From contig NZ_CP026309.1 in assembly GCF_002906575.1 (NCBI RefSeq), forward strand, positions 2,914,001 through 2,978,000: a DNA stretch of 64,000 bases, given 5' to 3'. Position 1 is the first letter of the stretch. Each line of letters starts with the position of its first letter. A program made the translations under genes and the position numbers. This DNA comes from Salinigranum rubrum. GTDB taxonomy: Archaea; Halobacteriota; Halobacteria; Halobacteriales; Haloferacaceae. The notes beneath the pieces were generated by a model that saw nothing but the letters and a program-made list of their open reading frames with translations, did no database searches and was not told where the DNA came from. Shown in pieces: positions 1 through 64,000 of the stretch.

Positions 1-144
1 GCTCGCCGGTGGGAAATCGTATAAGTTCGCTCGCGGCTCACCCACGGACATGACTGGTTCCGGGTCCCGTGGCTCTCGACGGGACGACCGCGCTGCATGC
101 GACCGCAATCGAGCGGGTGAGCTACGGGCGGAGGACACGGACCG

Positions 145-1089
145 ATGACGTCAGTGACCGTCAGGCAGGCGCGGGCGGACGACGCCGCCGACGTCCGGTC
201 GTTCACGCGCGACACCTGGATCGACCGAGAGGTGGACGACTACATCCCGCGGGTGTTCGACGAGTGGGTGCGGACCGACGGCCCCGACCAGCGGACGTTC
301 GTCGCCGAGATTGACGGCCGCGTCGTCGGCCTGGCGCAGTCGGTGTTGCTCTCCGAGGACGAGGCGTGGAGCCAGGGTCTGCGCGTCGCGGCCGACGTTC
401 GAGGGAGGGCGGTCGGGTCGAAGCTCAGTCGCGCGGCGCAAGCGTGGGCGCGCGAGCGCGGCGCGACCGTCACCCGCGGGATGGTGTTCTCGTGGAACGT
501 GATGGGTCTCGGGCACGCTCGCACGAACGGGTTCGATGCCGTCACGGAGTTCCGGTGGGCGCATCCGACGCCCGACGAGGGGGCCGACCCCGCCCTCGAC
601 TCCGAGTTCGCGCCTGGATTCGAGGAGGGCGCCGACCCCGCGGCGGCGTGGCGCTTCTGGACCGACAGCGACGCGCGGACGCATCTGGCGGGCCTCGCGC
701 TCTCGACGACCGAGTCGTGGGCGCTCTGTGAACTCACCCGCGAGACGCTCCGGGAGTCGGCAGCCGAGGACGGCCTGTTCGTCGTCTCTCGAGAGGGAAC
801 GCGGGGTGTGGCGTTCCGGACACGGGAGATCGATATCGCGGGCGAAGGCGAACGCGAAGAACGACTGGCCGAGTACGGCGTCGCCGCGTGGGACACTCCG
901 AACGCTTGTGAAGCGCTCATGCGCGCAATCGCGCGAGACGCCGGGGAGCGCGGTGCCGACCGCACCCGCGTTCTGATTCCCGAGACGGCCCGCCACGTCA
1001 GTGACGTCGCCGCGGCGCGGGTCGCCGTCGCGGACGACCCCGACTTCGTGCTGGCGGCGGACCTGACCGACGGGACGCGGTTCGGCTGA
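145..1089 (+). CDS. GNAT family N-acetyltransferase
   Basis: A 314-residue protein. The first 150 residues or so form a GNAT acyl-CoA-dependent acetyltransferase fold: a beta strand containing VGLAQSVLL, then a pyrophosphate-loop-like VRGRAVGSKL, then an alpha helix and the FSWNV strand. The usual R/Q-G-x-G-x-G/A loop has Ala at its third position. The remaining 160 residues resemble a second, poorly conserved GNAT-like or accessory domain, so the protein is longer than single-domain GNATs (150-170 residues). The ATG at 145 is preceded by a purine-rich GGAGGA. A TATA-like element (CGTATAAG) lies near position 20. It is convergent with the dehydrogenase operon. The substrate cannot be deduced. 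Confidence 0.85.
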   Translation: MTSVTVRQARADDAADVRSFTRDTWIDREVDDYIPRVFDEWVRTDGPDQRTFVAEIDGRVVGLAQSVLLSEDEAWSQGLRVAADVRGRAVGSKLSRAAQAWARERGATVTRGMVFSWNVMGLGHARTNGFDAVTEFRWAHPTPDEGADPALDSEFAPGFEEGADPAAAWRFWTDSDARTHLAGLALSTTESWALCELTRETLRESAAEDGLFVVSREGTRGVAFRTREIDIAGEGEREERLAEYGVAAWDTPNACEALMRAIARDAGERGADRTRVLIPETARHVSDVAAARVAVADDPDFVLAADLTDGTRFG

Positions 1090-1113
1090 TCTTCGACTCG
1101 CACTCGCCGCGCG

Positions 1114-2082
1114 TCAGAACTCGACCGTCTCCTCGATGGCGGCCGCGATGCGCGGCGGGTGCGGGAGGTAGTAGTCCTCCATCGCCAAGAGCGGGACCGG
1201 CGTGTCGAAGCCGGTCACCCTTCGGAGGGGGGCTTCGAGGTAGATGAGCGCCCCCTCCGCGACCGTCGCGGCAACCTCGGCGCCGAACCCGCCCGACTTC
1301 GCCGCCTCGTGGACGACGACGCAGCGGCCGGTCTTCTTCACCGACTCGACGACCGTCTCGCGGTCGAACGGCGAAATCGAGCGGAGGTCGATGACCTCGG
1401 CGCTCGCGTCGAGTTCGTCGACGGCCCGGAGCGTCGGGTGCATCATCGCTCCCCACGAGACGACGGTCACGTCCGAGCCCTCCCGTCGGACCGCGGCCTC
1501 GCCCAGAGGGACGGTGTAGGACCCCTCCGATACCTCCTCGCGGAACGAGCGGTAGACCCGTTTCGGCTCCATGAACAGGACCGGGTCGGGGTCGCGGATG
1601 GCGGCGGCGAGCAGGCCCTTCGCGTCACCCGGCGTCGACGGGACGGCCACTTTCAGCCCCGGGACGTGCGCGTAGGCGGCTTCGAGGCTCTCGGAGTGGT
1701 GTTCGAGCGCCCGGACGCCCGCGCCGTACGGCGTCCGGACGACCATCGGAGCCGAGAGTCGCCCGCGAGTCCGCCAACGGATTCGGCTGGCGTTCGAGAC
1801 CAGTTGGTCGAACGCAGGGGGGAGGAAGCCGGAGAACTGTATCTCGGCGACGGGGCGGTAGCCGTGGGTCGCGAGGCCGACGGCGGCCCCGACGATGGCG
1901 ATTTCGGAGAGCGGCATGTCCCGGACGCGTTTCTCGCCGAAAGCGTCGAGGAGACCGTCCGTGGCGCGGAAGACGCCGCCCGACCGCGCGACGTCCTCGC
2001 CGAAGACGAGCGTCCGGTCGTCGCGGGCCATCTCCGTGTGGAGCGCGTCGTTGACCGCCTCGACGATGGTCGCCTTCATCAT
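1114..2082 (-). CDS. 2-oxoacid dehydrogenase E1 component, beta subunit
   Basis: Thiamine-diphosphate-dependent E1-beta subunit of the pyruvate/branched-chain 2-oxoacid dehydrogenase family, 322 residues and the usual length. It begins with the family-typical MKATIVEAVNDAL, has the transketolase-like pyrimidine-binding domain (GEDVARSGGVF, then DMPLSEIAIVGAAVG) and a C-terminal transketolase domain (VVSWGAMM, then DLRSISPFD). The ATG at 2082 overlaps the alpha-subunit stop codon, so the two are translationally coupled. No E2 or E3 gene lies nearby, so either the lipoyl components are encoded elsewhere or this E1 works in another complex. The substrate (pyruvate, branched-chain keto acid or acetoin) is unresolved. 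Confidence 0.93.
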   Translation of the reverse strand: MMKATIVEAVNDALHTEMARDDRTLVFGEDVARSGGVFRATDGLLDAFGEKRVRDMPLSEIAIVGAAVGLATHGYRPVAEIQFSGFLPPAFDQLVSNASRIRWRTRGRLSAPMVVRTPYGAGVRALEHHSESLEAAYAHVPGLKVAVPSTPGDAKGLLAAAIRDPDPVLFMEPKRVYRSFREEVSEGSYTVPLGEAAVRREGSDVTVVSWGAMMHPTLRAVDELDASAEVIDLRSISPFDRETVVESVKKTGRCVVVHEAAKSGGFGAEVAATVAEGALIYLEAPLRRVTGFDTPVPLLAMEDYYLPHPPRIAAAIEETVEF

Positions 2083-3230
2083 CCACGCTCCCGCTGGTGG
2101 ATGTACTCGGCCATCTCGGGGTGCGTGTCGAGGAAGTCGCGGTACCACGCCAACTGGGATTCGAGTTCGGGTGTGGGCTCCTCGTAGAGGTGGACGAACA
2201 TCTCGGCGAGGTCCCGGTGGGGGTAGTCGTCGGCGGCCGCGACGGCCTCGTCGAACAGTTCGTCGACCTCCGCTTGCACCCGCTCCTCGTCGACGTCGTC
2301 GAGCAACCCTCGGCCGGCGAGAAAGCCCCGGTAGCGGTCGAGCGGGTCGCGCTCGGCCCACTCGTCGACCTCCGCTTGCTCCCGATACCGGGACGGGTCG
2401 TCGCTCGTGGTGTGGGCCGCCCGGCGGTACGTCACCGCCTCGACGAGCGTCGGGCGGCCGTCGAGCGCCCGTCGGCGCGCCGTCGCCACCGCGTTGTAGA
2501 CGGCGAGGACGTCGTTCCCGTCGACTCGGATGCCGTCGACGCCGTAGGCGAGCGCCTTCTGCGCGACGGTGTCGGCCCCGGTCTGTTTCTCGAACGGCAG
2601 GGAGATGGCGTACTGGTTGTTCTGACAGAAGAACACCGCGGGGACCGACAGCACACCGGCGAGGTTGAGCCCCTCGTGGAACGCGCCCGTGGAGGTGGCC
2701 CCGTCGCCGAGGTTGGCGAACGCGACCGTGTCGTCGCCGTCCAACTGCATGCCCCAGGCCTTGCCCGTCGCGAGGGGGACGTGCGAGCCGATGGCGATGG
2801 CGACGCCGAAGACGTTGGCCCCCTCCATCCGCGACGCGTCCTCGATACCCCGCCAGTACATGACGAGGTCCCGCATCGACAGCCCGTGTAAGAGGAGCGC
2901 GCCCGCCTCCCGACCGTACGGGAAGAGCCAGTCGCCGTCGTCGAGGGCGAAGCCGCTCCCCACGATGCTGGCCTCCTGCCCGCGACCCGACGCGTAGGTC
3001 CCGAGTTGACCGCGGCGCTGGAGCTTCGTCATGCGGTCGTCGAACGTCCGCTGGAGGAGCAGCCACCGGTAGAGTTCGCGGAACTGGTCGTCCGTGAACG
3101 CGGGGACCTCCCCCTCTCTGACGGTGCCGTCGGGCGCGACCACCTGGTACGTCTCGACCGTGAGGTCCGACTGCGAGAGCCCCTCGACCGTCGGCGCTCG
3201 CTCGGAGTCGGGGCGGGTCGTTCCTCGCAT
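2079..3230 (-). CDS. 2-oxoacid dehydrogenase E1 component, alpha subunit
   Basis: Alpha subunit of a thiamine-diphosphate E1, 383 residues. The cofactor motif begins at GDGATSTGAFHEG and ends about 30 residues later at QNNQYAISLP, the expected GDG-x(n)-N signature. The phosphorylation-loop-like TTSDDPSRYR is visible. Together with the overlapping beta subunit it would decarboxylate a 2-oxoacid and transfer the acyl group to a lipoyl E2. The start lies one base from the stop of the upstream enoyl-CoA hydratase gene (3232-4002), which implies one transcript. That neighbour favours branched-chain acid catabolism over housekeeping pyruvate oxidation, but this is inference. Confidence 0.93.
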   Translation of the reverse strand: MRGTTRPDSERAPTVEGLSQSDLTVETYQVVAPDGTVREGEVPAFTDDQFRELYRWLLLQRTFDDRMTKLQRRGQLGTYASGRGQEASIVGSGFALDDGDWLFPYGREAGALLLHGLSMRDLVMYWRGIEDASRMEGANVFGVAIAIGSHVPLATGKAWGMQLDGDDTVAFANLGDGATSTGAFHEGLNLAGVLSVPAVFFCQNNQYAISLPFEKQTGADTVAQKALAYGVDGIRVDGNDVLAVYNAVATARRRALDGRPTLVEAVTYRRAAHTTSDDPSRYREQAEVDEWAERDPLDRYRGFLAGRGLLDDVDEERVQAEVDELFDEAVAAADDYPHRDLAEMFVHLYEEPTPELESQLAWYRDFLDTHPEMAEYIHQRERG

Positions 3231-3231
3231 C

Positions 3232-4002
3232 CTACTGCCACTCGGGCTCTCGGTCCTCGCGGTAGGCGGTCGTCGCCTCGACGAAGTCCTCGCCGGTCAT
3301 CGCCTCCGTCTGGAGTTCGAGGTAGCGGTCGAGGAACGCGTCGAAGTCCTGGTCGAAACACGTCAGCATCGCCTGCTTCGAGAGCCGCGCGCCCTGGGAG
3401 TTGACTCGCATGTACCGCTCCGTGAGCGCTTCGAACTCCTCGTGCATCGTCTCCTCGTCGACGAGGTGGTCGACCAGGCCGATTCGCTCCGCTTCGTCGC
3501 CGTCGACGTTGTTGCCGAGGATGACCATCTTCTTCGCCCGCCCGAGACCGATGTAGCGGGGGAGTCGGAACGTGCCGAGCCCCGGGATGATGCTCTCGTT
3601 GATGGCCGGGAGGCCCATCTCGGCCGAGTGAGTGCTGACGCGGATATCGCTGGCGAGCGCCAACTGGAGACCGCCACCGAGCGCGTAGCCGTGGATGAGA
3701 CAGAGGACGAGCGGTTCCATCGTCTCGAACCGGCGGAGCGCGCGCTCCCACGGCGGGTGGTAGCTCATATCGATCTCGTCGGCCGAGAGGTCCTTCAGGT
3801 CGATGCCGGTACAGAACGCCCGACCGGCGCCCTGGATTGTCACCAGACGGAGGTCCTCGTCGTCGGCGAGCAACTGCGAGACGGCGTCGAGGTCTCTGAC
3901 GCCGTCGTAGTGGAAGGCGTTCAACCGTTCGGTGCGGTCGAGGGTGACGTGAGCGACGTTCCCCTCCTTCTCGACGGTCAGGTGTTCGAATTCGACGTGC
4001 AT
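3232..4002 (-). CDS. Enoyl-CoA hydratase/isomerase family protein
   Basis: Crotonase-fold protein of 256 residues. The oxyanion-hole segments are visible as GAGRAFCTGIDLKDLS (about residues 54-70) and HGYALGGGLQLALASDIRV (about 108-126), followed by MGLPAINESIIPGLGTFRLPRYIG. The glutamate pair of classical hydratases is only partly evident, so the reaction may be hydration, isomerisation or hydrolysis of a CoA ester. It is first in an apparent operon with the E1-alpha and E1-beta genes, consistent with degradation of branched-chain or fatty acyl-CoA intermediates. Confidence 0.88.
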   Translation of the reverse strand: MHVEFEHLTVEKEGNVAHVTLDRTERLNAFHYDGVRDLDAVSQLLADDEDLRLVTIQGAGRAFCTGIDLKDLSADEIDMSYHPPWERALRRFETMEPLVLCLIHGYALGGGLQLALASDIRVSTHSAEMGLPAINESIIPGLGTFRLPRYIGLGRAKKMVILGNNVDGDEAERIGLVDHLVDEETMHEEFEALTERYMRVNSQGARLSKQAMLTCFDQDFDAFLDRYLELQTEAMTGEDFVEATTAYREDREPEWQ

Positions 4003-4175
4003 GGCGAGCGTGGCCGAAGACGCGCCGTTTTCACATCAATGTGCGGGGTGGTGCCACAGCGCGGGAGGTGCCGCTGATGGACGGGTCTGCACAGGAATGT
4101 GGGTCTCTGTCCTCACGGGACGCGCCGACCGCGGCCCCATTGCCCGGCGAGGGGACGAAGCCGAAGAGAGGGGGC

Positions 4176-5246
4176 TCAGTCCGCGAGCGGGACTTCCGTT
4201 CCGCTGGCCAGCGTGAGCACGTCGTCGAAGAAGCCGAGCGAGTCGTGCGGGCCGGGGTTGGCCTCGGGGTGGTACTGCCGGGTGAGGACGTTCATCTTCC
4301 CGTGTTCGAGACCCTCGGCGGTGTCGTCGTTGACGTTCACCTGCGTCACCTCTAGCTCTCCCGGATCGGCGACGGTGTAGCCGTGGTTCTGCGTGGTCAT
4401 GACGACCTGTTCGGTGTCGAGGTCGAACACGGGTTGGTTGACGCCGCGGTGTCCGAACATCATCTTTTCGGTAGAGCCGCCGAAGGCGTTGGCGACCACC
4501 TGCTGGCCGAGACAGATGCCGGCGATGGGGAGTTCACCCGTGAACGCCTCGACGAGTGCCTGAGCCTGCTCGAAGTTCTCCGGGTCGCCCGGGCCGTTCG
4601 AGATGAACAGGACGTCCGCGCCGGTCTCTTCGACCATGTCCACGGAGGCGTCGTACGGGAGCAGGTGGACGTCCGCCCCGCGGGCGGTGAGCGACGACGT
4701 GATAGAGCCCTTCGCGCCGCAGTCGACGAGGGCGACCGTCGCGTCCGAGCCGCCGTCGTCACCCGCGAAGAACTTCGGTTCGGCCGTGCTGACCTGCTTG
4801 CCGATGTCGACGTGCTCGGACATCCCCTTGCATTTCTTCAGCTCTGCTTTCGCGTCCTCGGGCGTGACGTCGTCGCCGACGGCGATGCCGCACTTCATCG
4901 CGCCCTGGTCGCGGACGCTGGTGACGACCTCTCGCGTGTCGAGATGGTCGATGGCCGGCACCGACTCGGAGTCGAGCCACTCGACGACCTCCTCGGTGAA
5001 CTCGCGTGCGATGGCGGCGCGGGGGTGGACCCGTTCGGACTCGAACCGCTCGGTTCGGACGCCGTAGTTGCCGATGAGCGGGTACGAGAACGTGAGGACC
5101 TGTTCCTCGTACGAGGGGTCTGTCAGGCTCTCCTCGTAACCGGTGTATGCGGTCGTGAACACTAGCTCGCCACGTGTGCGCCCCGGAACACGGCCACGCG
5201 CCTCGAAGACGCGGCCGTCCTCCAGTGCCAGGTAGGCGTCCGACAT
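4176..5246 (-). CDS. carA: Carbamoyl-phosphate synthase small subunit (glutamine amidotransferase)
   Basis: 356 residues. The N-terminal CPSase small-chain domain (YLALEDGRVFEARG, then VFTTAYTGYEESLTDPSY) is followed by a class I glutamine amidotransferase domain with nucleophile motif GICLGQQVVANAFGG, a TQNHGYTV segment and the catalytic His/Glu region RQYHPEANPGPHDS. It supplies ammonia from glutamine to CarB for pyrimidine and arginine synthesis; carB is not in this window. I chose the ATG at 5246 because it aligns with the family; an in-frame upstream ATG at 5258 would add only four residues. It is divergent from an Lrp-type regulator. Confidence 0.96.
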   Translation of the reverse strand: MSDAYLALEDGRVFEARGRVPGRTRGELVFTTAYTGYEESLTDPSYEEQVLTFSYPLIGNYGVRTERFESERVHPRAAIAREFTEEVVEWLDSESVPAIDHLDTREVVTSVRDQGAMKCGIAVGDDVTPEDAKAELKKCKGMSEHVDIGKQVSTAEPKFFAGDDGGSDATVALVDCGAKGSITSSLTARGADVHLLPYDASVDMVEETGADVLFISNGPGDPENFEQAQALVEAFTGELPIAGICLGQQVVANAFGGSTEKMMFGHRGVNQPVFDLDTEQVVMTTQNHGYTVADPGELEVTQVNVNDDTAEGLEHGKMNVLTRQYHPEANPGPHDSLGFFDDVLTLASGTEVPLAD

Positions 5247-5296
5247 TACGAGAATCACATGTAGGAGAGGTAATAAGCCTTACTTTCGAAGCCGAG

Positions 5297-5311
5297 TTAC
5301 GAAATTCGTAA
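5297..5311. promoter_or_regulatory. Palindrome between carA and lrp, candidate Lrp operator
   Basis: TTACGAAATTCGTAA is a perfect inverted repeat with 7-bp arms around one base. It lies 32-46 nt before the lrp ATG and 51-65 nt before the carA ATG, inside an AT-rich stretch of otherwise GC-rich DNA. The position fits an operator used by the adjacent Lrp/AsnC regulator for itself, carA or both. That function is inferred. Confidence 0.55.
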
Positions 5312-5342
5312 TTTGTAAGAGGTGAACACACTTACTCCCCGT

Positions 5343-5756
5343 ATGGACGACCTCGACCACGAGATCCTCTCGATCCTCCGACGGGACGCACGGACGCCGT
5401 ACACGGAGATCGCCGACCGCGTCGGGACGTCGGAGGGCACAGTGAGAAACCGCGTCGACAGAATGACGAAAGACGGCGTCATCGAGCGGTTCACCGTCGC
5501 CACCCGCACGGGCAACATCAAGGCGATGGTCGAAGTCTCCGTGGCGGTCGACGTGAACACGAGCGAAGTCTCGAAACGGATGGCCGAGTGGGACGACGTC
5601 GACTTCGTCTGGCAGGTGTCGGGAGAACAGGACGTCGTCCTCATCGTCGACACGGCGGACACGGCCGCCGTGAACGACCTCATCACGCGTGCGCGGGAGT
5701 TAGACGAGGTGAAGAGTACCAAGACGCGCCTTATCCTCGACGAGCGCCTCGGTTAG
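5343..5756 (+). CDS. lrp: Lrp/AsnC family transcriptional regulator
   Basis: 137 residues with the standard two-domain layout. The N-terminal winged helix-turn-helix (DLDHEILSILRRDARTPYTE, then GTSEGTVRNRVDRM) is followed by an alpha/beta RAM ligand-binding domain (VSVAVDVNTSEVSKRMAEW, then SGEQDVVLIVDTAD). Lrp proteins act as dimers or octamers sensing amino acids. I prefer the ATG at 5343 because MDDLDHEIL matches family N-termini; a GTG at 5322 would add seven residues. It is divergent from carA, with a perfect palindrome between them, suggesting control of carbamoyl phosphate supply and autoregulation. Confidence 0.92.
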   Translation: MDDLDHEILSILRRDARTPYTEIADRVGTSEGTVRNRVDRMTKDGVIERFTVATRTGNIKAMVEVSVAVDVNTSEVSKRMAEWDDVDFVWQVSGEQDVVLIVDTADTAAVNDLITRARELDEVKSTKTRLILDERLG

Positions 5757-6016
5757 AGGGAAAACAGGAGGCCGGTTGCGAGGAGGCTCGCGAGAACGAG
5801 CGCGCCGACGACGAGGCCCGTCCGGCGTCGATGGAGGCTGCGGTTCGACTCGAACGCCGAGTCGGGGCGACGTCGACCAGTCAGCGTGTAGCGTTCCTTG
5901 GCGTACTCCTGTCCGTACGGATGTTCGACCAGACCCCAGCGGGCCATGAGACCGGTGAGTCGGTGGATAGCGCGGTGTCGGAGCACCATATCCTGGTACA
6001 CACTGGCATCCGACAT
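5753..6016 (-). CDS. Small C-terminally anchored membrane protein, unknown function
   Basis: 87 residues from the ATG at 6016 (MSDASVYQDMVLRHRAIH). A charged, soluble N-terminal part is followed by one hydrophobic helix at the extreme C-terminus (GLVVGALVLASLLATGLLF). Its stop overlaps the lrp stop codon, so the two genes are convergent and touch. Codon use is normal for the window. The open frame continues upstream to about 6271, but that part reads as arginine-rich nonsense, so the shorter start is preferred. I do not recognise the family. Confidence 0.6.
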   Translation of the reverse strand: MSDASVYQDMVLRHRAIHRLTGLMARWGLVEHPYGQEYAKERYTLTGRRRPDSAFESNRSLHRRRTGLVVGALVLASLLATGLLFSL

Positions 6017-6175
6017 AACCGTTCGCCCTCGAATATCAGTCCTGATTCTCTGAGGCGGCGTCCAGAAGCGCTCCACGGGACGGCGATTCACGGTCGACCG
6101 AACGCGGCGCATCGGGGTGGTCGACCCCGTCACGCACCGAAGAGGCCTTGACCCCCCTCTTCGCACAACACGTGT

Positions 6176-6802
6176 ATGAGTGCCGACGAGGGTTGGTCCG
6201 CCTCTACGGAGTCGGACCCCGAGACCGAATCCGCCGAGTCCGCCGCCGGTGCAGGGGCAGAGACACCCCACAAGAACGCACGACAGGAGGTCATCGCGGT
6301 CGACGAGAACGACGAGTCACAGGGGCTCGTGAACCGTCTGGACGCCCACACGGGCGACGGCGTCCGCCACCGCGCGTTCACCTGCCTCGTCTTCGACGGC
6401 GAGGGGCGAATCCTCCTGGCACAGCGCGCGCCGACGAAGCGCCTCTGGGACACCCACTGGGACGGGACGGTCGCCTCCCACCCAGTCGAAGGGCAGAGCC
6501 AGAAGGAGGCGACGCGACAGCGGCTCGAAGAGGAACTCGGCGTGACCCCCGACCAGTACGGCGACCTGCGCGTCACGGACAAGTTCGAGTACAAGCGCTA
6601 CTACGAGAACGCCGGCCTCGAGTGGGAGGTGTGTGCGGTGCTGAAGGTGACGCTCGACGACACCACGCTCGACCCCGACGAGGAGGAGATCGCGGGCATG
6701 CTCTGGGCCGACTACGACCACCTCCACGACCACCCCGCGTGGTACCGGCAACTCCGGCTGTGCCCGTGGTTCGAAATCGCGATGCGGCGTGACTTCGCCT
6801 GA
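6176..6802 (+). CDS. idi: Isopentenyl-diphosphate delta-isomerase type 1 (Nudix fold), catalytic Cys replaced
   Basis: 208 residues: an acidic N-terminal extension of about 40 residues, then a Nudix-fold IPP isomerase core (HRAFTCLVFDGEGRILLAQRA). It would interconvert IPP and DMAPP for archaeal lipids and carotenoids. The segment matching the E. coli NSVCGHP active site reads GTVASHP here, so the catalytic cysteine is alanine, while the acid motif EWEVC (second Glu) and the REELG-like Nudix helix (RLEEELG) remain. The stop overlaps the start of the downstream JAMM protease by 14 nt. Haloarchaea can also carry the unrelated type 2 isomerase, so activity of this one needs testing. Confidence 0.88.
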   Translation: MSADEGWSASTESDPETESAESAAGAGAETPHKNARQEVIAVDENDESQGLVNRLDAHTGDGVRHRAFTCLVFDGEGRILLAQRAPTKRLWDTHWDGTVASHPVEGQSQKEATRQRLEEELGVTPDQYGDLRVTDKFEYKRYYENAGLEWEVCAVLKVTLDDTTLDPDEEEIAGMLWADYDHLHDHPAWYRQLRLCPWFEIAMRRDFA

Positions 6803-7196
6803 CCTGACCTTCGCGTCGGCGGTCGCCGCCCGACTGCTCGGGCACGCGCGAGCGGGCGCACCCGAGGAGGTGTGTGGCGTCCTCGGTGGCGACGGGGAGC
6901 GCGTGACACGCTCCGAGGCCGTCCCGAACGTCGCATCCAGTCCGGAGACGCGGTACGAACTCGACCCTGCCGCGACCGTCGAAGCCATCGAGCGCGTCGA
7001 GAGGGAGAGCGAGCACCTCGGCTTCTACCACTCGCATCCGCGGGGACCCCCCCGGCCGAGTGCGACCGACGAGGCCGAGGCGACCTGGACTGGCTTCGTC
7101 TACTGCATCGTCTCCCTCCCCGAGTCGCGCATCGACGCGTGGCGGTGGACCGGCGATCGGTTCGAGGCGGTGGACGTCGTGGTCGAGTCGGCGTAG
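6789..7196 (+). CDS. JAMM/MPN+ metalloprotease, desampylase JAMM1 type
   Basis: 135 residues, a minimal MPN+ domain. The zinc site is complete: EEVCGVLGG supplies the upstream Glu, and HSHPRGPPRPSATD gives the H-x-H-x7-S-x2-D signature. In Haloferax volcanii a small JAMM protein of this kind (HvJAMM1) removes ubiquitin-like SAMP proteins from conjugates and sulfur carriers. The start is a GTG at 6789 inside the end of idi, so the two are translationally coupled. A second JAMM protein of another subtype is at 56372. Confidence 0.87.
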   Translation: MTSPDLTFASAVAARLLGHARAGAPEEVCGVLGGDGERVTRSEAVPNVASSPETRYELDPAATVEAIERVERESEHLGFYHSHPRGPPRPSATDEAEATWTGFVYCIVSLPESRIDAWRWTGDRFEAVDVVVESA

Positions 7197-7273
7197 CCGT
7201 CCACAGCACCCGGCGTGACGGCCCCCGGTGGGGAGTGAAACGCCTTTGTCCGCCGCCCGCCGACCCCTCGCGT

Positions 7274-7999
7274 ATGAGTGACGGAGACGTCGGAAACGGG
7301 AGAGCCCCCGAACTGTACGACTCGCTCGACGGGCAGGTCGCGCTCGTGACGGGCGCCAACCGGGGTATCGGCGCCGAAATCGCCCGCCGACTGCGTGACC
7401 TCGGTGCGACCGTCTACGCGGGGAGTCGGAGCATGACCAACGAGGTTCCCGAGGGGACGGAGCGCGTCCTCCTCGACGTCACGCAGGAGGGTGACGTCGA
7501 GGGAGCCGTCGACGGTATCTTTCAGGAGGTGGGTCGCCTCGACGTCCTCGTGAACAACGCGGGTGTCATGGACTCCGAGGGTGACGTCGTCGCAACTCCG
7601 ACAGCGGAACTCGACCGGTCCCTCGCGGTCAACCTCCGCGGGCCGATGCTCTTGTGTAAACACGCGGTCCCCCTACTCCTCCAGAACGACGGCGGCCGCG
7701 TCGTCAACCTCTCGTCGGGGATGGGCGCGCTCGGAGAAGGCCAGAGCGGCGGCTCACCCGGTTACCGCATCTCGAAAACCGGGCTGAACGGGCTCACGGT
7801 CTACCTCGACGGCGAGTACGGCGGCGACGGCCTCCTCGCCAACGCGGTCTGTCCCGGCTGGGTCCGGACCGACATGGGCGGCGAGGGCGCGTCGAAATCC
7901 GTCGAGGCGGGCGCCGAGACGCCAGTGTGGCTCTGTCGGTTCCGGCCCGGTTCTCCCTCGGGTCGGTTCTGGCGGAACGAGCGCGTCATCGACTGGTAG
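7274..7999 (+). CDS. Short-chain dehydrogenase/reductase
   Basis: 241 residues of the classical SDR family. Visible are the cofactor motif TGANRGIG, the NNAG motif (LVNNAGVMD), the active-site Ser segment VVNLSSGMGA, and the catalytic Tyr/Lys in YRISKTG. The ANAVCPGWVRTDMGG segment is typical of carbonyl reductase-like SDRs. The substrate is unknown. The ATG at 7274 follows a gap of 77 nt after the JAMM gene, so it may have its own promoter. It is convergent with kynU. Confidence 0.92.
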   Translation: MSDGDVGNGRAPELYDSLDGQVALVTGANRGIGAEIARRLRDLGATVYAGSRSMTNEVPEGTERVLLDVTQEGDVEGAVDGIFQEVGRLDVLVNNAGVMDSEGDVVATPTAELDRSLAVNLRGPMLLCKHAVPLLLQNDGGRVVNLSSGMGALGEGQSGGSPGYRISKTGLNGLTVYLDGEYGGDGLLANAVCPGWVRTDMGGEGASKSVEAGAETPVWLCRFRPGSPSGRFWRNERVIDW

Positions 8000-8010
8000 C
8001 GGGAGAGAAA

Positions 8011-9273
8011 TCAGGTCACGCCGCCGCCGACCGAGTAGTCCTCGTAGAGCCGCTCGTCGAGAACGGTCTCCAGTCTGTCGATGACGCGCCAGACGTCCTC
8101 GAAACGGGTGTACAGCGGCGCGGGGCAGACCCGGACGACGTTCGGCGGCCGGTAGTCGACGACGACGCCGCGGTCGCGGAGCGCCTCCGACACCCGGTCG
8201 GCCTCGGGGTGTTCGACCGCGACGTGGCCGCCGCGTTCCTCGTGTGCGCGCGGGGTCCCGATCTCGCACTCGGGGAGGCGTGCGTCGACGAGGTCGACGA
8301 GGTAGTCGGTGAGCGCCAGCGACTTCTCGCGGGCGACCTCGACCCCGCCGGCGTCGTCGAGCACGTCGAGCGCGCCGTCGAGCGGTGCCGCTGCCAGGAC
8401 GGGAACCGTCCCGACCTGGAACGCGCCGGCGTGTGGAGCAGGGTCGTACGTCATCGCCATGTCGAACTGCGTCTCCTTGTCGTTACCCCACCACCCCGCG
8501 AGGTGAGGCGTCACGCCGAAGTGCCGCTCGTTGACGTACAGACCCGCGAGAGCGCCGGGACCGGCGTTGAGGTACTTGTAGTGACACCAGACGGCGAAGT
8601 CGACGCCGACTTCCGACAGCGAGTGCGGGACGACGCCGACGGAGTGGGCGAGGTCGAACCCCGCGAGCGCGCCCGCGTCGTGGGCGGCCTCGGTGATGGC
8701 CTCGATGTCGAACAACTGACCCGAACGGTAGAGCACGGAGGGGAGAAACACCATGCCGACGTCGTCGTCGATGGCGTCGAGGACGTCCTCGCGGGCGACG
8801 GTGCGCCCGTCGCGGCTCTCGACGACACGAAGCGCGTCCTCGGGGTCGACGCCACGGGAGCGAAGTTGGGCGCGGATGGCGTAGTGGTCAGTGGGGAAAT
8901 CGAGCGCGTCGACGACGATTTTCGAGCCTCGACTCGGATCGTAGAACGTCCCGACGAGCGTGTGGATGTTCACCGTGGTGGAGTTGGCGACGACGACTTC
9001 CTCCTCCCTCGCGCCGACGAGCGGTGCCACGCGCGCGCCGAGTCGCTCGCCGTAGGAGAACCACTCCGGGTCGGCGTCGGTCCATCCGCGGATGGCGAGG
9101 GCGCGCCACTCCTCGACGACGCGGTCGAGCGCCGCCTCTGCGTCCGCCGAGAGGAGGCCGAGCGAGTTGCCGTCCATGTACAGGTCGTCGGGGAGGAAGA
9201 AGCGGTCCCTGACCTCCGAGAGCGGGTCCGCCGCGTCGCGCTCGCGGGCGTCGGCGAGGGAGGGGTCGTCCAT
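8011..9273 (-). CDS. kynU: Kynureninase
   Basis: 420 residues, a PLP-dependent fold-type I hydrolase cleaving kynurenine to anthranilate and alanine. Signatures are YMDGNSLGLL near the N-terminus, the phosphate-binding segment VVANSTTVNIH, the Asp pair region FDLAHSVGVVP, the PLP lysine motif WCHYKYLNAGPGALAG, and GWWGNDKETQF. Length matches bacterial KynU. The ATG at 9273 is the first family-consistent start. No tryptophan dioxygenase or formamidase gene lies beside it, so the rest of the pathway is elsewhere. A 690-bp non-coding stretch lies upstream. Confidence 0.95.
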   Translation of the reverse strand: MDDPSLADARERDAADPLSEVRDRFFLPDDLYMDGNSLGLLSADAEAALDRVVEEWRALAIRGWTDADPEWFSYGERLGARVAPLVGAREEEVVVANSTTVNIHTLVGTFYDPSRGSKIVVDALDFPTDHYAIRAQLRSRGVDPEDALRVVESRDGRTVAREDVLDAIDDDVGMVFLPSVLYRSGQLFDIEAITEAAHDAGALAGFDLAHSVGVVPHSLSEVGVDFAVWCHYKYLNAGPGALAGLYVNERHFGVTPHLAGWWGNDKETQFDMAMTYDPAPHAGAFQVGTVPVLAAAPLDGALDVLDDAGGVEVAREKSLALTDYLVDLVDARLPECEIGTPRAHEERGGHVAVEHPEADRVSEALRDRGVVVDYRPPNVVRVCPAPLYTRFEDVWRVIDRLETVLDERLYEDYSVGGGVT

Positions 9274-9965
9274 GGGTGGTGTGAGGTACGGGGGTGGAAG
9301 TAGCTTGGCGTCGCATCGGGGAGGTGGTCGGTGGCGTCCCCCGGTGAAGTGGCGAACAGCCGGCACGCTCCGCGGCGCACGGTGTCGTGCCGGGCAATCG
9401 CGACGCACCGTGCGGTGTGCGTTACGTCACGCTCTACCCGGAGTGGCCACGGCTTCGTATTTGAACGTCGGCCCGCTTCGGTGTGGGCCGGTGAGTCAGA
9501 GAGCGTATTCCGAACGATGGAAGACGGTCCGCTGTGAGGGGTGCCACGGAGACAAAGAGACCGTGGAGTCGCTAGAGCGGTGGACCGCAGCCTCGTTCAC
9601 CGGAGCGACGACGTCACTCCGAGCCGTTCGGTCACTCGCTTCACTCGCTCACGAAGACCTCCCCATCCGGTGGCCCGCGCACGGAGGCGCGGGCTGACCA
9701 CCGAAGCGGCGGAGCCGCTTCGAGCCGTTCGTTCGGTACCCTCACGAAGACCTCGCGCGTTCGCTCGCTCTCACGCGTCGACGGTCCCTGTCATAGGAGG
9801 GTTCGGTGGCGCGTGGCCTCACCGTCCCCGTGTACAGCGCGGTGTTCGTGCTGTCGGCTCCCCCCATCACGACTCTCGCGTTTACCTCGACTGCGACTGC
9901 TACCGCCACACGCCGCGCACCACCGACCCCGTGGCTGTTTTGTCCGTCCACCACGCCTACGACGT
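9274..9965. other. Long non-coding interval with hairpins and a split direct repeat
   Basis: No credible gene: open frames here are short, arginine-rich shadows. Nested inverted repeats occur at 9361-9414 (CGGCACG/CGTGCCG and CGCACGGTG/CACCGTGCG), about 90-140 nt before kynU. A repeat pair is described separately (9620-9754). The last 200 bp carry a mixed-composition promoter region for the esterase at 9966. This is the longest interval without a gene in the window. Confidence 0.6.
9620..9754. repeat. Imperfect direct repeats flanking two hairpins
   Basis: Positions 9620-9661 and 9721-9754 share CGAGCCGTTCG at the left end and CTCACGAAGACCTC at the right, with 17 versus 9 bases between. The 59 bp between the copies contain GCCCGCGC/GCGCGGGC (about 9671-9692) and GAAGCGGC/GCCGCTTC (about 9703-9721) stem-loops. 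It could be a degenerate non-autonomous element or a duplicated regulatory segment. Confidence 0.5.
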
Positions 9966-10964
9966 ATGACCGACCGCGACCCGGACGCAGACGTGCCTCC
10001 CGACATCGACGCCAACACCAGCGCTCACGCCGCGGACGAACTCGACCCGCAGGCACGGGCTATCGTCGACGAGGCCGCCCGACTGGGTCTCCCCGAGTGG
10101 TCCGCCCTCTCCGTCGGGAGCGCCCGCCGCCTCGAAGACGAACTGTTCGGGCCGACGGCGGGAGTGGACGTCGAGCGCGTCTCCGACATCGCCGTCGACG
10201 GACCGGGCGACGACCTTCCCCTCCGCGTCTACCACCCCGACCCCGGCGAAGAACTCCCCGCGCTCTGTTTCTTCCACGGCGGCCTCTGGGCGCTGGGGAC
10301 GCTCGACTCCATCGACGAGGTCTGTCGCCGCCTCGCCCGCCGCGCCCGTCGCGTCGTCGTGAGCGTCGACTACCGACTCGCGCCCGAACACCCGTTCCCC
10401 GCCGGCGTAGAGGACTGCGTCGCCGCCGTGGAGTGGGTCGCAGCACACGGCGCGGCGCTCGGTGCAGACCCGACCCGCCTCGCGGTCGGCGGCACGAGCG
10501 CCGGCGGTAACCTCGCCGCGGCGACCTGCCTCTTCGTCCGCGAGTTCGACGGCCCGGAAATCGAGGGACAACTGCTCCTCTACCCGATGCTCGACAGCGC
10601 CCTCGACGCCCCGTCGCTCGACGAACGGGCCGACGGGCCGCTCTTGACCCGTCGCGACGTTGCCTGGGCGTACGAGACCTACCTCCGGTCGCCGGTCGAC
10701 CGCCACAACCCGTTCGTCTCGCCCGTTCGCGCGGACTCCCTCGCCGGCCTCCCGCCCGCACTCGTCGTGACGGCCGGCTTCGACCCGTTGCGGGACGAGG
10801 GGGCGGCCTACGCGGCGGCGCTCTCGGACGCCGGCGTTCCCACCCGACACGACCACGAACCGGCGATGCCGCACGGCTTCCTCAGCCTCGCTGCCGACGT
10901 CGACGCCGCTGACGAGGCGCTCGACCGGGTCGCAGAGACGCTGCGAGCGGGGTTCGAGCGCTAG
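9966..10964 (+). CDS. Alpha/beta hydrolase, hormone-sensitive-lipase-type esterase
   Basis: 332 residues. The oxyanion-hole motif FFHGGLW, the block VVVSVDYRLAPEHPFPA, the nucleophile motif GGTSAGGNLA (usually GDSAGG), the acid segment TAGFDPLRDEG and the histidine segment HDHEPAMPHGF match the HSL/GDSAG esterase family. It probably hydrolyses short-chain carboxylic esters in the cytoplasm; no signal peptide is seen. The Asp-to-Thr change inside the nucleophile elbow is uncommon but leaves the catalytic Ser. Its stop shares a CTAG with the stop of the convergent gene at 10961. Confidence 0.9.
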   Translation: MTDRDPDADVPPDIDANTSAHAADELDPQARAIVDEAARLGLPEWSALSVGSARRLEDELFGPTAGVDVERVSDIAVDGPGDDLPLRVYHPDPGEELPALCFFHGGLWALGTLDSIDEVCRRLARRARRVVVSVDYRLAPEHPFPAGVEDCVAAVEWVAAHGAALGADPTRLAVGGTSAGGNLAAATCLFVREFDGPEIEGQLLLYPMLDSALDAPSLDERADGPLLTRRDVAWAYETYLRSPVDRHNPFVSPVRADSLAGLPPALVVTAGFDPLRDEGAAYAAALSDAGVPTRHDHEPAMPHGFLSLAADVDAADEALDRVAETLRAGFER

Positions 10965-11998
10965 CCCGACGCGTCGTCGGTCGCACGGTCCGCCAGCGCG
11001 GCGTACACCGGCCACGAGGAGTCACCCCGCGGCTTCGACGCCGGATTCCCGTCGAGCGTGACGCCCTCGCCCGCGACGACGGAACCGACGACGCCGACGG
11101 GCGTGCCTCGCCGTTCGAGCGCGTCGACGACGTCGTCGGTTCGTGCCGGATCGACCGCGACCACGAGGGTGCCGGCGGTCGTCGCCGTCCACGGGTCGAA
11201 GCCGAGCGCGTCGCTTGTCTCGCGCACGCCCGGCCGCCACGGCACCGCCGAGGTGTCGACGTCGAACCGTACGCCGGCGGCGTCGGCCATCTCGAAGAAC
11301 GCACCCAGCAGGCCTCCCTCGGTGGCGTCGTGCATCGCGTGGACGTCGCCCCGTGCGGCGTCGCTGATCGCCCGGGCGTCGCGGACGGCACCGGCCTCGT
11401 CGAGGCGGGCCTGCGCGGTTTCGAGGTCGCTCCCGGAGAGCGGCACCTCGTCGGGGAACAGCGACGTGAGCAGTCCCGTCGTCTCCACGGCCGGCCCTTT
11501 CGTGACGAGGAGATCGTCGCCGGGGCGGGCGCCGTCGGGACGGACGAGGTCCTCGAAGTCGCCGACCGCGAGGGCGGTGGCGGCCCCGACCCACGGGAAC
11601 GCACTGTCCGCGTAGCGGGCGGTGTGGCCGGCGGCGATGGCGACGCCCAACTCCTCCGCCTCGTCGCTCCACGCCCGCCAGAAGGTGGCGAACTCGTCGT
11701 CGTCGAAGTCGGGCGGCAGCGACAGCGAGACGGTGAGGTGCGTGGGCGCGAGGCCGGAGACGGCGACGTCGGCGAGGATAATGTCGAGCGCGAAGCGGGC
11801 GGCGCGGTCGAACCCCAGTCGGGGGAGGACCGAGACGGGGTCGGTAGCGACGACGAGCGCCTTCCCGCCGACGTCGACGACGCCGAAATCGACGCCGTGG
11901 GTCGGCCCGAGCGTCACGTCGTCGCGGTCGGCGCCGAGGTTCGGGTACAGGTACTCGGAGAAGAACGCCGCGTCGACTTTGCCGAGGTCCGCGTCCAT
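10961..11998 (-). CDS. AIR synthase-related protein (HypE/SelD-like superfamily)
   Basis: 345 residues with an N-terminal AIRS domain (VGGKALVVATDPVSVLPRLG, then LDIILADVAVSGLAPTHLTVSL) and a C-terminal AIRS_C domain (PGDDLLVTKGPAVETTGLL, then HDATEGGLLGAFFEMADAAG). This superfamily includes PurM, ThiL, HypE and SelD, which use ATP through the two domains. The HypE C-terminal Cys tail is absent, so it is not a hydrogenase maturation HypE. The role is unknown. The start at 11998 is the first Met with conserved sequence after it. Confidence 0.85.
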   Translation of the reverse strand: MDADLGKVDAAFFSEYLYPNLGADRDDVTLGPTHGVDFGVVDVGGKALVVATDPVSVLPRLGFDRAARFALDIILADVAVSGLAPTHLTVSLSLPPDFDDDEFATFWRAWSDEAEELGVAIAAGHTARYADSAFPWVGAATALAVGDFEDLVRPDGARPGDDLLVTKGPAVETTGLLTSLFPDEVPLSGSDLETAQARLDEAGAVRDARAISDAARGDVHAMHDATEGGLLGAFFEMADAAGVRFDVDTSAVPWRPGVRETSDALGFDPWTATTAGTLVVAVDPARTDDVVDALERRGTPVGVVGSVVAGEGVTLDGNPASKPRGDSSWPVYAALADRATDDASG

Positions 11999-12411
11999 GG
12001 CTTCACTGGCGGGGCGGGCCTCATAAGGACTGTCGTGGGCCGGTTCTGGCCGTCGCTCCCCCCGAGGCAGCGACGAGCGGTACACGACGCGGTCACGGCA
12101 GTCCGTCTCAGAACCCGGGGCACTCCCCCAACCACGACAGGCAACCCTCGGCGGGAAGCCAGTTTTCCAGGTGTCCGTCTCAGAACCCGGGGCACTCCCC
12201 CAACCACGACTGGGCGTCGTTCGTACGGAGATGGTCGGAGGCGGAGTGTCCCGCCCCCGACCGACTTCGCTCATGAAGGGCGCAGGTCTCCTGGTATCCC
12301 CGTGGACCAAACAGCGGGTGTCCGTCTCCTACGCCGACTCGAATTCGTCACTCGGGGGATATGAATCTCACTAAGTCTACTCGGTACTCGGGGTGAGAGG
12401 AATATAGGGAA
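11999..12411. other. Non-coding interval carrying a two-copy repeat
   Basis: No gene is supported between the AIRS-like gene and the MFS gene, both on the minus strand. The interval contains the 38-bp repeat pair described separately and, near 12402-12416, an AT-richer stretch beside the MFS stop codon. The left part is the promoter region of the AIRS-like gene. Confidence 0.55.
12101..12210. repeat. Two identical 38-bp direct repeats separated by 34 bp
   Basis: Positions 12101-12138 and 12173-12210 are identical, starting GTCCGTCTCAGAACCC and ending CCCAACCACGAC. Each contains a GGGG-CACT-CCCC hairpin. A short third similarity (GTGTCCGTCTC) occurs near 12318. The spacing is CRISPR-like, but only two copies exist and no cas genes are present, so a duplicated regulatory or mobile-element segment is more likely. 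Confidence 0.75.
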
Positions 12412-13655
12412 TCATAGTTCCCCGCCGGAGTCGTGAGGCCCGGCACGCGTCGAGACGGCGACCGCCACGACGCCGACCGCGGTCACGGCGAGGACCGTGC
12501 CGACCGTCGACAGCCGGACGGCGCCCGCGAACCCGAGGTCGGCCCGCGTCGTTGCGACCGCGACACCCAGCGCGAGCGGTGCGGCCGTGCTCCCGAGTCG
12601 TCCGACCGACTCGCCAGCGCTGACGAGACCACCGCGGACGTCGTCGGTCGCGACGGAACTGAGGGTGCTCCGATACAGCGAGAGGACGACGCCGAACCCC
12701 GCGCCGGCGACGACGCTCGCCGCGCCCACGGCGACAACCGACGGCGCGACGCCGACGACGGTGACGCCGCCAGCGAGTGCCGCCAACGAGCCGAGCAGCG
12801 GCAGTCGTCGCGAATCGAAGCGAGCGGTGAGCCGTCCGACCTGTGTCCCCCGAGCGAGGAGGCGACGCTGGCGAGCGCGACGACGCCACCGGCCTGTGCG
12901 GCCGTCCCGCCGAGCACGCGGACGACGAGCAGCGAGTTGTGCGTGAGGAAGACGAACCAGAGGAAGGAGGGCACCGCTCGCCCCACGAGCGTCGCCGCGA
13001 TGTGCGGTTGGCGGGCGAGGCCGGCGAGCGCACCCAGGTTCCAGCCGACGGCACCGCCGTCGGTTCGGGGCTCGCGGGTCGGTTCGTCGAACGCGACCAC
13101 GACGACGAGGCTTGCGACGAGCGCGACGGCGTAGAGGAGGAAGGGGGCCTGCCAGGCCACGCCGACGAGGAGCCCCGAGAGGAGGGGGAAGACGGTCAGC
13201 GAGGCGCCGACGGTCGTAAACCGAAGCCCCTGTGCGGTCGCCTCGCGGGCACCCCGATACAGGTCGCCGACGCTGGCGATGAGCACCGGTGCGATACCGG
13301 CGTAGCCGACGCCCTGGAGCAGTCGGAGCGCGAGCGTGGTCGTGAAGTCGGTGGTCAGCGAGATGGCGACGCCGGCGAGTCCGAACAGCGCGAGCCCCGT
13401 CGCGAGGACGGGTTTGCGACCGTAGCGGTCGGAGACGACGCCCGCGACGGGAATCAACACGACACCCGGCGCGGTGAAGACGGCCATGAGCAGGCCGACC
13501 TGTGCCTCGCTGACGCCGAGGGGGCCGGTCAGCGAGTCGAGAATCGGCGAGACGACGCTCGCCCCGAGCGGGGAGGCGACGCTCGCGAGCAGAACCACCT
13601 GAAACCCTCGGTCACCCAGGACGGAGGCGTCGTCACCAGCGAGACGCTCGAACAC
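12412..13655 (-). pseudogene. MFS transporter, reading frame broken at a C run
   Basis: Reads as one 12-helix MFS drug/sugar transporter in two frames. The N-terminal part (from a likely GTG at 13655) contains VAGVVSDRYGRKPVLATG, the MFS motif A, and runs to VASSLGG. The C-terminal part resumes as QVGRLTARFDSRRLP and ends at 12412. The frames join at the five-C run 12847-12851 on the plus strand; one extra base there restores an open frame of about 414 residues, the usual MFS length. No other damage is visible, so a sequencing indel or very recent mutation is likely. It is next to an epoxide-hydrolase-like gene. Confidence 0.8.
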
Positions 13656-13689
13656 GGCCGAGGTTCCCGCGGGGGAGAGTTGAGCGTTC

Positions 13690-14610
13690 TCATTCGTCGC
13701 CCGCACAGAACCCGACGAGTTCCTCGGCGACGGCCTCGCTCTCCTCGTGCTGGACCCAGTGGGTGGCCTCCTCGAAGTACCGGAGCGACCCGTCGTCACA
13801 GAACGTGAGGCTCTCCTCGGCCATGGCGCGTTCGAGGAACTGGTCGCCCGCACCCCACAGGATTCGGGTCGGGACGCGCACCTGCGTCGTCCGCGGCTCC
13901 GGCCGCTCGCGGGCGATGGCGCGGTACCAGTTCACCATCGCCGCGTACGCGCCGGGCTGAGACCACGCGGTCCGGTAGCGTTCGAGGTCCCGCGACGAGA
14001 ACGTCCCCGGACGGGCCGAATCCCGGAGCGCCCGGGTCGGGAGCGCCCAGTCGTTCAGGCGGGCGACGCGTTCGGGGAGGGAGGGAAGCTGGAAGAAGAG
14101 GACGTACCACGACTTCAACTGCTGGCGCGGGTTTCGCGCGAGGGTGCGGCGGAACACCGTCGGATGGGGGACGTTCACGGCGACGAGTCGGGAGAGCCGG
14201 TCGGGGTGGTGCAGCGCCGTCCACCACGCGACGGCGGCCCCCCAGTCGTGACCGACCACGCGCGCCTCCTCGTAGTCGAACTCCGAGAGGAGGCCGACGA
14301 CGTCGCCCGCGAGGTAGTCGATACCGTACGCGTCGACGGCTCCCGGTTTGGAGCTGAGATTGTAGCCGCGCTGGTCCGGGACGAGCACTCGAAAGCCGGC
14401 CTCGGCGAGCGGTGCGATCTGTGCGCGCCAGCCGTACCAGCACTCGGGGAAGCCGTGGAGCAAGACGACGGGCGTGCCGTCGTCGGGACCGGCGACGACG
14501 GTGTGGAGGGTGACGTCGCCGACGTCGACGTAGCGGCTCTCGGCGTCGACGCCGAGTCCGACGTTCGCCGCGGTGAGTCCCGGCGGAGCGGACCGTGAGG
14601 AGCGGGCCAT
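13690..14610 (-). CDS. Alpha/beta hydrolase, epoxide hydrolase-like
   Basis: 306 residues. The HGFPECWYGW motif (oxyanion hole), the nucleophile elbow VVGHDWGAAVAWW with Asp as nucleophile, and the histidine segment ATHWVQHEESE match epoxide hydrolases and haloalkane dehalogenases. The cap domain around residues 150-220 is tryptophan and tyrosine rich, as in epoxide hydrolases. No signal peptide. It lies upstream of, and in the same direction as, the broken MFS gene, close enough for co-transcription. Confidence 0.88.
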   Translation of the reverse strand: MARSSRSAPPGLTAANVGLGVDAESRYVDVGDVTLHTVVAGPDDGTPVVLLHGFPECWYGWRAQIAPLAEAGFRVLVPDQRGYNLSSKPGAVDAYGIDYLAGDVVGLLSEFDYEEARVVGHDWGAAVAWWTALHHPDRLSRLVAVNVPHPTVFRRTLARNPRQQLKSWYVLFFQLPSLPERVARLNDWALPTRALRDSARPGTFSSRDLERYRTAWSQPGAYAAMVNWYRAIARERPEPRTTQVRVPTRILWGAGDQFLERAMAEESLTFCDDGSLRYFEEATHWVQHEESEAVAEELVGFCAGDE

Positions 14611-14632
14611 ACCGGAGGGTAGGAAGTCACGG

Positions 14633-15733
14633 TCAAATAGCCACGGGGAGGTCGACGACGAACACCGTCCCCCGGGGCTCGTTGTCGACGGCGTGGACCG
14701 ACCCGCCGAAGCGGGTCACGAGTTCCCGGACGAGGAAGAGGCCGATGCCCGTGCCGTCGCTGTCGAGGCCGCGGACGTCCTTCTCGAACACCGCCCGCTT
14801 CTGGTCGTCCGGGAGGCCCGGGCCGTTGTCCGCGATTCTGACGCGGAATCGGAGCCCCTCCCGTTCCGCGCTCACGGACACTCGCGGCGGGTCGCTGTCG
14901 TTGTGGGAGACGGCGTTCGAGAGGAGGTTCCCGAACACCGAGTGGAGCAGTTCGTTCGCGACGACGGTCGTCCCCGCGAGGTCGGCGTCGTACTCGACGT
15001 TCACCGCTACCTCGTCGTAGCGGTCCTGGAGCTTCCGGACCTCCTCGTCGAGGACGCCGAGAACGTCGACGGCCTCCGTCTGCAGCCCGTTCTCCTCGTC
15101 GGCGTCCTCCGCGAGCACGGTGACCAGGTCGTACGCGGTGTCGGTGAGTTCGGCGACGTTCTCACACGCCCTGGTGACGCGTTCGAGCGCCGCTCTTCCC
15201 TCCTCGTCGTCGACGTGGTCGTCGAGGACCGTGGCCCAGCCGCGGGCGACCGCGATGTCGTTCGAGATGTCGTGTCGCATGAGGCGCGTGAGCACTTCGA
15301 GCTGGTCGTTCACGGCCGAGACGCGGTTCTCGCGCTCTTCGAGGAGGCGCTCGCGGCGGCTCCGTGCCTGGTTCCAGCGATACACCGCCACCAGGATGAC
15401 GAGCGTCCCGACGAGGATGGTGACGTCTTCGATGACGACGTCGACCAGGGTGGGCATGAAGACGACTTCGTCCGCCACGTCGGCGACGGAGTGGGCGCCG
15501 AGGAGCACGAGACCGAGAAAGAGCGGCCAGCCGACCCGGTCGTCGAGGCGGAGGCGCGCGACGAAGAAGATACCGAAGAGCGGCAAGAGGGCGATGGCGA
15601 GTTCGAGGTAGATCTGAACCGACACCGTCCCGCGTCGCGGGAGCGACCAGACGAGAAGCCCGCCGAGGAGCACGAGGGCGGCCACGGAGAGGCCGGCGAC
15701 GCCGCGGGGGAGCGACCTGGACTCGTCCGTCAT
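14633..15733 (-). CDS. Membrane sensor histidine kinase
   Basis: 366 residues. The first 135 or so form four to five membrane helices (VAGLSVAALVLLGGLLVW through VEDVTILVGTLVILVAVY), then a short coiled coil. The HisKA-type helix carries the phospho-acceptor in LTRLMRHDISNDIAVARG. The ATPase domain has an N-box (LLSNAVSHND), G1 (IADNGPGLP) and G2 (GTGIGLFLVREL). No PAS domain or dedicated response regulator is nearby, so the partner is unknown. I chose the ATG at 15733; another in-frame start lies at 15769. Confidence 0.9.
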   Translation of the reverse strand: MTDESRSLPRGVAGLSVAALVLLGGLLVWSLPRRGTVSVQIYLELAIALLPLFGIFFVARLRLDDRVGWPLFLGLVLLGAHSVADVADEVVFMPTLVDVVIEDVTILVGTLVILVAVYRWNQARSRRERLLEERENRVSAVNDQLEVLTRLMRHDISNDIAVARGWATVLDDHVDDEEGRAALERVTRACENVAELTDTAYDLVTVLAEDADEENGLQTEAVDVLGVLDEEVRKLQDRYDEVAVNVEYDADLAGTTVVANELLHSVFGNLLSNAVSHNDSDPPRVSVSAEREGLRFRVRIADNGPGLPDDQKRAVFEKDVRGLDSDGTGIGLFLVRELVTRFGGSVHAVDNEPRGTVFVVDLPVAI

Positions 15734-15820
15734 CGACGTCCGTCCGTCGGTGGCACCGAGTAAAAACACTGTTGTCTCCGCCGGAACGGAACGGTGACGA
15801 GGCGTCCCGTCCGGCGATTC

Positions 15821-16102
15821 TCACGCCTCGAACGGACGGAGCCTCGTGGGGACGTGTGGACGGAGCCGCAGGGAGTACGGCTCGACGAAACCGAGCCCGT
15901 ACCGGTTCCTCACGTCGCGCACCGCGCTCGCGCGACGGACGCCGATGGCGTCGAGACAGGCGCGGGTCACGAGGACGCAGTGGAACTCGATGCGTTCGGT
16001 CGGCGCTCGCGTCAGGTCGGGGAGTTCGCTGACGGGGAGCCCCAGTTCGTACTGCCGGGTGTAGCGCGTCGGTCGGCCGCCGGACGTTCGAGTACTTCGG
16101 CG
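15821..16102 (-). pseudogene. Possible remnant or frameshifted small ORF
   Basis: One minus-strand frame is open for about 94 codons with strong GC3 bias and protein-like content (RYTRQYELGLPVSELPDL, then IEFHCVLVTRACLDAIGV, then YGLGFVEPYSLRL), but has no ATG or GTG near its beginning. Just upstream another frame reads SSLVSIDVTPKYSNVRRP, and a one-base shift near 16070 would join them into a protein of about 90-110 residues beginning at a GTG. I do not recognise the family. It sits between the APC transporter and the histidine kinase genes, in an interval of 426 bp (15734-16159) with no other feature. Confidence 0.35.
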
Positions 16103-16159
16103 TCACGTCGATGCTGACGAGCGAGGAGTGATCGGACGGAAAGAAGGGGAGCCCGCGAT

Positions 16160-18384
16160 TCAGCCGAACAGCCGTTCGCGCAGGCTCCGCCGGTTCATCC
16201 GCTCGGCGAGGAGGACGGAGCACTCGACCTCGTAGAGCACGTCGAGGACGAGCGAGCCGCGGACGAGCCTGCTGAGAAGCCCACGCTCCGTGGCGCCGAT
16301 GATGAGCAACGACGCGTCCTCGGCGTGTCGGGCGATGGCCGTCTCGACGTCGCCGCTCTCGACGACGAGGTTCGCATCCGAGAGGTCGTGTTCGTCGGCC
16401 CACTCGGCGAGGAACGCCTCGCCCGCGTCGACGTCGTCGGCGACGTGCAGGAGGTCGATCTCCGAGCCGTACTCCTCGCGGAGCATCGCCGCGACCTCCG
16501 CGGAGAGGTCGGAGTCGGGGCCGCCCGCCGTCGGCAGGAGGATGCGCGAGGCGTCGAAGCCGCGGTCCTTCATGACGAGGAAGTCACACGGGAGCGAGTG
16601 GGCGAGTTCGTCGATGGCCGACTCGGCGCGGCCGGGCGAGCCGTGTGCGTCCGGCCCCCACCCCATGACCGTGAGGTCGGCGTCGTACGTCCGGGCGGCG
16701 TCGAATATCTCCTCGAACGAGCGGTGCGAGAGGACGGTGTGGGTCTCGACGTCGACGCCGAAGGTCTCGGCGTCCTCGCGGGCCTGGTCGAGCAGGCCGC
16801 GGGCGGCGTCGAAGTCGTCCTGCTGGCGCGCGGATTCGAGCGCGGTCTGGTCGGGCACCTGCACGATGTGGGTGGCGACGACCGTCCCGCCCCGCTGTTT
16901 GGCGATGGCGGAGGCGAGCGTGATGAGGTCCTTCTCGTGGCCGGGGTTCGCGAGCGGGACCATCACGCGGTACTGGCCGCCGTCGGGCTGGACGCTCGTG
17001 GCGGCGTTGACGGCCGCGTCGGGCATCTCCTCGGAGCGGCTCAGGATGTACTCCGAGAGGACGCCCTGCTCCGTGGTCCGCGACCGGGCGTAGCCGAGGT
17101 ACCAGACGGCCGCGAAGAGGACGAACGCCGCGCTGAACGCGAGGGTGATTCGCGGCTCGATGAACGCGATGAGCGCGAAGGAGAGGATGGAGCCGACGAT
17201 GGGCGTGATCGGATAGAGGGGAACGGTGTACGACGGTTCGTACTCGGCGGCGTCGGCCTCGCGCATCACGATGAGCGCGATGTTGAGCAGGCCGTAGATG
17301 ACCAGGTGGAGGACGCTCCCCATCGTCGCCAGCGCGTTGATCGGCGCGAGGACGATGAACACGAGGATGAACGCGCCCGTGATGGCGATGGAGCGGTAGG
17401 GCGTGCCGAACCGGGGGTGAATCTCGTTGAGCGATGGCGTGACGATGGCGTCCCGACCCATCGCGAAGTTGATGCGCGAGGAGGCGAGGATGCTCGCGTT
17501 GGCGCTCGACGCCGTCGCCAAGAGCCCGCCGAACAGCATGGCGATGGCGCCGAGTGGGCCGAGGATGAGACGGGCGACCTCGACGACGGCGATGTTGCCC
17601 GCGGCCTCCTGCTGGGCGATGTACCCCTGTTCGACGGCGGCGCTCATCACGACGAGCACGAGCGCGTAGATGACCGTCACGATGACGACGCTCCCGATGA
17701 CCGCTCTGGGGAGGTTCCGGTCGGGGTCTTTGATCTCCTCGGCGACGGACGTGATCTGGACGAAGCCGAGATACGAGACGAAGATGAGCCCCGTGGTCGT
17801 GATCATCGGGCCGAAGCCGTTGCTCGGGGGAGGTTCGCGGGCTCCGCACGGAGCGCGCCGACGAACGTGAACACGGCGAGGATGGCGACGAGGATGACGA
17901 CGATGACGTTCTGGAGCTTCCCGGTCTCCTTCGCGCCGACGTAGTTGACGAAGACGAACAGCGCCGCGCCCGCGAGCGCGACGAGTTTGACCGGGTCGAG
18001 AGCGACGATACCGAGATTGATGACGCCGAGGCCGAGGATGTTCTGGATGTACTGGCCGAAGCCGACCATGTAGAACGCGGAGGCGAACGCCAGCCCCATC
18101 CAGTTTGCCCACCCCGCGACGGAGCCGAACAGCGGACCGAGCGCCCGGTTCACGTAGAAGTAGGCCCCGCCCGAGCGCGGCATCGCCGTCCCGAGTTCGG
18201 ACGCCGACAGCGCCGTCAGCAGGGCGATGGCCCCGCCGACGACGAACGAGATGATGGCGAACGAACCGGCCTGCTGGATGGCCGTGCCGGGCAGGACGAA
18301 GATGCCGGCCCCGATCATGGTCCCGACGCCGATGGTCAGCGCGGCGAGGGGTCCGAGGTCTTTGGCGAGCTCTTCGTCACCCAT
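16160..18384 (-). pseudogene. APC-family permease fused to two UspA domains, frame broken at a G run
   Basis: Reads as a transporter of about 741 residues in two frames. The first 190 residues (ALTIGVGTMIGAGIFVLPG, an APC substrate-site motif) end in the wrong frame. The second frame resumes at NGFGPMITTTGLIFVSYLG and continues through the remaining helices, then two tandem UspA-type nucleotide-binding domains (YRVMVPLANPGHEKDL; DASRILLPTAGG, then LLIIGATERGLLSR). The five-G run at 17826-17830 is where one extra base would restore Leu-Pro-Pro-Ser. Such CAT-type permease/UspA fusions are common in haloarchaea and probably import cationic or neutral amino acids. It lies downstream of a separate uspA gene. 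Confidence 0.82.
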
Positions 18385-18439
18385 GCAGGGTCACCTCCGT
18401 GTGAGCCACCGTGGGTGGCGGAGAGACTGAGTCACCCAC
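18377..18439 (-). CDS. Putative 20-residue leader peptide overlapping the permease start
   Basis: A GTG at 18439, six bases after GGAGGTGA, opens a 20-codon frame (MGDSVSPPP...) that ends at a TGA overlapping the second codon of the permease. Its start region is a duplicate of the permease start. A short ORF ending on the downstream start is the layout expected for translational coupling or attenuation. It could equally be a chance product of the duplication. Confidence 0.3.
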   Translation of the reverse strand: MGDSVSPPPTVAHTEVTLHG

Positions 18440-18460
18440 GCAGGCTCACCTCCGTGTGAG
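18377..18460 (-). repeat. Duplicated ribosome-binding/start segment before the permease
   Basis: Two 29-bp copies, 18377-18405 and 18432-18460, differ at two positions. On the minus strand each has GGAGGTGA six bases before a start codon: ATG of the permease in the proximal copy, GTG in the distal copy. This is one of the strongest Shine-Dalgarno sequences in the window. The distal copy opens the small frame described at 18377-18439. Confidence 0.75.
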
Positions 18461-18486
18461 TCGCCCCGAGTGTCGAAAATGCGGCC

Positions 18487-18960
18487 TCACCCATCCGCGT
18501 TCTCCTCGTCTGCGGCGGCGGGACCCGGCAGCACCACCACGGGGAGGTCGCTCTCGTGGACGAGCGCGTCGGCGACGTCGTCGCTGAACAGGTTCCACCA
18601 CCACTTGTGGCCGCGGGGGGTGAAGACGATGGCAGACGCGCCGGACTCGTGGGCGGCGTCGACGAGCGTCTCGGCGACGTCGGTCCCGTAGAGGAGTTCC
18701 GTCTCAACGTCGACACCCGCGTCCGCAGCGCGCTCGCGGACGAGTTCGAACGCCTCCCCTGCCAGGTCCTCTCGCTGTTCCACCGAGGCGGCGTCGGGTG
18801 CGCCGCCGGCTTTCTCGACGACGTGGGCGACGATCATCCGGCCGCCGGCGGCTACGACGCGGTCGAGGACGGCGTCGAGCGTCACCTCGGCGTCGTCGAC
18901 GCTCGCGACGGGAACGAACGCGGTGGAGAGCAGATTCGAGGGGGGCGTCTCGTCAACCAC
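18487..18960 (-). CDS. Universal stress protein UspA family
   Basis: 157 residues, a single UspA domain. Strand and loop segments STAFVPVASVDDAE, MIVAHVVEKAGG and ASAIVFTPRGHKWWWNLFSDD fit the fold; the end VHESDLPVVVLPGPA matches the last strand. The usual G-2x-G-9x-G(S/T) ATP loop is degenerate (RGHKWWWN...), so nucleotide binding is doubtful. It begins with GTG at 18960 and precedes the APC-UspA fusion by about 100 nt, suggesting a joint role in regulating that transporter. Confidence 0.85.
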   Translation of the reverse strand: MVDETPPSNLLSTAFVPVASVDDAEVTLDAVLDRVVAAGGRMIVAHVVEKAGGAPDAASVEQREDLAGEAFELVRERAADAGVDVETELLYGTDVAETLVDAAHESGASAIVFTPRGHKWWWNLFSDDVADALVHESDLPVVVLPGPAAADEENADG

Positions 18961-19238
18961 GGCCGGGCCCCCCTGGGTCGACGGGTCGTACGAGTTGCCA
19001 CTGTCTGTGAGTCGGTTTCGGAGTCATTGTCGGGCGGTATGTGGTCAGGTGTCTTAGGTCGTTCCCATCCGGTCAGCCGTGTCTCGGTCCCACACAGTGC
19101 GAGAGGCGGCCGACCAGCCGTGTCCCGTCCGTCGAGACGGTCGGGTGGGTTGTCGACGAACTGCTCGCCAGCGTCGCACGAAAGAGAGCCGCGTTCTCAC
19201 GGGAGGGCCGAGACGACAGCCGTGGAGTACAGCGCGTG

Positions 19239-19967
19239 TTACGCCGCTATCGGGTCGGCACGACCGTCCCACGCGACGTCGACGAGGGAGTCCGAGTCGA
19301 CGGATTTCGCGGCGTCGCGGGCGACGACCTCGAACGTCCGGCCGGTCGCTTCGGGCGTGTACAGGGCTGCGACCATGAGACGGGCGACGTCCGCTCTCGG
19401 AATCGATCCGGTCATCTCCGTCGCGCCCTCGGCGACGAGAACGTCGTCAGTCGCCGGTTCCTCGTTCATCCACCCGGGACGGAACACGACGTAGTCGAGA
19501 CCCGACTCGCGAAGCGCTCGCTCCGCGCGCGTCTTCTCCCGGACCGTCCAGCGGAGGGCGACCAGTCGGGCCCAGAGCGGCATTCCCCGGCGGGAGGCGC
19601 CGACGCCGATAGAGCTCTGAAAGACGAAGGTCCGGACGTCCGCGGCGGCGGCCGCATCGACGAGGTTCAACACGCCGTCCCCGTCGACCACGCGACCGGG
19701 GCGGGTGAGACCCGTGGTCAGACTCGACCCCGCGGCGAACAGGACCGCATCACAGCCGTCGAGCGCTCGCCGAGCGTCCGCGGGGTTCAACAGGTCACCC
19801 ACGACGACTTCGTCGGCGCCGTCGGCCACGAGCGAATCGGCGGTGTCCGCCGACCGAGTCATCGCGCGAACCTCGACGGACCGACCGGCCAGTTCACGGA
19901 GGATTTCGCGGCCAGTTCTGCCGCTCGCGCCGGCGACGAGTACTTTCGAGGGAAGTGTGGAGTTCAT
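19239..19967 (-). CDS. NAD(P)H-binding atypical SDR (NmrA-like)
   Basis: 242 residues. A Rossmann motif near the N-terminus, VLVAGASGRTGREILREL, is the atypical SDR NAD(P) motif. DGCDAVLFAAGSS and TFVFQSSIGVG follow, with YVVFRPGWMNEEP in the C-terminal half. No canonical Tyr-x3-Lys pair is evident, so it may be a redox-sensor-like or reductase protein acting on an unknown substrate. It is divergent from an HxlR regulator, a frequent pairing in which the regulator controls the oxidoreductase. Confidence 0.85.
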   Translation of the reverse strand: MNSTLPSKVLVAGASGRTGREILRELAGRSVEVRAMTRSADTADSLVADGADEVVVGDLLNPADARRALDGCDAVLFAAGSSLTTGLTRPGRVVDGDGVLNLVDAAAAADVRTFVFQSSIGVGASRRGMPLWARLVALRWTVREKTRAERALRESGLDYVVFRPGWMNEEPATDDVLVAEGATEMTGSIPRADVARLMVAALYTPEATGRTFEVVARDAAKSVDSDSLVDVAWDGRADPIAA

Positions 19968-20012
19968 TCGTCCTCGGTCGAGCGACGCGCGCCGACGGTA
20001 AAAGGTGTCCAG

Positions 20013-20026
20013 TTTCTTATAAGAAA
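20013..20026. promoter_or_regulatory. Palindrome with embedded TATA box between hxlR and SDR genes
   Basis: TTTCTTATAAGAAA is a perfect 14-bp palindrome in the 153-bp divergent intergenic region, 46 nt from the SDR start and 95 nt from the HxlR start. The TTATAA core could be the TATA box itself. A palindrome overlapping a promoter is what an HxlR repressor operator would look like. The assignment is inferred. Confidence 0.5.
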
Positions 20027-20120
20027 GCGACTATCCCGAAGGAAAGCGAGCCACCCCGTGTCGGCAGAGCCGTCCAAGCCGCACTGCAGCTATATCTCGT
20101 CGTCGGCTGTACCATCCTCC

Positions 20121-20564
20121 ATGGAACCGACGGACGAGCGGTGGGTTCACCAGTCAGGGGCGGAGCACCCGGTGTCGGCGGGGCGGACGGACCCTCGGGC
20201 AGTCATCGAGGAGTACTTCTACCTGCTCGACGGCGTGCCGCCGATCGACGAGACGCCGAGGGGCCTCCACGAGACGGTCAGTACCCTCCTCGATTTGCTC
20301 ACCAACGCACACGCGATGTCGATCCTCTACTCGCTCTTTTGCGAACAGCGACCGCTCCGGTTCACGGAACTCGAAGAGGCGACGGGCGCGTCGCCGAAGG
20401 TCCTCTCACAGCGGCTGAAAGAGTTCGTCGAGGCGGGACTCGTCAGTCGGCGGTCGTACGATGAGAACCCGCCTCACGTCGAGTACGAACCGACGCCCAT
20501 GGCCGAGGACCTCGACCCCGCATTCCAGTTCCTCTACGCCTGGGCCGCCCGCTACGAGCGGTGA
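20121..20564 (+). CDS. HxlR-type winged-helix transcriptional regulator
   Basis: 147 residues. The C-terminal two thirds are an HxlR (DUF24) winged helix: LLTNAHAMSILYSLFCEQRP, RFTELEEATGASPKVLSQRLKE and FVEAGLVSRRSYDENPPHVEY. The family Cys used by redox-sensing members is not at the usual N-terminal position; one Cys occurs in LFCEQ. The N-terminal 40 residues are a polar extension. It is divergent from the NAD(P)H-binding protein gene and probably autoregulated. Confidence 0.9.
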   Translation: MEPTDERWVHQSGAEHPVSAGRTDPRAVIEEYFYLLDGVPPIDETPRGLHETVSTLLDLLTNAHAMSILYSLFCEQRPLRFTELEEATGASPKVLSQRLKEFVEAGLVSRRSYDENPPHVEYEPTPMAEDLDPAFQFLYAWAARYER

Positions 20565-20686
20565 CCGACCGACACCGGTGTCGGCGTGCGAGAGACGGCT
20601 TCACCGTCCGCTGTCGTCGAAGGCTCGCCCGACACGCGAGAGACGGGGCGGGCCTACTCGCTTCAGACGGTGGAGCGACCCTATAT

Positions 20687-21100
20687 CTAGATCTGCGTGA
20701 CCCACGCCCGGTACGCCTCGTCGCGGCCGTAGACGTGCTGGAACACGTGGTCGACGAACGCGGCGAGGCGGTTGGCGTCCGACCGGGCGGTGATGCGGAC
20801 GTTCGTCCCCTCGCTCTCGTCGGGCGACGACAACTCCTCGATGCGGAACTCGCGGAACTCGTCGAGGAGCGTCTCCAGGCGGGCGCGCTCGTCGTCGTCC
20901 ACGTCGAGGTTGAACGTCTTCTCGGCGAACTGGACCCACGGTCCGGGCAGGGGGTCGCCGTCGTCGTCGGTGCCGTCGAGGCCGGGGTCGGCGTCGACCT
21001 CGACGGTGAGGAAGGCGCTTCCCCTCGTGCGGTGGGCCGTGACGGCCTCCGCGAACAGCTTTCGGCGTTCCGCGGGCGTGTCGGCGTCGAAGCGAGTCAT
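20687..21100 (-). CDS. Conserved haloarchaeal hypothetical protein, acidic, soluble
   Basis: 137 residues, strongly acidic, no membrane helices. It begins MTRFDADTPAERRKLFAEAV and ends FQHVYGRDEAYRAWVTQI. The pattern of alternating helices and strands (WVQFAEKTFNLDVD, then NVRITARSDANRLAAFVDHVF) suggests a compact alpha/beta domain. I do not recognise a function. Five tandem repeats lie directly upstream (21129-21236), in its presumed promoter. Codon use is normal for the window. Confidence 0.7.
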   Translation of the reverse strand: MTRFDADTPAERRKLFAEAVTAHRTRGSAFLTVEVDADPGLDGTDDDGDPLPGPWVQFAEKTFNLDVDDDERARLETLLDEFREFRIEELSSPDESEGTNVRITARSDANRLAAFVDHVFQHVYGRDEAYRAWVTQI

Positions 21101-21128
21101 GAGCGGGGGTTCGTCGCCGGAGCACAAA

Positions 21129-21236
21129 CCGGTGGCGTTCCGGTCACACTCCGGTGGCGTGCCGCTCACACATCGATGGCGTGCCGCTCATACACTGATA
21201 GCGCCCCGTCACACACTGATGGCGGCCGCTCACACG
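21129..21236. repeat. Five tandem 21-22-bp repeats
   Basis: Units begin at 21129, 21151, 21173, 21195 and 21216; the pattern is roughly C(C/T)G(G/A)TGGCGTGCCGCTCACACA. Units two and three are closest to each other, and units four and five have lost one base each. The array fills the gap between two minus-strand genes and ends 28 nt before the ATG at 21100, so it may affect its expression. Copy number is probably variable. Confidence 0.8.
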
Positions 21237-21290
21237 CGACAGGCGGACCGGTTCGAGAGCGTCGCCATCGACGGGGTGTCAGACCCCCGA

Positions 21291-22559
21291 TCAGTCGTTT
21301 TCGGCCACGTCGACCGCGCTGCCGACGGTGTCGAGCGAGACCGGACGGAGCGCGAGCGCCGCGACGCCGGCGAACACGAGCAGCGCCGCGCCCAGGTAAA
21401 AGGAGCGCGACCAGCCCAGCGTCACGACGAGCGCGCCGGCGACCGTGCCGCCGACGACGCCGCCGGGAATCTTCGCCGAGTAGACCGCGGCGTAGTTCTC
21501 CGAAGAGCGCGCCGCGCCGTAGTACTCGGCGACGAGCGTCGGGAAGATACCGAAGACGGGGCTGCGGAAGAACGCCGCGGCAGCGACGAGGAGGATAAAC
21601 GGTATCGCCAGTCCGCGCGCGCCGACGAAGACGCCAGCGGCGAGCGCACAGCCACAGAGCACGAGCGAGACGCCGACGGTCCGCTCGCCGCCGAAGCGGT
21701 CCGAGAGTCCGCTGATGAGGAGCACGCCGGCCCCGTCGCCGAGCGCGATAGCCGAGGCGACCGTGGTCGCGACCGGGGCCGACAGCCCGAGTCCCGCCGC
21801 GAAGCCCACCGACTGCCCGACGAGCATGAGGCCGACGCCGTTGATGATAATCATCACGACGTAGAGCACCCAGAACTGCCACGTGCGCACGGCGGTGCGC
21901 CAGCCGACGGCGTGGGTCGGGTTCGTCGCCGCCCCGGAGTCGGACGCGTCCGCGTCTCGATCGGCGTCGTGGTCCTCGTCCGCGCCGAACCGGTCGGGGT
22001 CGCGGATGACCCACGCGCCGAGTAAGCCACCGACGCCGACCACGCCCCCCAGCGCGAGGAGCGTGGTCGTGAAGGCGTCGTCGAGCGACCCCCGGAGGAT
22101 CGGGATGAAGAACACGCTCGTCCCGCTGTACGCCATCGTGACGAGGCCGGTCGCGAGGCCTCGACGGCCCTCGGCGGGAATCCACTTCACGGGGGTGTTG
22201 ACGGCGACCGTGTAGGCGACGCCGGCGCCCACGCCGCCGAGGGCGTACGCGAACGCGAGGACGGGGAACGAGGGCGCGAGTCCGACGCCGGCGTACCCTG
22301 CGAACAGACAGCCCGCGGCCACCAGAAGAACGTTGCGCGGGCCGTACCGGTCGCGGATGCGGCCGGCGGGGAACTGCGCGAGCGTCTGTGCGACGACGAA
22401 CAGGGTGAAGACGGTCCCGAGCGCGGGGTCGGAGGCCGCGGGGAACTGACTGGCGACCGCGCCGCTGAGCGACGACCAGACGAACTGGTACGTGCCCGCC
22501 AGCCCCATGAGGAGGGCGGCGACGAGGACGACCAGCCAGCGACGGGGGAGTCGACCCAT
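21291..22559 (-). CDS. MFS transporter, oxalate/formate antiporter (OFA) type
   Basis: 422 residues, 12 predicted helices with a cytoplasmic acidic loop (about residues 195-220, rich in Asp) between helices 6 and 7. Motifs include PAGRIRDRYGPRNVLLVAAG after helix 2, GAGVAYTVAVNTPVKWIPAEGRRGLATGL in the helix 4-5 region, and SDRFGGERTVG in the second half. OFA carriers exchange monocarboxylates or oxalate for formate. The substrate here is unknown. The start at 22559 (MGRLPRRW) is preferred over 22571. The frame is intact, unlike the MFS gene at 12412. Confidence 0.88.
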   Translation of the reverse strand: MGRLPRRWLVVLVAALLMGLAGTYQFVWSSLSGAVASQFPAASDPALGTVFTLFVVAQTLAQFPAGRIRDRYGPRNVLLVAAGCLFAGYAGVGLAPSFPVLAFAYALGGVGAGVAYTVAVNTPVKWIPAEGRRGLATGLVTMAYSGTSVFFIPILRGSLDDAFTTTLLALGGVVGVGGLLGAWVIRDPDRFGADEDHDADRDADASDSGAATNPTHAVGWRTAVRTWQFWVLYVVMIIINGVGLMLVGQSVGFAAGLGLSAPVATTVASAIALGDGAGVLLISGLSDRFGGERTVGVSLVLCGCALAAGVFVGARGLAIPFILLVAAAAFFRSPVFGIFPTLVAEYYGAARSSENYAAVYSAKIPGGVVGGTVAGALVVTLGWSRSFYLGAALLVFAGVAALALRPVSLDTVGSAVDVAEND

Positions 22560-22622
22560 TACCCCGACCAACAGGCAAGCGACTCAAAGGGCTGTCGACT
22601 TCGCCGGTTCTTCCGGGGGTGC

Positions 22623-23627
22623 CTACGGGAGGAACGCGAGCACGGCCGCGAGCGTCACCGCGCTGACGACGAGCAGGTGGCCGAAGAGCGCGACGAGCGG
22701 CGAGAGACCGACCCGTCGCATCGCCGCGAGGCGGATGTCCAGGCCGAGGCCGACGAACGCGAGCGTGAAGAGCGCCGTCGAGCCGCGGTCGGCCAGCGCG
22801 ACGAGGTCCGGCCCGAGGACGCCCGCGCTGGCGGCCGTCGCGAGGACGAGGAAACCGAGGATGAACGGCGGGATGCCCGCCCGGAGGTGAGCGAGTCGCG
22901 ACCGTTCCGTCCCTGCCTCGGTCCTCCGTGTGACCCGGACGACGTAGACGAGCGCGACGACGCCGAGGAAGGCATTCCGGGCCAGTTTCGTGACGGTCGC
23001 CCACCGTCCGGCGACGGGGTCGTAGGCGAACCCGGCGGCCGTGACGGGGCCGGTGCTGAACATGCTCAGCCCCGCCCAGACGCCGAACTGCTGTGCGGAG
23101 AGGTCCAGCAGGCCGCCGAGAACGGGAAACGCCGCGAGCGTCACGGCGTCGAAGACGAGGATGGCCGCGACGATGGGCGTGAGGTCCTCCGCGCGGGCGT
23201 CGAGGACGCCGGCGATGGTGGTCGCCGCGGAGACGCCGCAGACGCTCGCGCCCGCGGCGAGCAGCGAGGCGGGCGTCGCGTCGAGGCCGAGTCGGCGACC
23301 GAGCACCTCGCCGAGCGGGAGTCCGAGGAGGACGACGCCGGCGACGAGACCGACGACGACCGCACCCGCGTCGAGGAGTTCGCTCACCACGACGTTCGCG
23401 CCCAAGAGGACGATGCCGGCGTCGAGGAATCGCGAGTGCAACGCGGTGCCCTTTTCGACACGCGCGGGGAGGCCGACGGCGTTGCCGACGAGCGCACCCA
23501 GGGCGACGGCGACGAGCAGCGGGCTGGTGCCGACGACGCCCGCGACGCCGTGAGCGACGAGCGCGAGCGCCACGAGGAACACGACGCCGGGGGCGACGAC
23601 ACGGAGCGATGCGAGGAGCGACCGCAT
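22623..23627 (-). CDS. YeiH-family putative sulfate exporter (UPF0324)
   Basis: 334 residues with about ten membrane helices. The conserved family segments are VGNAVGLPARVEKG (after helix 2), FLDAGIVLLGANVVVSELLDAG, LAAGASVCGVSAATTIAGVL and LGLDIRLAAMRRVGLSPL near the C-terminus. YeiH proteins are annotated as putative sulfate/sulfite exporters, with thin experimental support. It shares strand with the OFA gene 63 nt downstream and may form an operon with it. It is divergent from adk, whose AT-rich promoter region (23628-23881) lies upstream. Confidence 0.9.
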   Translation of the reverse strand: MRSLLASLRVVAPGVVFLVALALVAHGVAGVVGTSPLLVAVALGALVGNAVGLPARVEKGTALHSRFLDAGIVLLGANVVVSELLDAGAVVVGLVAGVVLLGLPLGEVLGRRLGLDATPASLLAAGASVCGVSAATTIAGVLDARAEDLTPIVAAILVFDAVTLAAFPVLGGLLDLSAQQFGVWAGLSMFSTGPVTAAGFAYDPVAGRWATVTKLARNAFLGVVALVYVVRVTRRTEAGTERSRLAHLRAGIPPFILGFLVLATAASAGVLGPDLVALADRGSTALFTLAFVGLGLDIRLAAMRRVGLSPLVALFGHLLVVSAVTLAAVLAFLP

Positions 23628-23881
23628 TCATCGCTACCACGCTTGCGGGGGGTTCTGAACGTATCGGTTGGCGTCGCTGATAGCGGATTTCGTTGCCGAT
23701 AAAACGCTCGTCGAGGGGGGGTTCCGGTCGGGAAGCCGAGATGAACGGGCAGTGATTGCCTCCAAACGTGTCGCTCGACCGGCGGTTCGAGAGTCGCCCG
23801 TCCCACCCGCCGCGACGGCCTGTCGTGGCACGTCCGAACGGATTCTTTAGTTCTTTAACCCCGGAGTCGGTCGGGGGAGAT

Positions 23882-24523
23882 ATGAGCAAGCACATCCTTC
23901 TCCTGGGCGCGCCCGGTGCCGGCAAGGGGACGCAGTCGAAGCGACTCGCCGCCGAGTTCGACCTCGAACACGTCACGACGGGAGACGCGCTCCGCGCCAA
24001 CAAGGACATGGACATCTCGTACATGGACACCGAGTTCGACACGCCGCGGGCGTACATGGAGGCTGGCGAACTCGTTCCCGACGCGGTCGTCAACGAGATC
24101 GTCAAGACCGCTCTCTCGCAAGCCGACGGCTACGTCCTCGACGGCTATCCGCGCAACCTCGACCAAGCGGAGTACCTCTCGGAGATCACGGACCTCGACG
24201 CGGCGCTGTTCCTCGACGTGAACGAGGAGGAACTCGTCGACCGCCTCACCGGACGTCGGGTGTGTTCGGAGTGCGGCACCAGCTTCCACGTCGAGTTCAG
24301 CCCGCCCGCCGAGGAGGGCGTCTGCGACGCGTGCGGCGGCGAACTCGTCCAGCGCGACGACGACTCGGAGGACACCGTCCGCGAGCGCCTCCGCGTCTAC
24401 TACGAGAACACCGAACCGGTCGTCGAACACTACCGCGAGCGCGGCGAACTCGTCGAAATCGACGGCGAGGGGACGCCCGACGAGGTCTTCGACGAAATCG
24501 TCGACGCCGTCGACGACGAGTAG
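23882..24523 (+). CDS. adk: Adenylate kinase
   Basis: 213 residues. The Walker A loop [17 protein letters not shown]-binding TTGDALR, the [13 protein letters not shown] block, and a LID domain with a four-cysteine zinc site (CSECGTSFH, then CDACGGE) match long-form adenylate kinase. It interconverts ATP, ADP and AMP. A promoter-like TTCTTTAACC lies about 25-35 nt upstream. The usual archaeal order continues at 26262, 27289 and 27872, but a TetR module is inserted after adk, and the upstream neighbour is yeiH rather than secY. Confidence 0.97.
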
Positions 24524-24559
24524 CGCCGTCCCCGCCCGGAGGCTCTTTTCTCTTCGTTC

Positions 24560-24592
24560 GCGTACCTCGCCACTTAGAGTGGCGAGGTACGC
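24560..24592. terminator. Strong hairpin after adk, probable bidirectional terminator
   Basis: A perfect 15-bp stem (GCGTACCTCGCCACT paired with its complement) with a three-base TAG loop lies 37 nt after the adk stop and 59 nt before the stop of the convergent tetR gene. A TCTTTTCTCTT tract precedes the stem on the plus strand. It is the longest perfect stem I noticed in the window and is well placed to separate the two convergent transcripts. Confidence 0.6.
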
Positions 24593-24650
24593 CCTCCAGC
24601 ACGCACGCGCACGGTAAGGGAGCGGGCGGCCCGCCTGCACTCGTGGCCGG

Positions 24651-25274
24651 TCAGGGAACGAGCACGCCCTCGGGCGGCGTGACGCCCGGAGCGAGAACGT
24701 TCGTTCTGAGATAGCGGTCGAGTTCGCGGCGGACGCCGGCGTCGACGTCGTGCATCCCGAGCGCCATCGCCGCGCCGGCGGTCCCGTTCGCGGTCACGAC
24801 GAGGTAGCTCGCGACGTCGTGGGCGTCGACCTCCTCGAACTGTCCCCGGGCGATGCCCTCCTCGACGATGTCGACGAACAGTTCGATGACCGACGCCTCG
24901 TAGGCCGTGAGCCGCTCGTGGAAGCGCTCGTTGTGCGGGGCGTGCGAGAGCAGTTCCATCATCGCCACGTTGATGCCGCGGTCGACGTCGTCCGCCGGGT
25001 CGCCCACGAGGAAGTCCAGCGCGTCGTAGAGACGGGTGACGGGGTCGTCGTCGAGTGCGGAGAGCTGATCGCGGTTGTGCTCGATGGCCCAGTCGAGGAA
25101 GGCGACGACGAGGTCGTCCTTCGTGTCGTAGTGGTAGAAGAAGAACGCCTCGCTCTTCTCCGACTCGGCGGCGACCTTCTTCGTCGTCAGCCCGGCGTAG
25201 CCGTGGGTCGCCAGCGCGTTCTTCACCGCGTTGACGACCTCCGCGCGGGCCGTCGGAGGCGGGCTGTCACTCAT
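24651..25274 (-). CDS. TetR/AcrR family transcriptional regulator
   Basis: 207 residues. The N-terminal helix-turn-helix (VVNAVKNALATHGYAGLTTKKVAAESEKSEAFFFYHYDTKDDL, residues about 13-55) is typical of TetR, followed by an all-helical ligand/dimer domain including a TetR_C-like YLVVTANGTAGAAMALGM. It is divergent from the SHOCT membrane protein gene, and two copies of TGAGT-N4-ACTCA lie between the genes, so it very likely represses that operon and possibly itself. Confidence 0.92.
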   Translation of the reverse strand: MSDSPPPTARAEVVNAVKNALATHGYAGLTTKKVAAESEKSEAFFFYHYDTKDDLVVAFLDWAIEHNRDQLSALDDDPVTRLYDALDFLVGDPADDVDRGINVAMMELLSHAPHNERFHERLTAYEASVIELFVDIVEEGIARGQFEEVDAHDVASYLVVTANGTAGAAMALGMHDVDAGVRRELDRYLRTNVLAPGVTPPEGVLVP

Positions 25275-25353
25275 TCATCGAACCTGGGGTCTCCGGTCAT
25301 ATAGGGGTATTCACTCCGGCCGCCCCTCCCCGACAATCGACGCTTATCTCGAC

Positions 25354-25403
25354 TGAGTGTTTACTCAAAAGAGTTATATCGCCGCGCACTGAGTATACAC
25401 TCA
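25354..25403. promoter_or_regulatory. Two TetR-type operators flanking a TATA box
   Basis: TGAGT-N4-ACTCA occurs at 25354-25367 and again at 25390-25403, centres 36 bp apart. Between them lies TTATAT (25374-25379), 28-33 nt before the ATG at 25407 and therefore the likely TATA box of the SHOCT gene. The second site would sit on the transcription start. The pair of identical palindromic sites next to a divergent tetR gene is strong evidence for repression. Confidence 0.75.
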
Positions 25404-25406
25404 GAC

Positions 25407-25868
25407 ATGCGAACGTCGCTATCCTCGACCGACGGCTGGAACGGATACCACGCGAACGGCGGTCGGACGGCCACCGCGAGCGGGCTGACCACGCTGGTGA
25501 TCCTCGCCGTCGCCTTCGGCGCGATGGCGCTCGGCGTCCCGTACTTCTGGGTCGTCTTTCCGGTCGGCTTCGGCGGGGTCCTCCCGCTCGTCGTCGCTCA
25601 CAGCCTCCGAACCGAGCGCGACTCGGACGGTTCGGACGGCCCGGGACGGTCGCTATCGGACGCCCCCGCCGAGACGACGGACGCCGACGGCTCCACCGAC
25701 GAGGCGTTGCGGACACTCAGAACCCGGTACGCCCGAGGCGAACTGACCGACGAGGCGTTCGAGGCGCGCCTCGAACGCCTGCTGGAGACAGAGACCGTCG
25801 CCGACGCGACGAACCGGACGCGCCCACCGTCCGATTCGGCCAGTGAGGAGGGCGACCACAGTGGTTGA
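25407..25868 (+). CDS. Membrane protein with C-terminal SHOCT domain
   Basis: 153 residues. Two membrane helices (TTLVILAVAFGAMALGV and FWVVFPVGFGGVLPLVVAH) are followed by an acidic linker and a SHOCT helix pair (EALRTLRTRYARGELTDEAFEARLERLLE). SHOCT domains occur in short membrane proteins of prokaryotes and are thought to mediate oligomerisation. It is the first gene of a two-gene unit under probable TetR control. The stop overlaps the next start. Confidence 0.8.
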   Translation: MRTSLSSTDGWNGYHANGGRTATASGLTTLVILAVAFGAMALGVPYFWVVFPVGFGGVLPLVVAHSLRTERDSDGSDGPGRSLSDAPAETTDADGSTDEALRTLRTRYARGELTDEAFEARLERLLETETVADATNRTRPPSDSASEEGDHSG

Positions 25869-26070
25869 CGCGAGCGTCGTGTGGCGACGCCGCTACCAGC
25901 GCTACGCCCATCTCGCCCTCGCGACCTGGCTCGGCGTCGTGTTCTACTCGCCGGTCGGCGAGAGCGCGCGGGCGCTTCTCGTCACACGGGTCGTCGTCTT
26001 CCCGTTGCTGGTCGTCTCCGGGCTCCTGCTCTGGAAGCGGCCGGCGCTCGAACGACGACTGCGCGGCTGA
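25861..26070 (+). CDS. Small two-helix membrane protein
   Basis: 69 residues from a GTG at 25861 that overlaps the end of the SHOCT gene by 8 nt. Two hydrophobic segments (YAHLALATWLGVVFYSP and LLVTRVVVFPLLVVSGLLLW) are visible. An upstream in-frame ATG at 25843 would add six residues, but the overlap favours GTG. Function is unknown; the arrangement suggests a membrane partner of the SHOCT protein. Confidence 0.6.
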   Translation: MVDASVVWRRRYQRYAHLALATWLGVVFYSPVGESARALLVTRVVVFPLLVVSGLLLWKRPALERRLRG

Positions 26071-26261
26071 CGCTCGCTTCGCTCGCTCCGCCGGACTTCC
26101 CCCTCCCCCGCCCAACTCGGCATCCGCTGACGCCCCTCCTCCGCCCACCCCTGCACCCGCTGACGTCCATCCACGTCCTCCCCTCTCGCCCTCTGCGAAC
26201 ACGACACCGTTCGCGTCCGAGAGTAAAAGCTTCATAACGGCCGACGGCTTATCACGGCGTA

Positions 26262-27203
26262 ATGGCACGGACAGAGCAGAAGGTGCGTGACCTCGTCGAC
26301 GGTGACGGCGAGATGCGCGACGCGGTCGGGACCGTTCTCGCGCACGTTGACGACGACGAGGACGGGGAGGTCACGTGGGTCGACGTGAAGGGTGAACTCA
26401 CGAGCGGTCAGTGGGGTCGGCTCATCGAGCGCGGCATCCTCGTCGAGGGTGACGCCGGCTTCCGCCTCGCCGACACCGAGGCGGTGCGGAACGGTCTCAA
26501 CGGCGAGGCGTCTACGACTTCGTCGACGTCCAAATCGAAATCGAAGTCGAAATCGACGTCCGACGACGACGACTCGTCCTCGTGGTCGAAGTACGACAAG
26601 GGGGCTGCGGTCGTGACCGTCGCCCTGTTCGCGGGCTACTCGTGGGCCCCGCTCCGAAACGTCATCGGCAGCGTGATGGACGTCGCGTTGGGGCCGCTGG
26701 CGACGTTGATGCCCTTCTACGCCGTCGTGATGATCCTCGCGCTGGCGACGGGGCTGTACTCGACGCTCCTGCAGGCGAACCTCATGGACATGGACAAGAT
26801 GTCCGAGTACCAGTCGAAGATGAAAGACATCCAGGAGCGGCGCAAGCAGGCCAAAGAGGACGGCAACGACGCCGAACTCGACCGCATCCAGGAGGAGCAG
26901 ATGGAAGCGATGGGCGACCAGATGGGCATGTTCAAAGAGCAGTTCCGCCCGATGGTGTGGATCATGTTCTTCACCATCCCGGTGTTCCTCTGGATGTACT
27001 GGGGCATCGGCATCGGCCCGAACGCGGAGTCGCACGTCCCCCTGCAGAACCTCGTCCTCCCGCTGGTGGGTGAGGTCGCCTGGACCGACCAGATCCTGGG
27101 TCCGATCCAGGCGTGGATCGTCTGGTACTTCCTCTGCTCGATGGGCTTCACCCAGATCATCCGCAAGGGGCTCAACATCGACATGTCGCCCACCGCGTCC
27201 TGA
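26262..27203 (+). CDS. DUF106 membrane protein, EMC3/TMCO1/YidC superfamily insertase
   Basis: 313 residues. A soluble N-terminal region of about 85 residues and a Ser/Lys/Asp linker (KSKSKSKS then DDDD) precede the DUF106 core with three helices (AVVTVALFAGYSW, PFYAVVMILALATGLYSTLLQ, FRPMVWIMFFTIPVFLWMYWG) and a last helix WIVWYFLCSMGFTQII. A charged coiled coil (YQSKMKDIQERRKQAKEDG) lies between. Archaeal DUF106 proteins are related to YidC/Oxa1 and insert membrane proteins. Its position before cmk and cbf5 is conserved in archaea. TAAAAGCTTCATAACGG upstream is the probable promoter. Confidence 0.93.
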   Translation: MARTEQKVRDLVDGDGEMRDAVGTVLAHVDDDEDGEVTWVDVKGELTSGQWGRLIERGILVEGDAGFRLADTEAVRNGLNGEASTTSSTSKSKSKSKSTSDDDDSSSWSKYDKGAAVVTVALFAGYSWAPLRNVIGSVMDVALGPLATLMPFYAVVMILALATGLYSTLLQANLMDMDKMSEYQSKMKDIQERRKQAKEDGNDAELDRIQEEQMEAMGDQMGMFKEQFRPMVWIMFFTIPVFLWMYWGIGIGPNAESHVPLQNLVLPLVGEVAWTDQILGPIQAWIVWYFLCSMGFTQIIRKGLNIDMSPTAS

Positions 27204-27288
27204 CGCTCGCCGTTCTGACCATCTCCTCGCCGTCTCACGCGCCCACGGGACCGACAGTCTCTTTTAGCCCGCCGGGCGGAGTATCGAT

Positions 27289-27867
27289 ATGTTACTCACC
27301 GTGTCGGGGCCTCCAGGGAGTGGGAAGAGCACCACTGCGGCGGCGCTCGCGGAGGCGTTCGACCTCGAACACATCTCGGGTGGCGACATCTTCCGGTCGC
27401 TCGCCGCCGAGCGCGGGCTCACCCCCGTCGAGTTCAACGAACTCGCGGAGAAGGACGATCAGATCGACCGCGACCTCGACCGACGCCTCCACGAGATCGC
27501 GAGAGAGCGCGACGACGTCCTCCTCGAATCGCGCCTCGCGGGATGGCTCGCGGGCGACGACGCCGACATCAAGGTCTGGCTCGACGCCCCGCTGAACATT
27601 CGGGCCGAACGCATCGCCGAGCGCGAGGAGAAGGCGTTCGAGACGGCCTACGAGGAGACCCACAGACGGGAGCGAAGCGAGGCCAAACGGTACAACGAGT
27701 ACTACAACATCGACATCGACGACCGCTCCATCTACGACCTCGTCTACAACACCGCCCGGTGGAGCCCCGAAGGGGTGCTGGGGATGCTCACCACCGCCGT
27801 CGACTCGTACGACCCGAACTCCGACGAGGGGAAGGCCCCGGTCGACGGCGTCATCTACGACTTCTGA
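27289..27867 (+). CDS. cmk: Cytidylate kinase (archaeal type)
   Basis: 192 residues. P-loop [16 protein letters not shown], the NMP-binding GGDIFRSLA, and the archaeal Cmk signature [33 protein letters not shown] split over two helices. It phosphorylates CMP and dCMP with ATP. The start at 27289 follows 85 nt after DUF106, and the stop is 4 nt before cbf5, so it is co-transcribed with it. Confidence 0.95.
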
Positions 27868-27871
27868 ACCG

Positions 27872-28780
27872 ATGTCCGACATCCGCGCCCCGCCCGAAGA
27901 CCGCTCGCTCGACTCCCTCCTGTCGTTCGGCGTCGTCAACCTCGACAAACCTCCGGGGCCCTCCGCACACCAGGTCACGGCGTGGGTCCGTGACCTCGCC
28001 CACGTCGACCGGGCCGCCCACGCGGGGACGCTCGACCCCAAGGTGACCGGCTGTCTCCCCGTTCTCCTAGGAGATGCGACGCGCATGGCGCAGGTGTTCC
28101 TCGAAGGGGTCAAAGAGTACGTCGCGGTGCTCGAACTGCACGGCCCCGCCCCGACGGACCTCGACCGAGTGATCGGGGAGTTCGAGGGACCGCTCTACCA
28201 GAAACCCCCCAGGAAGAGCGCGGTCACCCGGCGGCTCCGGGTCAGAGAGATCTACGAACTAGCGGTGCTCGATACGAGTGAGCGGCAGGTACTGCTCCGA
28301 ATCCGGTGTGAGTCGGGGACGTACGTTCGAAAGCTGTGTCACGACCTCGGCCTCGCGCTCGGGACGGGCGCGCACATGGGTCACCTCCGGCGGACCGAAA
28401 CGTCGCCGTTCGACGACTCCTCGCTCGTGACGATGCACGACTTCGCCGACGCCCTCGCCTTCGCCGACGAGGGCGACGAGACGGTCCTCCGCGACGTAGT
28501 GTCGCCCGCCGAGCGCGCGCTCGTCCACCTCCCGCGCGTCACCATCGCCCCCTCCGCCGCCGAGCAGGTTGCGACCGGCGCGCCCGTCTACGCCCCGGGC
28601 GTCATCGGCGTCGAACCGGCCCGCGAGCCCGTCGCGGAGGTGGGGACTGGCTCGGTCGAGGAGGGCGCGCTCGTCGCCTGTTACACCCCCGAGGGAAGCG
28701 CCGTCTGTCTCGGACGGCTGGTCGGCGACCCCGACGCCGAGCGGGGCGAGGTGGTGTCGCTCGAACGCGTGCTCGTCTGA
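27872..28780 (+). CDS. truB: tRNA/rRNA pseudouridine synthase, archaeal Cbf5/TruB family
   Basis: 302 residues. The catalytic motif HAGTLDPKVTGCLPV places the nucleophile Asp near residue 54. ECM-like blocks KPPGPSAHQVTAWVRD, RCESGTYVRKLCHDLG and MGHLRRTETSPF follow, with a C-terminal PUA domain (VTIAPSAAEQVATGAPVYAPGV onwards). In archaea it is the catalytic subunit of H/ACA guide RNPs and also makes pseudouridine 55 in tRNA. It ends 84 nt before a tRNA-Pro gene. Confidence 0.95.
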   Translation: MSDIRAPPEDRSLDSLLSFGVVNLDKPPGPSAHQVTAWVRDLAHVDRAAHAGTLDPKVTGCLPVLLGDATRMAQVFLEGVKEYVAVLELHGPAPTDLDRVIGEFEGPLYQKPPRKSAVTRRLRVREIYELAVLDTSERQVLLRIRCESGTYVRKLCHDLGLALGTGAHMGHLRRTETSPFDDSSLVTMHDFADALAFADEGDETVLRDVVSPAERALVHLPRVTIAPSAAEQVATGAPVYAPGVIGVEPAREPVAEVGTGSVEEGALVACYTPEGSAVCLGRLVGDPDAERGEVVSLERVLV

Positions 28781-28864
28781 GTGAGTGGGTGCGCTCGCCT
28801 CGCACGCCGCCGGGGAAACGAAGCGTTTAACCACGGGACGGGCTTTCGTCGATATGCACCACGA

Positions 28865-28935
28865 GGGACCGTGGGGTAGTGGTATCCTCTGCGGATGGGG
28901 TCCGCAGGACTTGAGTTCGATTCTCAGCGGTCCCA
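28865..28935 (+). tRNA. tRNA-Pro (GGG)
   Basis: A full cloverleaf folds: acceptor GGGACCG with CGGTCCC plus discriminator A, D-arm containing GGGTAGTGGTATCC, anticodon stem TGCGG/CCGCA with loop ATGGGGT and anticodon GGG, and T-arm TTGAG-TTCGATT-CTCAG. The 3' CCA is not encoded, as usual in haloarchaea. A TTTAACC element about 35 nt upstream is a likely promoter. The 3' 13 bases are repeated 57 bp downstream. Confidence 0.93.
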
Positions 28936-28991
28936 TGTTTTCGGAGAAAACTGGGGGCACGAGATGCTCGTAAGGGTCTCTCAGCGGTCCC
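28922..28991. repeat. Duplicated tRNA-Pro 3' end
   Basis: TCTCAGCGGTCCC, the 3' end of the tRNA-Pro gene without its discriminator (28922-28934), recurs exactly at 28979-28991. Integrating elements that use a tRNA 3' end as attachment site leave such a copy. Here only 44 bp separate them and no integrase gene is near, so this would be a scar of a lost element or a local duplication. The rest of 28992-29153 is non-coding. Confidence 0.55.
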
Positions 28992-29153
28992 GTTCCACTT
29001 TTTGCTCAGTCGCTTCGCACCCTCGCAATAACGTGGGAAAAAGCACTCCTCCGTCACTTCGCTCCGTTCGGTCGTCGGCCCGCAACTCGCGGTGCTCGTC
29101 GCGGGACAGTGTGCTGGCGAACCGCGTGTCCGTCTCACGCCGAAGTACCGGAC

Positions 29154-30227
29154 TCATCGACGTCGGCGTCGGGCGACGCCCCGCCGCCGGATAGGCGGGC
29201 GCTCCGGTGGTTCGACGACTGCGTCGCCCGTCGGTTTCTCGTCCTCGTCGACCGCCCGAACGAACCCGAAGCGACCGAGCACGCGCGCCACAGTCGACCC
29301 GAGGCCCCGTCGCACACGCCGCCCGAGTTTCTTGACGATGGCGACGATGAACAGCGCCCGCTCGAACACGGAGAGCACGCGGTCGGCGACGCCGACGGGA
29401 TTGACCGAGGAGCCGGCGGTCATCGTGTTGGCGCCGGTCGCCGCGAGGGCATCGGAGGCGGATTCCGTGACACCGCCCCCGCTCGGTCCGGTCGCCGACG
29501 CCCCTGAAGACGTTCCCGACGCCGACACCCCTGTCGACGACGACCCCGTGGTCGCACCAGTCGAGCCACTCGCTCCTGCGCCGCTCACACCCGTCGCTCC
29601 AACGCCTGTGCCGGACGTGCCCGTCGCTCCGACGCTTCCAGCGACGACGGCGCCCCCGCCGACCACTTTCGTGCCGGCGACGGCCAGTGCGCCAGCACCG
29701 AGGAGAACGACGGCTCCGACCGCGGCAGCCTGCAGCGGCGACGCGAGCGCCCAGAGCACGAGGCCGACCAGCGCCCAGGCGGTGCGATTGAGGAGGCCGA
29801 CACCCTCGATTCGGACGTCGCCAGCCCTGACCGCAGCCTCGAACGCCGCGGTGCGGTCGGGGGCGTCGGCGATACGGTCGACCGTCGCGGGGTCGGTGAA
29901 CATCCGGACGGTGGCGTCGTCGCGCGGACCCGCCCGGAAGTCGACGACGTGTGCTGCGGCGTCCGTCCGGAACGAGAAACGGGCGACGGAGCCGTCGGTA
30001 TCCGTCACCGTGAGCGTGACGCGCTGGTCACGGGCGAGGTTCCCTGCGGGGCCGAGGTCGACGCCGTCGACCGCCGCGTTGTGTCCGTCGACGATGCGTT
30101 CGAGCGCCGCCGCTGTCTCGGGTGCCCACACCGGTTCGTCCACCTGCGCGACCGCGCCACCGCCGAGCGCCACGCTGACGAGGAACGCGACGACGACGAG
30201 GCGGGGTAGACCCTCCCACGAATCCAT
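29154..30227 (-). CDS. Secreted/membrane protein with Gly/Ser/Thr-rich middle, unknown
   Basis: 357 residues. A signal peptide (LVVVAFLVSVALGGGAVA) is followed by an alpha/beta domain of about 110 residues containing HNAAVDGVDLGPAGNLARDQ, then FTDPATVDRIADAPDRTAAF and VRIEGVGLLNR, which resembles SCP2-like sterol-carrier repeats. Two helices (TAWALVGLVLWALASPLQ; AVGAVVLLGAGALAVAGTK) precede about 80 residues of Gly/Ser/Thr/Ala (SGAGASGSTGATTGSSS), and the protein ends in a basic tail (RPPIRRRGVARRRRR). Function is not known. The ATG at 30227 has CTATATTG nearby as promoter. Confidence 0.7.
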   Translation of the reverse strand: MDSWEGLPRLVVVAFLVSVALGGGAVAQVDEPVWAPETAAALERIVDGHNAAVDGVDLGPAGNLARDQRVTLTVTDTDGSVARFSFRTDAAAHVVDFRAGPRDDATVRMFTDPATVDRIADAPDRTAAFEAAVRAGDVRIEGVGLLNRTAWALVGLVLWALASPLQAAAVGAVVLLGAGALAVAGTKVVGGGAVVAGSVGATGTSGTGVGATGVSGAGASGSTGATTGSSSTGVSASGTSSGASATGPSGGGVTESASDALAATGANTMTAGSSVNPVGVADRVLSVFERALFIVAIVKKLGRRVRRGLGSTVARVLGRFGFVRAVDEDEKPTGDAVVEPPERPPIRRRGVARRRRR

Positions 30228-30382
30228 GTTCTATATTGTCGTGTTCGGTGTTAACTCTGCGTACGGCCTCGAAGCGACCGGTCGAGAGCGTCGGGGCGCA
30301 GTCGTCCGACAGCGACGAGCGGGAGAACGGTCACGGTGAGCGAGCGGGGAGCGCTCAGACACGTGTTATCGCGGATAAACAC

Positions 30383-30389
30383 CTATATC
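30383..30389 (+). promoter_or_regulatory. TATA box of the kaiC-like gene
   Basis: CTATATC lies 22-28 nt before the ATG at 30411, the spacing expected of an archaeal TATA box for a leaderless transcript. This supports 30411 as the start and argues against a GTG at 30336 that would translate through the box. Confidence 0.5.
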
Positions 30390-30410
30390 GGTCGATTTCG
30401 TCACCGGGGT

Positions 30411-31880
30411 ATGGTATCTCTCCCCGACGGTCGGATCTCGACGGGAATCTCCGACCTCGACGACGTGCTGTGCGGCGGACTCATTCCCAGTCGAAGCTAC
30501 ATGGTGAGCGGCGACCCGGGGACGGGCAAGACGATTCTCGGTCTTCATTTTCTGACGGCCGGCGAGGGGGAGTCGCTCTACGTCAATCTCGAAGAGCCCG
30601 CAGAGGAGATCACCCGCAACGCGGCGGCGGTCGGTATCGACACCGACGACGTCACGTTTCTCGACCTGAGCCCGGCCGCCGATGTGTTCGTCGAAGAACG
30701 GGAGTACGACGTGTTCACCCCCGACGACGTGGAGGGGTCGTCGCTGCGGTCGGCCATCGTCGAGGCGGTGTACGACATCGAACCGGCGCGGATGTTCATC
30801 GACCCGATGTCGGAACTACAGCACCTCGCTCCCGACACCTATCAGCTCCGCCAGCAGGTCTCCTCGCTCCTCCGGTTCCTCCGCGAGCAGGACGTGACGC
30901 TGCTTTTCACCACGCAGTCGACGTCCGATGTGCCCGACGACGACCTCCAGTACCTCAGCGACGGGACGTTCGAACTCACCCAGGACGACGAAGGACGGCA
31001 CCTCCGCGTGACGAAGTTCCGTGGGTCCCAGACGCGGGGAGGCGCTCACACCGTCCGCATCACCGACGACGGCATCGTCGTCTACCCCGTGTTGATACCC
31101 GACGGTCACGTGGTCGACTTCCCCGACGAGACGATTTCGGCGGGGATTCCCGAACTGAATCAGCTTCTCGGCGGGGGACTCAGTCGCGGGACCGTCACCA
31201 TCATCAACGGACCGAGCGGGGTGGGGAAGACGACGCTCGGCGCACAGGTGATGAAGGAGGCCGCGGGGCGCGGCGAGCGCTCCGTCATCTACATGTTCGA
31301 GGAGACCACCCGGACGTTCGTCACGCGGTGTACGGCCGTCGACATCCCGGTCGACACGATGGTCGAGCGGGGGACGCTCCGGATCGAGGAGGTCCAGCCG
31401 CTCACCCAGTCGCCGGCGGAGTTCGCATCGATGGTGCGAACGGACGTCGAAGAACGGAACGCGGAGGTCGTCCTCATCGACGGCATCGACGGCTACCGGC
31501 TGTCGATCCGGGGCGAGGACGACGACTCGCTCCACCGCGAGATCGGTGCCCTCTGTCGGTACCTCCGGTCGCGCGGCGTCACGACGTTGCTCGTCGACTC
31601 CGCGGAGACCGTCACGGGCGAGTTCCGGGCGACCCACGGCGGCGTCAGCTACATCGCCGACAACATCCTCTTCCTCCGGTATCTCGAAGTTCACGGGGAA
31701 CTCCGGAAGGCCATCGGCGTCCTGAAGAAGCGGACGAGCGACTACGAACGGGCGCTCCGGGAGTTCCGCATCACCGAGTACGGGCTCAGCGTCGGCGCGC
31801 CGCTGCGGTCGTTACGGGGTATCCTCGAAGGCACGCCGGAGGTCGTCGGGGACGGAGACGCGTGGGATGAGCACCAATGA
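30411..31880 (+). CDS. KaiC-like double RecA-fold ATPase
   Basis: 489 residues with two KaiC domains. CI has Walker A GDPGTGKTILGLHF, the catalytic Glu pair in NLEEPAEEI and Walker B RMFIDPMSEL. CII has GPSGVGKTTLGAQV, the Glu pair in MFEETTRTF and VVLIDGIDG. The C-terminal segment aligns well with cyanobacterial KaiC (FLRYLEVHGELRKAIGVLKKR, then ILEGTPEVV). At the site of the KaiC autophosphorylated Ser-Thr pair the sequence reads VSYIADN, so Ser is kept and Thr is Tyr. The last 14 nt overlap the LOV kinase gene, implying that the two products act together. No kaiA or kaiB is visible. Confidence 0.93.
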   Translation: MVSLPDGRISTGISDLDDVLCGGLIPSRSYMVSGDPGTGKTILGLHFLTAGEGESLYVNLEEPAEEITRNAAAVGIDTDDVTFLDLSPAADVFVEEREYDVFTPDDVEGSSLRSAIVEAVYDIEPARMFIDPMSELQHLAPDTYQLRQQVSSLLRFLREQDVTLLFTTQSTSDVPDDDLQYLSDGTFELTQDDEGRHLRVTKFRGSQTRGGAHTVRITDDGIVVYPVLIPDGHVVDFPDETISAGIPELNQLLGGGLSRGTVTIINGPSGVGKTTLGAQVMKEAAGRGERSVIYMFEETTRTFVTRCTAVDIPVDTMVERGTLRIEEVQPLTQSPAEFASMVRTDVEERNAEVVLIDGIDGYRLSIRGEDDDSLHREIGALCRYLRSRGVTTLLVDSAETVTGEFRATHGGVSYIADNILFLRYLEVHGELRKAIGVLKKRTSDYERALREFRITEYGLSVGAPLRSLRGILEGTPEVVGDGDAWDEHQ

Positions 31881-33531
31881 CCGCGAGTCGCCGTCGGTGC
31901 GACCGCCGACCGCGATGACGGACGCCCCAGCGGACGACCGCCCGTCGAGCGATGTCGAGACCGGGGCCGACGCTGGGAGCGGCGGCGCCGAGGCCGACGA
32001 CTGGGAGGGGGGCGCAGCCGACACGGACGACGAACCGACCAGCCCCACACAGGGAGTCGACCTAGCCGACGGCTCCGCAGGCGAGGACGAACCGCACGTG
32101 TTACTCCTCCTCGGAGCGAACCGGAACCGACAGCTCCTCGCGGAGTTCCTCGCGGGCGAGGCGACCGTCACGGCGACGACCGACGCCGGCGCGCTCACGG
32201 GCGACATCGACCTCTGTCTCGTCGACCGTCAGCACCTCGCGGCGCATCGGGTCGCGATTGCCGCCCAGCGCGAGGCGGTCGATCCGGTGGTGCTCCCGGT
32301 CGTCCTCGTCACGGCCGAGAGTGACGCGCTCGACGATGAGGACCTCTGGACGGTCGTCGACGAGGTGGTCCCGACGCCCGCCTCGAAGCCCCTCCTGCGC
32401 GCGCGGCTCCGAAACCTCCTCGCTCGACGACGGGCGAGCCGTCGGCTCGCGGACCGGGAGGCCGAACTCGCGGTCGCGCTGACCGACCTCCGGGTCCGGG
32501 ACCGCGCGGTGGCCGAGGCGCCGATCGGTGTCACCATCGCCGGCCTCCGCGAGGACGACACCCCGCTCGTGTACGCCAACGACGCGTTCTGCGAGCTGAC
32601 GGGGTACGACCGCGCGGAGATTCTCGGCCGGAACTGTCGGTTCCTCCAGGGGCCGCGAACCGACGAGTCGACCGTCGAGAGGTTGGGTGAAGCGCTCGAC
32701 GCCGCCGAACCGGTGAGCGTCGACCTCGTGAACTACACGCGCGACGGCGAGCAGTTCTGGAACAAGGTCGACGTCGCACCCGTCCGCGACGACGACGGCG
32801 AGGTGACCCACTTCGTCGGCTTCCAGACGGATATCACGACCCGGAAGCTCCACGAACAGCGCGTCGGCGTCCTCAACCGATTCATGCGGCACAACCTCCG
32901 AAACGAGCTGAACATCATCGACGGCTACCGGAAGGCGCTACTGCGCGACGTCGGCGTCGACCACGAGACCGCTCTCGGTCGGATCGGCGACTCCATCGAC
33001 CGCCTCGTCGACCTGAGCCAGGAGGCGAGCCACGTCGATCGAATCTTCAGCGGTCGTCCCGGCGAAGCCGACCGCAGGCCGATCACGACGGTCGTCGACG
33101 AGGTCGTCGAGACGATGCGAACCCGTCACGCGGACGCGACGGTCCACGCCGAAACGCCCGGCGACCCGGCGTCGGTCAGCGCCAGGTCGCTCGTGCTCGG
33201 GTGCGTCGACTACCTGTCGATGCTCCTCGACACGAACGACTGCGAGACGCCCCGCCAGCGGGTGTCCATCGTCGTACGGGTCGAGGACGGCGTCGTCGAC
33301 ATCGCTCTGACCGACGACTGTGGGGGCCTCGCCGAGTCGGACTGGCGCGTCGTCGAGACCGGTGCGGAGACGCCGCTGCGACACACCGACCGCCTCGGCC
33401 TCTGGATCCTCCGGTGGGTGACGACGACGAACGGGGGCGAGTTGACCCGGACGGCCGACGGGACGCTCCACACCCGGTTCCCGGTCCGCGCTCCGACGAC
33501 CGGAGCGGACGAGCACGGCCCCGAGGAGTGA
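31867..33531 (+). CDS. Sensor kinase with receiver-like, LOV (PAS) and degenerate ATPase domains
   Basis: 554 residues. Acidic N-terminus (about 75), receiver-like domain (residues about 76-185, VLLLLGANRNRQLLAEFL, then DLCLVDRQ), coiled linker, then a PAS domain with the LOV flavin motif GRNCRFLQG; Cys near residue 257 would form the photo-adduct. The other FMN contacts are also present: NYTRDGEQFWN and FVGFQTDIT. The dimerisation helix has MRHNLRNELNIIDGYRKAL. The C-terminal ATPase domain keeps DDCGGLAE (G1) and LGLWILRW (G2), but the N-box Asn is missing (YLSMLLDTND), so kinase activity is uncertain. It overlaps the kaiC-like gene. Confidence 0.9.
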   Translation: MSTNDRESPSVRPPTAMTDAPADDRPSSDVETGADAGSGGAEADDWEGGAADTDDEPTSPTQGVDLADGSAGEDEPHVLLLLGANRNRQLLAEFLAGEATVTATTDAGALTGDIDLCLVDRQHLAAHRVAIAAQREAVDPVVLPVVLVTAESDALDDEDLWTVVDEVVPTPASKPLLRARLRNLLARRRASRRLADREAELAVALTDLRVRDRAVAEAPIGVTIAGLREDDTPLVYANDAFCELTGYDRAEILGRNCRFLQGPRTDESTVERLGEALDAAEPVSVDLVNYTRDGEQFWNKVDVAPVRDDDGEVTHFVGFQTDITTRKLHEQRVGVLNRFMRHNLRNELNIIDGYRKALLRDVGVDHETALGRIGDSIDRLVDLSQEASHVDRIFSGRPGEADRRPITTVVDEVVETMRTRHADATVHAETPGDPASVSARSLVLGCVDYLSMLLDTNDCETPRQRVSIVVRVEDGVVDIALTDDCGGLAESDWRVVETGAETPLRHTDRLGLWILRWVTTTNGGELTRTADGTLHTRFPVRAPTTGADEHGPEE

Positions 33532-33609
33532 GGGGCGCGAGCGACTCCGACAGAGCGCGAGAACCGGTGGCACTCGACGACGACCCGGTGACGAGGACGG
33601 GTGGGTCGC

Positions 33610-34104
33610 TCACGCCCGGCACGAGAAGTCGTCCGGGTCCAGTCGGGACGAAGTGGGGTACTCCGCCGCGCGGCCGTCCCAGACTGTCGCGCGCGACTCG
33701 GCCGTCGACGCGTCCTCGCTCGCCAGCCGCGCCGTCGACGCGTCCGCCCAGTAGTCGCAGGCCTCGACGAGCGCGAGACATCGCCGGTACTGTCGCTGAC
33801 TCCGGTCGTGGAGGGCTGGACACGACCCCGAGGTCGCCTCCCGGGCGGCGTCGAACTCGCGGGCGGCCGCGTCGAAGCCGTCACGCGCCGCGGCGTACCG
33901 CTCCGCCGCGACGTCCCAGCGCTCGGCCCCGTAGCGGTCGCGCGCGGTCGACCGCGTCGAGTCGGCGCGTCCGAAGGCGTCGACACCGCGGTTGAACGTC
34001 TCGGCGGCGGGTCTGAACTCCCGCGTGTCCTCGCCCGTGAGCGACGAGAGACAGCCCGAGAGGCCGACGGCGACCGTCGAACAGAGCAGGGTTCGTCTGT
34101 CCAT
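33610..34104 (-). CDS. Tat-exported lipoprotein, helical, unknown function
   Basis: 164 residues. The N-terminus MDRRTLLCSTVAVGLSGCLSS has twin arginines and a lipobox with Cys at residue 18, typical of haloarchaeal lipoproteins. The mature part is helical and Ala/Arg/Asp rich (AERYAAARDGFDAAAREFDAAREA), with two later Cys (GSCPALHDR; LALVEACDYW) that could form a disulfide. No family is recognised. The start at 34104 is chosen over an in-frame ATG at 34116 because it fits the signal peptide. Confidence 0.75.
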   Translation of the reverse strand: MDRRTLLCSTVAVGLSGCLSSLTGEDTREFRPAAETFNRGVDAFGRADSTRSTARDRYGAERWDVAAERYAAARDGFDAAAREFDAAREATSGSCPALHDRSQRQYRRCLALVEACDYWADASTARLASEDASTAESRATVWDGRAAEYPTSSRLDPDDFSCRA

Positions 34105-34165
34105 AGCGACAGTCACGCCGAGCGAGCCGATGAATCTTCGTTCTCCCGACCGCTCGGCGAACGGG

Positions 34166-35470
34166 TCACACGACGCCGTCCGCGGCCAGCTCGGCGATGC
34201 GCTCGTCGGAGTACCCCAGCGACCGGAGTACGGTCTCGGTGTCGCCGCCGAGTTCCGGGGGCGACGCGCTCTCGCGTCGGTCGAACGCCGTCGACCGAAC
34301 CGGATAGCGCGGGACGTCGACCCGGGCCCGAGCGCCTTCGACGGATTCGACCTTCGTCAGGGCGTCGGTGGCGACGAGGTGTGGGTCGGCGGCCACGGCC
34401 CGGACGTCGTTGACGGGGGCCACCGGGACGCCGGCCTCGCGGAGGCGTTCGAGAACCTCCGACCGCGAGAACGACCGGAGCGCCTCTTCCAACTCGGCGT
34501 TGAGCGCGTGCTTGTGTTCGAGTCGCCTCTCGCGGGTGGCGTACTCCTCGCGGTCGTCGAGCGTGAGGTCGAGCGCGTCACAGAGCGCCTCCCACTGTCG
34601 CTGTGAGGACGGTCCGATGAACACCCAGTTCTCGTCTCGACTCGTCCGCTCGTCCCTCGATTTCCCGGATTCAGTAGCGGTCGGGTTCTCGTCCCTCGCC
34701 GTCCGGAAGACGTCGTAGGGCGCCCAGTTCGAGTGGCCCGCGCCGAGGGGTTCGGGGTCGGCGTCGTACGCCTGGACGTACGCGAGCCAGTAGCCCATCA
34801 GGGCCACGGTGGACTCGAACAGCGGGGCCGACACCTTCTGTCCCTCGCCCGTGCGCTCGCGCTGGCGGAGCGCGGCGACGACGGAGAGCGCGCCGTACAG
34901 CGCCGCGGCCATGTCGGCGATGCTGGTCCCACACCGCGCGGGCGGGTGGTCGGGGTAGCCCGTGACGCTCATCAGCCCCGACAGCGCCTCCGCGACCGGG
35001 TCGAGCGCCGGGTAGTCCGAGTAGGGACCGTCGTTGAACCCCTTGACCGCGCAGTAGACGAGTCGTGGATTGACCTCGCGGAGGTCGTCGTAGCCGACGC
35101 CGAGACGCTCTGTCGTCCCCGGTCCGTAGTTCTCGACGAGGACGTCGGCCTCACGAACGAGGTCGAGGAACACCTCTCGTCCCCCCTCGGCTTTGAGGTC
35201 GAGCGTGACGCTCACCTTGTCGCGGTTGACGTAGTTGAACGAGGCGTTGCCGAGCGGGCTCGAATCGCGGGTGACGTCGCCGCCGTCCGGGTGTTCGACC
35301 TTCACGACCGTCGCGCCGAGGTCCGCGAGGAGGAGCGAACAGAACGGACCGGCGACGATGTGGCCGAGTTCGACGACGACCGTGTCCGCGAGCGGGCGGT
35401 CGCTCCCGTCGTCGCCGAGCGGGTCGCGTCCGTCCCGTGACGCGTCGGTGTCTCGTGTCGCGTCGGTCAT
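34166..35470 (-). CDS. Class III CoA-transferase (CaiB/BaiF family)
   Basis: 434 residues. The N-terminal Rossmann-like region (LADTVVVELGHIVAGPFCSLLLADLGATVVKVE) and DVLVENYGPGTTERLGVGYDDL are family hallmarks; the catalytic Asp is in GTSIADMAAALYGAL. It would transfer CoA between carboxylic acids (oxalate, carnitine, succinate or similar). Its ATG overlaps the stop of the upstream ABC ATPase gene, so it ends the importer operon and may activate the imported compound. An unusual 19-residue segment (DENPTATESGKSRDERTSR) near residues 259-278 looks like an insertion and is described separately. Confidence 0.9.
   Translation of the reverse strand: MTDATRDTDASRDGRDPLGDDGSDRPLADTVVVELGHIVAGPFCSLLLADLGATVVKVEHPDGGDVTRDSSPLGNASFNYVNRDKVSVTLDLKAEGGREVFLDLVREADVLVENYGPGTTERLGVGYDDLREVNPRLVYCAVKGFNDGPYSDYPALDPVAEALSGLMSVTGYPDHPPARCGTSIADMAAALYGALSVVAALRQRERTGEGQKVSAPLFESTVALMGYWLAYVQAYDADPEPLGAGHSNWAPYDVFRTARDENPTATESGKSRDERTSRDENWVFIGPSSQRQWEALCDALDLTLDDREEYATRERRLEHKHALNAELEEALRSFSRSEVLERLREAGVPVAPVNDVRAVAADPHLVATDALTKVESVEGARARVDVPRYPVRSTAFDRRESASPPELGGDTETVLRSLGYSDERIAELAADGVV
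34628..34693. repeat. 57-bp in-frame insertion with 9-bp direct repeats inside the CoA-transferase gene
   Basis: GTTCTCGTC (34628-34636) recurs at 34685-34693, exactly 57 bp apart, which equals 19 codons. The segment encodes DEN-PTATESGKSRDERTSR-DEN. Its codons are unlike its surroundings (GCT, ACT, GAA, AAA, AGG, AGT and CGA close together, many ending in A or T). A target-site-like flank, in-frame length and atypical composition suggest a small inserted element tolerated in a surface loop. Confidence 0.6.
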
Positions 35471-36642
35471 TGCTCGGGCGAGGAGGGCTGGCCGTCGGTC
35501 ACGAGGTCGGCACCGAACAGGAGCGTCTCGCCGTCGGGGCCGAACACGAACACGTCGGTCCGGTCGAAGCCGGCCCGGAAGGTCTCGCCGGGCGCGAACC
35601 GTTCGACGGCGTGTGAGTCGGTCACCACGTCGAGGCGGTCACCCTCGGCGGTCCGCCCGTGGATGACGGCCTCGGTGCCGAGGGGTTCGACGACCTCGAC
35701 TTCGACGTCGAGGCTGTACGCGCCCCCGTCGGGATGGATGTACTGGGGTCGGATGCCGAGCGTGACCCGCTCGCCGACGTGCGCGGAGAGCGCGTCACCG
35801 ACCGGGAGACGGAAGCCGTGGCCGACGACGACGCACTCGCCGTCGGTGCCCGACGTACCGGCGGCGTCGGGGGCGTCGGAGGTGCGTTCGACGGTGCAGG
35901 CGAGCGTGTTGGTCGCGGGGGTGCCGATGAAGCTCGCGACGTACGAGGAGGAGGGACGGTCGAACAGCGTCATCGGCGGGTCGAACTGCGCGAGGTGGCC
36001 GTCTTCGAGGAGGACGACGTAGTCGCTCATCGTCATCGCCTCCGTCTGGTCGTGCGTGACGTAGACGACGGTGGCGTCCATCTCCTGGTGGAGTCGCTGG
36101 ACTTCCACTCGGAGTTCGGCCTTCAGCTTCGCGTCGAGGTCCGACATCGGTTCGTCCAAGAGGAGGACGTCGGGGTCCTGAACGAACGCGCCGCCGAGGG
36201 CGACGCGCTGTTGCTGCCCTCCCGACAGTTCGGCGGGCATCTTGTCGAGTTGGTCCGTGATGCGGAGCGTCTCCGCGGCCTCCTCGATTCGTTCGTTTCG
36301 GTCGGCCCTGTCGACGCCGTGTATCTTCAGGCCGTAGCCGATGTTCTCGCGGACGCTCATGTGGGGGTACAGGGCGATGCTCTGGAACACCATCGCCACG
36401 TTGCGCCGCTGGGGCGGGAGGTCGGTGACGTCGGTGTCGCCGAACCGAATCGTCCCGCTCGTCGGCGTTTCGAGCCCCGCGATCATTCGAAGCGTGGTCG
36501 TCTTCCCACAGCCGGAGGGGCCGACGAACGTCGCGAAGGAGCCTTCGGGTATCTCCAGCGAGACGTCGTCGACGGCGACGTGGGTGGTCGAACCGGTGCG
36601 AAACTCCTTGGTGACGTTGTCGAGGTGGATAGCGCGTGCCAT
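35467..36642 (-). CDS. ABC transporter ATP-binding protein, MalK/UgpC type
   Basis: 391 residues. Walker A GPSGCGKTTTLR, Q-loop region VFQSIALYPHMSV, signature LSGGQQQRVALGGA, Walker B VLLLDEPMSDLD and switch VTHDQTEAMTM are intact. A C-terminal TOBE/OB regulatory domain (about residues 240-380, GIRPQYIHPDGG, FAPGETFRAGFDRTDVFVF) is typical of carbohydrate importer ATPases. It powers import by the permeases encoded next to it. It starts three codons after the MalG-type permease stop, and its end overlaps the CoA-transferase start. Confidence 0.95.
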   Translation of the reverse strand: MARAIHLDNVTKEFRTGSTTHVAVDDVSLEIPEGSFATFVGPSGCGKTTTLRMIAGLETPTSGTIRFGDTDVTDLPPQRRNVAMVFQSIALYPHMSVRENIGYGLKIHGVDRADRNERIEEAAETLRITDQLDKMPAELSGGQQQRVALGGAFVQDPDVLLLDEPMSDLDAKLKAELRVEVQRLHQEMDATVVYVTHDQTEAMTMSDYVVLLEDGHLAQFDPPMTLFDRPSSSYVASFIGTPATNTLACTVERTSDAPDAAGTSGTDGECVVVGHGFRLPVGDALSAHVGERVTLGIRPQYIHPDGGAYSLDVEVEVVEPLGTEAVIHGRTAEGDRLDVVTDSHAVERFAPGETFRAGFDRTDVFVFGPDGETLLFGADLVTDGQPSSPEQ

Positions 36643-36645
36643 GTG

Positions 36646-37554
36646 TTATTCGAGGCCTCCGACGCTGAACCCCTGGAGCAGGTAGTTCTGGAGGAACAGC
36701 GCGATGAGAAACGGCGGGATAGAGATGAGGAGTGAGACGGCCATCGTCTCGGCCCAGCCGATGCTCACCCGGTCGAGAAAGAGGCTGGCACCGACCGTGA
36801 TGGTGTACTTCTCGTCCTGGGAGAGGACGACGCGGGCCATGGTGAAGTCGTTCCAGGCGACGGCGAACGCGAAGATGGCGGCGGAGATGTAGCCGGGCCG
36901 GGCGACGGGGAGGACGACGTCCCACACCGTCCGCCAGCGACTCGCGCCGCGGACCCACGCCGACTCCTCCAGCGCGATGGGGACCGTCTGGAAGTACTGC
37001 CACATCAGCCAGATGGTGAAGGGCGCGGAGACGGCCGACAGCGCGAGCGTCAGCGCGAAGAGGTTGTTGAGCAGGCCGAGCGAGAAGAACACCACGTAGA
37101 GGGGGATGGCGAGGACGATGGGGCTGAACATGTAGGTGAAGAGCACCGCGCGGGCGGCGATGCCCTTCCCGCGGAAGTCGAACCGGGTGAGACCGTAGCC
37201 GGCGGTGACCGCGATGGCCGTCGACAGGAGCGTCGACCCGCCCGTGACGAGCAGGCTGTTCCGGAAGTACGTGGCCGTCAGCGTCGTGTCGAAGAGCACC
37301 CGGAAGTTCCGGAGCGTCACCTCGCTGGGGAGGAGGTTGACGTTGCCGCCGGCGAACGTCGTCGCGGGCGACTGGAAGGCGATGACGACCATGACGTAGA
37401 CGGGGATGGTAACGAACGTCGCGACCACGAGCGCGACGACGTAGAGGAAGACCCGTCTGAGCCGACGCTGGGTGCGGTGCGAGAGCAGGTGGTCGCCGCC
37501 GACGTCGCCTCGTGCGACGTCGGCAGTCGCGGCACGTTCGGTGTCGGAGGCCAT
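36646..37554 (-). CDS. ABC transporter permease, MalG type
   Basis: 302 residues with six membrane helices (VFLYVVALVVATFVTIPVYVMVVIAF first). The EAA loop that contacts the ATPase is visible as IALEESAWVRGASRWRTVWDVVLPVARPG. It is the inner of two permeases of a carbohydrate-uptake-1 family importer. Its ATG overlaps the MalF-type stop by one base (TGATG), so translation is coupled. Confidence 0.93.
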   Translation of the reverse strand: MASDTERAATADVARGDVGGDHLLSHRTQRRLRRVFLYVVALVVATFVTIPVYVMVVIAFQSPATTFAGGNVNLLPSEVTLRNFRVLFDTTLTATYFRNSLLVTGGSTLLSTAIAVTAGYGLTRFDFRGKGIAARAVLFTYMFSPIVLAIPLYVVFFSLGLLNNLFALTLALSAVSAPFTIWLMWQYFQTVPIALEESAWVRGASRWRTVWDVVLPVARPGYISAAIFAFAVAWNDFTMARVVLSQDEKYTITVGASLFLDRVSIGWAETMAVSLLISIPPFLIALFLQNYLLQGFSVGGLE

Positions 37555-38477
37555 CAGCCGGTCACCTCCTCGGCGGGCGTGAAGACGGTGAAGTAGACCA
37601 CGGCCACGGCAGCGAGGAAGAAGAACATCACGCCGGCCAGCGCGGTGGCCTGCCCGAACGCGACCTGTTCGAACGCGATTTCGAAGACGCGAATCGGGAG
37701 GGTCGTCGTCGCGTCGAGCGGCCCGCCTCGCGTGGAGAGGTAGATGATATCGAACTTGTTGAACATCCAGATGCCGCGGACGAGGAGGATGATGAGAATC
37801 GCTCCCCGAAGGTGCGGGAAGGTGATGTCGCGGAACGCCTGCCACGACGACGCCCCTTCGACGCGAGCGCGCTCGTAGAGGTCCGGGTCGATGGACTGCA
37901 GGCGCGCGAGGAGGATGAAGAAGGCGAAGGAGGCGAACTTCCAGACGCTCGTTATCACCACCGCGGGCATCGCCCACGTCAGCGTCGAGAAGAAGGCGAT
38001 GGGCTCCTCGAAGAGCCCCCAGTCGACGAGGTACTGGTTGAGGATGCCGATGTTCGGGTCGAGGACGAACTTCCAGAGGAAGATGACCACGAGCGTCGGC
38101 AGCAGATAGGGAAAGATCATCAGCGTGCGGAGCGCCACGCCGCCTCTGATGCGCTGGTTGATGGCGAGCGCGAGGCCGAGCCCGAGGAGGAGGCTCAGGA
38201 CCGTCGTCGAGACGGCGTAGACGATGCTGTTGGTGAAGGCGTTGACGAAGCCGTCGTCCGTGACGACGGCGACGTAGTTACCGAAGCCGACGAACTGCGG
38301 GTTCCGGACGGGCGCCTCGAAGAGGCTCATCCCCAGCGCGTACAGGATGGGGACGACCCAGACGACGAGGAAGAAGGCGGCGAGCGGAACCAAGCAGACG
38401 GCGAGGAGGAGCGTGGTGCTGTCGACCCGCTCGGTGAGTGACCGCGCTCCCCCCGTCCGCTCACGAGTCGTACTCAT
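37554..38477 (-). CDS. ABC transporter permease, MalF type
   Basis: 307 residues, six membrane helices starting TTLLLAVCLVPLAAFFLVVWVV. The EAA loop reads DPDLYERARVEGASSWQAFRDITFPHLRG. The segment GFGNYVAVVTDDGFVNAFTNSIVYAV matches MalF/UgpA-type subunits. It begins in the last bases of the spacing after the binding-protein gene (stop at 38478), so all five genes of this operon are adjacent or overlapping. Confidence 0.93.
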   Translation of the reverse strand: MSTTRERTGGARSLTERVDSTTLLLAVCLVPLAAFFLVVWVVPILYALGMSLFEAPVRNPQFVGFGNYVAVVTDDGFVNAFTNSIVYAVSTTVLSLLLGLGLALAINQRIRGGVALRTLMIFPYLLPTLVVIFLWKFVLDPNIGILNQYLVDWGLFEEPIAFFSTLTWAMPAVVITSVWKFASFAFFILLARLQSIDPDLYERARVEGASSWQAFRDITFPHLRGAILIILLVRGIWMFNKFDIIYLSTRGGPLDATTTLPIRVFEIAFEQVAFGQATALAGVMFFFLAAVAVVYFTVFTPAEEVTG

Positions 38478-39869
38478 CTACAGGCCACGGAGCGTCTCGG
38501 CGAGGAAGTCGACCGTCTCCTCCGGCGAGAGGCCGCCGACGAGGAGTTGGTCGGCGGCCTGTCCGAACGCCTGATTGCCGTACGCCTTGGCGGCCGTGAG
38601 GTTCGGCGCGCCGTCGTCGCCCGTCGCCAGGACGGAGGTGAAGACGTCCCAGTTGTTCCGGACGAGTTCGAGCACATCGGGGAACTCGTTCAGCGTCTCG
38701 TTCTCCTGCATGGGTGTCGCGTCGAGTTGCTCTCTCGACGGCGGGAACTGGAACAGCGGGGCAGAGAGGATGAAGTCGAAGAACTTGTCGGATTCGGAGA
38801 AGAACGTGACGAACTCGCGGGCGCCTTCGGTGTTGTCCCCGTCGCTGCGGACGAGGTGACCCTCCATGTACGCCCACCACTTGTCCTGTGCCTTCCCCTG
38901 GGGGACGGGGAACGGCATCGGGCTGAAGTTCTGGACGAGGTCCGGACGGTTGCTCTGCATGGTGAGGATGGGAAGCCCGCCGACGCTGACGCCGGCGGCG
39001 GCGTTCTCCTGCTGGAGCGCGCCGATGGCGTCGCCCCACTCCCAGCCGCTGCCGTTCGGGGAGTACTGCGCCATGTCCTGGACCCACTGGAACGTCTCGA
39101 CGGCGAGTTCTCGATTCGAGCCCTGGTCGACCGTGACCTGGATGTCGTCGGTCGGCCCCGCGTAGATGTCGACGTCGTTCTGCCAGAGGTACTGCGTCAT
39201 CTGGGTGTCGGCGTTGTTCGTCTGGCCCGACTGGACGATGTACCCCTCCATGTCGGTGTTCTCGGAGACCCGCTGGGCCTCTTCGAGCCACGCCGACCAC
39301 GTGGTCGGGTTCTCCTCGTAGATGTCGTTGCGGTACCAGCCCATCAGCGGTTCGACGATGGCCGGCGCGAAGTACGACTCGCCGCCGACGTTGACCGGGT
39401 CGGGGAGGCTGTTCGCCGACACCGCCTCCGACACCGGGGCGAGCACGCCCTCCTGCTGGAAGCGGAAGGCGTCGGTCGAGGTGTCGAAGAAGAGGTCCGG
39501 GGGGTTGCCCGCCGCGACCATCTTCTGCATCTCCTGGTCCGTCGACGTCCCCTTCGAGGTGAACGTGACCTCGACGGTGTACTCCGAGTTCGACTCGAAC
39601 TCCGCGATGATCTCGTCGAGAATCGGCTTCGAATCTCCCCTGTCGGAGAGGTAGCGGATGGTCCCACCCGACCCGGAGCCTCCCGTCGACGCGCCGCCGC
39701 TGGACTCGGAGTCGCCGCCGCTGTCACCACCGCCGTCACCACCCGACTCCGTACTCCCGCTCCCGCCGCCACTGCCCCCGGACCCGCCGGCACACCCTGC
39801 CAGTCCCGCGATGCCTGTCGCTCCCGCCGCCTTGATGAACCGTCGCCGCTGTAGTCGTCGCTCAGTCAT
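38478..39869 (-). CDS. Extracellular solute-binding lipoprotein of an ABC importer
   Basis: 463 residues. A Tat signal with lipobox (RRRFIKAAGATGIAGLAGC) is followed by a Gly/Ser linker (about 45 residues) and a solute-binding family 1 domain: IRYLSDRGDSKPILDEIIAEF, AAGNPPDLFFDTSTDAFRFQ and GSGWEWGDAIGALQQENAA. It captures a sugar, glycerol-phosphate-like or related solute at the cell surface. It is first in the operon; upstream a 10-bp palindrome TCTCATGAGA (39881-39890) sits 12-21 nt before the ATG and could be an operator. The substrate is unresolved. Confidence 0.93.
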   Translation of the reverse strand: MTERRLQRRRFIKAAGATGIAGLAGCAGGSGGSGGGSGSTESGGDGGGDSGGDSESSGGASTGGSGSGGTIRYLSDRGDSKPILDEIIAEFESNSEYTVEVTFTSKGTSTDQEMQKMVAAGNPPDLFFDTSTDAFRFQQEGVLAPVSEAVSANSLPDPVNVGGESYFAPAIVEPLMGWYRNDIYEENPTTWSAWLEEAQRVSENTDMEGYIVQSGQTNNADTQMTQYLWQNDVDIYAGPTDDIQVTVDQGSNRELAVETFQWVQDMAQYSPNGSGWEWGDAIGALQQENAAAGVSVGGLPILTMQSNRPDLVQNFSPMPFPVPQGKAQDKWWAYMEGHLVRSDGDNTEGAREFVTFFSESDKFFDFILSAPLFQFPPSREQLDATPMQENETLNEFPDVLELVRNNWDVFTSVLATGDDGAPNLTAAKAYGNQAFGQAADQLLVGGLSPEETVDFLAETLRGL

Positions 39870-40014
39870 ATGTGAACTAATCTCATGAGAGGTGTGATAA
39901 GTGTACTCGTCACCTGGAGGGTCATTATATCCGATCAGCGGGGGACGGAGGCGGTGCGTGGCGGATGTCGGTCGAACCAGCCCATTTTTTACACTTCGTC
40001 TGACACACCTGGGT

Positions 40015-40935
40015 ATGAACGGCAAGACGGTTCTGGTCACGGGGGGCGCCGGGTTCATCGGGTCGAACCTCGCGAACAGCCTCGCGGCGGAGAACGAGGT
40101 CATCGCGGTCGACGACGAGTACCTCGGCACCCCGGAGAACCTGTCCGACGAGGTCGAGTACGTCGGCAAGAGCGTCCTCGACGAGGACCTCCCGACCGAG
40201 GGCGTCGACGCGGTGTTCCACCTCGCGGCGCTGTCCTCCTACGCGATGCACGAGGAGAACCCCCAGAAAGGCGTCCGGGTGAACATCGAGGGGTTCGTCA
40301 ACACGGTCGTCCAGGCGCGCGACGACGGCTGCGACACCGTGGTGTACGCGTCGACCTCCTCCATCTACGGCAACCGGACCGAGCCCTCCCCGGAGGACAT
40401 GGCGGTGGAGACGCGGACGGGTTACGAGGCGTCGAAGATGGGACGCGAGCGGTACGGCGAGTACTTCTCACACCACTACGACATGACGATGGCGGGCATG
40501 CGCTTCTTCTCGGTGTACCAGGGCTACGGCGGCAACGAGGAGCACAAGGGCGAGTACGCGAACATCCTCGCGCAGTTCGCCGACGACATCGCCAGCGGTC
40601 GCTCCCCGAAGATATACGGCGACGGCACCCAGACCCGCGACTTCACCCACGTCGACGACATCGTCCGGGGCCTCGTCGCCGCCGCGGAGCACGAACTCGA
40701 CGGCGTCTACAACCTCGGGACGGGCGAGAGCTACGACTTCAACACGGTCGTGGAACTGCTGAACGAGGAGTTGGGAACCGACGTCGAACCGACCTACGTC
40801 GAGAACCCCATCCCGGAGTACGTCTACGTCCACGACACGATGGCGGACATCTCGAAGATGAACGAGGCGACCGGCTGGGAGCCGCAGATATCGTTCCGCG
40901 AGGGGCTCCGAAGCATCTGCGAACAGTACACCTGA
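40015..40935 (+). CDS. NAD-dependent epimerase/dehydratase (UDP-glucose 4-epimerase-like)
   Basis: 306 residues of the extended SDR family. NAD motif VTGGAGFIGSNLANSL, then HLAALSSYAMHEENPQKGVRVN, the serine segment YASTSSIYGNR, catalytic Tyr/Lys in GYEASKMGRERYGEYF, and FFSVYQGYGGNEEHKGEYANIL match nucleotide-sugar epimerases used for glycan and S-layer glycosylation. The exact sugar is not certain. A promoter-like ATTTTTTACAC lies about 25-35 nt upstream. It is divergent from the ABC importer operon. Confidence 0.9.
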   Translation: MNGKTVLVTGGAGFIGSNLANSLAAENEVIAVDDEYLGTPENLSDEVEYVGKSVLDEDLPTEGVDAVFHLAALSSYAMHEENPQKGVRVNIEGFVNTVVQARDDGCDTVVYASTSSIYGNRTEPSPEDMAVETRTGYEASKMGRERYGEYFSHHYDMTMAGMRFFSVYQGYGGNEEHKGEYANILAQFADDIASGRSPKIYGDGTQTRDFTHVDDIVRGLVAAAEHELDGVYNLGTGESYDFNTVVELLNEELGTDVEPTYVENPIPEYVYVHDTMADISKMNEATGWEPQISFREGLRSICEQYT

Positions 40936-40989
40936 CCACGCTCCCCTCACGACTCCCGAGTTCTCCGTCGGCCCGACGCGTGCGCGTCG

Positions 40990-41655
40990 CTACGAGAGTC
41001 GGACGACGCGGTCGGCACCGGCGACGAGCGTCGCCAGCGCGACACGCTCCTGCCGGGAGACGGGGTCGTCGACACCGAGTTCGTCGCTCTCGAACGCGTT
41101 GAGGACGGCGGCGCGAGCGCGGCCACAGTACGCGAGGAGGCGGTCGGCGTCGCCCGCCGGATGCTGACACGCGATGGTGACGTCGTTCACGAACACCGCT
41201 CGCGGGTCGGTCGGCGCGCGTTCGAGCAGTCGGGCGGCACCCGCCGCGTTCTCGGCGGCGAGGGCGACGGCGGCGTCCTCGGTCGGACCCGCAGCACGCG
41301 GGGCGTGCGCGTCGAGGACGCCGTACCAGAGGCCGTTCGGTCGACCGACCGTCGTCCGGTCGTCCCGGTCGTTCCCCCCGACCGCTTCCACCGGAGAGTC
41401 GGCGTCGCCGAGCAGGTCGGTGACCCGGTCGAGTCGGCCGCCGAGGAGCGTCCCCTCCCGGAGGAGTTCCGGCGCGAAGTCGAACACGACGACGCCCTCG
41501 GTCCCGTGGGCGTCGACCCACCGCTCCAGCGCCTGCGCGGTCAGCGTCGTCTTGCCGACGTTCGACGGCCCGAGGACGAGCGTCGTCCCGACGAGCGGAA
41601 CCGAGTCCGACTCGTCGGCGACCGCATCGGTCGCGCCGTTCTCGTCGTCGCTCAT
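40990..41655 (-). CDS. P-loop NTPase of unknown function
   Basis: 221 residues. A Walker A loop LVLGPSNVGKTTLTAQAL and Walker B-like VVVFDFAPEL are visible; later AVFVNDVTIACQHPAGDADRLLAYCGRARAAVLNAF suggests a second acidic strand. No known family is recognised. Its ATG at 41655 abuts the stop of the Nramp-like transporter gene (41656), with no space, so the two form a unit. Its proximity to the thiamine island suggests a link to that transporter, but this is inference. Confidence 0.8.
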   Translation of the reverse strand: MSDDENGATDAVADESDSVPLVGTTLVLGPSNVGKTTLTAQALERWVDAHGTEGVVVFDFAPELLREGTLLGGRLDRVTDLLGDADSPVEAVGGNDRDDRTTVGRPNGLWYGVLDAHAPRAAGPTEDAAVALAAENAAGAARLLERAPTDPRAVFVNDVTIACQHPAGDADRLLAYCGRARAAVLNAFESDELGVDDPVSRQERVALATLVAGADRVVRLS

Positions 41656-42998
41656 CTATCCGCTCGCGGGTGTGCGCCGCGTGGGACGTGCGCGGACGAA
41701 CTGCACCACGAGGAGGACCGTCGCCACGGTGAGGACGGCGGCGAAGGCGACGACGAAGAGCGTCAGCGGGTCGCCCGCTCCTCCCGCGAGGCGGCTCTGG
41801 ACGAACGACCCCGCCGTGGTGGCGGTGACGGCGACGAGGACGACGCCCGCGAGGTTCGCGAGCCGCGAGTTCGGCTCGGGCACCGCGTCGGAGTTCAGGA
41901 GGACGAGGACGACCACCAGCGCAAAGGGCGTGCCGACGAGGCCGAACGCGAGGACGAGCACGAGGAGCGGGAAGAACGCGCCGCCGACGAACGGGCCGGC
42001 CGCCGAGGCGAGCGCGAAGCCCGCCAGGAGCGCCCGGTACCTCGAATCGGAGACGTCGGTTCCCCAGCCGAGTTTGTCCGCGACGAGGAACGGGGGGACG
42101 ATGGTGTTCCCGCCCAGCGTCGAGACGGCCGCGCCCCAGAGACCGACGAGGAAGAGCCACTGCGCGGCGGGGCCGACGAGCGGGCCGAGCGTCTGTGCGG
42201 CCGACACCGCCGTGAGTTCGCTCGCCTCGATGCCCGGACTGTGGAGGACGCTCGCGGCGACGAGGAAGATGGCGAGGCTGTAGAGTCCGAACGCTCCGAG
42301 CATCGAACTGCCGACGTCGAACGTGGCGAGGCCGTAGTCGTCGCGGGTCCAGCCACGCGCGCGCATGGTGTACGAGTGCATCGTGACGAGGGTGATGTGG
42401 ACCGCCCCGCCCAGGACGCCGGCGGCGACGAGCGCCCCGTCGACGCCGGCCGGAATCCGAGGGACGAGCCCCGTGACGGCCGTAACCGGGTCGATGGGGA
42501 CCACGAACAGCGAGGCGACGAACGCGAGCACGACGCCCGAGACGAGCAGTTTGGCGGCGAGTTCGATGAAGCGGTAGCCCGCCCCGCGAGTCCGACGGCG
42601 AGGACGAGCGCCCAGGCGACCCCCCAGACGCGCGCGTCGACGCCCGTGACCGTCGCGGAGATGTCGGCGAGCCCCTTCATGATGACCAGTTGGGCCAGGC
42701 CGGCCGCGAGGACGACGTCGGCGACGAGGAGCCACGCCCAACGCGCTCCCAGGTAGTCCTCGACGACGCCGACGATGCCTCGTTCGGTGAGAAGACCCAG
42801 TCGCATCGCGAAGTACTGCGCCGTCGCGCCGAAGACGGCGCTCGCGACGACCACCCAGAGGAGCGCGTAGCCGAACGACGCGCCCGCCGTGATGACCGAC
42901 GCCATCGTCGCCGGCCCCGCGGCGATGGCACCCGCGACCCAGGCCGGCCCCATCTCGTCGAGCCGCGACCGGACCGCCCCCGTGAGTGTCCCTGCCAT
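41656..42998 (-). pseudogene. Nramp-fold transporter with altered metal site, frame broken at a C run
   Basis: Reads as a protein of about 447 residues in two frames. The N-terminal frame runs to AVGLAG and the C-terminal frame resumes at GYRFIELAAKLLVSG; one extra base in the four-C run 42582-42585 joins them. Eleven or so helices and the block ASVITAGASFGYALLWVVVAS place it in the Nramp fold. The metal motif DPGN of helix 1 is absent (ASVITAGA), and helix 6 reads VTMHSYTMRARGW instead of MPHNLYLH, so a divalent-metal substrate is unlikely. It lies between the P-loop NTPase and SSS genes. A motif shared with thiamine promoters is upstream. Confidence 0.8.
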
Positions 42999-43025
42999 AC
43001 CGACTCTTTTTCGCCACCGTACAAA

Positions 43026-43064
43026 GTGTTTACCACGTTGTATCACCGGGTAATTCCCGGGCGC
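43026..43064 (-). promoter_or_regulatory. Thiamine-island upstream motif, copy 1 (before the Nramp-like gene)
   Basis: GTGTTTACCACGTTGTATCA, 28 nt before the start at 42998, aligns with 44696-44735, including a common end ATTCCCGGGCG (about 27 of 40 positions identical with one gap). A shorter match occurs at 47120-47143. It may hold both the TATA region and a ThiR operator. Confidence 0.45.
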
Positions 43065-43095
43065 GGACGGCCCCAACAGCGAGAAACCGACAGGC

Positions 43096-44634
43096 TCAGT
43101 CGCTTGGCTCGTCCGTCGCGTCGACGGCACCCGCGTCGAACCGCCGGACGGCGCTGGCGAGTCGCTCCAGTTCGTACGTCGCGCCGCTGAGACGCGCGGA
43201 GAGGACGGCCACGAGCGCGGAGACGCCGGCCGCCCCGAGGAACGCCGGGAGGAAGTCCGCGGCGGGGAGCAGCGGTCCGACGACGGGCACGGCCGTCGTG
43301 ACCGACCGGACGATGGGGGAGGGGAAGAACGCCAGGCCGACGGCGAGGCCGGCGAGGCTGGCGACGAGCATCCCTGTTCCTGTCGCTCGCCGGGAGTACA
43401 GTCCGTAGAGGAGCGGCACCATCACCGCCGCGCCGAAGAGGTCCGCCAGCAGGAACAATCGAAGGACGCTCTGTGCGCGGAGGCTGACCAGGATGGCGGC
43501 GACGGCGACGACGACGGTGAGCAGTCGCGCTCCCCACGTCAGCGTCCGGTCGGTCGGGTCGTCGAGCACGCGCGGGAGGTCCGCCGTGACGACGCTCGCC
43601 AGCGCGTTGAACAGCGTGTCGGCGGTGCTCATCACGAGCAAGAGCGCGAGGAGGACGACGCCGAGGACGAGCGGTTCGGGGAACGCCTCGCCCAGGAGGA
43701 CGAAGAAGGCGATGCTCGCGTTGTACCCCTCGCCGGTGACGACGATGTCGGCGACGCCGCGGGCGGCCACCCCGAACAGTCCGGCGACGAGGACGACGCA
43801 GAAGTTGGTGACGGCGGCCCGGCGGAACCCCTTCTTCAGGGTTTCCGAATCGCGGGCGGCGTAGATGCGCTGCCACCACGTCTGGTTGATGAGTTCCGCG
43901 CCGAGGATGGCGACGGCGACCCAGACGCCGAAGCGGAGTCCGGTAAAGAACGTCGGGTCGACGAGGCTCGGGTCGGCCGCCACGACCTGCCCGTAGACCG
44001 CCCCGGGACCGCCGAGGACGACGAGCGCACCGACGGCACTGAGGACGAGGAGGGGGACGACCAGCACGGTCTGGACGGCGTCGGTGAAGATGCTCGCCGG
44101 GAGGCCGCCGTAACTCGTGTACAGGAGGACGAACCCGCCCACCAGGAGGCCGGTCTGCCAGCGCGGGATGCCCGCGACGAGTTCGAAGGCGCTCGCGATG
44201 CCCGTGAGTTCCGCAGCCAAGAACACGAACATGTAGAAGACACTCACGAGGAGGACGAACACGTACATTCCTCGACCGTAGCGGGCGAGGGCGTACTCGG
44301 TGAGCGAGTGGCCCTCGGGGATGAGTTCGCGGATGCGCGGGCCGAGTCGCGCGTACGCGAGCATCGGAATCGCCTCGCCGACCGCGTAGCCGAGGACGGC
44401 CGACACCCCGCCGAACGCCGCGCCCGCCTCGACCGGCGCGAGCAGGATCCACACGCCCATCACGCTCGCGACGAGCGTCGCCGTCGTCGCGCCCGGCCCG
44501 GTGGAGTTGCGCGCGCTGACGAACTCCTCTGCGCTCCGGACGCCACCCCGCCGCCGGACGTACCAGAGGCCGAGACCGGTGAAACACAGGAGGGTAACCA
44601 CCGTCACCGCGAGCGTGGTCCCTGCGGTCACCAT
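43096..44634 (-). CDS. Sodium:solute symporter (SSS family)
   Basis: 512 residues, 13 predicted helices. SSS hallmarks include VASVMGVWILLAPVEAGAAFGG, GHSLTEYALARYGRGMYVF, YTSYGGLPASIFTDAVQTV, and a sodium-site-like LLVMSTADTLFNALASVV. It is divergent from ThiR across 136 bp, and the Nramp-like gene follows in the same direction, so thiamine or a precursor such as hydroxymethylpyrimidine is a plausible substrate. SSS proteins linked to thiamine genes are known in prokaryotes, but this one is assigned by context only. The start at 44634 is family-consistent. Confidence 0.88.
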   Translation of the reverse strand: MVTAGTTLAVTVVTLLCFTGLGLWYVRRRGGVRSAEEFVSARNSTGPGATTATLVASVMGVWILLAPVEAGAAFGGVSAVLGYAVGEAIPMLAYARLGPRIRELIPEGHSLTEYALARYGRGMYVFVLLVSVFYMFVFLAAELTGIASAFELVAGIPRWQTGLLVGGFVLLYTSYGGLPASIFTDAVQTVLVVPLLVLSAVGALVVLGGPGAVYGQVVAADPSLVDPTFFTGLRFGVWVAVAILGAELINQTWWQRIYAARDSETLKKGFRRAAVTNFCVVLVAGLFGVAARGVADIVVTGEGYNASIAFFVLLGEAFPEPLVLGVVLLALLLVMSTADTLFNALASVVTADLPRVLDDPTDRTLTWGARLLTVVVAVAAILVSLRAQSVLRLFLLADLFGAAVMVPLLYGLYSRRATGTGMLVASLAGLAVGLAFFPSPIVRSVTTAVPVVGPLLPAADFLPAFLGAAGVSALVAVLSARLSGATYELERLASAVRRFDAGAVDATDEPSD

Positions 44635-44695
44635 CGTCGATGCCCCCGTCCTTCCCGTCCGTTCGCGTCCATCACGCCGGGCTACGACGACGACC

Positions 44696-44735
44696 GTGTT
44701 AAAACTTGGTTGTATAAGTCGCTTATTCCCGGGCG
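44696..44735. promoter_or_regulatory. Thiamine-island upstream motif, copy 2 (between SSS and thiR)
   Basis: GTGTTAAAACTTGGTTGTAT followed by ATTCCCGGGCG, in the divergent region between the symporter (start 44634) and thiR (start 44771). TGTTAAAAC and TTGTATAAG within it are 13 bp apart, as are TGTTATCAC and TGTTATAAC in copy 3. It may be the promoter and operator of both genes. Confidence 0.45.
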
Positions 44736-44770
44736 AGCCTTTACCTCGAACCGGGGCGAGTCGAGGGAGT

Positions 44771-45691
44771 ATGTCACTGGTCCATCCGAGCGAACTCGTC
44801 GCTGACCGGGTGCTTCCGACGCTCCGGGCGATGCTCGCCCGCCGTCTGGACGAGCGCGGCGCGACCCAGCAGTCCATCGCCGACCACCTCGGCGTCTCGC
44901 AGGCCGCGGTGAGCAACTACCTCGGGGGTGACGTCCCGTTGGAACCGCTCGTCGCGGAGGACGCCGACGCGCAGGCGACGGTCGACCGAATCGCGACGGG
45001 TCTCGACGAGGGCGAGTACGACGGCTACGACGTCCTCGCGGACCTCGTCGCCCTCGTCGCCGTCTTGGAGGACCGCGGCCCCGTCTGCGAACTCCACGAG
45101 CGGGCGATGCCCGAACTGCGCGGGCTCGGCTGTGACCTCTGCGTCCGCGGCCTCGACCAGGAGGCCGAACGCGAGCGGGCCGTCCTCGCGAGCGTCCGGC
45201 AGGCGGTGCGTCTGCTGTCGACTGCCCCGGGCGTCGCCGCGCTCGTTCCCAACGTCGGGACGAACGTCGGCGAGGCGCTCCCCGGTGCCGAGGCTGTGAC
45301 CGACGTCGCGGCCATCCCCGGCCGCGTCTACACCGTGAACGGGCGCGTCGAAGTCCCGTCGGACCCCGAGTTCGGCGCGTCGAAACACGTGGCGACGGCC
45401 GTCCTCGCCGCCGCGTCGGTCGATGCTTCGGTGCGGGCGGCGGTGAACGTCGCGACCGACGACGCGTTCCTCGAACGCGCCCGCGACCGCGGCCTCTCGA
45501 CGCTGGAGTTCGACGCCGACTACGAGGAGCGCGGCGAGCACCTCCGCGAGCGGTTCCGGGAGTTCGGGGGCGTGCCGACCGTCGCGTACCACCGCGGGGC
45601 GTTCGGCATCGAACCCGTCGCCTACGTCTTCGGCGAGAGCGCGGTCGACGCCGCCGAGCGTGTGGTTTCGCTGGTCGACGGGGAGGGATGA
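44771..45691 (+). CDS. thiR: ThiR-type regulator: helix-turn-helix fused to ThiN ligand domain
   Basis: 306 residues. The N-terminal HTH (ATQQSIADHLGVSQAAVSNYLGG, about residues 34-56) is followed by a Cys-containing linker (CDLCVRG) and a C-terminal ThiN domain (from about residue 155: VPNVGTNVGEALPGAEAVTDVAAIPGR, then DPEFGASKHVATAVLAA). The ThiN domain is homologous to that at the end of the ThiD-ThiN protein here ([17 protein letters not shown]). Archaeal ThiR proteins bind thiamine-phosphate-like ligands and repress thiamine genes. It is divergent from the SSS transporter, its likely target. Confidence 0.9.
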   Translation: MSLVHPSELVADRVLPTLRAMLARRLDERGATQQSIADHLGVSQAAVSNYLGGDVPLEPLVAEDADAQATVDRIATGLDEGEYDGYDVLADLVALVAVLEDRGPVCELHERAMPELRGLGCDLCVRGLDQEAERERAVLASVRQAVRLLSTAPGVAALVPNVGTNVGEALPGAEAVTDVAAIPGRVYTVNGRVEVPSDPEFGASKHVATAVLAAASVDASVRAAVNVATDDAFLERARDRGLSTLEFDADYEERGEHLRERFREFGGVPTVAYHRGAFGIEPVAYVFGESAVDAAERVVSLVDGEG

Positions 45692-45727
45692 GACGGTGGA
45701 CGGTCGAGGCGTGACGGGCGTCTCGCC

Positions 45728-46423
45728 CTATCTCCCGTACGCCGCGTCGAAGAACGCGACTTCGATGTCGACCGCCCGGCGGAAGTGCCGGGCGACGCGC
45801 TCTTCGCGACGGGGCGAGAGCGTCGGCCCCTCCCGGTCGAGTTCGGTCCGGAGCCACGCGACGAACGACTCGAACGCCGGAACCGAGTGCAGGTCGATCC
45901 ACTCGACGAGGTAGAATGGGTCGGGTGAGGCGTCGGCGTTGGCGACCCCCCAGGTGCAGTACACCCACTCGACGGCCAGGAGCGTAGCGAGCGACTCGGC
46001 GTAGCCGCCCTCGTGGGCCGCACGGGTGAGGAGGTCCTCGAACGCCTCGGTCGTGGCCGTCTTGCGTGGGGACGTTCGGTCCGCCTCGGGGACCGAAAGC
46101 GCGTCGAACGACCGCTCGAAGTAGTCGTCCTCCTCGTCGGTGAGCGTGCGGAGAAAGCCCGCGAGTTCGCGTTTTCCCGCCACGGTCGGAGCCTCGCCCG
46201 CCGCGTGCCCGACGAGGGCCGCCAGCGTCGTGACGAACGCGTAGTCCTGGACGAGATAGCGGCGGAATACGTCGTCCGCGACGGTTCCGTCGGCCAGTTC
46301 CGCGACGAAGCGGTGTTCCGTCGCCTCGGTCCACGCCGGTTCCGACCGGGCGCGGAGCCAGTCGGTGAAGCGCGGGTCGTCGCGGGCGTCCGCGTAGTCG
46401 GCGTAGGTCGAGGGAACGGTCAC
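45728..46423 (-). CDS. tenA: TenA family aminopyrimidine hydrolase, TenA-E type
   Basis: 231 residues, all-helical haem-oxygenase-like TenA fold. The N-terminal blocks [21 protein letters not shown] and [20 protein letters not shown] are typical. At the site of the TenA catalytic Cys (CMWGF in the neighbour) it reads VEWVYCTWG, so Cys is replaced and a Glu lies nearby, the signature of TenA-E proteins. TenA enzymes salvage thiamine by hydrolysing aminopyrimidines or thiamine. The GTG start at 46423 overlaps the stop of the second tenA (GTGA), so the pair is co-translated. Confidence 0.87.
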
Positions 46424-47091
46424 ACCGCCACCTCCCACTCCTCCTCGCGCCAGGCGGCGTCCCAGAAGCGGTACTCGTACCGACCGGAGAGAACGAACAG
46501 GTCGCGGTAGCGTTCTCTGGTCCCGTCGGAGGCGTCGGCGGCGACGTCGTCCATCAGGTCGAGACACCACTCGGTGAGTTCGGTGAACTCCTCCCCGGCG
46601 TACATGTCGATCCAGGCGGCGTACCCCTCGTGGTTCGGTCGGCCGCGGGCGTCGAGTCGTCTGGCTGTGGCGTTGAACCCCCACATGCAGGGCAGGAGCG
46701 CGGCGACGAGGTCGCCGAACGTTCCGATCGAAGCGGTCCGAACCAGGAAGTCGGTGTACGCCCGCGTGGTCGGCGACGGCTCGGTCGCCTCTAACTCCTG
46801 CTCCGAAACCCCGAACTCGGCGGCGTACTTCCGGTGGAGGTCCATCTCGGTGTTCACCGTCGATTCGAGGAGTTCGGCGAACGTTCCCAACCTCCTCAGA
46901 TCGGGCGCTTTCGCCGCGCCGAGCGCGAACACGCGGCTGTACTCGACGAGGTAGACGTAGTCCTGTCGGACCCAGTAGCGAAACGGGTCCTCGTCGAGCG
47001 TTCCCTCACCCAGTTGGGCGACCATCGGGTGGTCGACGATGGCGTCCCAGAGCGATTCGGCGGTCGGTTCGAGCGCCTCGGTGAACGACAT
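46420..47091 (-). CDS. tenA: TenA family thiaminase/aminopyrimidine aminohydrolase, TenA-C type
   Basis: 223 residues. Family segments are [39 protein letters not shown] and [18 protein letters not shown], in which the catalytic Cys is retained. C-terminal [16 protein letters not shown] and [19 protein letters not shown] complete the fold. It hydrolyses thiamine breakdown products such as aminomethylpyrimidine, returning pyrimidine to ThiD. It is first of the two overlapping tenA genes and divergent from the thiD-thiN fusion gene across 106 bp containing the shared motif. Confidence 0.92.
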
Positions 47092-47119
47092 ACGCGTGGG
47101 TTTCCGAGCGACCACAAAA

Positions 47120-47143
47120 GTGTTATCACGAGCTGTTATAACC
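47120..47143. promoter_or_regulatory. Thiamine-island upstream motif, copy 3 (between tenA and thiDN)
   Basis: GTGTTATCACGAGCTGTTAT continuing to AACC; TGTTATCAC and TGTTATAAC lie 13 bp apart. It is 29 nt from the tenA ATG (47091) and 55 nt before the thiDN GTG. It resembles the motifs before the SSS and Nramp-like genes. TTATAA could also be the TATA box. Confidence 0.45.
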
Positions 47144-47197
47144 CAATGATATGCGAGCAACGGGAGAACACAGCGCGGGACAGTGGGGTGACCGGCC

Positions 47198-48577
47198 GTG
47201 AGCCGACGCGCGGTTCCCGACCGGCGGCCCGTCGCACTCACCGTCGCGGGCAGCGACTCCGGCGGGGGCGCGGGCATCCAAGCGGACCTGAAGACGATGG
47301 AGGCCCACGGCGTCTTCGGGACGAGCGCCATCACGAGCGTCACGGCCCAGCACACCCGAGGCGTCGAGTCGACGCACGTCCTGCCCGTCGAGGAGGTCGA
47401 CGCACAGCTCACGGCCGTCCGGGGCGACTTCGACGTCGCGGCCGTGAAGACGGGGATGCTCGCGACGACGCCCGTCGTCGAGCGGGTGACGACCAGGCTC
47501 GGCGAGTGGGAGGTCCCGAGCGTCGTCGACCCGGTGATGGTCGCCACGAGCGGCGACCGGTTGCTCGAACCGGAGGCCGAAGCCGCCTACGAGGCGTTGG
47601 TTCGAGAGGCGACGCTCGTGACGCCAAACGCCGACGAGGCCGAGGTGCTGACCGGCGTCGCCGTCGAGGACGAGACGGCGATGCGGGAGGCGGGCGAGGC
47701 GCTCGTCGAGATGGGCGCGGACGCCGCGCTCGTGAAGGGCGGGCACGTCGACACCGAAGGTGTGATCGACTTGCTCGTCACCGAGGGGGCAAGCCATCGA
47801 TTCGAGAGTCCCCGCGTCGACACGGCCGCGACACACGGTTCCGGCTGTACGCTGTCGAGCGCCATCGCCGCCAACCTGGCGGGGGGCGCGTCGCTCGTCG
47901 AAGCGGTCGAGGCCGGCGTCACGTTCATGCGTCGCGCCGTGCGCTATCCGCTCGACGTGGGAGAGGGACCCGGGTCGGTCCACCACCTCGTCGCGCTCCG
48001 CGACCGGGCCGCCCGGCACGCGACGAGCGAGGCCGTCGAGGGCGTGGTCGACCGACTGGTCGGGGAGGAGAAGTCACGAGTCATCGTCCCCGAGGTGGGA
48101 CTGAACGTCGTCGGGGCGACGCCGTACGCCGAGGAAACGGAGGACGTCGCCGCCGTCGAGGGGCGCATCACCCGAACGGTGGGAGGGGTCCGACCGAACC
48201 GCGGCGTGCGGTTCGGCGCGTCGAGCCACGTCGCGCGCTTCCTCCTCTCGGTCCGGGAGTTCGTTCCCACCTATCGGTTCGCCGCGAACTGTCGGTACGA
48301 CGCGAGGGTGAGGGCGGCGCTCGACGACCTGGGCTGGCGGGTCGCGTCGTTCGACCGGGGGAACGAGCCGACTCCCGAGGAGGAGGCCTCGACGATGGGA
48401 TGGGGGGCGGCACGGGCGTTCGAGACGGGAGACGACGGCGACGGCGACGAACCGCCGGTCGCCGTGGTCGACGAGGGCGACGTGGGGAAGGAGCCGATGA
48501 CGCGGGTGCTCGCCGCCGACGCCGAGACGCTCGGGGACCGCCTGCTCGAACTCGCGGCGGTCACCGGGGAACAGTAG
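47198..48577 (+). CDS. thiD: Hydroxymethylpyrimidine (phosphate) kinase fused to thiamine-phosphate synthase (ThiD-ThiN)
   Basis: 459 residues. The ThiD domain (about 1-265) has [54 protein letters not shown] and the anion-hole/active-site [16 protein letters not shown]. The ThiN domain (about 275-459) follows with [31 protein letters not shown] and [14 protein letters not shown]. It phosphorylates the pyrimidine twice and then joins it to the thiazole. ThiD-ThiN fusion replaces ThiE in many archaea. The start is a GTG at 47198. The stop abuts that of the convergent LOV kinase gene. Confidence 0.94.
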
Positions 48578-50578
48578 TCACTGGAACAGCGTCGTGTGCG
48601 GCCGGACCACGTCGTCGGGGTCGTCGTCGGGATTGAGGCCGGGCAGGGAGACGACGGCGACAGTGCCGGAGGCGCCGTCCGATCCCGCGGGACGGATCTG
48701 GAAGCTCCCGCCGTACCGGGTGACGATCCAGTTGACGAGCCACAGTCCGAGCCCGGTGCCGTGTTCGACCGCCGTCTCGCGGCCGGCCTCGATGACCGAC
48801 GCCTCGACCGGGGGGATGCCGGGGCCGTCGTCCGCGACCACGAGTTTGACGTCGTCGCCGGCCTCCCGGGCGGTCACCGTCACGGTCGTCGGCGGGTCGT
48901 CGGCGTGTCGGATTGCGTTCTCGACCAGTTCCTCGAACGCGCGCGTCAGTTCGGCACCCGCACAGATGCCGCGGCCGTCGGGGAGGTCGACGCGGGACTC
49001 GACCGTCGCGTCGGGCGATAGCTCGTGTGCGTGGGCGGTCACGTCGGCGAGGAGTTGCGAGACGTCGACGTGCGTCGGGTCGCGGTCCTGCCGAGCGATG
49101 TGTTCGAGTTCGCGGACCTGGTCACTCAGCGACATCAAATCCTCCACCGTTTCGTGGATGATGCGCCCGGCGTCGACGTCGGCTCCGTCGAGTTGCGCCG
49201 GGTCACTCAGGAGTTGGCCGTAGCCCTGGAGCACGTTCAGTTCGTTCCTGAGGTTGTGCCGGAGCACGCGGTTGAGCAGTTCGATGAGGCTGTTGGTCCG
49301 GACCCGGTCGGTGGCGTCCTCCTGGAAGCCGACGAAGTGCGAGGCGTCGCCGGCGCTGTCTTCGACCGGCACCACGCGCACGTTGTTCCAGAACGGCGCG
49401 CCCCCCTTCCGGTAGTTGACGAGGTCGACAGAGACCGAGTCACCGGCGTCGATAGCCTCGCGGAGCGTCGCGACGGTCGCCTCGTCGGTCGCCGGGCCCT
49501 GCAGGAGCCGACAGTTCCGGCCGAGCATCTCATCGGTCGAGTAGCCCGTCAGCTCTTCGAACGCTTCGTTCACGTAGACGAGCGGGTTGTTCGGTCGCGT
49601 CGCGTCGGCGATAGTGACGCCGACGGTGGCGTCGTCGACCGCTCTCGTCTTCAGTCGGAGTTCCGCCTCGCGCTCGCGTCGGGCCGTGATGTCGCGCGCG
49701 ACGCCCTGCACCGCGGCGACGTCCTCGTCTTCGACGATCGGCTTGCCGTTGATCTCGATGACGGCCTCGTCACCGTCAGCCGTCACCGCCGTCAGTTCGA
49801 GGTCTCGAACCGGTTCGCCGTCGAACACGCGCTCGAACGCGGCGGTGGCCGCCGGGAGGGACGACGGGGCGATGTACTCCGCGAACGAGTTGCCCATCGC
49901 CTCCTCCGGGGTGTATCCCAGCACCGTCCCGACGGCCGTCGAGACGTAGGTCAGACGGGTGTCGGGGTCGATCTCGAACAGCAGGTCGTACGTCGTGTCA
50001 GCGATGCGCTGGATGCGCCGCTTTTCGGCGCGAAGTCGCTCGTTCTGCTCGCGGAGGGACTGCTCGTGCCGACGTCGTTCGAGCGCCTGACCGATCAACT
50101 GGGCGAGGACTTCGACGAACAACTGGTCGGACTCGGGGAACGGCTCCGCGCGCGGCTCCGTATCGGCGAAGCAGACGGTTCCGTACACTTCCTCGTTGAC
50201 GGTCACTTTCACACCGACGTACGTGTCCAGGCCGAACGCGTCGTATGCGGCCGGAGAAACCGCCGTGGAGGAGGTGGCGTCCTGTACGCAGAGCGCCCCG
50301 TCCTGCTGGATCGTCCGTCGGCAGTACGCTCGGTCGAGCGGGCACGAATCGCCGGCTTCGATCGTCCCGTCCGTTCCGCTGGCCTGGACGGTTCTGATGA
50401 CCTGTCGCTCCTCCGTGATCTCTGTGAGAAACCCGAGACCGACGCCGAGTCGGTCGGTCCCCACGGTGAGTGCACGTTCGACCGCCTCCTCGACGGACCG
50501 GCTCCGGTCGGCGAACGCCTCGTAGACTGCCTGTCGGGAGGACCGATCGTTGCTGGCTGTGGCGCGTTGTTCTGACAT
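48578..50578 (-). CDS. GAF-PAS-LOV sensor histidine kinase
   Basis: 666 residues in order: GAF domain (about 20-165, with GVKVTVNEEVYGTVCFAD), PAS (about 190-310, YDLLFEIDPDTRLTYVST), a LOV-type PAS with GRNCRLLQG (adduct Cys near residue 356), NYRKGGAPFWN and FVGFQEDATD, then a histidine kinase. The H-box is VLRHNLRNELNVLQGYGQLL; the ATPase domain has N-box ELVENAIRHAD, G1 VADDGPGIP and G2 HGTGLGLWLVNW, so it appears active. No membrane helices: a cytoplasmic sensor. Blue-light sensing is inferred from the flavin motif. No regulator partner is adjacent. Confidence 0.93.
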   Translation of the reverse strand: MSEQRATASNDRSSRQAVYEAFADRSRSVEEAVERALTVGTDRLGVGLGFLTEITEERQVIRTVQASGTDGTIEAGDSCPLDRAYCRRTIQQDGALCVQDATSSTAVSPAAYDAFGLDTYVGVKVTVNEEVYGTVCFADTEPRAEPFPESDQLFVEVLAQLIGQALERRRHEQSLREQNERLRAEKRRIQRIADTTYDLLFEIDPDTRLTYVSTAVGTVLGYTPEEAMGNSFAEYIAPSSLPAATAAFERVFDGEPVRDLELTAVTADGDEAVIEINGKPIVEDEDVAAVQGVARDITARREREAELRLKTRAVDDATVGVTIADATRPNNPLVYVNEAFEELTGYSTDEMLGRNCRLLQGPATDEATVATLREAIDAGDSVSVDLVNYRKGGAPFWNNVRVVPVEDSAGDASHFVGFQEDATDRVRTNSLIELLNRVLRHNLRNELNVLQGYGQLLSDPAQLDGADVDAGRIIHETVEDLMSLSDQVRELEHIARQDRDPTHVDVSQLLADVTAHAHELSPDATVESRVDLPDGRGICAGAELTRAFEELVENAIRHADDPPTTVTVTAREAGDDVKLVVADDGPGIPPVEASVIEAGRETAVEHGTGLGLWLVNWIVTRYGGSFQIRPAGSDGASGTVAVVSLPGLNPDDDPDDVVRPHTTLFQ

Positions 50579-50746
50579 GGGAACTGTGAGCGGGCGAGTG
50601 AATCGCGAGACGTTCGGCCGTTCGGCTGGGCGGATATGAATCTGCGGTTAGGGTTATCAGATTTTGAAACGTGCGGGAAGCCGACGTCGCGGAGTGGACG
50701 GTGACGACGAGAGCGCGACGGTTCCGAGGCGACGCGTGCCGGTAAC

Positions 50747-50950
50747 TCAGTCGTCGGACGGGTCGCCGTCGTTCGGGCGTTCGGCTCGCGTGGAATCGGC
50801 GTCGCTCGCGTGGTGTGGTCCCAGCGGGCCGTGGTTCGGACAGGCACCGACGATGGGCGTGTCGTTGAGACAGCAGGCTCGACGGCCGCTGGCGACGAGT
50901 CCGGTCCGCAGTTCGGCCCCGCAGAGCCGACACCGGAGGTCGCTGGACAC
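50747..50950 (-). CDS. Small Cys-rich zinc-ribbon-like protein
   Basis: 67 residues. Cysteines in LRCRLCGAELRTG and GRRACCLNDTPIVGACPNHGP form a CxxC-x(14-15)-CC-x(8)-C-like pattern that could hold one or two zinc ions; the remainder is an acidic, disordered tail (NDGDPSDD). Small zinc-finger proteins of 60-80 residues are abundant in haloarchaea and some affect metabolism or swarming. No specific homolog is claimed. The start at 50950 is the only good Met. The 168 bp upstream of the kinase (50579-50746) hold no gene. Confidence 0.6.
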   Translation of the reverse strand: MSSDLRCRLCGAELRTGLVASGRRACCLNDTPIVGACPNHGPLGPHHASDADSTRAERPNDGDPSDD

Positions 50951-50995
50951 ATCCGAACGTGAGCGGCGCGAGGACCTAATCCTCTCGGTGAGGAG

Positions 50996-51859
50996 TCACT
51001 CTTTCACGTCTTCGGTCGACGGACCACCGCGGACGACGTGTCCGTACTTGAGGAGGGCGACGAACACCGTCCCACCGACGGCGTTGCCGAGCGTGGTGAA
51101 GGCGAGGAAACGCCCGAAGTCGACGAGCGTCACCGACCCCGCGACGGTCCCCGCGAACACCTCGACGGTTCCGGCGATGCTGTGTGGCAGGTGCGCGAGG
51201 CCGATGGCAGTGGCGATGAGCCAGACGACAGCCAGCCGGGCCATCGAACTGTCGACGGCCGCCACGAGCCACGAGAGCAGGCCCATCAGCCACCCGGCGA
51301 GGACGGCTCCGCCGAGAAGCACCGACCAGTCGTGTTCGGTGAACGTCGTCGCGAGTTCGACGAACGCGGCCGGCTCGGTGACGCCGAGCCCCGTAGTCAC
51401 CGGCACCGCCACCAGCGTGAAGACGACCGCACCGACGACGTTGCCGACGTAGACGAGCGCCCAGAGCCGTCCGAGTCGCGCGACCGACGCGCGCCCGTCG
51501 ATCACGGGGAGGACCGCCAGCGTGGTGTGTTCGGTGAACAGTTCGGAGCGGCCGAGCACGACGAGGATGAAACCGACGCCGTACGCGAGCGAGACGAGGA
51601 GTCGGGTCGACACCTCGTCGGCGTTGGAGATGCCGACCGTCGTGAGCAGGACGGCCATCAACAGCGGGCCGAACCCGATGTCGAGCCCGGCGGACAGCGC
51701 CGAGAGGAACAGTCCGTCCGCCGGGCGGTACAGTTCGCTCAGCCCCTCGCGGAGCTGTGTGTCGAGTATCGCTTCGCCTTCCGGGAGTGTGTCGGTCGAG
51801 TCGGAGGGAATACGCTCCGTACGAAAGCACGGAAATTGTATCTGTCGGTCGGTCGTCAT
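50996..51859 (-). CDS. Formate/nitrite transporter (FNT) family channel
   Basis: 287 residues, six helices. The FNT signature GRSELFTEHTTLAVLPVIDG, LVYVGNVVGAVVFTL and LGNAVGGTVFVALLKYGH fit the pentameric anion-channel family (FocA, NirC). The central histidine of the pore is probably the one in LPHSIAGTVEVFAGTVAG. Formate, nitrite or another small monoanion would move across the membrane. The N-terminus is about 45 residues longer than bacterial FocA. It follows a beta-propeller gene by 29 nt and is probably co-transcribed with it. Confidence 0.9.
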   Translation of the reverse strand: MTTDRQIQFPCFRTERIPSDSTDTLPEGEAILDTQLREGLSELYRPADGLFLSALSAGLDIGFGPLLMAVLLTTVGISNADEVSTRLLVSLAYGVGFILVVLGRSELFTEHTTLAVLPVIDGRASVARLGRLWALVYVGNVVGAVVFTLVAVPVTTGLGVTEPAAFVELATTFTEHDWSVLLGGAVLAGWLMGLLSWLVAAVDSSMARLAVVWLIATAIGLAHLPHSIAGTVEVFAGTVAGSVTLVDFGRFLAFTTLGNAVGGTVFVALLKYGHVVRGGPSTEDVKE

Positions 51860-51888
51860 CACGGGAGGAGTACGCGGCCGGTGGGACG

Positions 51889-53274
51889 TCAGCCGGAGTC
51901 CGTGACGCGCTCGACGACCGTCCCGTCGGCGCCGACGGCGACGGCGTCCACTCCGTCGAGCGCGACCCCCGAGAGCGGCGACGTCGCTGGCGTCGCGAGA
52001 GGCGTCCAGTCGGAGGTCCCCGCCGACCGTTCGTAGATTCGTCCGCCGGCCCCACACGCCACCCCGTCGACATCGCCTCCGCCGCCGGCGCCGTCGCGCT
52101 CGTCGCCGTCGCGCGCGTCGAGAGCGACCGCGTGGACGGCGTCGTCGTCGAGTCGCGTCGGCGTCCACCGCGTTCCGTCGAAGCGGTGGAGCACGCCGTC
52201 GTCCGCGGCGACGACCGGGTCGGTCGACGTCGTCGCTGCCACGTCGGTGAGCGTGCCCGACGCACCGACGGGGCCGACCCGGGCGAACCGCTCGCCACCG
52301 TCGGTCGTTTTGAACACGGCGTCGTTCGTGTCGCAGACGTAGCCGACCGACTCGTCGACGAGGACGACGCCGACGAGGCTCGACCCGCTTCCCGGCGTCA
52401 CCGGCTCCGTCCACGCCGTCTCCCCGTCCCGCCATCGACCGCGCCGGACGCGTCCGGAGCCGTCGGCCAGCAGGACCGTCTCGGCGCCGTCGGTGCCGGC
52501 GACGGCCAGCCCCGTCAGGTTCGTCGTGTCGCCGGCGGGCGCGGAGTGGTCGACGTGCCGGCCGGTCGTGGGGTCCAGTCGACCGACGGCACCGCCGTCG
52601 CCCGCGAACCAGACGCCGCCGTCGGCGACGGCGTCGACGCCGCGGAGCGCGTTCGACGCCGCACCGGGACCGTCTGCGAGCGCGACGCGCCAGCCGTCGC
52701 CTTCGTCGGCGAGCACCGTCCCGCCGTCGCCGACCGCGTACGACCCCGCCCCGACGACGACGTCGTGGAGGGGGTCGTCGACCGGCGTCGCCGCAGTCGT
52801 CCAGTGAGGCTCGGTCGCGTCGGACGAACCTGACCCGGTCGCGTCGGACGAATCTGACCCGGTCGCATCGGACGAACCCGAGTCCGACCGCGACTGTGCC
52901 TGCGCCCGTCCATCACCCCCCGTGGACCGTCCCCGGTCACCGGTTCGGGTTCGGTCCTCGTCGGCCCTCGACCGACCGGAAGGCGTGCTGCCGGAGCCTG
53001 CGGCTGTGGTGGAGGTGGCCGAAGTCGGTGTTTCGCCCTCGCGGTCCGACGGGCGGTCGGCCGCGGACTGTTCCGGCAGGTCGCCAGAGCGCGTGAGATA
53101 CAGCGCGACCGGCGGGAGGACGTAGGCCGCGATGGCGACGACGGCGAACAGTCGGTGGACGAACGTCAGCGTTCCGAACAGCGTGAGCGCGGCCGTCGCG
53201 AGCGCGTGGACCCACGTCTGCACGTAGCGCCGGAAGAACGCGACGAACCCGTCGGCTCGGTGAGGACGACTCAT
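51889..53274 (-). CDS. Membrane-anchored beta-propeller protein with low-complexity linker
   Basis: 461 residues. Two membrane helices near the N-terminus (WVHALATAALTLFGTLTFVH and LFAVVAIAAYVLPPVALYL), then an acidic/polar linker with three 8-residue SSDATGSx repeats (DNA repeat at 52813), then about 300 residues of recurring blades containing VGDGGTVLADEG, VWFAGDGGAVGRLD and VCDTNDAVFKTTDGG. This matches BNR/Ycf48-like photosynthesis-stability-type propellers, here probably external. Its partner is unknown; the FNT gene follows in the same operon. Confidence 0.82.
   Translation of the reverse strand: MSRPHRADGFVAFFRRYVQTWVHALATAALTLFGTLTFVHRLFAVVAIAAYVLPPVALYLTRSGDLPEQSAADRPSDREGETPTSATSTTAAGSGSTPSGRSRADEDRTRTGDRGRSTGGDGRAQAQSRSDSGSSDATGSDSSDATGSGSSDATEPHWTTAATPVDDPLHDVVVGAGSYAVGDGGTVLADEGDGWRVALADGPGAASNALRGVDAVADGGVWFAGDGGAVGRLDPTTGRHVDHSAPAGDTTNLTGLAVAGTDGAETVLLADGSGRVRRGRWRDGETAWTEPVTPGSGSSLVGVVLVDESVGYVCDTNDAVFKTTDGGERFARVGPVGASGTLTDVAATTSTDPVVAADDGVLHRFDGTRWTPTRLDDDAVHAVALDARDGDERDGAGGGGDVDGVACGAGGRIYERSAGTSDWTPLATPATSPLSGVALDGVDAVAVGADGTVVERVTDSG
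52813..52884. repeat. Three tandem 24-bp repeats inside the propeller gene
   Basis: Units GGTCGCGTCGGACGAA... at 52813-52836, 52837-52860 and 52861-52884 encode three copies of an 8-residue SDATGS-type unit (the third is diverged). The number of units is divisible by codons, so slippage would change linker length without shifting frame. Confidence 0.8.
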
Positions 53275-53342
53275 CGTCCACGGCTACGGTCGCCGGACGG
53301 TCAGGTCTTTCGACGGCCGATGCTCGCCCGTCGGGGCCGAAC

Positions 53343-54581
53343 TCAGCGAGTGACGTCGCCTCGGGTCCGTTTCGCGGCCGCCCGCGACGGCAGTCGGACG
53401 TACAACAGCGCGGCGACGCCGGCCAGCCCCGCGAGGACGAAGAACGCCTCGTCGAAGAGGCCGCGGTCGGCGAACGCCCCGACGAACGTCGACCCGCCGG
53501 CGCTCACGAGGAAGAACGCGGTGCGGAGGACGCCCCACGCGCTCCCCTGGACGCCGGGCGGGAGGATGTCGATGACGTACGCGTTCGAGACCGGCGCCAT
53601 CGCCAGCCGCGTGCCGACGGCGCTCACGACCACCACGGCGACGAGGACGCCATCGATGAACGGAACCGCGGCGGCGGAGACGACCGCCACCGCGGCCGTC
53701 ACGGTGAGGACCCACCGCTCGCCGATTCTGTCCGCGACGGTGCCCGCGAGGAGCTGTGACCCCGCGCCGGCGAGGAACAACAGCGCGAACAGCCCGGTCG
53801 CCGTCGCCTGGTCGAACCCCTTCACCTCGACGAGGTAGGTCGGGAGGAACGCGGTCAGGCCCTGGAAGGCGAAGAGCAGCAGCGTCACCGCGGCGACGGC
53901 GCGAGCCACGGCGGGCGTCCTGACCGCGGCGACGACGTTCGCGAGGAGTTGGGAGCCGGTCGCCGTCGACTCCTCGAACACCTCCCGAACGGGCACCGCG
54001 CGCCACGCGAACACAGCGACGGCGACGAACGGGACGACGAGCACCCCGAGGAGCAGTCGCCACCCGACGCTGCCGACGAGCGACCCGGCGAGGAACGGGA
54101 GGACCGCAGAGCCGACGCTGCCCGCGGCGAGGGTCGCGCCGATAGCCGCGCCGTCGTTTTTCGGAAAGGACCGGGAGATGGTCGTGCCCCGCGCGGGACC
54201 GTACAGCCCGGTCGTGAGGCCGAACAGGCCACAGCCGACGAGGAACACGGGGTAGGTTGGCGCGGCGGCGACGACGAGCACGGCGATACCGGTTATCGCG
54301 AGGCTCCCCGCGAGCAACAGACGCTCGCCGACCCGGTCGATGAGAACGCCCCCGGGTGCTTGCATGAGCGCGTACCCGCCCCAGACGACGGAGACGGCGA
54401 GGCCCGCGCCCGCGTTACCGACGGCGAACGTCGTCTTCACCTGCGGCAACACTGCGGGGAGGAGAAAGCGTCCGCCGACGACGAACAGCCAGCCGAGCGC
54501 AACCGCGGCGAGGATGGACAGCCGTCCGTCGGCGCGGAGGCGGCCGATTGCGACCCGGGCTCTCGTTGTCACGCTCGCCAT
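53343..54581 (-). CDS. MFS transporter
   Basis: 412 residues, 12 helices. Motif A is APGGVLIDRVGERLLLAGS after helix 2; RGTTISRSFPKNDGAAIGATLAAGSVGSAV matches the helix 4-5 motif; AGTVADRIGERWVL is the repeat in the second half. Helix 1 contains FVVGGRFLLPAVLPQV. Substrate unknown; general resemblance is to sugar-phosphate or organic-anion MFS carriers. The frame is intact. It lies alone between the propeller gene and the spermidine-synthase-like gene. Confidence 0.88.
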   Translation of the reverse strand: MASVTTRARVAIGRLRADGRLSILAAVALGWLFVVGGRFLLPAVLPQVKTTFAVGNAGAGLAVSVVWGGYALMQAPGGVLIDRVGERLLLAGSLAITGIAVLVVAAAPTYPVFLVGCGLFGLTTGLYGPARGTTISRSFPKNDGAAIGATLAAGSVGSAVLPFLAGSLVGSVGWRLLLGVLVVPFVAVAVFAWRAVPVREVFEESTATGSQLLANVVAAVRTPAVARAVAAVTLLLFAFQGLTAFLPTYLVEVKGFDQATATGLFALLFLAGAGSQLLAGTVADRIGERWVLTVTAAVAVVSAAAVPFIDGVLVAVVVVSAVGTRLAMAPVSNAYVIDILPPGVQGSAWGVLRTAFFLVSAGGSTFVGAFADRGLFDEAFFVLAGLAGVAALLYVRLPSRAAAKRTRGDVTR

Positions 54582-54661
54582 ACCCCACTCTGTGTCCGCG
54601 TGGATTTGTGCCTCGTGGTTCCGGTCAGACGGGAGGACACCGGGCGACGAGACGCGAAACG

Positions 54662-56281
54662 TCAGCCGGCGGTCGTCGCGCGTGCGGCGACCGCCACCGA
54701 CGAACTCGGCGCGGCAGTCGCGTTCTCCTCGGCCTCCTCCGCGTCGTCGACGACGTAGCGCTGGCCGACCATCGGGTCGAGAAGGTCGTCGACGGGCGCC
54801 CTGTCGTCACGGAGGACGGGCACGTCGGCGGTCTCTTCGGACCGCCGGTAGGTGCGGAGTTCACCCGAGAGGTCGATGCCGATGTCGCGCTCCGCGTTGC
54901 GCGCACGGAGTTGCGACGCCGTGACGACCGTCTCCGACTTGGCGGCGACGAGTTCGATGTTCTGGATGCCGACGCCCGCGTCGGTCGGAAAACTGTACAC
55001 GTGGGGGTACACCTGCGCCATCGTCTTGTACTGCGCCCGGTAGAACTGCGAGGCCGGCCCGCTCGGCGCGGAGATGACGTTGGCGAAGAGCATCCCGTCG
55101 TCGCTCAGGCGGTCGCGCGCGAGGCGCATGAACTCGACCGTCGTGAGTTCGAAGGGGACCTTGTCCTTCCGGTAGGCGTCGAGGACGATGAGGTCGTAGG
55201 TGCGGTCGGTCTCCCGGAGGAACTGTCGCCCGCCCGTGTTGTGGATCCGAAGCCGTTCGGATTCGGAGACCGCGAAGTACTCCTTCGCCACGTCGATGAC
55301 GACGGGGTCGATTTCGACGACGTCGACGGTGACGTCGTACTCCTCGGCGAAGCGTTTCGGCCCCGTGAACCCGCCGCCGCCGATGAAGAGGACGCGGTCG
55401 ATGTCGTCCGCGCTGTCGGCGAACAGGAAGGGGAGGTGGAAGTAGGAGGTGTAGTCGAACACGTGCCGAGTAGGGTCGTCGAGGTCCATCGCGCTGTGCG
55501 GTTGGCCGTCGAGGTAGAGCGTCCGTCGGTCGTCGACGTCGATGACTTCGAGTTGCTGGTAGGGAGTCTGGGTCTGGTAGACGACACGGCCCTCGACGGC
55601 GACGCCGACGGCACCGCTCCCGACGGCGGCGACGAGCATCGCGGTCACTGCGAGAAGCGAGAACGCACGGTCACGGTCGAGGCGCGGCCGGAAGAGGACG
55701 AGCGCCGTTCCCACCGAGAGCAGGCCGAAGACGAGACCGATGTGCTCGATGCTGAACGAGGGGATGAGGAGGTAGGTGGTGGCAAAGGCGCCGACGATGC
55801 TCCCGACGGTCCCGAGCGCGTAGACGTGTCCCGACGCCTCGCCGAGGCCCTCCTTCTCCGAGAGCTGAGCGGCGTAGGGGCTGATGAACCCGAGGAAGTA
55901 CGTCGGCGGGCCGAACAGGAGCGTGATGGCGGGCAGGGACGCGAAGCGGCTCGGCAGCGGGAACCCGGAGGTCATCCGCAGGAGGATGTCGCCCGCGAAG
56001 ACGAGCACCGCGACGTACACCGCGGTGAGGAGAAACAGGCGCGCCATCCGGTCGTTCGAGGCGTCCTCCTTCGCGCGCTTGCCGCCGCGGTGGTAGCCGT
56101 AGCTGAGCGCCGCGAGGAACACCCCGATGATGCCGCCCCAGGTGTAGATGCTGCTGCCGAACTGCGGGGCGATCATCCGCCCGGCGAGGATTTCCAGCCC
56201 CATACTGGCGACGCCGGAGACGAGCACAGCCAGTTCGGGCCGCGACAGTCGGACCCGCTCGGGGACCGTACGGGCGTCCAT
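54662..56281 (-). CDS. Membrane protein with spermidine synthase (SpeE-like) domain
   Basis: 539 residues. Seven or so helices at the N-terminus (ELAVLVSGVASMGLEILAGRM, FLGFISPYAAQLSEKEGLGEASGHVYALG) are followed from about residue 250 by an aminopropyltransferase fold: QQLEVIDVDDRRTLYLDGQPHSAM, VLFIGGGGFTGPKRFAEEYDVTVDVVEIDP and YDLIVLDAYRKDKVPFELTT. Haloarchaea carry such MFS-like/SpeE fusions. Whether they make a polyamine is uncertain, since haloarchaea contain little or none. A possible shared promoter (GTGTTAAAGCTTGG) lies between it and the JAMM gene at 56372. Confidence 0.88.
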   Translation of the reverse strand: MDARTVPERVRLSRPELAVLVSGVASMGLEILAGRMIAPQFGSSIYTWGGIIGVFLAALSYGYHRGGKRAKEDASNDRMARLFLLTAVYVAVLVFAGDILLRMTSGFPLPSRFASLPAITLLFGPPTYFLGFISPYAAQLSEKEGLGEASGHVYALGTVGSIVGAFATTYLLIPSFSIEHIGLVFGLLSVGTALVLFRPRLDRDRAFSLLAVTAMLVAAVGSGAVGVAVEGRVVYQTQTPYQQLEVIDVDDRRTLYLDGQPHSAMDLDDPTRHVFDYTSYFHLPFLFADSADDIDRVLFIGGGGFTGPKRFAEEYDVTVDVVEIDPVVIDVAKEYFAVSESERLRIHNTGGRQFLRETDRTYDLIVLDAYRKDKVPFELTTVEFMRLARDRLSDDGMLFANVISAPSGPASQFYRAQYKTMAQVYPHVYSFPTDAGVGIQNIELVAAKSETVVTASQLRARNAERDIGIDLSGELRTYRRSEETADVPVLRDDRAPVDDLLDPMVGQRYVVDDAEEAEENATAAPSSSVAVAARATTAG

Positions 56282-56371
56282 GAGTAGCCGGTCTTAGGCG
56301 GGGGTAGTGTTAAAGCTTGGAGCGAGGAGAGGAGCCGATAGTATTAGTCCGGGGAGCCCACAGGGGGAGGT

Positions 56372-56884
56372 ATGCGCCTGTTCCGGTCGAGCGAACTCCT
56401 GGGCATCGCCCGGGAGACGATGGAGTTCATCCTGGAGGCGTGCGAGGACACCCACCCGAACGAGTACATGGGTTTCCTCCGCGCGGAGGACGCCCGAACC
56501 CTCGGGCTCGACCGGAGCGGGCAGGTCATCACCGACATCCTCGTGGTGCCGGGGACGGAGTCGAGCCCGGTGAGCGCGACGGTGAAGACCAACATGAAGC
56601 CGAACGACCTCAAGTCCGTGGGGTCGGTCCACTCGCACCCGAACGGCGTCTTACGACCCAGCGACGCCGACCTCGACACGTTCGGCCAGGGCGAGGTCCA
56701 CCTCATCGTCGGTGCGCCCTACGGGTGGGGCAACTGGAAGGCGTTCGACAACGCGGGCGAGCCGACGCATCTCGACGTGGTCGACGTCGAACTGCCCGAG
56801 AACCGCTTCTTCGACTTCACCCAGGAGGACATCGACGCCGAGTTGGAGCGCGACGACGGCGGGTTCTTCTCGTGGCTGCGGTAG
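56372..56884 (+). CDS. JAMM/MPN+ metalloprotease, JAMM2 type
   Basis: 170 residues. The zinc motif is HSHPNGVLRPSDADL (H-x-H-x7-S-x2-D), with the upstream Glu near NEYMGFLRAED. It is longer than the minimal JAMM1 at 6789, with an N-terminal helix region (LFRSSELLGIARETMEFILE) and a C-terminal FTQEDIDAELERDDGG extension. H. volcanii has a second JAMM protein (HvJAMM2) of this form that was not clearly active in desampylation assays. The target is unknown. It is divergent from the SpeE-like gene. Confidence 0.85.
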   Translation: MRLFRSSELLGIARETMEFILEACEDTHPNEYMGFLRAEDARTLGLDRSGQVITDILVVPGTESSPVSATVKTNMKPNDLKSVGSVHSHPNGVLRPSDADLDTFGQGEVHLIVGAPYGWGNWKAFDNAGEPTHLDVVDVELPENRFFDFTQEDIDAELERDDGGFFSWLR

Positions 56885-57025
56885 CCTTCGGGGACGACGC
56901 CCCGGGGACGGCACCGCTTACAGCGGGCGGGACGGCACGACCGTTCCACGGAGATTATCTCCGCGGGACGCGTCTCCGGGAGTGATGACGTCGAACACGT
57001 GGAGGCGGAGCGAGGGCGTCCGCTA

Positions 57026-57577
57026 ATGGCACGGGTCGCACTCGTGTACGGAACGACGGAGGGACAGACGGCAACCGTCGCCGAGCGGGTCGCGGCGGCG
57101 CTGACCGACAGGGGCCACGACCCGGTCCTCGTGCACGCGAAGCACCTCCCGCCGGACTTTTCGCTGGACGAGTACGACGGCTGCGTCGTCGGGGCGTCCG
57201 TCCACTACAGGAGACACCAGCGATACGTCGCCCGGTTCGTCCGCGACCACCTCACGACGCTGAACGAGGTTCCGTCGGCGTTCTTTTCGGTTTCGATGAC
57301 CGCCGCGACGGGGACGCCGGAGGCGGACGCAACCGCCCGTGGCCTGCTCGAGGCGTTCCTCGCAGACACCGGGTGGACGCCCGACGCGACGGCCGTCTTC
57401 GCGGGCGCGCTGAAGTACAGCGAGTACGGCCTCCTCACGCGGTTCCTGATGAAGCGAATCGCCCGGAAGTACGGCGGGGAAACGGACACCTCGCGGGACC
57501 ACGAGTACACCGAGTGGGACGCGGTCGAGCGGTTCAGCGGGGAGGTCGCCGACCTGCTGGACGGCGACGGCGACTGA
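57026..57577 (+). CDS. Flavodoxin domain protein, HemG-like
   Basis: 183 residues. The FMN phosphate loop VALVYGTTEGQTATVAERVA opens a flavodoxin fold, followed by YDGCVVGASVHYRRHQRYVARFV and AAFFSVSMTAATGTPEADAT-type segments (here SAFFSVSMTAATG). It resembles menaquinone-dependent protoporphyrinogen oxidase HemG and related flavodoxins. No heme genes are adjacent, so the physiological partner is open. The short leader from 56885 to 57025 has no other gene. Confidence 0.85.
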   Translation: MARVALVYGTTEGQTATVAERVAAALTDRGHDPVLVHAKHLPPDFSLDEYDGCVVGASVHYRRHQRYVARFVRDHLTTLNEVPSAFFSVSMTAATGTPEADATARGLLEAFLADTGWTPDATAVFAGALKYSEYGLLTRFLMKRIARKYGGETDTSRDHEYTEWDAVERFSGEVADLLDGDGD

Positions 57578-57659
57578 GCAGGTCGGCCGCGCGACGCGGC
57601 AACCGCGGAACGAAACGGAGCAGAGGAGCATTGAAACCGCTCCTCCGCTTCGACACGGT

Positions 57660-58316
57660 ATGACCACCTGGGACGAACGGTTCCGCGAGGGAGAGTACCC
57701 GCGCGACCCCGAGCCGTCGCCGGTGCTCCGGGCGGTGCTCGACCGCTTCCCCGCGGGACGGGCGCTCGACATCGCGACCGGGACAGGGAGGAACGCCGTC
57801 TTCCTCGCCGAGCGAGGCTACGAGGTAGACGGAATCGACCAGTCCCGCGAGGGGCTCGAAATCACGCGCGAACGGGCCGCCGAGCGAGGCGTCGACGACC
57901 GCCTCTCGCTCACGCAGGGCGACGCGAAGGAGTACGACTACCCCGAGTCGACGTACGACGTCGTGACCATCAGTTTCTTCCGGACGCTGGACCGCCTGAA
58001 CGACATCAAGGAGGCGCTGACGCCCGGCGGGGTGCTGTTCTACCAGCACCACCTCCGCTCGCCCGAGGCGACGGTCGGACCGAGCGGTGACAGATACCGG
58101 TTCCGCGCGAACGAACTGCTCAACGCCTGTCTCGACCTCACGGTCCTGTACTACGAGGCGTCCACCGAGTACCCCGAGGCGGGCGAGGGAGCGGGAGCGG
58201 GAACGGACGTCGACGCGGAGCGCGACGGGGGTCGCGTCTCGGCGACGGCGACCATCGTCGCGCGGAACTCACACGGCGGGGCGCAGTCGTACCCCGAAAG
58301 CCACTGGGTGGGGTAA
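57660..58316 (+). CDS. Class I SAM-dependent methyltransferase
   Basis: 218 residues. SAM motif I is ALDIATGTGRNAVFLAERGYEVDGIDQS, with LTQGDAKEYDYPESTYDVVTISFF (motif II/III region) and LTPGGVLFYQHH. The N-terminus WDERFREGEYPRDPEPSPVL resembles tellurite-resistance TehB-like or thiopurine-type methyltransferases. The tail contains a Gly/Ala-rich loop (EGAGAGTDVDAERDG). The substrate is unknown. It lies between the flavodoxin and an MFS gene in the same direction. Confidence 0.88.
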   Translation: MTTWDERFREGEYPRDPEPSPVLRAVLDRFPAGRALDIATGTGRNAVFLAERGYEVDGIDQSREGLEITRERAAERGVDDRLSLTQGDAKEYDYPESTYDVVTISFFRTLDRLNDIKEALTPGGVLFYQHHLRSPEATVGPSGDRYRFRANELLNACLDLTVLYYEASTEYPEAGEGAGAGTDVDAERDGGRVSATATIVARNSHGGAQSYPESHWVG

Positions 58317-58375
58317 CTCCCGGCAGTCCCGTCCGGACCCGCATCCGTTTTGCCCCCCTCCCGAGTGACGGGCGT

Positions 58376-59653
58376 ATGGACATCAAGTGGCGTGCGGCAC
58401 GGACGCGCCGGTGGGTCATGTGGGGTGCCCTCGCCGCGGGCTTCTTCCTCATGAGCTTCAACCGCGTCACGACGGGCGTCCTCGCGGAGGACCTGACCCG
58501 CGCGTTCGGACTGACCGCGACCGAACTCTCCGTGCTGCACTCGTCGTTCTTCTACGTCTACGCGTCGCTACAGCTCCCGGCGGGGCTTCTCGTCGACCGG
58601 TACGGGCCGCGACGCGTCGGTTCGACCGGTATCGTCGTGATGAGCGTCGGCGTTTGCGGCTTCGCGCTCAGCGGGTCGCTCGTCACGGGCTTTCTCACGC
58701 GGACGCTCGTCGGCCTGGGCGGGAGCGTCGTCTACCTCGCCATCTTCCGCTTCGGGGCGAACTGGTTCCGGGCGAACGAGTTCGCCACGGTCGTCGGAAT
58801 CAGCATCGCCGTCTCCGGGATCGGCGGCCTCGCGGCGACCACGCCGCTCGCGGTCCTCGTCTCCGTGCTGGGGTGGCGGGCCGCGACGCTCCTCGCGGGC
58901 GTGGTGGGACTCGCCCTCGGCGCGGGTATCTACCTCGTCGTCCGCGACACCCCGGCTCGGGCCGGAGTCGACGCGCCGGCAGGCGTCGCGGACGGGGGCG
59001 AGACGGCAGCAGGGGAGAACGTCCTCGCGAACACGCGCCGGGTGCTGTCGAGCCTCGACGCGTGGCTCCTCGGGACACTGCTGTTTCTCGTGCTCGGCAC
59101 CAACCTCACCATCCTCGGGCTGTGGGGGGTCCCCTATCTCGTCCACGTCTACGACCTCAGCGTCCAGCGGGCGTCGACGGTCGTCCTGGTCGGGACGCTC
59201 GGCCTCGTCGTCGGGTCGCCGCTGTTCGGCTGGCTCTCTGACCGAGTGGAGAACCGACTCGGGTTCGTTCTCGCCGGAACGGTCGCGTTCGCGCTGGGGT
59301 ACGCGGTCATCGCCGTCGTCGCGAAGCCGCCGCTCGTCGTCGTCGCGGGCGTCTTCTTCGTCGCGAATCTCGTCACCGGCGCGACGGCGCTCTCGTACAC
59401 GCTCATCAAGGAGCGCCACCCCGCATCGGCCAGCGGCGTCGCCACGGGGACGCTCAACAGCCTCGGCTACGCGGGTGCGGCGGTCGTCCCCGCCGCGATG
59501 GGCGTGACGCTCGACGCCTACTGGACCGGAGAGACGGTCGCCGGAAGCCGCATTTACAGCCTCGCGGGCTACCGCCTCGCGTTCGTGTTCGCGACGCTCG
59601 CCGGCGTCGTCGCCATCGGCTGCGCGGTGGCCGTCGCCGTCCGCCGGGACTGA
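58376..59653 (+). CDS. MFS transporter
   Basis: 425 residues, 12 helices. Motif A reads PAGLLVDRYGPRRVGSTG, and the equivalent in the second half is FGWLSDRVENRLGFV. Helix 1 (MWGALAAGFFLMSFNRVTTGVLAEDL) and RFGANWFRANEFATVVGISIAVSG fit the anion/organic-acid carrier groups of the MFS. It follows the methyltransferase by 59 nt. Downstream it is convergent with a truncated peptidase, only 80 nt from its stop. Confidence 0.88.
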   Translation: MDIKWRAARTRRWVMWGALAAGFFLMSFNRVTTGVLAEDLTRAFGLTATELSVLHSSFFYVYASLQLPAGLLVDRYGPRRVGSTGIVVMSVGVCGFALSGSLVTGFLTRTLVGLGGSVVYLAIFRFGANWFRANEFATVVGISIAVSGIGGLAATTPLAVLVSVLGWRAATLLAGVVGLALGAGIYLVVRDTPARAGVDAPAGVADGGETAAGENVLANTRRVLSSLDAWLLGTLLFLVLGTNLTILGLWGVPYLVHVYDLSVQRASTVVLVGTLGLVVGSPLFGWLSDRVENRLGFVLAGTVAFALGYAVIAVVAKPPLVVVAGVFFVANLVTGATALSYTLIKERHPASASGVATGTLNSLGYAGAAVVPAAMGVTLDAYWTGETVAGSRIYSLAGYRLAFVFATLAGVVAIGCAVAVAVRRD

Positions 59654-59733
59654 ACGGGAGGGCGCGAGACGCCGTCTCAGTCCACGGCCCCACACCAGTC
59701 GACGGCGGTGAGCGCGAGGACGGTGATCCGAAA

Positions 59734-60381
59734 TTACATCGCGCCCGCGGAGGCGATACCGACGTTGGGAACCTCCCACGGCTCGGAGACGACGGCCGCG
59801 TCGGGCTGGTAGCCGCGTTCGAGCGCCGAGAGGACGCCCCCGACACCGCCGTCCTCCTCCTCGATGGTGGTCTGGAGGATCAGGTCGCCCGCGAGTTCGA
59901 CGCCGAGTTCGTCGAGCATCTCGACGGCGTGGACGAACGCCGCGATTCCGCCCTTCATGTCGGCGCTCCCCCGGCCGTACAGCCGTCCGTCGTCGACCTC
60001 CCCACCCCACGGGTCGTACGTCCACTCGTCGTCGTCGACCGGGACGACGTCGACGTGACCGCTGAAGCCGAGCGACCGTCCCTCACCGGCGCCCGCACGG
60101 ACGGCGGCGACGTTCGGGCGGCCCTCGTACCCCACCCGCGTGTACGACGTCGTCTCGAAGTAGCCCGGATGGTCACGGAGCGCGTCGGGGTCTGGCTCCC
60201 ACACGTCGGGGGCGAGCCCCAGCGAACCGAACTTCTCGACGACGTGTTCTTGCACCGCGGCCTCCTCTCCGGTCACCGATGGCGTGCTGACCAGCGTCCG
60301 GAGGAAGTCGATCATCCGGTCGCGTTCGGCGTCGATGTGCGTCCGCAGCCCCCGCCTGTCGACACTCGTCGTGCGCACCAC
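59734..60381 (-). pseudogene. Truncated M20 family peptidase (ArgE/DapE type)
   Basis: Only the N-terminal half of an M20 metallopeptidase remains, 215 residues where 400-430 are usual. Metal-site motifs are present: LGFSGHVDVVP, then GRGSADMKGGIAAFV and TTIEEEDGGVGG. The frame ends at a TAA after GIASAGAM, at the point where the family continues with Tyr/Phe-Arg-x-Thr-Val; the bases after TAA still read FRITV and then diverge. The dimerisation domain and last metal ligand are missing, so it should be inactive. A deletion next to the convergent MFS gene is likely. Confidence 0.8.
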
Positions 60382-60694
60382 TCACACGAGCCCATACAGT
60401 GGTTTCGGTCGTCGGTCGGAAGTCAGAAGCGACGACGACTCCCCTGGGTCGCTCGTCGGTGGTGTCCACGCCGCCTTCGGCCATAACCTCGTGTTAACAC
60501 GCCCGACGCGAGGACCGTGTGCGCCGGGCCGCGCGACGGTGAGCCCGCCAGCGAGCGCCGCTCTCACCGACGACGGTCACTCGCCACCGACGGTCGCGTG
60601 CAGTGATATAACCGACAGATAACGGCGCGAGGGGCCCCCTCGTGGGCCGGAAAGTCGCAATTTACTTTTTGTATCACTCGACAAGCGCTCCCCA
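60382..60694. other. Intergenic region with promoter only
   Basis: No gene is seen. A TTTACTTTTTGTATCAC element near 60661-60677, about 18-34 nt before the ATG at 60695, is the only AT-rich stretch and probably the promoter of the downstream lipoprotein. The rest is unremarkable, including a GTGTTAACAC palindrome at 60492-60501. Confidence 0.5.
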
Positions 60695-61720
60695 ATGAAC
60701 CGGCGAACGTTCGTCGTCCTTCTCGGTGCGGTCGCGGGCTGTAACTCGGTCGCCTCGCCCGACCCGTCGAGCGAGACACCGACGGCGGCACCGACGCGCA
60801 CGCGGACGGCCGCGAGCACACCGCAAGCCACCGAGACGGGAACGCCCGCGTCGACGGAGGCGCCGACGTCCACGGAAGCACCGACGGAGACGGAACAGCC
60901 GTCACCGACCGAAACCGAAACGTCCGAGCCGACGGGAGCGGAGCGGCGGGCCGCACGACGGATCGAACAGGCGAAGACGCAGCTGACGGACGTCGTCGAG
61001 ACGTTCACCGTCGAGTACGGGTCGGAACTCACGGCCGTGACCGCCGCGAGTCCCGACTTCCTCGACCGCTCGTACGAACTCCGGGCCGAACTCGCCGACG
61101 CACAGGGAGCGTACGTCGAAGCCGGGAACGCGGCCGCGACGGCCGAACAGACCCGCACCGCGAACCGGCTTCAGGGCTGCTGGCACTTCCTCGGCGACGC
61201 GCGAGACACCCAGATGAAGGTCGTCGAGGCGTACACCGAACTGGAGAGCGCGCGCGCCGCGTTCGAGGACAACGACCCGAGCACCGGGCGGACGGCCGCC
61301 GAGCAGATGCAGACGAGGAGACGGCAGGCGACGAACCGGCTCCAGACGCTCCGGGCGGAATCGTCCGTCGAGGACGCCTCGGTCATCGACAGCATCTCCG
61401 AGTCGGAGTACCAGAACAAGCTCGCACAGTTCGAGGCGGACATCGGCGTTTACGAGGACCTGGACGACACCCTCGACGAGTTCGCCGAGGGCATCAAGTG
61501 GTTCAGACTCGCCAAAATCGAGTTCGAGAAGGACGACCGGAACGTCCAGGACGCCGAGAGCAAGGCCAACGAGGCGCGAGTCGTCCTCGCCGACGTCTCG
61601 AACACGCTCACTTCGATGCTCAACGGCCTGGGCGACGACACCAGCCTCAAACCGGCGCTCAAGTCGCTCCGTTCCCTCGCGTCCGAGAAGGCGCGGGAGG
61701 CCGCGCGGATGGACAACTGA
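60695..61720 (+). CDS. Lipoprotein with Thr/Pro/Glu-rich linker and coiled helical domain
   Basis: 341 residues. Signal and lipobox RRTFVVLLGAVAGC (Cys near residue 16) precede about 65 residues of Thr/Pro/Ala/Glu (TETGTPASTEAPTS), a likely glycosylated stalk. The mature domain is helical, with segments such as RRIEQAKTQLTDVVETF, ELESARAAFEDNDP and EFEKDDRNVQDAESKANEAR indicating coiled coils. No family recognised. It is convergent with the arylsulfotransferase-like gene at 61801. Confidence 0.78.
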   Translation: MNRRTFVVLLGAVAGCNSVASPDPSSETPTAAPTRTRTAASTPQATETGTPASTEAPTSTEAPTETEQPSPTETETSEPTGAERRAARRIEQAKTQLTDVVETFTVEYGSELTAVTAASPDFLDRSYELRAELADAQGAYVEAGNAAATAEQTRTANRLQGCWHFLGDARDTQMKVVEAYTELESARAAFEDNDPSTGRTAAEQMQTRRRQATNRLQTLRAESSVEDASVIDSISESEYQNKLAQFEADIGVYEDLDDTLDEFAEGIKWFRLAKIEFEKDDRNVQDAESKANEARVVLADVSNTLTSMLNGLGDDTSLKPALKSLRSLASEKAREAARMDN

Positions 61721-61800
61721 GCCTCGAATCGACACCGTGACCGACCGAGAAGCGCTCGACCCCTGACCGGTCCGATACCCGCTTCGAGCGGTTTGCTCCT

Positions 61801-63267
61801 TCAGTCGCGTCGGTGGTCGACGACGCCGACACCCACGAGGCCGAGCGAGAGGATGGTGACGAGCAGTTGGAACTCGCCGAACCAGATGGGGAGACGGGGG
61901 ACGACGGCCTTGATGCCCACGAGCAACAGCGAGAGGCCGGGGATGTCCGCGGCGCTGAGTCCGCTGCTCGATGCGGGCGGCTGTGTCGACGGTGCCGGCG
62001 AGGTGGGGGTGGTATCGCTCGCCGTGGCGGTAGTCGTGTCCGTGCCGTTCTCGCTCTGCGGCGTCTCGTCTGCCGGCGCTTCGGCCGCGAAGCCACCGGC
62101 GACTTCACCCTCTGGAATCGGGTCGGCCTCGTACGGGATGAGGGGCGTGGCGTAGCTCCACACGACATCGCCCGCGGGCGTCACCTCGAACACGCGGCGG
62201 TTCAGCGAGTCGGTGACGAGCGTGTTCCCGTTGGGGAGGCGGTCGGCGTCACGCGGCCACTGGAGGACGAGCCCGCCGGCCTCTTCGAGCGTCCACGCCT
62301 CCTCCCACTCGCCCGACTCCGACCGGTGGAGTTCGACGATGCGGTCGTTCTCGCTGTCGGCGACTAACACGCGTCCGTCGCCGAGCCACTGCGGGTTGTG
62401 CTGGTGGTTCATCACGCTGGGGTCCCCGCAGCGGACGTCGCCGTCGTCGTCGAAGTCGGCGAGTTGCCCGCCTTTGGTACAGGAACTGTCACTCCCGCCG
62501 GGGTCCTCGTTGATCACCTCGACGACGCCCTCGCCGCGCTCGATGACGAGCAACTGGTTCGCGTTGCGGACCGAGACGAGGAAGCGCTCGTCGCCGATGT
62601 AGTCGACGTCGTTGATGTGGAGCCAGTCGCGTCGGGTCACGTCGGGAGGGGCGTCGTAGAATCCCGAGTCGGAGGCGTTCCACTGCCACTCGATGGTGCC
62701 ATCGGAGACGATGGCGATGCGTTCGTACTCCATGTCGGCGAAGACGAACCGTCCGTCACCCATCGGCTCGACGTCGTGCATCTCGCTGTGGGTCGGGCCG
62801 CGGATGGGGAACATGTACTCGGAGACGACCTCCGGCGTCGAGCCCGCGGAGGGGTCCAGAACGCGGTAGCCCGTCTTCGTGCAGGGCGGCTCGTACGGCT
62901 CACAGCCCGTCCGGTAGCCGTTGTGCATGAAGCCCGCGACGACGTTGCCGTTCTCCATCATGGTCGCGTCGAAGTAGCTGTCGCGGTCGTTGATCTTCCA
63001 GACCACCTCCTGGTCGTTGAGACGGTAGACGCTGCCTTGCTTCTGCCAGTTCGTTCCGCCGCCCTGCGAGCCGACGAGGACGTGCGGGCCGCCGCTGGGT
63101 GCGGCCGTCGCCGCGTCGGCCGACGACTGCTGTGTGGAGGTGCCGGTCACGCCCGATTCGGCCGCGGTCACGCTGCGTGTGGGTGCCGTCGCGGCACTGA
63201 CGGCGAGCGTCGAGGAGAGGACGACGAGGCCGACGAGGGCGAGGGCGACGCCACGGGAGAGTCTCAT
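61801..63267 (-). CDS. Secreted arylsulfotransferase (ASST) family protein with C-terminal anchor
   Basis: 488 residues. Signal peptide (VALALVGLVVLSSTLAVSA), then a beta-propeller of the ASST type: WKINDRDSYFDATMMENGN, HSEMHDVEPMGDGRFVFADME, RRDWLHINDVDYIG, NHQHNPQWLGDGRVLVADSEN and LQWPRDADRLPNGNTLVTDS. His and Arg residues recurring before the blades fit the family. A Thr/Pro/Ser linker and a final helix (PIWFGEFQLLVTILSLGLVGVGVV) would anchor it. Several Cys (CEPYEPPCTK) suggest disulfides. Whether it transfers sulfate is unknown. Confidence 0.87.
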   Translation of the reverse strand: MRLSRGVALALVGLVVLSSTLAVSAATAPTRSVTAAESGVTGTSTQQSSADAATAAPSGGPHVLVGSQGGGTNWQKQGSVYRLNDQEVVWKINDRDSYFDATMMENGNVVAGFMHNGYRTGCEPYEPPCTKTGYRVLDPSAGSTPEVVSEYMFPIRGPTHSEMHDVEPMGDGRFVFADMEYERIAIVSDGTIEWQWNASDSGFYDAPPDVTRRDWLHINDVDYIGDERFLVSVRNANQLLVIERGEGVVEVINEDPGGSDSSCTKGGQLADFDDDGDVRCGDPSVMNHQHNPQWLGDGRVLVADSENDRIVELHRSESGEWEEAWTLEEAGGLVLQWPRDADRLPNGNTLVTDSLNRRVFEVTPAGDVVWSYATPLIPYEADPIPEGEVAGGFAAEAPADETPQSENGTDTTTATASDTTPTSPAPSTQPPASSSGLSAADIPGLSLLLVGIKAVVPRLPIWFGEFQLLVTILSLGLVGVGVVDHRRD

Positions 63268-63353
63268 CGCGCAAGGGTTCGCATCCGGTCCGATGAAACT
63301 CTTCTGATGCGCCGTGGCGGACCGCGTAGCTCCGCATGGGGCCTGTACGGGCG

Positions 63354-64000
63354 TTACACCGACTCACGCGCCGGTGAGAGGCGTTCGACCATCCCCGCGG
63401 GCGGGCGGTCGAACCGGTCGGGGTGGAGGGTCCAGGCGAACGCTTCGAGCGTGTCGACGAGGCGCGGACCGGGGCGGTTGACGTAGTGATTCCCGTCGAC
63501 GACGTACACCCTCCCCTCGCGGACGGCCCGCAGGTCGTCCCACCCCGGACGCGCCGTGAGGTCAGAGAGCGTCTCCCGCGTGCGGTCGACGCCGAACCCA
63601 CACGGCGCGACGACGAGCACTTCGGGGTCCGTCTCCCGAACGCGTTCCCACTCGACGGGACCCGACTCCGCGCCCGCGGTCCCGAGTTCGAACCGCCCGC
63701 CGGCGCATTCGACGAGTTCGGGCACCCAGTGGCCGCTCACCATCACGGGGTCGAGCCAGTCGAGCACCGTCGCGGTCGGCCGGTCGTCGTCGGAGGGGAC
63801 GCGCGCACGGACGGCGTCGACCCGTTCGCGGAGGTCAGCGAGGAGGTCCGACGCCGCGTCCGCCCGACCGAGGACGCCGCCGAGCCTCTCGATGTCGTCG
63901 AAGACGTCGGCGAGCGAGTGGGGGTGCGTCGCGACGAGGTCGGCGTCGAGAGCGAGGTCCGCGAGCGTCCCCCGGACGACGCTCTCGTCGACGGCGCAGA
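63354..64000 (-). CDS. Cobalamin/metal-chelate ABC substrate-binding protein (BtuF-like), partial
   Basis: The gene runs off the right edge; 215 codons are visible at its 3' end. In frame are ADLVATHPHSLADVFDDIERLG, LLADLRERVDAVRARV, LDWLDPVMVSGHWVPELVECAG, VLVVAPCGFGVDRTRETLSDL and REGRVYVVDGNHYVNRPGPRLVDTLE, the pattern of periplasmic-binding-protein fold III (BtuF, FhuD). It would capture vitamin B12 or a corrinoid outside the cell, if the missing part has a signal peptide; some haloarchaeal versions are cytoplasmic. Partner permease genes would lie to the right. Confidence 0.83.
   Translation of the reverse strand, partial: CAVDESVVRGTLADLALDADLVATHPHSLADVFDDIERLGGVLGRADAASDLLADLRERVDAVRARVPSDDDRPTATVLDWLDPVMVSGHWVPELVECAGGRFELGTAGAESGPVEWERVRETDPEVLVVAPCGFGVDRTRETLSDLTARPGWDDLRAVREGRVYVVDGNHYVNRPGPRLVDTLEAFAWTLHPDRFDRPPAGMVERLSPARESV

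Follow-up and report, generated by a model that had tools for sequence, protein, structure and literature searches.

How a KaiC-like ATPase of a haloarchaeon could be informed of light, and whether a flavin protein encoded in the overlapping downstream gene could be the source, is the question raised by two genes of Salinigranum rubrum. They lie in the window, that is, the whole stretch of 64,000 nucleotides that was analysed, and a first-pass annotation had tentatively read them as a fixed pair in which a LOV photosensor feeds the ATPase. In the cyanobacterial clock no photoreceptor is known on the input side (PMC5520375), whereas in the window pair the light sensor sits within the partner of KaiC, which offers a concrete and testable light input for the question of KaiC-based timing in archaea. 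The ATPase gene has the following features:

30411..31880, + strand: KaiC-like double-domain ATPase of the CirC type, 489 aa (open reading frame; two PF06745 stretches)
30510..30533, + strand: Walker A motif of the first domain, GDPGTGKT, aa 34-41 (G37, G39 and K40 invariant in 44 orthologs)
30591..30596, + strand: catalytic Glu pair of the first domain, E61 and E62 (nearly invariant in the 44 orthologs)
31209..31232, + strand: Walker A motif of the second domain, GPSGVGKT, aa 267-274 (G267, G270, G272 and K273 invariant in the 44 orthologs)
31299..31304, + strand: catalytic Glu pair of the second domain, E297 and E298 (E298 invariant and E297 nearly so in the 44 orthologs)
31647..31652, + strand: S413-Y414, aligned to the phosphosites S431-T432 of solved KaiC (both nearly invariant in the 44 orthologs)

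The protein belongs to the KaiC family, as it consists of two RecA-like domains, each with a Walker A motif and a Glu pair, and the near or complete invariance of these residues confirms what had been said of both Walker motifs and both Glu pairs. The two PF06745 stretches are recognised by Pfam at 7e-69, and solved KaiC matches at 1e-54 in phmmer, in an alignment which spans both domains. Against TIGR02655, the equivalog model of the cyanobacterial clock KaiC, the protein scores 157.5 bits, below the curated cut-off of 546.25, and of the two phosphosites only the serine is kept (S413), T432 being replaced by Tyr414. A search of 24 genomes for KaiB (the own genome and 23 relatives) gave no match that passed the family cut-off in any of them, in agreement with the absence of kaiB noted before, and on this result a KaiB-dependent clock was rejected.

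The second gene encodes a partner protein which had been described as a LOV sensor. It does contain a LOV domain, but it is not just that, since a degenerate receiver and a damaged kinase-like C-terminus are also present:

31867..31880, + strand: overlap of the KaiC-like gene and the partner gene, 14 nt (sequence)
31867..33531, + strand: partner protein, 554 aa, with a disordered N-terminus, NT, LOV and a kinase-like C-terminus (open reading frame, Pfam and family alignment)
32059..32481, + strand: NT domain, a degenerate receiver presumed to dock on KaiC (in 97 of 98 KaiC partners; predicted receiver fold)
32485..32865, + strand: LOV domain, aa 207-333 (flavin-contact residues N256, R258, Q261, N289, N299 and Q320 present)
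32635..32637, + strand: photoactive Cys257 (GRNCRFLQ motif)
32866..33501, + strand: histidine-kinase-like region, DHp and degenerate ATPase domain (HisKA at 18.2 bits, no HATPase_c match; family alignment)
32890..32892, + strand: H-box His342, MRHNLRNEL (sequence; invariant in A4)
33208..33240, + strand: N-box position lacking its Asn, DYLSMLLDTND (Asn kept in most other histidine kinase partners)

The open reading frames 30411-31880 and 31867-33531 share the 14 nt from 31867 to 31880, as first reported. The coupling that had been read from this overlap stands as close packing, the partner frame being open at the KaiC stop or within 30 nt of it in 76 of 84 co-directional pairs, but the overlap itself is not fixed, since in a species of the same genus (L061) the frame for the partner is open only from 14 nt beyond the KaiC frame. 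Gene order switched to divergent once on the KaiC tree, in a clade of 14 members, and the pair was retained there.

We surveyed 147 haloarchaeal genomes for KaiC orthologs at a threshold of E ≤1e-40 and found them at 102 places in 82 genomes. Direct search of the neighbourhoods identified a partner within 700 nt of KaiC in 98 cases, 97 of which contain NT, so that the adjacency is not confined to the window genome and an accident of one genome is ruled out. An independent whole-genome search with NT gave a match within 2.5 kb of 97 of the 102 KaiC genes, and the 147 genomes together hold 123 NT copies, 105 of them beside KaiC, against a chance expectation of 0.17. As there is roughly one copy for each KaiC, with few others, the idea that NT is a common haloarchaeal domain found beside KaiC by chance was rejected. 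Among the 18 stray copies, 5 adjoin KaiC remnants or short KaiC pieces and 13 have no KaiC remnant nearby.

The two genes are also distributed together, with both KaiC and NT in 81 genomes, KaiC only in 1, NT only in 5 and neither in 60 (Fisher 5e-34, a value not corrected for relatedness). Furthermore, over the same 75 pairs, KaiC distances correlate better with NT distances (r 0.75) than with those of the kinase domain (r 0.46), and 54 of 64 comparisons within genomes that hold two pairs gave matching paralogues. The pairing, co-occurrence and co-divergence figures are not independent samples; taken together, and with the paralogue matching, they make it very likely that KaiC and its partner are functionally coupled. 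Contact between the two proteins does not follow from shared neighbourhood and co-divergence, and we infer, from the distribution of NT, that this domain would be the docking surface on KaiC.

Aligned, the 98 partners fall into four parts, namely a variable N-terminus, NT as the degenerate receiver, a sensor and finally an output. Pfam did not recognise NT, a domain of about 140 aa, and in the window partner it found PAS and a sub-threshold HisKA (18.2 bits) and nothing else. Predicted alone, NT adopts a receiver fold (pLDDT 89), and the model superposes on receiver folds with Z up to 15.8 and an rmsd of 2.3 over 128 aligned residues (VIA-align); the model of the full-length partner, made from 5 sequences, is of low confidence (pLDDT 59) and was used for domain layout alone. 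Of the receiver residues, NT conserves the phospho-Asp position but neither the Lys nor the acid pair, and it is therefore probably not a normal phospho-receiver. KaiA and the CikA pseudo-receiver were absent among the matches listed in a fold search with NT, which is uninformative either way.

The sensor of the window partner is a LOV domain by its residues, with GxNCRFLQ including the Cys, and two Asn and a Gln at the flavin. All three signatures named by the first-pass annotation are present (GRNCRFLQG, NYTRDGEQFWN and FVGFQTDIT), and solved LOV domains match at E 1e-32. Of the two Arg residues that contact the flavin phosphate, R258 is kept and the second position is Gly; the window LOV is alone in its genus in this respect (LGEAL versus LRxAL/I or MRAAI), and the replacement may weaken its flavin binding. 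Every one of the four species in the genus keeps the Cys with the full signature. A haloarchaeal LOV protein with this Cys and a kinase architecture, ALovD-1, is photoactive in vitro (PMC12202551). Because the pair recurs across Halobacteria and the LOV signature is intact, the proposal that a flavin photosensor is coupled to a KaiC-like ATPase is well founded.

LOV is, on the other hand, not the fixed element of the pair. The sensors of the 98 partners comprise 39 LOV domains with Cys, 12 LOV-like domains with Pro for Cys, most of which keep the flavin contacts, 1 with Phe for Cys, and 46 others, without LOV, for which the alternatives include other PAS or GAF domains or no sensor at all. A KaiC tree of 99 rows requires 9 changes of the LOV-Cys state, with 7 or more on well supported branches, which indicates that LOV was recruited or lost repeatedly at the KaiC locus. 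The first-pass claim of a fixed KaiC-LOV pair therefore holds for the recurrence of the pair and fails for LOV as the constant partner, a role which belongs to NT. Canonical LOV motifs occur about once per genome, and 29 of the 150 sites listed lie near KaiC, with 0.27 expected by chance. Since 46 of the 98 partners are without LOV and a further 12 have Pro for Cys, light is not the general input.

The output varies as well, being kinase-like in 87 partners, GAF-BAT-HTH_10 in 10 and of another type in 1, with 2 changes of type on the KaiC tree. In 16 sensor-less partners, NT is joined straight to HisKA-HATPase with the N-box intact. As the same KaiC is paired with various sensors, with intact kinases and with Bat-type DNA-binding output, KaiC is, judged by these architectures, a hub with exchangeable input and output across the family.

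In the window genus the kinase end has decayed. The window partner keeps the H-box His (H342), Pfam finds no HATPase_c in it, and the N-box Asn is lost in four of four species of the genus (the window genome, L061, L062 and L063); the same Asn was lost separately in L109, L110 and L119, where the LOV Cys, NT and KaiC are all kept. A classical two-component kinase is thus unlikely in the window genome, and, because the partner ATPase domain lacks this Asn throughout the genus, the signal there would most likely pass by contact and not by phosphate transfer.

We would give even chances to the reading that the two genes encode a two-protein signalling complex, in which NT docks on KaiC and a light signal from LOV passes by contact to the ATPase. 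The receiver of the partner would dock on the KaiC ring, blue light would form an adduct between the flavin and Cys257, and the resulting change in LOV would travel via the flanking helices to the docked receiver. This in turn would alter the ATPase activity of KaiC or its self-phosphorylation state, with S413 at the position of KaiC S431, and of the two proteins KaiC would be the one with enzymatic activity in the window genus. The broader proposal, of an archaeal KaiC that receives its light signal directly from a flavin photoreceptor docked on it, with neither KaiA nor KaiB involved, is more tentative, and we hold it to be possible; such a pair would be a minimal relay or timer set by light, based on a pseudo-receiver dedicated to KaiC whose sensors and outputs were swapped repeatedly.

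The signal might instead run the other way, from KaiC through the receiver to the C-terminus of the partner, be it kinase or Bat-type HTH, with LOV merely gating this output by light. SasA of cyanobacteria is likewise built of an N-terminal KaiC-binding domain followed by a kinase, and CikA is a kinase with a pseudo-receiver; the haloarchaeal pair resembles these systems in its double-domain KaiC and in a kinase with a docking domain or pseudo-receiver, and differs in that KaiB was not found and in that its docking domain has a receiver fold, that of SasA being thioredoxin-like. The sensor-less partners with an intact N-box leave KaiC as the only likely input, which points to a flow from KaiC to kinase in these proteins, and together with the 10 partners ending in GAF-BAT-HTH_10 they make signalling from KaiC to the partner quite possible in other parts of the family. 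For the window pair, however, an output arm of this kind seems rather unlikely, as the N-box Asn has been lost in the window genus, L109, L110 and L119 while LOV and the receiver were kept, making kinase output doubtful there, and no response regulator gene was recognised beside the pair within the window. Both directions may coexist in the family.

It is also conceivable, and we think improbable, that the flavin domain responds to redox state or to oxygen and not to light, with the Cys incidental or acting as a redox switch. Flavin PAS domains without Cys, such as that of NifL, do sense redox, and the 12 partners with Pro for Cys, most with their flavin contacts, would fit such a role, as would the annotation of the neighbour of Haloferax volcanii cirC as FixL, an oxygen sensor and not a LOV protein (PMC3941300). 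Nevertheless, 39 partners combine the Cys with the full signature, those of the four window-genus species among them, and a Cys-bearing LOV of haloarchaeal origin is known to be a genuine photoreceptor (PMC12202551). That the genes encode two unrelated regulators sharing an operon, the partner sensing light in the ordinary way for a downstream target of its own, is very improbable, for although gene order turned divergent once and certain LOV partners lack a KaiC beside them (L201, L203 and L207), the pair was kept in the divergent arrangement, 97 of 102 KaiC genes are paired, the receiver domain is nearly confined to KaiC neighbours, and the two genes co-diverge with matching paralogues.

The reading of a docked photosensor signalling to KaiC gains a point of contact with experiment in Haloferax. 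In H. volcanii, cirC is the sole double-Walker KaiC homolog among four cir genes, with a product of about 53 kDa (Maniscalco 2014, PMC3941300); orc2 lies directly upstream and a sensor-kinase gene, 'fixL', adjoins it, cirC transcripts cycle in light-dark, and rhythmic cir expression is abolished on deletion of cirC (PMC3941300). One genus of our survey (g28) is Haloferax, since one member matches a named Haloferax larsenii plasmid record at 99.6% identity. The cirC primers fall inside the KaiC ortholog in eight g28 genomes, with 0-3 mismatches each (0-1 in three), and in all eight the next gene contains GRNCRFLQ or GQNCRFLQ. An Orc1/Cdc6 gene lies directly upstream of KaiC in L112 and L114 (identified by Pfam in L114), giving the gene order orc - KaiC - LOV kinase.

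Judged from sister species, three lines (sequence, primers and gene order) thus identify the Haloferax ortholog of the window KaiC-type gene as CirC, and the 'fixL' of H. volcanii would, as in its sister species, carry LOV. The Haloferax locus has in common with the window pair a double-Walker KaiC and the sensor-kinase gene next to it; it differs in its longer neighbour, of 856-870 aa, with several PAS domains and a recognised ATPase domain. LOV therefore stands beside KaiC also in close relatives of a genetically tractable species whose cirC responds to light-dark. The CirC identity, the kinase-like C-terminus and the sensor-less and DNA-binding partners had all escaped the first-pass annotation.

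Each component of this picture was already known separately, namely KaiC-like hubs, haloarchaeal LOV kinases and the cirC-'fixL' neighbourhood. Makarova, Galperin and Koonin (2017), as cited in PMC5847659, regarded archaeal KaiC-like ATPases as signalling hubs with many input and output domains, and as far as that citation conveys the proposal, it matches the linkage seen here. The same group reported KaiC-REC fusions in Methanosarcinaceae only and did not mention LOV (PMC5847659). The window partner shares with bacterial LOV histidine kinases and with ALovD-1 a LOV domain joined to a kinase-like C-terminus; the ALovD-1 report does not mention KaiC, and the window partner differs in its degenerate kinase domain and KaiC neighbour (PMC12202551). 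That report also describes LOV proteins of Lake Diamante with REC-PAS-kinase architectures, among them variants with Pro or Phe for Cys.

No paper joining KaiC and LOV in haloarchaea was found in the literature searched, which did not extend to the 2017 hub paper. The pair had been called uncharacterised, and within the literature searched this can be maintained for the KaiC-LOV link, but not for the adjacency of cirC to a sensor kinase, which was already in print as 'fixL' (PMC3941300). As far as can be told, what is new is that LOV occurs at the CirC locus and was exchanged there repeatedly, that KaiC has a receiver-like domain dedicated to it, and that the kinase domain has decayed in LOV-bearing lineages. 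The receiver-like domain provides a handle to find and sort KaiC partners across archaea and some bacteria.

A scan of contigs yielded at least 18 loci, with no Haloferax among the matches listed; those from Anaerolineae, Armatimonadetes and Nitrococcus MAGs may be contaminant contigs and were given no weight. KaiC genes at 35-56% identity adjoin NT-kinase or kinase genes in Hyella patelloides (G+C 0.38), Variovorax, Ramlibacter and others, and KaiC genes on Sphingobium and Acaryochloris plasmids adjoin kinase genes. Since bacterial KaiC genes also adjoin kinase genes, KaiC beside a kinase is, on the evidence of these loci, a wide theme, of which the version with LOV and NT is the haloarchaeal variant.

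The ATG of the window's KaiC gene is preceded, about 25 nt upstream (within 30380-30410), by a TATA-like element, TATAT, whose position is that expected for a leaderless haloarchaeal transcript, which would start near 30411. The pair is flanked by opposite-strand ORFs (29154-30227 and 33610-34116), and KaiC and its partner therefore probably form a two-gene unit.

Both the sensor and the output of the KaiC partners vary among haloarchaea. Proline replaces the photoactive cysteine of LOV-like domains in 12 of the 98 partners surveyed, of which two, L140 and L155, are more distant. The domains of the other ten (L085, L090, L091, L094, L096, L097, L100, L105, L107 and L108) retain most of the Asn/Arg/Gln flavin contacts, and these Cys-to-Pro partners are candidates for a variant of the module that responds to redox state or oxygen. 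In another ten partners (L069, L073, L077, L082, L083, L084 and L086 to L089), all belonging to one KaiC clade, the C-terminal kinase is replaced by GAF-BAT-HTH_10, a Bat-type DNA-binding output. The same genome as the window encodes a second KaiC-partner pair (L130, G000:C1:2123000-2135000), with a KaiC 46% identical to the first and a 461-aa partner in which the receiver is fused straight to the kinase, without a sensor.

The window also encodes a second LOV protein:

48578-50578, minus strand: GAF-PAS-LOV-kinase protein, 666 aa

Its LOV motif reads GRNCRLLQG and its HATPase_c domain has an intact N-box; the N-terminal degenerate receiver (NT) of KaiC partners was not recognised in it. A similar gene lies about 10 kb from the KaiC-partner pair of a genus mate (G003).

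At five loci (L202, L205, L206, L208 and L210) the KaiC sequence beside the partner gene is fragmented or truncated, as might be left by decay or a recent rearrangement of the pair. A KaiC gene with such a neighbour also occurs on a cyanobacterial contig of low G+C content:

L165, Hyella patelloides contig, 3886-6868: KaiC and adjoining NT-kinase gene

This KaiC is 52% identical to haloarchaeal KaiC, and the arrangement possibly reflects transfer between domains.
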